Below, one piece after another: positions 1-9,223 of a stretch of 9,223 nucleotides of DNA (within the stretch, counting starts at the first letter, position 1; the number at the start of each line of letters is the position of its first letter). The notes beneath the pieces are model-generated. The model worked only from the letters and a program-made list of their open reading frames with translations. It was not told the DNA's origin and ran no database searches. A program made the translations under genes and the position numbers. This stretch comes from a bacterium (GTDB taxonomy: Bacteria > DYJV01 > JALVYZ01): contig JALVYZ010000285.1 in assembly GCA_027037705.1 (NCBI GenBank), positions 1 to 9,223 on the forward strand. The letters are read 5' to 3'.

Positions 1-147
1 TTTTGCAATAATTGGTCCATCAGCAATAGGATCATTAAAAGGTAATCCAATTTCAACAAAATCAATCTTTGTATCTTTTATTAATTCTAAAATTTTAACA
101 TATTTCCCCAAATCTGGGTATCCTCCAACTATATATATCCCTTTCAT
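1..147 (-). CDS. trpA: Tryptophan synthase alpha chain, N-terminal part (3' end beyond left edge)
   Basis: TrpA cleaves indole-3-glycerol phosphate to indole and glyceraldehyde 3-phosphate and passes indole to TrpB in the alpha2beta2 complex. The 49 codons seen start MKGIYIVGGYPDL and contain FVEIGLPFNDP followed by ADGP. By family knowledge these hold the two catalytic acids, Glu49 and Asp60 in E. coli numbering. The start ATG (145-147) is preceded by AAAGGAGA, a good Shine-Dalgarno sequence. The N-terminus is short: compared with E. coli it lacks the first helix and begins almost directly at the first barrel strand, a form I believe also exists in other bacteria. It is the last visible gene of the trp operon, 87 nt after trpB, and that gap is filled by octamer repeats. 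The rest of the gene lies outside the window. Confidence 0.93.
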   Translation of the reverse strand, partial: MKGIYIVGGYPDLGKYVKILELIKDTKIDFVEIGLPFNDPIADGPIIAK

Positions 148-164
148 GGTCTCTCCTTTAATTG

Positions 165-237
165 AATATGCGTAGATGGGTACATGCGTTACTACGAAAA
201 TAATTTAAATTTTCGCATCGACACATTACCGCATTTA
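165..237. repeat. Inverted pair of TNNATGCG octamer arrays between trpB and trpA
   Basis: Plus-strand 8-bp units run from 165 to 196 (for example AATATGCG, TACATGCG). The inverted partner runs from 214 to 237 and reads on the minus strand TAAATGCG, GTAATGTG, TCGATGCG. The centre is a perfect 7-bp inverted repeat, CGAAAAT (195-201) and ATTTTCG (209-215), around AATTTAA. The unit TAAATGCG recurs exactly at 7918-7925. The trpB stop codon (235-237) is part of the last unit. The hairpin could form in the trpB-trpA mRNA gap, but there is no U-run after it, so I do not call it a terminator. Confidence 0.75.
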
Positions 238-1401
238 CCACTTCATACTCCCGACTCCGCACTCCTGACTAATTATTTCCAAATCTTTATCTCCTCTTCC
301 TGAAAGATTAATTAATACTATTTTATTCCTAAATTCCTCTTTGTTTTTTAAAACATATCCAATTGCATGAGATGATTCTAAAGCAGGGATTATTCCTTCC
401 AATTTACAAGTTTCATAAAAACCAAATAACGCATCTTCATCAGTTGCTGACACATATTTTACTCTATTGGTATTTTTTAAATATGCATGTTCAGGTCCAA
501 CTCCTGGGTAATCAAGACCTGCTGAAATTGAATGAACTTCCTTTATTTGAAAATTTTCATCCTGTAAAACATATGACAAACTTCCCTGAAAAATTCCCTT
601 TTTACCTTTGCTTATACTCATAGCATGATGATTTTCATTTATTCCACCAGCTTCAACACCTATTAATTTTATATTGTCATTTAAAAAAGCTTTGAAAATT
701 CCAATAGCATTACTGCCACCACCTATACAAGCAATGATATAATCTGGAAATTCCCCAATTCTATAAAAAAATTTTTTAGCTTCCTTTCCTATTACAGATT
801 GGAAGTACGCCACAATCTCTGGAAATGGATAGGGTCCTACAACTGAGCCAATCACATAGTGAGTATAATCATAGGTAGAAACCCAATCTCTTAAAGCCTC
901 ACTTACAGCATCTTTTAAAACCTTTGTCCCTGTTTTTACTATTTTTATTTCAGCTCCAAGAAGTTTCATTTTATCAACATTTACTTTCTGCCTTTTAGCG
1001 TCAATTTCCCCCATATAAATTGTGCAATCAAGTCCAAGTAAAGCTGATGCTGTAGCAGTTGCCACTCCGTGTTGACCTGCTCCAGTTTCAGCAATAACTC
1101 TTTTCTTTCCTATAAATTTTGTTAGTAAAGCCTGACCAAGAGTATTATTGATTTTGTGGGCACCAGTATGGAGTAAATCTTCCCTTTTAAAATAAATTTT
1201 CATATTGTATTTTTTTGACAGGTTTTCACAAAAATAAACTGGAGTTGGTCTTCCTGCATAATTTTTTAAAAAATAATCAAGTTTGTCTTTAAATTTTTTG
1301 TCTTTTTTTAATTTTTTAAAACTTTCTACAAGTTCATCAAGACATGGAATTAATGTTTCAGCAACAAATTGTCCACCAAATTCCCCATAAAATCCTCTCA
1401 T
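235..1401 (-). CDS. trpB: Tryptophan synthase beta chain
   Basis: TrpB is the PLP-dependent subunit that condenses indole with L-serine to tryptophan. The 388 residues match the usual length of about 390-400. Visible motifs are [12 protein letters not shown] (8-19), HKINNTLGQ with the PLP lysine at K83, AETGAGQHG (104-112) with the catalytic Glu at 105, the PLP phosphate loop GGGSN (227-231), [11 protein letters not shown] (295-305), ESSHAIG (342-348) and LSGRGDKD (366-373). The ATG shares ATGA with the trpF stop, and GGAG lies inside the end of trpF, so translation is probably coupled. The last 11 residues ([11 protein letters not shown]) lie beyond the usual end after KDLEII. They are encoded by the ACTCC heptad repeat, and the stop comes from the adjoining octamer array. 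Confidence 0.97.
240..274. repeat. ACTCCNG heptad array at the trpB 3' end
   Basis: Five 7-bp units, with ACTCCCG at 247-253, ACTCCGC at 254-260 and ACTCCTG at 261-267, flanked by degenerate units ACTTCAT and ACTAATT. The array lies inside the trpB reading frame and encodes its C-terminal tail. An almost identical array occurs at 8221-8248, differing by one base in the three core units. Confidence 0.8.
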
Positions 1402-1937
1402 TCTTCTCCTCTTTTCACACTTTTTATAAATTTTTTCATTAAATTAAAATCTTTTGTTCCATCTATCTCTACTCCACTTGAGACATCCACTCCAAAAGGT
1501 TTTATTTTTTGAATTACTTTTTTAACATTATCTGGATTTAAACCACCTGCAATAATTAATCTATCTCTATAATTTAAAATCCAACTCGGGAACTCTCTGA
1601 ATATTCCATCTCCTTTACTTTTATCATATAAAAGATATTTCCAATTATTATCTAAAGGCCTATTCTCTGTAGCAAAAATAAGATTTTTACAATTACATTT
1701 TTCATAAACTTGCAAAAAATCAGCATAATTTTTAAATTTAATCACATCTTTACAATAGAGACTCACTGCAACTGTTAAAATTTTTCCTTTTGCAAAGTTA
1801 AACATTTTAATTGAGTTATAAAAATCTACAAATCTTTTACTCTTTTCATATACCACCAATCCAATAGCTGTAAAACCAAGTTCAATTGCCCATTCAATTT
1901 CTTCAATTTTTTTTATTCCACATACCTTTACAAACAT
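1398..1937 (-). CDS. trpF: Phosphoribosylanthranilate isomerase
   Basis: TrpF performs the Amadori rearrangement of N-(5'-phosphoribosyl)anthranilate to CdRP, the third dedicated tryptophan step. Seen in the 179 residues: KVCGIK near the N-terminus with the catalytic-type Cys, [14 protein letters not shown] (consensus GFVFYPKSPRYV), YDKSKGDG in the region of the catalytic Asp, [11 protein letters not shown] and GVDVSSGVE for phosphate binding. It is about 20 residues shorter than typical, and the usual VQLHG strand is replaced by [15 protein letters not shown], so it is divergent but complete at both ends. It overlaps the trpC end by 10 nt, with GAGG upstream as a modest Shine-Dalgarno site, and shares ATGA with trpB. 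It contains three Trp residues, more than the upstream trp enzymes. Confidence 0.93.
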
Positions 1938-2674
1938 GAATAAAATTCCTCAAATTTTTCTTTTAAATTTTTAGTTTTCATCAATGATGTCCCAATTAAA
2001 AACGCATCTGCTCCTGCATTCTTAAAATCTTCTATATCCTTTTTAGTTTCCATTCCACTTTCTGCAATTTTTAAAAAATCTCCATTTAATTTTTTTAAAA
2101 TTTCTTTTGCTCGTTTTTTTTCAATTTCCATTGTATTAAAATTCCTTGAATTTACTCCAATAATTTCAGGACAAAATTTTTTTATTCTAAAAAAATCATC
2201 ATAATTGTGAATTTCAAATAATATTCTTAATTTTAAATCTCTTATAAAATTAACAAGATAATCAAGCATTTTATCATTGAGGATAGACACAATTAAAAGG
2301 ATAAAATCTGCTCCGCAATTATAAGCATTTTCAATTTGAACTTTGCTTATTATAAAATCTTTACATAAAACAGGCAAATTCACACTTTCAGATACTTTTT
2401 TTAAATCGTCAAAACTTCCTCTGAAAAATTTTTTATCAGTTAAAACGCTTATTGCACCAGCTCCATATTTTTCATAATATTTGGCTCTTTTTTCAACTTT
2501 TATATTGAGATTAATATCCCCTTTGGATGGAGAGGCTTTTTTTATTTCAGCAATAATTGGCCTTTTTCTTAAAAATTCAATTACATTTAATACTTTCTTT
2601 TTTCTTTTAATTTTAATTCGTTTTAAATTTTTTATTTCTTCTTCTTTGTATTTAATTATATCTTTAAACAGCAT
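1928..2674 (-). CDS. trpC: Indole-3-glycerol phosphate synthase
   Basis: TrpC closes the indole ring by decarboxylating CdRP to indole-3-glycerol phosphate. The 248 residues form one TIM barrel of usual length and are not fused to TrpF. Motifs: IIAEIKKASPSKG (40-52) with the catalytic Glu and Lys, AISVLTDKKFFRGS (74-87), LPVLCKDFII (100-109) with the general-acid Lys, FEIHNYDD (153-160), IIGVNSRNF (171-179, where most homologues have NNR), AESG (204-207) and GADAFLIGTSLM (221-232) for phosphate binding. The start follows trpD by 41 nt with AAAGGATA as ribosome site. No Trp residues. Confidence 0.96.
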   Translation of the reverse strand: MLFKDIIKYKEEEIKNLKRIKIKRKKKVLNVIEFLRKRPIIAEIKKASPSKGDINLNIKVEKRAKYYEKYGAGAISVLTDKKFFRGSFDDLKKVSESVNLPVLCKDFIISKVQIENAYNCGADFILLIVSILNDKMLDYLVNFIRDLKLRILFEIHNYDDFFRIKKFCPEIIGVNSRNFNTMEIEKKRAKEILKKLNGDFLKIAESGMETKKDIEDFKNAGADAFLIGTSLMKTKNLKEKFEEFYSCL

Positions 2675-2715
2675 AAATCTTATCCTTTATGTTATAATCT
2701 TTTTGAATTTTGCTT

Positions 2716-3732
2716 TTACCCTGCTTTTAATAATTCTTTTTCATTCATTTTCAAAAAATTAAACTTCTCCAATACATTTCCTGATTTTATTAATTCATAG
2801 CCATACTCAAATCCTTCTTTTAAAGAATTTAAATTTTTCATTTTAAAAAATATAATTGCAGAATTTAATGCAACAATTTTTGCGAAATTTTCATCTTCAC
2901 CAGAAATTGCTTTATAAAAGACCTCCTTTGCCTCATTTTCATTTTTTACAACAGGCATTTTAAATGGTTCAAAGAAATCTTCTGGATTAATTGTAAATCC
3001 AATAATTTCATCATTAATCTCAATACATTTTGTTGGAGCATAAGAGGATATTTCATCATAACCGTCTTCAGAAGAGTAAATTACAATGTTTTTTCTTTTT
3101 AACTTTTTAACAGCTTCGACAATATCATTTAATTTATCTTTTTTTCCAACTCCTACAATTTGAAAATCAGGTTGAGCTGGATTTATAAATGGGCCAATAA
3201 AATTAAAAATGGTTGAAACTCCAAGTTTTTTTCTAACTTGGCCAACATTTTTTAATGAGGGATGATAGTATGGAGCAAATAAAAATACGAATTTCTTTTC
3301 ATAAAAATATTTTTTTGCTTCTAACAGATCCATTTTTACTGGAATATTAAACTTTTCAAGTATATCAGCAGAACCTATAAATCCACTTTGAGCAGTATTC
3401 CCATGTTTTGTAACTGGAATCTCTCCAGCATTTACTGTTATTGCCACTGCTGTTGAAATGTTAAAACATCTTTTACCATCTCCACCAGTTCCACATGTAT
3501 CAACTGATTTAAAAGAACCCTTTGGAAATCTCTTTTTAAAAAGGTCAAGAACTTTTATTGCTCCTGCAATTTCATCTGGAGTTTCACCTTTTAATTTTAA
3601 CGCAATTAAAATATTTGCTACTTCATTACTCTCAACTTCTCCTGTTAAAATTTTTTCAAATAAAAATTGAGACTCTTCAAAACTTAAATTTTCCTTTTCA
3701 AATAATCTTTTCATAATCTTTTTAACTTTCAT
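2716..3732 (-). CDS. trpD: Anthranilate phosphoribosyltransferase
   Basis: TrpD transfers the phosphoribosyl group from PRPP to anthranilate. The 338 residues match the family. Seen: an N-terminal helical domain, DTCGTGGDG (78-86) for PRPP pyrophosphate, NISTA (91-95), KHGN (109-112), VRKKLGVSTIFNFIGPFINPA (166-186) including the anthranilate-side VR, and DGYDEIS (223-229) with the Asp-Glu Mg2+ pair. One oddity: after KHGN most homologues read R-(A/S)-x-S-S, here TAQSG. The ATG is preceded by AAGGAGGGG at good spacing (3738-3746). It lies 53 nt after trpG, a gap holding part of a heptad repeat. No Trp residues. Confidence 0.96.
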   Translation of the reverse strand: MKVKKIMKRLFEKENLSFEESQFLFEKILTGEVESNEVANILIALKLKGETPDEIAGAIKVLDLFKKRFPKGSFKSVDTCGTGGDGKRCFNISTAVAITVNAGEIPVTKHGNTAQSGFIGSADILEKFNIPVKMDLLEAKKYFYEKKFVFLFAPYYHPSLKNVGQVRKKLGVSTIFNFIGPFINPAQPDFQIVGVGKKDKLNDIVEAVKKLKRKNIVIYSSEDGYDEISSYAPTKCIEINDEIIGFTINPEDFFEPFKMPVVKNENEAKEVFYKAISGEDENFAKIVALNSAIIFFKMKNLNSLKEGFEYGYELIKSGNVLEKFNFLKMNEKELLKAG

Positions 3733-3774
3733 CTTTACCCCTCCTTAAAATTTTTATAAAAATCAACTTATTAT

Positions 3775-3804
3775 CCTTCAACCTTCTACCTTCCCCCTTC
3801 CACC
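3775..3804. repeat. GGTGGAA heptad array at the trpG 3' end
   Basis: On the plus strand four 7-bp units follow CC: TTCAACC (3777-3783), TTCTACC, TTCCCCC and TTCCACC (3798-3804). The minus (mRNA) strand therefore reads GGTGGAA-type units, opposite to the copies inside trpE and aroA. The trpG stop codon TAG lies within this array. Confidence 0.8.
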
Positions 3805-4376
3805 TTTATTTTTGTATTTTCACAAAAATTTTTAAAATTTTTAATTATTTGCTCTCCAAATTCACTAAAATAAGATTCTGGATGAAACTGTACGCCAAAT
3901 AACATTTTATCTTTATCTTCTATTGCCATTATTTCTTTATCTGATATAGATTTTGCTTTTATTAATGGTGAATCTTCAGGGATTTCCACAGCAAGAGAAT
4001 GGTATCTTACAGAGTTAAAAAATTCTGGGATATTTTTAAATAATATTGAATCTCTAATAATTCTTATTTTATCAATCTTGCCATGCTTTATTGTCTTTGC
4101 TTTTTTTATTTTATATCCGAGGAAAAATCCTATACACTGCATCCCAAGGCACACTCCTAAAAAAGGAATTTTCCCAGAATATTTCTCAAGATATTTTATT
4201 GAATTTGCAGAATTTTCTGGGCGTGATGGTCCAGGAGAAATGATTATTCCATTAAGATTATTAATATTGACTATTTCATCATCATTTTTCTTTACAACAA
4301 CATTAAGACCACATTTTACACATAAAGCATATAAATTGTATGTAAATGAATCATAATTATCAATAAGCAAAAACAT
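3786..4376 (-). CDS. trpG: Anthranilate synthase component II, glutamine amidotransferase
   Basis: TrpG hydrolyses glutamine and delivers ammonia to TrpE for anthranilate formation. The 196 residues are a class I amidotransferase: NYDSFTYN (7-14), IIISPGPSRPENS (44-56), GVCLGMQ with nucleophile Cys76, RYHSL (124-128), and QFHPES with His165 and Glu167 completing the triad. It is a free-standing subunit with no fusion to TrpD or TrpE. It starts inside the end of trpE (17-nt overlap) with GGAGAAAAACA upstream, suggesting coupled synthesis of the two subunits. The last residues, VEGGR, and the TAG stop are read from a heptad repeat, so the native C-terminus has been replaced or extended slightly. 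No Trp residues. Confidence 0.96.
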   Translation of the reverse strand: MFLLIDNYDSFTYNLYALCVKCGLNVVVKKNDDEIVNINNLNGIIISPGPSRPENSANSIKYLEKYSGKIPFLGVCLGMQCIGFFLGYKIKKAKTIKHGKIDKIRIIRDSILFKNIPEFFNSVRYHSLAVEIPEDSPLIKAKSISDKEIMAIEDKDKMLFGVQFHPESYFSEFGEQIIKNFKNFCENTKIKVEGGR

Positions 4377-5823
4377 TGTTTTTCTCCATTTGTGTTATAA
4401 AATTTATAGCACTAAAAATTGCTTTTAATTTTCTGTCTATTTCTTTTAATTCATTTTCTGGAGAACTATCTGCAACTATGCCTGCACCTGCTCTTGAAAT
4501 AGTTTTTTCTTTTTCAAAAAATGCACTTCTAATTGTTATGCATGTATCAAGTGAATGATTGTAATTTATGTAACCTACACAGCCAGAATAGAATCCTCTT
4601 GTCGATTCTTCATATTCTGAAATTAACTCAATAGCTCTAACCTTTGGAGCTCCTGATACAGTACCAGCAGGAAAGGTTTTTAAAAAAAGTTGAAATGGAG
4701 TAACATTATTTTTTAATCTACCTATTACTTCTGAAACAATATGAATAACATGTGAATAAACTTCTGTGGAGAATGCAGTTGTGACCTTCACAGAATTTAT
4801 ATCGCATCCCTGATAAAGGTCATTTCTTGCGAGGTCTAAAAGCATTAAATGTTCTGAAATCTCTTTTTCATCATCCAAAAGCGCTTTTTTAATTTTTTCC
4901 AAATCTTTCCCAACTGGATATGTTCCTGCTATAGGTTTTAATAATGCATATCTATTTTTAACTTTGAGGTGAGTTTCTGGAGATGAGCCAGCTAAAACTT
5001 TATCGTTAAATTTAATGAAAAACATATATGGAGAAGGATTTATGTTTCTTAAAGCTCTATAAAAAGAAAATGGATTAACTTTTCCATAAACTGTATATTT
5101 TCTTGATAATACTACCTGAATTGCTTCACCATTAATTATTTCATCCTTAATGCTGTTAATTTTATCAAGAAATTTGATATCTTGATATTCTTTTTCAATA
5201 GTTAAGGTTGAAGGTGGAAGGTGGGAGGTTGAAGAGTTTTTTTTATTTTTAAATACTTTTTTTGTAAAATCGTTTAGTTTTTCAAGTGCTAAGAAGTAGT
5301 TTACATTGTTATCAACACAAATTGCAGCATACAGTTTATTTTTAAAATTATCAAATACAAAAAATTTATTTACTTCAAATACAATAGAATGAATTTCATC
5401 AGAAATTTTAATTTTTTTTCTTAGAAAATTCATAAAGTTAACTGTCTCATATCCAAAAAATCCAACTAATCCTCCTGCAAAATCACCAAATTCTTCATTA
5501 ATAAACTGACTTTTTTCTTGGTAATTTTCATTAATATAATCAATTATGTTTTTGTTGATTTTTTTATAGTCTTCTCCTTTTTGAATAATAACATGGTCCC
5601 TTGTACCAATTAATACTTTTTCAGGATTACTTCCAAGGAATGAAAATCTTGAAAATGTTTTATCAATTTTTGTGCTTTCTAAAAGAAATAGATTCTTGCA
5701 ATAAGAAAGCAATAAAAGGAGATTTACAGGAGTTAATGTATCTGCAAATATCTCTTTATAGATTGTTATTTTTTCATATTTTTCTGATAACTTTAAAAAT
5801 TCTTCTTTTTCAGGATAGATCAT
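4360..5823 (-). CDS. trpE: Anthranilate synthase component I
   Basis: TrpE converts chorismate to anthranilate using ammonia from TrpG. The 487 residues, counted from the ATG at 5823, include the tryptophan feedback motif LLES (47-50) and the chorismate-binding domain: GEAIQVVLSR (232-241), PIAGTYP (297-303), EISEHLMLLDLARNDL (321-336), FPAGTVSGAPKVRAIELI (384-401), RGFYSGCVGY (409-418) and AGAGIVADS (445-453). An in-frame TTG at 5835 would add four residues but overlaps the Shine-Dalgarno GGAGGAG (5827-5833). The ATG sits 5 nt after GGAGG, so I chose it. Residues 196-206 (NSSTSHLPPST) come from an inserted heptad module in the linker before the catalytic domain. First gene after the second trp attenuator. 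No Trp residues. Confidence 0.97.
   Translation of the reverse strand: MIYPEKEEFLKLSEKYEKITIYKEIFADTLTPVNLLLLLSYCKNLFLLESTKIDKTFSRFSFLGSNPEKVLIGTRDHVIIQKGEDYKKINKNIIDYINENYQEKSQFINEEFGDFAGGLVGFFGYETVNFMNFLRKKIKISDEIHSIVFEVNKFFVFDNFKNKLYAAICVDNNVNYFLALEKLNDFTKKVFKNKKNSSTSHLPPSTLTIEKEYQDIKFLDKINSIKDEIINGEAIQVVLSRKYTVYGKVNPFSFYRALRNINPSPYMFFIKFNDKVLAGSSPETHLKVKNRYALLKPIAGTYPVGKDLEKIKKALLDDEKEISEHLMLLDLARNDLYQGCDINSVKVTTAFSTEVYSHVIHIVSEVIGRLKNNVTPFQLFLKTFPAGTVSGAPKVRAIELISEYEESTRGFYSGCVGYINYNHSLDTCITIRSAFFEKEKTISRAGAGIVADSSPENELKEIDRKLKAIFSAINFITQMEKNNVFAY
5206..5240. repeat. 35-nt heptad module inserted in trpE
   Basis: Five 7-bp units on the plus strand: GGTTGAA (5206-5212), GGTGGAA, GGTGGGA, GGTTGAA and GAGTTTT (5234-5240). 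It is translated on the minus strand as NSSTSHLPPST. Its length and unit order match the copy at 7221-7255 in aroA. Confidence 0.85.
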
Positions 5824-5826
5824 AAT

Positions 5827-5833
5827 CTCCTCC
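5827..5833 (-). promoter_or_regulatory. trpE Shine-Dalgarno site, decides the start codon
   Basis: GGAGGAG on the minus strand; GGAGG (5829-5833) is 5 nt before the ATG at 5823-5821. The first G of the motif is the third base of the in-frame TTG, so that TTG cannot easily serve as the start. Confidence 0.85.
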
Positions 5834-5841
5834 AATTAGGC

Positions 5842-5871
5842 AAAAAAAAAGCCGTGGGAATTACCCACGGC
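5842..5871 (-). terminator. Attenuator terminator 2 (before trpE)
   Basis: Perfect 8-bp stem GCCGTGGG (5864-5871) and CCCACGGC (5851-5858) with loop TAATT, followed on the minus strand by nine T (5842-5850). It lies between leader peptide 2 and trpE, as an attenuator terminator should. The stem is identical to that of terminator 1. Confidence 0.93.
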
Positions 5872-5916
5872 TTTTAAAATATATAACGATAGAATACACC
5901 TACCGCGGGTATTCCC
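5842..5916 (-). promoter_or_regulatory. Tryptophan attenuator 2 (antiterminator versus terminator)
   Basis: The minus-strand segment GGGAATACCCGCGG (5903-5916) can pair with CCGTGGGTAATTCCC (5856-5870), which contains the 5' arm of the terminator. The pairing is 14 bp with one G-U and one bulged A. It covers the codons just before the leader stop, so a ribosome reaching the stop would mask it and allow termination. A ribosome stalled at the Trp codons ends upstream of it and leaves it free. A competing hairpin at 5892-5914 (GAATACCC with GGTGTATTC, one bulge) would favour termination when the leader is untranslated. Structures were paired by hand, not folded by program. Confidence 0.82.
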
Positions 5917-5968
5917 TGAAACTTAAATTATTCCACCACCAGCACCATGTTGAGTTTTGTATAATCAT
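5900..5968 (-). CDS. trpL: Tryptophan leader peptide 2
   Basis: A 22-residue ORF: MIIQNST, then the Trp cluster WCWWW (codons 8-12, 5933-5947), then NNLSFREYPR and TAG. AAAGGAGA (5973-5980) stands 4-5 nt before the ATG. It ends 28 nt before the terminator stem of attenuator 2, upstream of trpE. Four Trp codons out of 22 in an otherwise nearly Trp-free operon, placed before an antiterminator/terminator pair, are the hallmark of ribosome-mediated trp attenuation. It begins 16 nt after the toxin stop codon. Too short for ordinary gene finders. The peptide itself probably has no function beyond stalling. Confidence 0.88.
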   Translation of the reverse strand: MIIQNSTWCWWWNNLSFREYPR

Positions 5969-5984
5969 ATTATCTCCTTTTCTA

Positions 5985-6260
5985 TTATGGAAAAATCTTA
6001 TAAATATCCTTTCTATGTGCAATTATTTTAACAAAAATTATTTTATTTATCTTATCAATCTCTAACCCAATTCTATAATCTCCTATTCTTATCTTATATT
6101 TATTTTTATAACCTTTCATTTTATTTAAAAAATTCAAAGCATAAGGATTATCTGTAAAAGGTAACTGTTCAAATACTATTCTTTCCACTTTCATTCTTAA
6201 CTCATCTGGCAATTCTACTAATTTTTTTATGAATTTTTTAGAATATTTTACTTCCCACAT
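5985..6260 (-). CDS. RelE/ParE-superfamily toxin
   Basis: A 91-residue protein of the RelE/ParE toxin fold. RelE-type members cleave mRNA in the ribosomal A site when freed from antitoxin; ParE-type members target gyrase. Seen: N-terminal helices (YSKKFIKKLVELPDELRMKV), then YKIRIGDYRIGLEID (55-69) and VKIIAHRKDIYK (77-88), the usual strand pattern with basic residues K56, R58, R63 and R83 and a C-terminal Tyr87. The IRIGDYRI...HRKDIYK arrangement suits RelE better than ParE, but activity is inferred. It overlaps the antitoxin by 13 nt and has no recognisable Shine-Dalgarno sequence, so its translation probably depends on the antitoxin's. Codon 2 is UGG (Trp), the only Trp in the protein. It lies between the two trp attenuators. 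Confidence 0.88.
   Translation of the reverse strand: MWEVKYSKKFIKKLVELPDELRMKVERIVFEQLPFTDNPYALNFLNKMKGYKNKYKIRIGDYRIGLEIDKINKIIFVKIIAHRKDIYKIFP
5995..6022 (-). promoter_or_regulatory. Possible internal promoter for leader 2 and trpE
   Basis: TTGCAC (6017-6022), 16-bp spacer, TAAGAT (5995-6000) on the minus strand inside the toxin gene. Each hexamer matches the sigma-70 consensus at four of six bases. A start near 5988 would leave room for the leader 2 Shine-Dalgarno site. In an AT-rich genome such matches arise by chance, so this is weak. Confidence 0.25.
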
Positions 6261-6454
6261 TGATTTTTTAATTCATTATAATAATTTAAAGATTCTTCAT
6301 ATGATAAAAAATCTTCTTCTATTTCTTCCATCATTTTTGATAATCCATAATTTTCAATAATTTCTTCTAAAATTTTAAAATCTTCAAATGGTATCTGCAC
6401 TGCAATAGGATTGTTATTTTCATCATAAAGGATGTTTTTTCTAATTTTTAACAT
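6248..6454 (-). CDS. Antitoxin, RelB/Phd-like, partner of the adjacent toxin
   Basis: A 68-residue acidic protein. The N-terminal half (LYDENNNPIAVQIPFEDFKILEEIIENYG) resembles the start of short Phd/YefM- or RelB-like antitoxins that precede RelE toxins. The C-terminal half (MMEEIEEDFLSYEESLNYYNELK) is the amphipathic, acidic part expected to wrap and neutralise the toxin. The identity rests mainly on gene order, size and this pattern. AAGGGGGG serves as ribosome site. It starts 26 nt after terminator 1, so it is the first gene controlled by attenuator 1, and it overlaps the toxin gene by 13 nt. It has no Trp codons. If it represses its own operon as many antitoxins do, that would add a second input. 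Confidence 0.8.
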   Translation of the reverse strand: MLKIRKNILYDENNNPIAVQIPFEDFKILEEIIENYGLSKMMEEIEEDFLSYEESLNYYNELKNQCGK

Positions 6455-6472
6455 CTTTTCCCCCCTTAAAAA

Positions 6473-6501
6473 TAAAAAAAGCCGTGGGGGATGCCCACGG
6501 C
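6473..6501 (-). terminator. Attenuator terminator 1 (before the toxin-antitoxin pair)
   Basis: 8-bp stem GCCGTGGG (6494-6501) and CCCACGGC (6481-6488), loop CATCC, then seven T, an A and more T on the minus strand. The stem sequence is identical to terminator 2; only the loop differs. Confidence 0.92.
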
Positions 6502-6541
6502 TTTTATAATAAACGGATACTATTTATCCGTGGCTATCCCC
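6474..6541 (-). promoter_or_regulatory. Tryptophan attenuator 1 (antiterminator versus terminator)
   Basis: The minus-strand GGGGATAGCCACGG (6528-6541) is complementary to CCGTGGGCATCCCC (6487-6500) at 12 of 14 positions, and the latter includes the 5' terminator arm. The leader 1 stop codon (6534-6536) lies inside the first strand, so a ribosome finishing the peptide masks it. CGGATA (6525-6530) and TATCCG (6514-6519) form a perfect 6-bp hairpin that overlaps the antiterminator strand and could act as pause or competitor. From the last Trp codon to the antiterminator strand is 16 nt, the same as in attenuator 2. Confidence 0.8.
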
Positions 6542-6590
6542 GAAATCTAAAAATTTTCCACCATGACCACCAGTAATTATTTTTCATCAT
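6534..6590 (-). CDS. trpL: Tryptophan leader peptide 1
   Basis: An 18-residue ORF, MMKNNYWWSWWKIFRFRG then TAG, with four Trp codons (6558-6563 and 6567-6572). It starts 18 nt after the aroA stop and precedes attenuator 1. The part after the Trp cluster (KIFRFRG) aligns without gaps to NNLSFRE of leader 2 and shares FR, suggesting a common origin. It lacks a clear Shine-Dalgarno sequence: only AAAGAC lies upstream. It may be coupled to aroA translation or read from a nearly leaderless transcript starting around 6592. The second ATG (6585-6587) is an alternative start. Confidence 0.83.
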   Translation of the reverse strand: MMKNNYWWSWWKIFRFRG

Positions 6591-6598
6591 AATTTGTC

Positions 6599-6625
6599 TT
6601 TATAAAATTTAAAAATTCCTGTCAA
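6599..6625 (-). promoter_or_regulatory. Possible promoter for leader 1, toxin-antitoxin and trp genes
   Basis: A perfect TTGACA (6620-6625) overlaps the last aroA codons. TATAAA (6599-6604) follows after 15 bp, shorter than the ideal 17; TAAAGA at 6597-6602 would give 17. Transcription would begin about 6591-6593, almost at the leader 1 ATG. Confidence 0.4.
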
Positions 6626-7904
6626 GAATTTTATTAAATTTTTGCCAAAAATAAGGAAATGATTTATTTACACATTCATAATTATCAAATTCAATATTTA
6701 ATCCTGATAATTTAAATAAAGCAAAGCTCATTGCTATTCTGTGGTCATTAAATGTTTCAATCATTATTTTTTTCTTTGTATTTAAAATTTTCTGCTTATT
6801 CCCGGAGATTTTTAAAAAATCTTTCCCAGCTTCAACATCAATTCCAATCTTTTTTAAATTTTTCTTTATTGCAAATATCCTATCAGATTCTTTAAATCTC
6901 AGATGGCCAATGTTTTTTATTACAGTCTTGCCTTTGGCAATTGATGATAATACCGCTAAAGTTGGCACAACATCAGGCATTTTGTTCATATCCACTTCAA
7001 TTCCATTTAATTCTCCTGGGAATACCTTTATAGAATTATCAGTAATTTCCACTTTTGCTCCCATTTTTTTTAGAACATTTATAAAATTTTTATCTGGTTG
7101 TAAGGAATTGTTATAATTAATGTCTTCAACAACAATTTCCCTATTTAAGAAAAATGGAACTGAAAGAAAATAAGATGCTGATGAAAAGTCACCTTCTATT
7201 ATGTATTTTTGAGGTTTATAGGTGGAAGGTGGAAGGAAGAAGGTTGAAGAGTTTTTTATTACTTTTACTCCAAAGTCTTCCATTACTTTTAATGTAATAT
7301 CAATGTATGGCTTTGAGGGAATATCTTCATTTATAACAATTTTAACGCCATTTTTAAATAATACTCCTGATAAAAGTAAAGATGACACAAACTGACTACT
7401 TTTTGAGGAGGAGATTTTTAAGGTGGAAGGTGTTAGCCGAGCATCTAATATATTAGGTGCTTGGTTGAAGGTTGATGATTTTTTAATTAAAACAGGAGGA
7501 AAGCCTTTTTTTTCAAGATATTGTATATTAAAACCGACAGATTTCAAACATTCAACAAGTTCATTAACAGGTCTATTTTTCATTCTTTCATTTCCAGTAA
7601 GAATAATATCATCTGGATAAAAGCATGATAATGTAATTAAAAATCTTATACCTGTACCATTATTTCCCATATAAATTTCTTTTTTTCCATTTGAAACAAA
7701 TTTCCCATTATTGCCTTTAACAATAATTTTTTCATCTTTTATTTCAATCTGAACCCCTAATTTTTTTAACGCCTTTATTAATAATAATGTATCTTCACTT
7801 ATTAATGGATTAATTAAAATACTTTCACCCTCTGCAAGTGAAGCACATATTAATGCTCTTTGAGTTATGCTTTTTGAACCTGGAATTTGAATTTTTTTAA
7901 ACAT
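6609..7904 (-). CDS. aroA: 3-phosphoshikimate 1-carboxyvinyltransferase (EPSP synthase)
   Basis: AroA joins shikimate 3-phosphate and PEP to EPSP, the penultimate step to chorismate. The 431 residues show IPGSKSITQRALICASLA (7-24), the PEP loop GNNGTGIRFL (80-89), LTGNERMKNRPV (102-113), SSKSSQFVSSLLLS (166-179), KPYIDITL (198-205), GDFSSASYFL (238-247), MPDVVP (309-314) with the catalytic Asp, FKESDRI (337-343) and NDHRIAMS (386-393). Two loops are altered by inserted repeats: about 142-161 (SSTFNQAPNI...TPST), where homologues have a Gly-rich turn before SSQF, and 218-228 (NSSTFFLPPST). The ATG follows CAGGGAAATTCTA, a fair ribosome site. The next elements downstream are leader 1 and attenuator 1. 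One Trp residue. Confidence 0.96.
   Translation of the reverse strand: MFKKIQIPGSKSITQRALICASLAEGESILINPLISEDTLLLIKALKKLGVQIEIKDEKIIVKGNNGKFVSNGKKEIYMGNNGTGIRFLITLSCFYPDDIILTGNERMKNRPVNELVECLKSVGFNIQYLEKKGFPPVLIKKSSTFNQAPNILDARLTPSTLKISSSKSSQFVSSLLLSGVLFKNGVKIVINEDIPSKPYIDITLKVMEDFGVKVIKNSSTFFLPPSTYKPQKYIIEGDFSSASYFLSVPFFLNREIVVEDINYNNSLQPDKNFINVLKKMGAKVEITDNSIKVFPGELNGIEVDMNKMPDVVPTLAVLSSIAKGKTVIKNIGHLRFKESDRIFAIKKNLKKIGIDVEAGKDFLKISGNKQKILNTKKKIMIETFNDHRIAMSFALFKLSGLNIEFDNYECVNKSFPYFWQKFNKILDRNF
7221..7255. repeat. 35-nt heptad module inserted in aroA, copy 1
   Basis: Five plus-strand units: GGTGGAA at 7221-7227 and 7228-7234, GGAAGAA, GGTTGAA, and GAGTTTT (7249-7255). Translated on the minus strand as NSSTFFLPPST (residues 218-228). 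Same length, orientation and reading frame as the trpE copy. Confidence 0.85.
7422..7483. repeat. Heptad module in aroA, copy 2, with nested palindrome
   Basis: Heptads GGTGGAA (7422-7428), then an interrupting segment, then GGTTGAA (7463-7469), GGTTGAT and GATTTTT (7477-7483). Total length is 62 nt, exactly 35 + 27, so the reading frame of the module is kept. The encoded peptide begins (K)SSTFN and ends LTPST, matching the ends of the other two copies. Confidence 0.82.
7433..7468. repeat. Palindromic element nested in the aroA heptad module
   Basis: The 22-bp core 7440-7461 (AGCATCTAATA joined to TATTAGGTGCT) is self-complementary except for one T-G pair. Pairing extends to 36 nt (7433-7468) if three further T-G wobbles are allowed. 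It is coding sequence in aroA (NQAPNILDARL) and interrupts a heptad unit. Confidence 0.75.
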
Positions 7905-7917
7905 TAGAATTTCCCTG

Positions 7918-7949
7918 TAAATGCGTATATGCGTGAATGCGTAAACGCG
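7918..7949. repeat. Octamer array upstream of aroA
   Basis: Four 8-bp units: TAAATGCG, TATATGCG, TGAATGCG and TAAACGCG. It ends 14 bases upstream of the aroA ATG and reaches close to its ribosome site. Same family as the arrays at 165-237. Confidence 0.85.
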
Positions 7950-7965
7950 AAAATGAAAATTTTTT

Positions 7966-8055
7966 GTTATTAGTAGTTATTAAGAGTAATTCATGGTTAT
8001 TCATGGTTATTTATTGTTATTAGTGGTTATTGATAGTAATTTGTAGTTACTCTCC
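7966..8055. repeat. Decamer array, nine units of GTTATTNNTN
   Basis: Nine contiguous 10-bp units with GTTATT or GTAATT at the front, for example GTTATTAGTA (7966-7975), GTTATTCATG (7996-8005) and GTTATTAGTG (8016-8025), ending in a degenerate GTTACTCTCC. The first five or six bases of each unit are conserved and the last four vary. Confidence 0.85.
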
Positions 8056-8108
8056 TTAAAATAACCTTTCATTTTATACCATTTTAATATGCTTTTCCCC
8101 ATTATTTA

Positions 8109-8189
8109 GGCTAATGGCTATGGGCTATAGGCGATAGGCTATAGGATTTAATTATTTTCCTTATAACCTATATCCCATTGCCTCTTGCC
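8109..8189. repeat. Inverted pair of GGCTATA heptad arrays
   Basis: Plus-strand units GGCTAAT, GGCTATG, GGCTATA, GGCGATA, GGCTATA, GGATTTA (8109-8150). After a short AT spacer the same motif lies inverted at 8162-8189: on the minus strand GGCAAGA, GGCAATG, GGATATA, GGTTATA. A long imperfect hairpin is possible around 8144-8160. Confidence 0.8.
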
Positions 8190-8194
8190 CATTT

Positions 8195-8216
8195 AATTTT
8201 TAATTTTTCATTTTTT
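8195..8216. repeat. AATTTTT heptads
   Basis: AATTTTT at 8195-8201 and again at 8202-8208, followed by the near-unit CATTTTTT. Short and low-complexity, noted because it keeps the 7-bp period of its neighbours. Confidence 0.45.
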
Positions 8217-8220
8217 CATT

Positions 8221-8248
8221 ACTCCCGACTCCGCACTCCAGACTATTT
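8221..8248. repeat. ACTCCNG heptad array downstream of pheA
   Basis: ACTCCCG (8221-8227), ACTCCGC, ACTCCAG and a degenerate ACTATTT (8242-8248). The three core units differ from those at 247-267 at a single base. Confidence 0.82.
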
Positions 8249-8269
8249 CCCTTCTACCTTCCGCCTGTT
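8249..8269. repeat. Short CCTTCN heptad array touching the pheA stop
   Basis: CCCTTCT, ACCTTCC and a degenerate GCCTGTT, continuing the 7-bp phase of the preceding ACTCC array and running into the pheA stop codon (8268-8270). Orientation matches the copy at the trpG 3' end. Confidence 0.6.
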
Positions 8270-9223
8270 ATTCAAGCACCTCAACAGGATATGTGCCCAG
8301 AAATTTTATGTAGGTTGTAACATTTTTAAATTCTTCTATAAATTTATCATTCAATTCACCTTCTATATCAACAAAAAACATATACTCCCACGGAACTCCT
8401 TTTATAGGTCTTGATTCTAATTTACACATATTTAAATTAAAACTTCCAATTACTTCTAATGCCTGGAATAAACTTTTTGGCTTATGCGATACTGCAAAAA
8501 TTAAGGAAGATTTATTGCCTTTTTTTATTTTATTTATATTTTTTGCAATAATAAAAAATCTTGTAAAATTGTTAGGATTATCTTCAATGTTTTCAAACAT
8601 AACAGGGATATTATATAATTCTCCTGCAATTGGAGACACTATTGCTCCTGAAGTTTTATTTTCTTTTAAATATTTTATTCCTGCTGAGGTGCTTGATAAT
8701 TCAATTATTTCTCCATTTGGAAAAGTCTTTTCTATAAAATTTCTACATTGATTAACTGCATGAGGATGAGAATAAATTATTTTTATTTTATCTTTTGATT
8801 TTGCAAAAGAAATAAAATTAAAACTAACTTTTAAAAGCAATTCTGCCCAAATTTTAATGTCAAATTCATATAAATAATCAAGAGTTTTAGACACACTACC
8901 TTCAATTGAATTTTCCACTGGAACAATCCCAAATCTTGAATTTTCATTTATAACATCAACAAAAATATCCTTTATATTTTTAGAAAATCTACATTCAGTA
9001 TTATCGCCAAAAAATTTTTTAAAAACAATATGAGAAAATGTCCCTTCTGGTCCTAAAACTGATACAGTATAAGATTTTTGAACTTTTCTTGAAGAAGCAA
9101 TAATTTCTTTATAAATATTTTTTAAATCTTCGTCGGGAATTTTTTTACTTGAGTAGCTTAAAATTTTATTTATAACTTCTTTTTCTCTGGAGTAGTCAAT
9201 TATATCTATGTCATAGAGTTTCT
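8268..9223 (-). CDS. pheA: Bifunctional chorismate mutase/prephenate dehydratase (5' end beyond right edge)
   Basis: PheA rearranges chorismate to prephenate and dehydrates it to phenylpyruvate. The frame is open to the window edge: 317 residues are visible and no ATG appears upstream of the GTG at 8918, which encodes the Val of FGIVPVENSIEG and is internal. Residues about 1-48 (YSREKEVINKIL, KEIIASSRKVQ) match the end of an AroQ-type mutase domain. GPEGTFSH (57-64), VPVENSIEGS and NNFTRFFII with the catalytic TRF (220-222) define the dehydratase. SSLIFAVSHKP...LESRP...WEYMFFVDIEG is the C-terminal ACT domain for phenylalanine sensing. ESRP (269-272) is intact, but the GAL motif reads KSL (249-251). 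The stop is followed at once by heptad repeats. Confidence 0.95.
   Translation of the reverse strand, partial: KLYDIDIIDYSREKEVINKILSYSSKKIPDEDLKNIYKEIIASSRKVQKSYTVSVLGPEGTFSHIVFKKFFGDNTECRFSKNIKDIFVDVINENSRFGIVPVENSIEGSVSKTLDYLYEFDIKIWAELLLKVSFNFISFAKSKDKIKIIYSHPHAVNQCRNFIEKTFPNGEIIELSSTSAGIKYLKENKTSGAIVSPIAGELYNIPVMFENIEDNPNNFTRFFIIAKNINKIKKGNKSSLIFAVSHKPKSLFQALEVIGSFNLNMCKLESRPIKGVPWEYMFFVDIEGELNDKFIEEFKNVTTYIKFLGTYPVEVLE

Follow-up and report, generated by a model that had tools for sequence, protein, structure and literature searches.

A RelBE-like toxin–antitoxin pair lying between two tryptophan-leader attenuators: probable capture in the trp operon of an uncultured bacterium

Gene order in the trp region

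The window analysed here is one entire contig of 9,223 bases from an uncultured, strongly AT-rich bacterium, whose source genome comprises 2.05 Mb in 496 contigs at a completeness of 92.8% and has a GC content of 23.8% as computed on 450 kb. The same 450 kb underlie the genome-wide statistics on terminators, leaders and words given below. On the minus strand the genes and signals follow one another in the order pheA, aroA, Trp leader 1 with terminator 1, antitoxin, toxin, leader 2 with terminator 2, and trpEGDCFBA. The upstream neighbour aroA occupies 6609..7904, and trpE (4360..5823, minus strand) is the first gene of a run that continues through trpG, trpD, trpC, trpF and trpB to the start of trpA (the names from trpG to trpA were assigned by reading sequence and gene order). 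The antitoxin gene (6248..6454, minus strand) encodes 68 aa and the toxin gene (5985..6260, minus strand) 91 aa; both ORFs are intact and overlap by 13 nt. As originally predicted, 16 nt separate the toxin stop codon from the leader 2 ATG when read from the coordinates, whereas the gap between terminator 1 and the antitoxin gene, put at 26 nt in that prediction, measures 22 nt from stem to ATG.

An assembly artefact was considered as the source of the doubled leader and rejected: the two leader regions have no exact word longer than 15 nt in common, a length that would probably not lead an assembler into a misjoin. Imperfect tandem arrays of 7–10 bp (for example AAGGTGG, TAGGCTA and GTAAATGC) were observed at 5204-5234, 3775-3806 and 7917-8215 of the window, in spacers as well as within coding genes (trpE and the 3′ end of trpG), with similar stretches in aroA, and words related to these arrays recur at other sites of the genome. 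The word GTGCGGAGTCGGGAGT occurs both in the spacer after pheA (about 8230) and at the end of trpB (262), and is found seven times in the 450 kb.

Two Trp-leader attenuators in series

In the classical design of the Escherichia coli trp attenuator, arm 2 is masked once the ribosome has reached the leader stop codon, and formation of the antiterminator excludes the terminator. Each leader of the window carries four Trp codons, followed by an antiterminator arm and then by a terminator made up of a 12-bp hairpin and a T run. Leader peptide 1 (MMKNNYWWSWWKIFRFRG) extends from the ATG at 6590 to the stop codon at 6534 on the minus strand and is served by terminator 1 (6477..6505), whereas leader peptide 2 (MIIQNSTWCWWWNNLSFREYPR; 5900..5968, minus strand) is preceded by the Shine-Dalgarno sequence AAAGGAG and followed by terminator 2 (5847..5875). 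In both cases the partner of arm 2 is the 5′ arm of the terminator together with its loop. The pairing partners in attenuator 1 are GGGGATAGCCACGG (6527..6541, limits approximate, overlapping the leader stop codon) and CCGTGGGCATCCCC, with a duplex energy of −20.1 kcal/mol, and those in attenuator 2 are GGGAATACCCGCGG (5902..5917, limits approximate) and CCGTGGGTAATTCCC, with a duplex energy of −23.0 kcal/mol. Dinucleotide shuffles paired equally well in 2 of 1000 cases for leader 1 and in 0 of 1000 for leader 2. In folds of the RNA computed with the ribosome at the last Trp codon and with the polymerase having just reached the end of arm 3, the antiterminator formed; with the ribosome at the stop codon, arm 2 was hidden and the terminator alone remained. 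By sequence criteria, then, both leaders are complete ribosome-stalling attenuators.

The stems of terminators 1 and 2 are identical over their 12 bp and their loops are different. By eye, the arms of the two attenuators differ by one two-sided change (G-C to A-U) and one single-sided change (A-U to G-U), and the antiterminator pairing is preserved despite these differences. The two leaders thus look like copies of one element, in line with the duplication proposed in the original prediction. A DNA search of the source genome revealed no third copy.

The signals also stand out against their surroundings. The region contains 4 terminator-like sites as compared with 0.8 ± 0.8 in shuffles, and two of the 18 matches to a strict terminator criterion in 450 kb fall at this locus. 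Elsewhere in the 450 kb, no short ORF preceding a terminator has even two Trp codons within seven residues. Rfam models did not reach their gathering score at the locus; the best match to an amino-acid leader was His_leader (20 bits versus 49), Trp_leader was absent among the matches listed, and the low scorers were mostly generic terminator hairpins.

Attenuators of the trp operon are known in Corynebacterium and Streptomyces (PMC1262725), and the present elements share with these, and with that of E. coli, a Trp-rich leader, mutually exclusive antiterminator and terminator, and a position upstream of trp genes. They differ from the E. coli attenuator in that two are arranged in series, with an unrelated toxin–antitoxin pair between them, and in the lack of an Rfam match above threshold.

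The promoter of leader 1 and the route into the pair

A putative promoter (6599..6625, minus strand) lies ahead of leader 1, with TTGACA at 6625-6620, a 15-nt spacer and TATAAA at 6604-6599. It is present as originally described, and its TTGACA is placed alike in a relative, G001, which is the sole genome of the same order in the comparison (TrpE identity 55%; the kinship of the remaining genomes in the set is at domain level only). The distance from TTGACA to the leader ATGATG downstream of it is exactly 35 nt in each of the two genomes (6625 and 6590 in the window; 1264 and 1299 of locus L006 in G001). The relative possesses a single attenuator before trpE, with the leader MMTNINTLTTNWWWNSKMI, stem sequences unlike those of the window and a perfect antiterminator (GGTCATCTA/TAGATGACC); its leader pairing is matched by 67 of 1000 dinucleotide shuffles. 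The antitoxin family and the pair are absent from it. At the position equivalent to that of the promoter, leader 2 lacks TTGACA. The common TTGACA position and the lack of such a promoter at leader 2 together suggest that leader 1 is probably the ancestral, promoter-bearing copy, and leader 2 an internal one. In the unrelated genome from which locus L025 derives, a short ORF (MMREKMISIVCWWWHLGVPPAP) located ∼233 nt upstream of trpE resembles another Trp leader.

No Shine-Dalgarno sequence was found before leader 1 or before the G001 leader, whereas a five-base match to this signal precedes 42% of the long genes in the source genome versus 4% in the control. A promoter 35 nt upstream would let transcription begin on the ATG itself or beside it, so that the leader 1 mRNA is possibly leaderless, as is the case for trpL of Sinorhizobium meliloti, whose Trp leader mRNA starts at the leader AUG (PMC7298713). 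Use of this promoter and leaderless initiation are predictions for the window; beyond this the S. meliloti system differs in having one attenuator before trpE(G) and no toxin–antitoxin pair.

The order of promoter, terminator and genes bears out the original claim that transcription from this conserved promoter must cross attenuator 1 before it reaches the pair. A private promoter between 6473 and 6454, on which that claim could founder, was not evident in the sequence: the 22 nt from terminator 1 to the antitoxin start leave no space for two hexamers and a start site. Expression of the pair might nevertheless escape attenuator 1, by way of a cryptic promoter or of read-through that ignores the leader, in which case the position of the pair would be accidental and of no regulatory consequence. 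The AT-rich sequence indeed offers numerous weak promoter-like matches, relatives of the pair that stand alone have their own, longer upstream regions, and transcripts may arrive by read-through from aroA or arise from a promoter within either gene of the pair. The leader 1 promoter is itself suboptimal in its spacing of 15 nt, given that exact TTGACA/TATAAT pairs in the source genome are enriched at 17 nt. Against this, start sites upstream of about 6494 still run into terminator 1, and between the end of aroA and trpE the word TTGAC occurs solely at 6625. The region shows no excess of promoter-like matches over shuffles, and weak ones inside the genes would not yield a transcript of the entire pair. 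We consider independent expression improbable, and it is likely that transcription of the pair is under tryptophan control.

We therefore favour, at a probability of roughly 0.7, the reading that the trp operon has captured a RelBE-like type II pair, which is flanked on either side by a copy of a Trp-leader attenuator and owes its transcription to the leader 1 promoter. With ample charged tRNA-Trp, translation would proceed to the leader 1 stop codon, where the ribosome would cover arm 2; terminator 1 would then form and keep antitoxin and toxin mRNA scarce. If charged tRNA-Trp ran short, stalling of the ribosome at the Trp codons would allow arms 2 and 3 to pair and transcription would read through into the pair, after which attenuator 2 would repeat the same decision ahead of trpE. 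If each attenuator lets a fraction r pass, the output of the pair would be proportional to r and that of the trp enzymes to r squared, and the pair would accordingly respond at milder starvation and have a higher basal level than trpE.

The toxin–antitoxin pair and its place in the operon

The identity of the pair as RelBE-type, downstream of a complete Trp attenuator, is upheld by Pfam, PDB and family evidence and by the overlapping genes. The antitoxin, which is RelB-like and preceded by a strong Shine-Dalgarno sequence (AAGGGGGG), matches PF18506 (E 6e-22), and the toxin, a member of the RelE/ParE superfamily, matches PF05016 (E 1e-6; 29.6 bits, cut-off 23), whereas its score against NCBIfam RelE_StbE is under the cut-off of that model. 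Among solved structures, Methanocaldococcus jannaschii RelE3 (3bpq_B, E 9e-13) is the best match to the toxin. A two-sequence profile of the antitoxin has its best PDB match, a weak one (E 0.02), in RelB3 of the same complex (3bpq_A; PDB 3BPQ). The solved RelB3 chain of 52 aa is shorter than the window antitoxin of 68 aa, which carries an extra stretch at its N-terminus; M. jannaschii RelB is described as not belonging to the ribbon-helix-helix type (PMC3507626). The toxin structure predicted from its sequence alone has low confidence (pLDDT 56); its helices and strands follow one another in an order that agrees with RelE.

Toxin residues R58, Y62, R63, R83 and Y87 are also found in E. coli RelE and in relatives, with the mapping of one arginine dependent on gap placement. 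In E. coli RelE, Tyr87 is needed for cleavage, and it is for this protein that the action of RelE-type toxins on translation is established (PMC3507626). The residues equivalent to those of E. coli RelE, Y87 included, make a nuclease of the RelE type more plausible than a gyrase inhibitor of the ParE type, and toxicity is predicted on this basis. The original prediction had also raised the prospect of an inactive toxin; the pair might in that case be no more than transcription filler between duplicated attenuators. Decay does occur in this family, as homologous toxins in two other genomes (L036 of G002 and L140 of G256) are truncated or frameshifted. In the window, however, RelE-type active-site residues are retained together with both ORFs, the antitoxin Shine-Dalgarno sequence and the gene overlap, so that we regard a degenerate pair as unlikely. 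At L036 (1498-1874), in a distant genome, the same antitoxin family lies beside the truncated toxin, flanked by genes that by eye are phosphofructokinase-like and fructose-bisphosphate aldolase-like.

Other relatives of the pair stand alone in distant genomes. At L139 the antitoxin and toxin share 50% and 54% identity with those of the window and the genes overlap similarly, and at L142 the toxin identity is 42%. Viral contigs searched with the toxin and antitoxin gave no relatives, and thus no sign of recent phage carriage; a plasmid search gave distant RelE/ParE toxins only (identity <36%). The GC content at third codon positions is 14.5–17.4% in the pair and 15.4–18.3% in the neighbouring genes, which is consistent with a long residence. 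The source genome also contains another pair, a ParE-type toxin and its small partner, positioned between two methylmalonyl-CoA mutase genes (L002, on contig C62 of G000, 1495-1918), where the toxin ends 11 nt before the gene of the mutase large subunit; no attenuator was noted there in a terminator scan. The presence of this second pair within a metabolic gene cluster of the same genome favours capture over design.

It may alternatively be supposed that the link to tryptophan has been selected, with extra toxin–antitoxin of the RelE type, made at Trp limitation, slowing translation, or with addiction protecting the trp region. The action of RelE-type toxins on translation lends itself to such a role, and the attenuators, like the proteins, are both intact. 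The Trp content of the proteins points the same way: Trp is absent from the antitoxin and occurs once in the toxin, at residue 2, so that severe starvation would favour the antitoxin. TrpE, TrpG, TrpD and TrpC are likewise without Trp. Trp2 was rejected as a special adaptation of the toxin, since the toxins at L139 and L140, which lie outside trp operons, have it too. Selection is further weakened by the sole same-order relative, which lacks the pair and hence offers no comparative sign of conservation, and by the recurrence of metabolic-cluster capture in the source genome. Selection of the link is accordingly a doubtful proposition, if somewhat less so than independent expression or a degenerate pair. 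The pair is most likely a captured passenger whose expression would follow Trp starvation, a status as compatible with the sequence as a growth-arrest role.

The original prediction held that no such case had been described. This stands for leaders specific to Trp or another amino acid, for which no governed toxin–antitoxin pair was found in the open-licence literature, but not for leader ORFs in general. The sole precedent found, and the nearest, is the E. coli topAI-yjhQ toxin–antitoxin operon, which is governed by the leader ORF toiL; toiL senses ribosome-targeting antibiotics and acts via the ribosome-binding site and Rho-dependent termination (PMC12121999). Both systems place a toxin–antitoxin operon under a ribosome-stalling leader ORF, although the window has Trp codons and an intrinsic terminator in place of antibiotic sensing and Rho. 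The novelty is hence one of known parts in an arrangement that was not found described, and that is seen in one genome.

Control of a type II pair is usually ascribed to its own antitoxin, acting at the pair's own promoter, and the response of chromosomal pairs to particular nutrients is disputed. For the present pair the DNA layout predicts a specific inducer, a shortage of charged tRNA-Trp, and also how the output of the pair should scale against that of the trp enzymes (r versus r squared). An amino-acid-specific attenuator ahead of the pair and a second one downstream could tentatively be seen as inducing it at milder Trp limitation and coupling Trp supply to translation arrest. The serial attenuators would in that arrangement form a natural two-stage switch.
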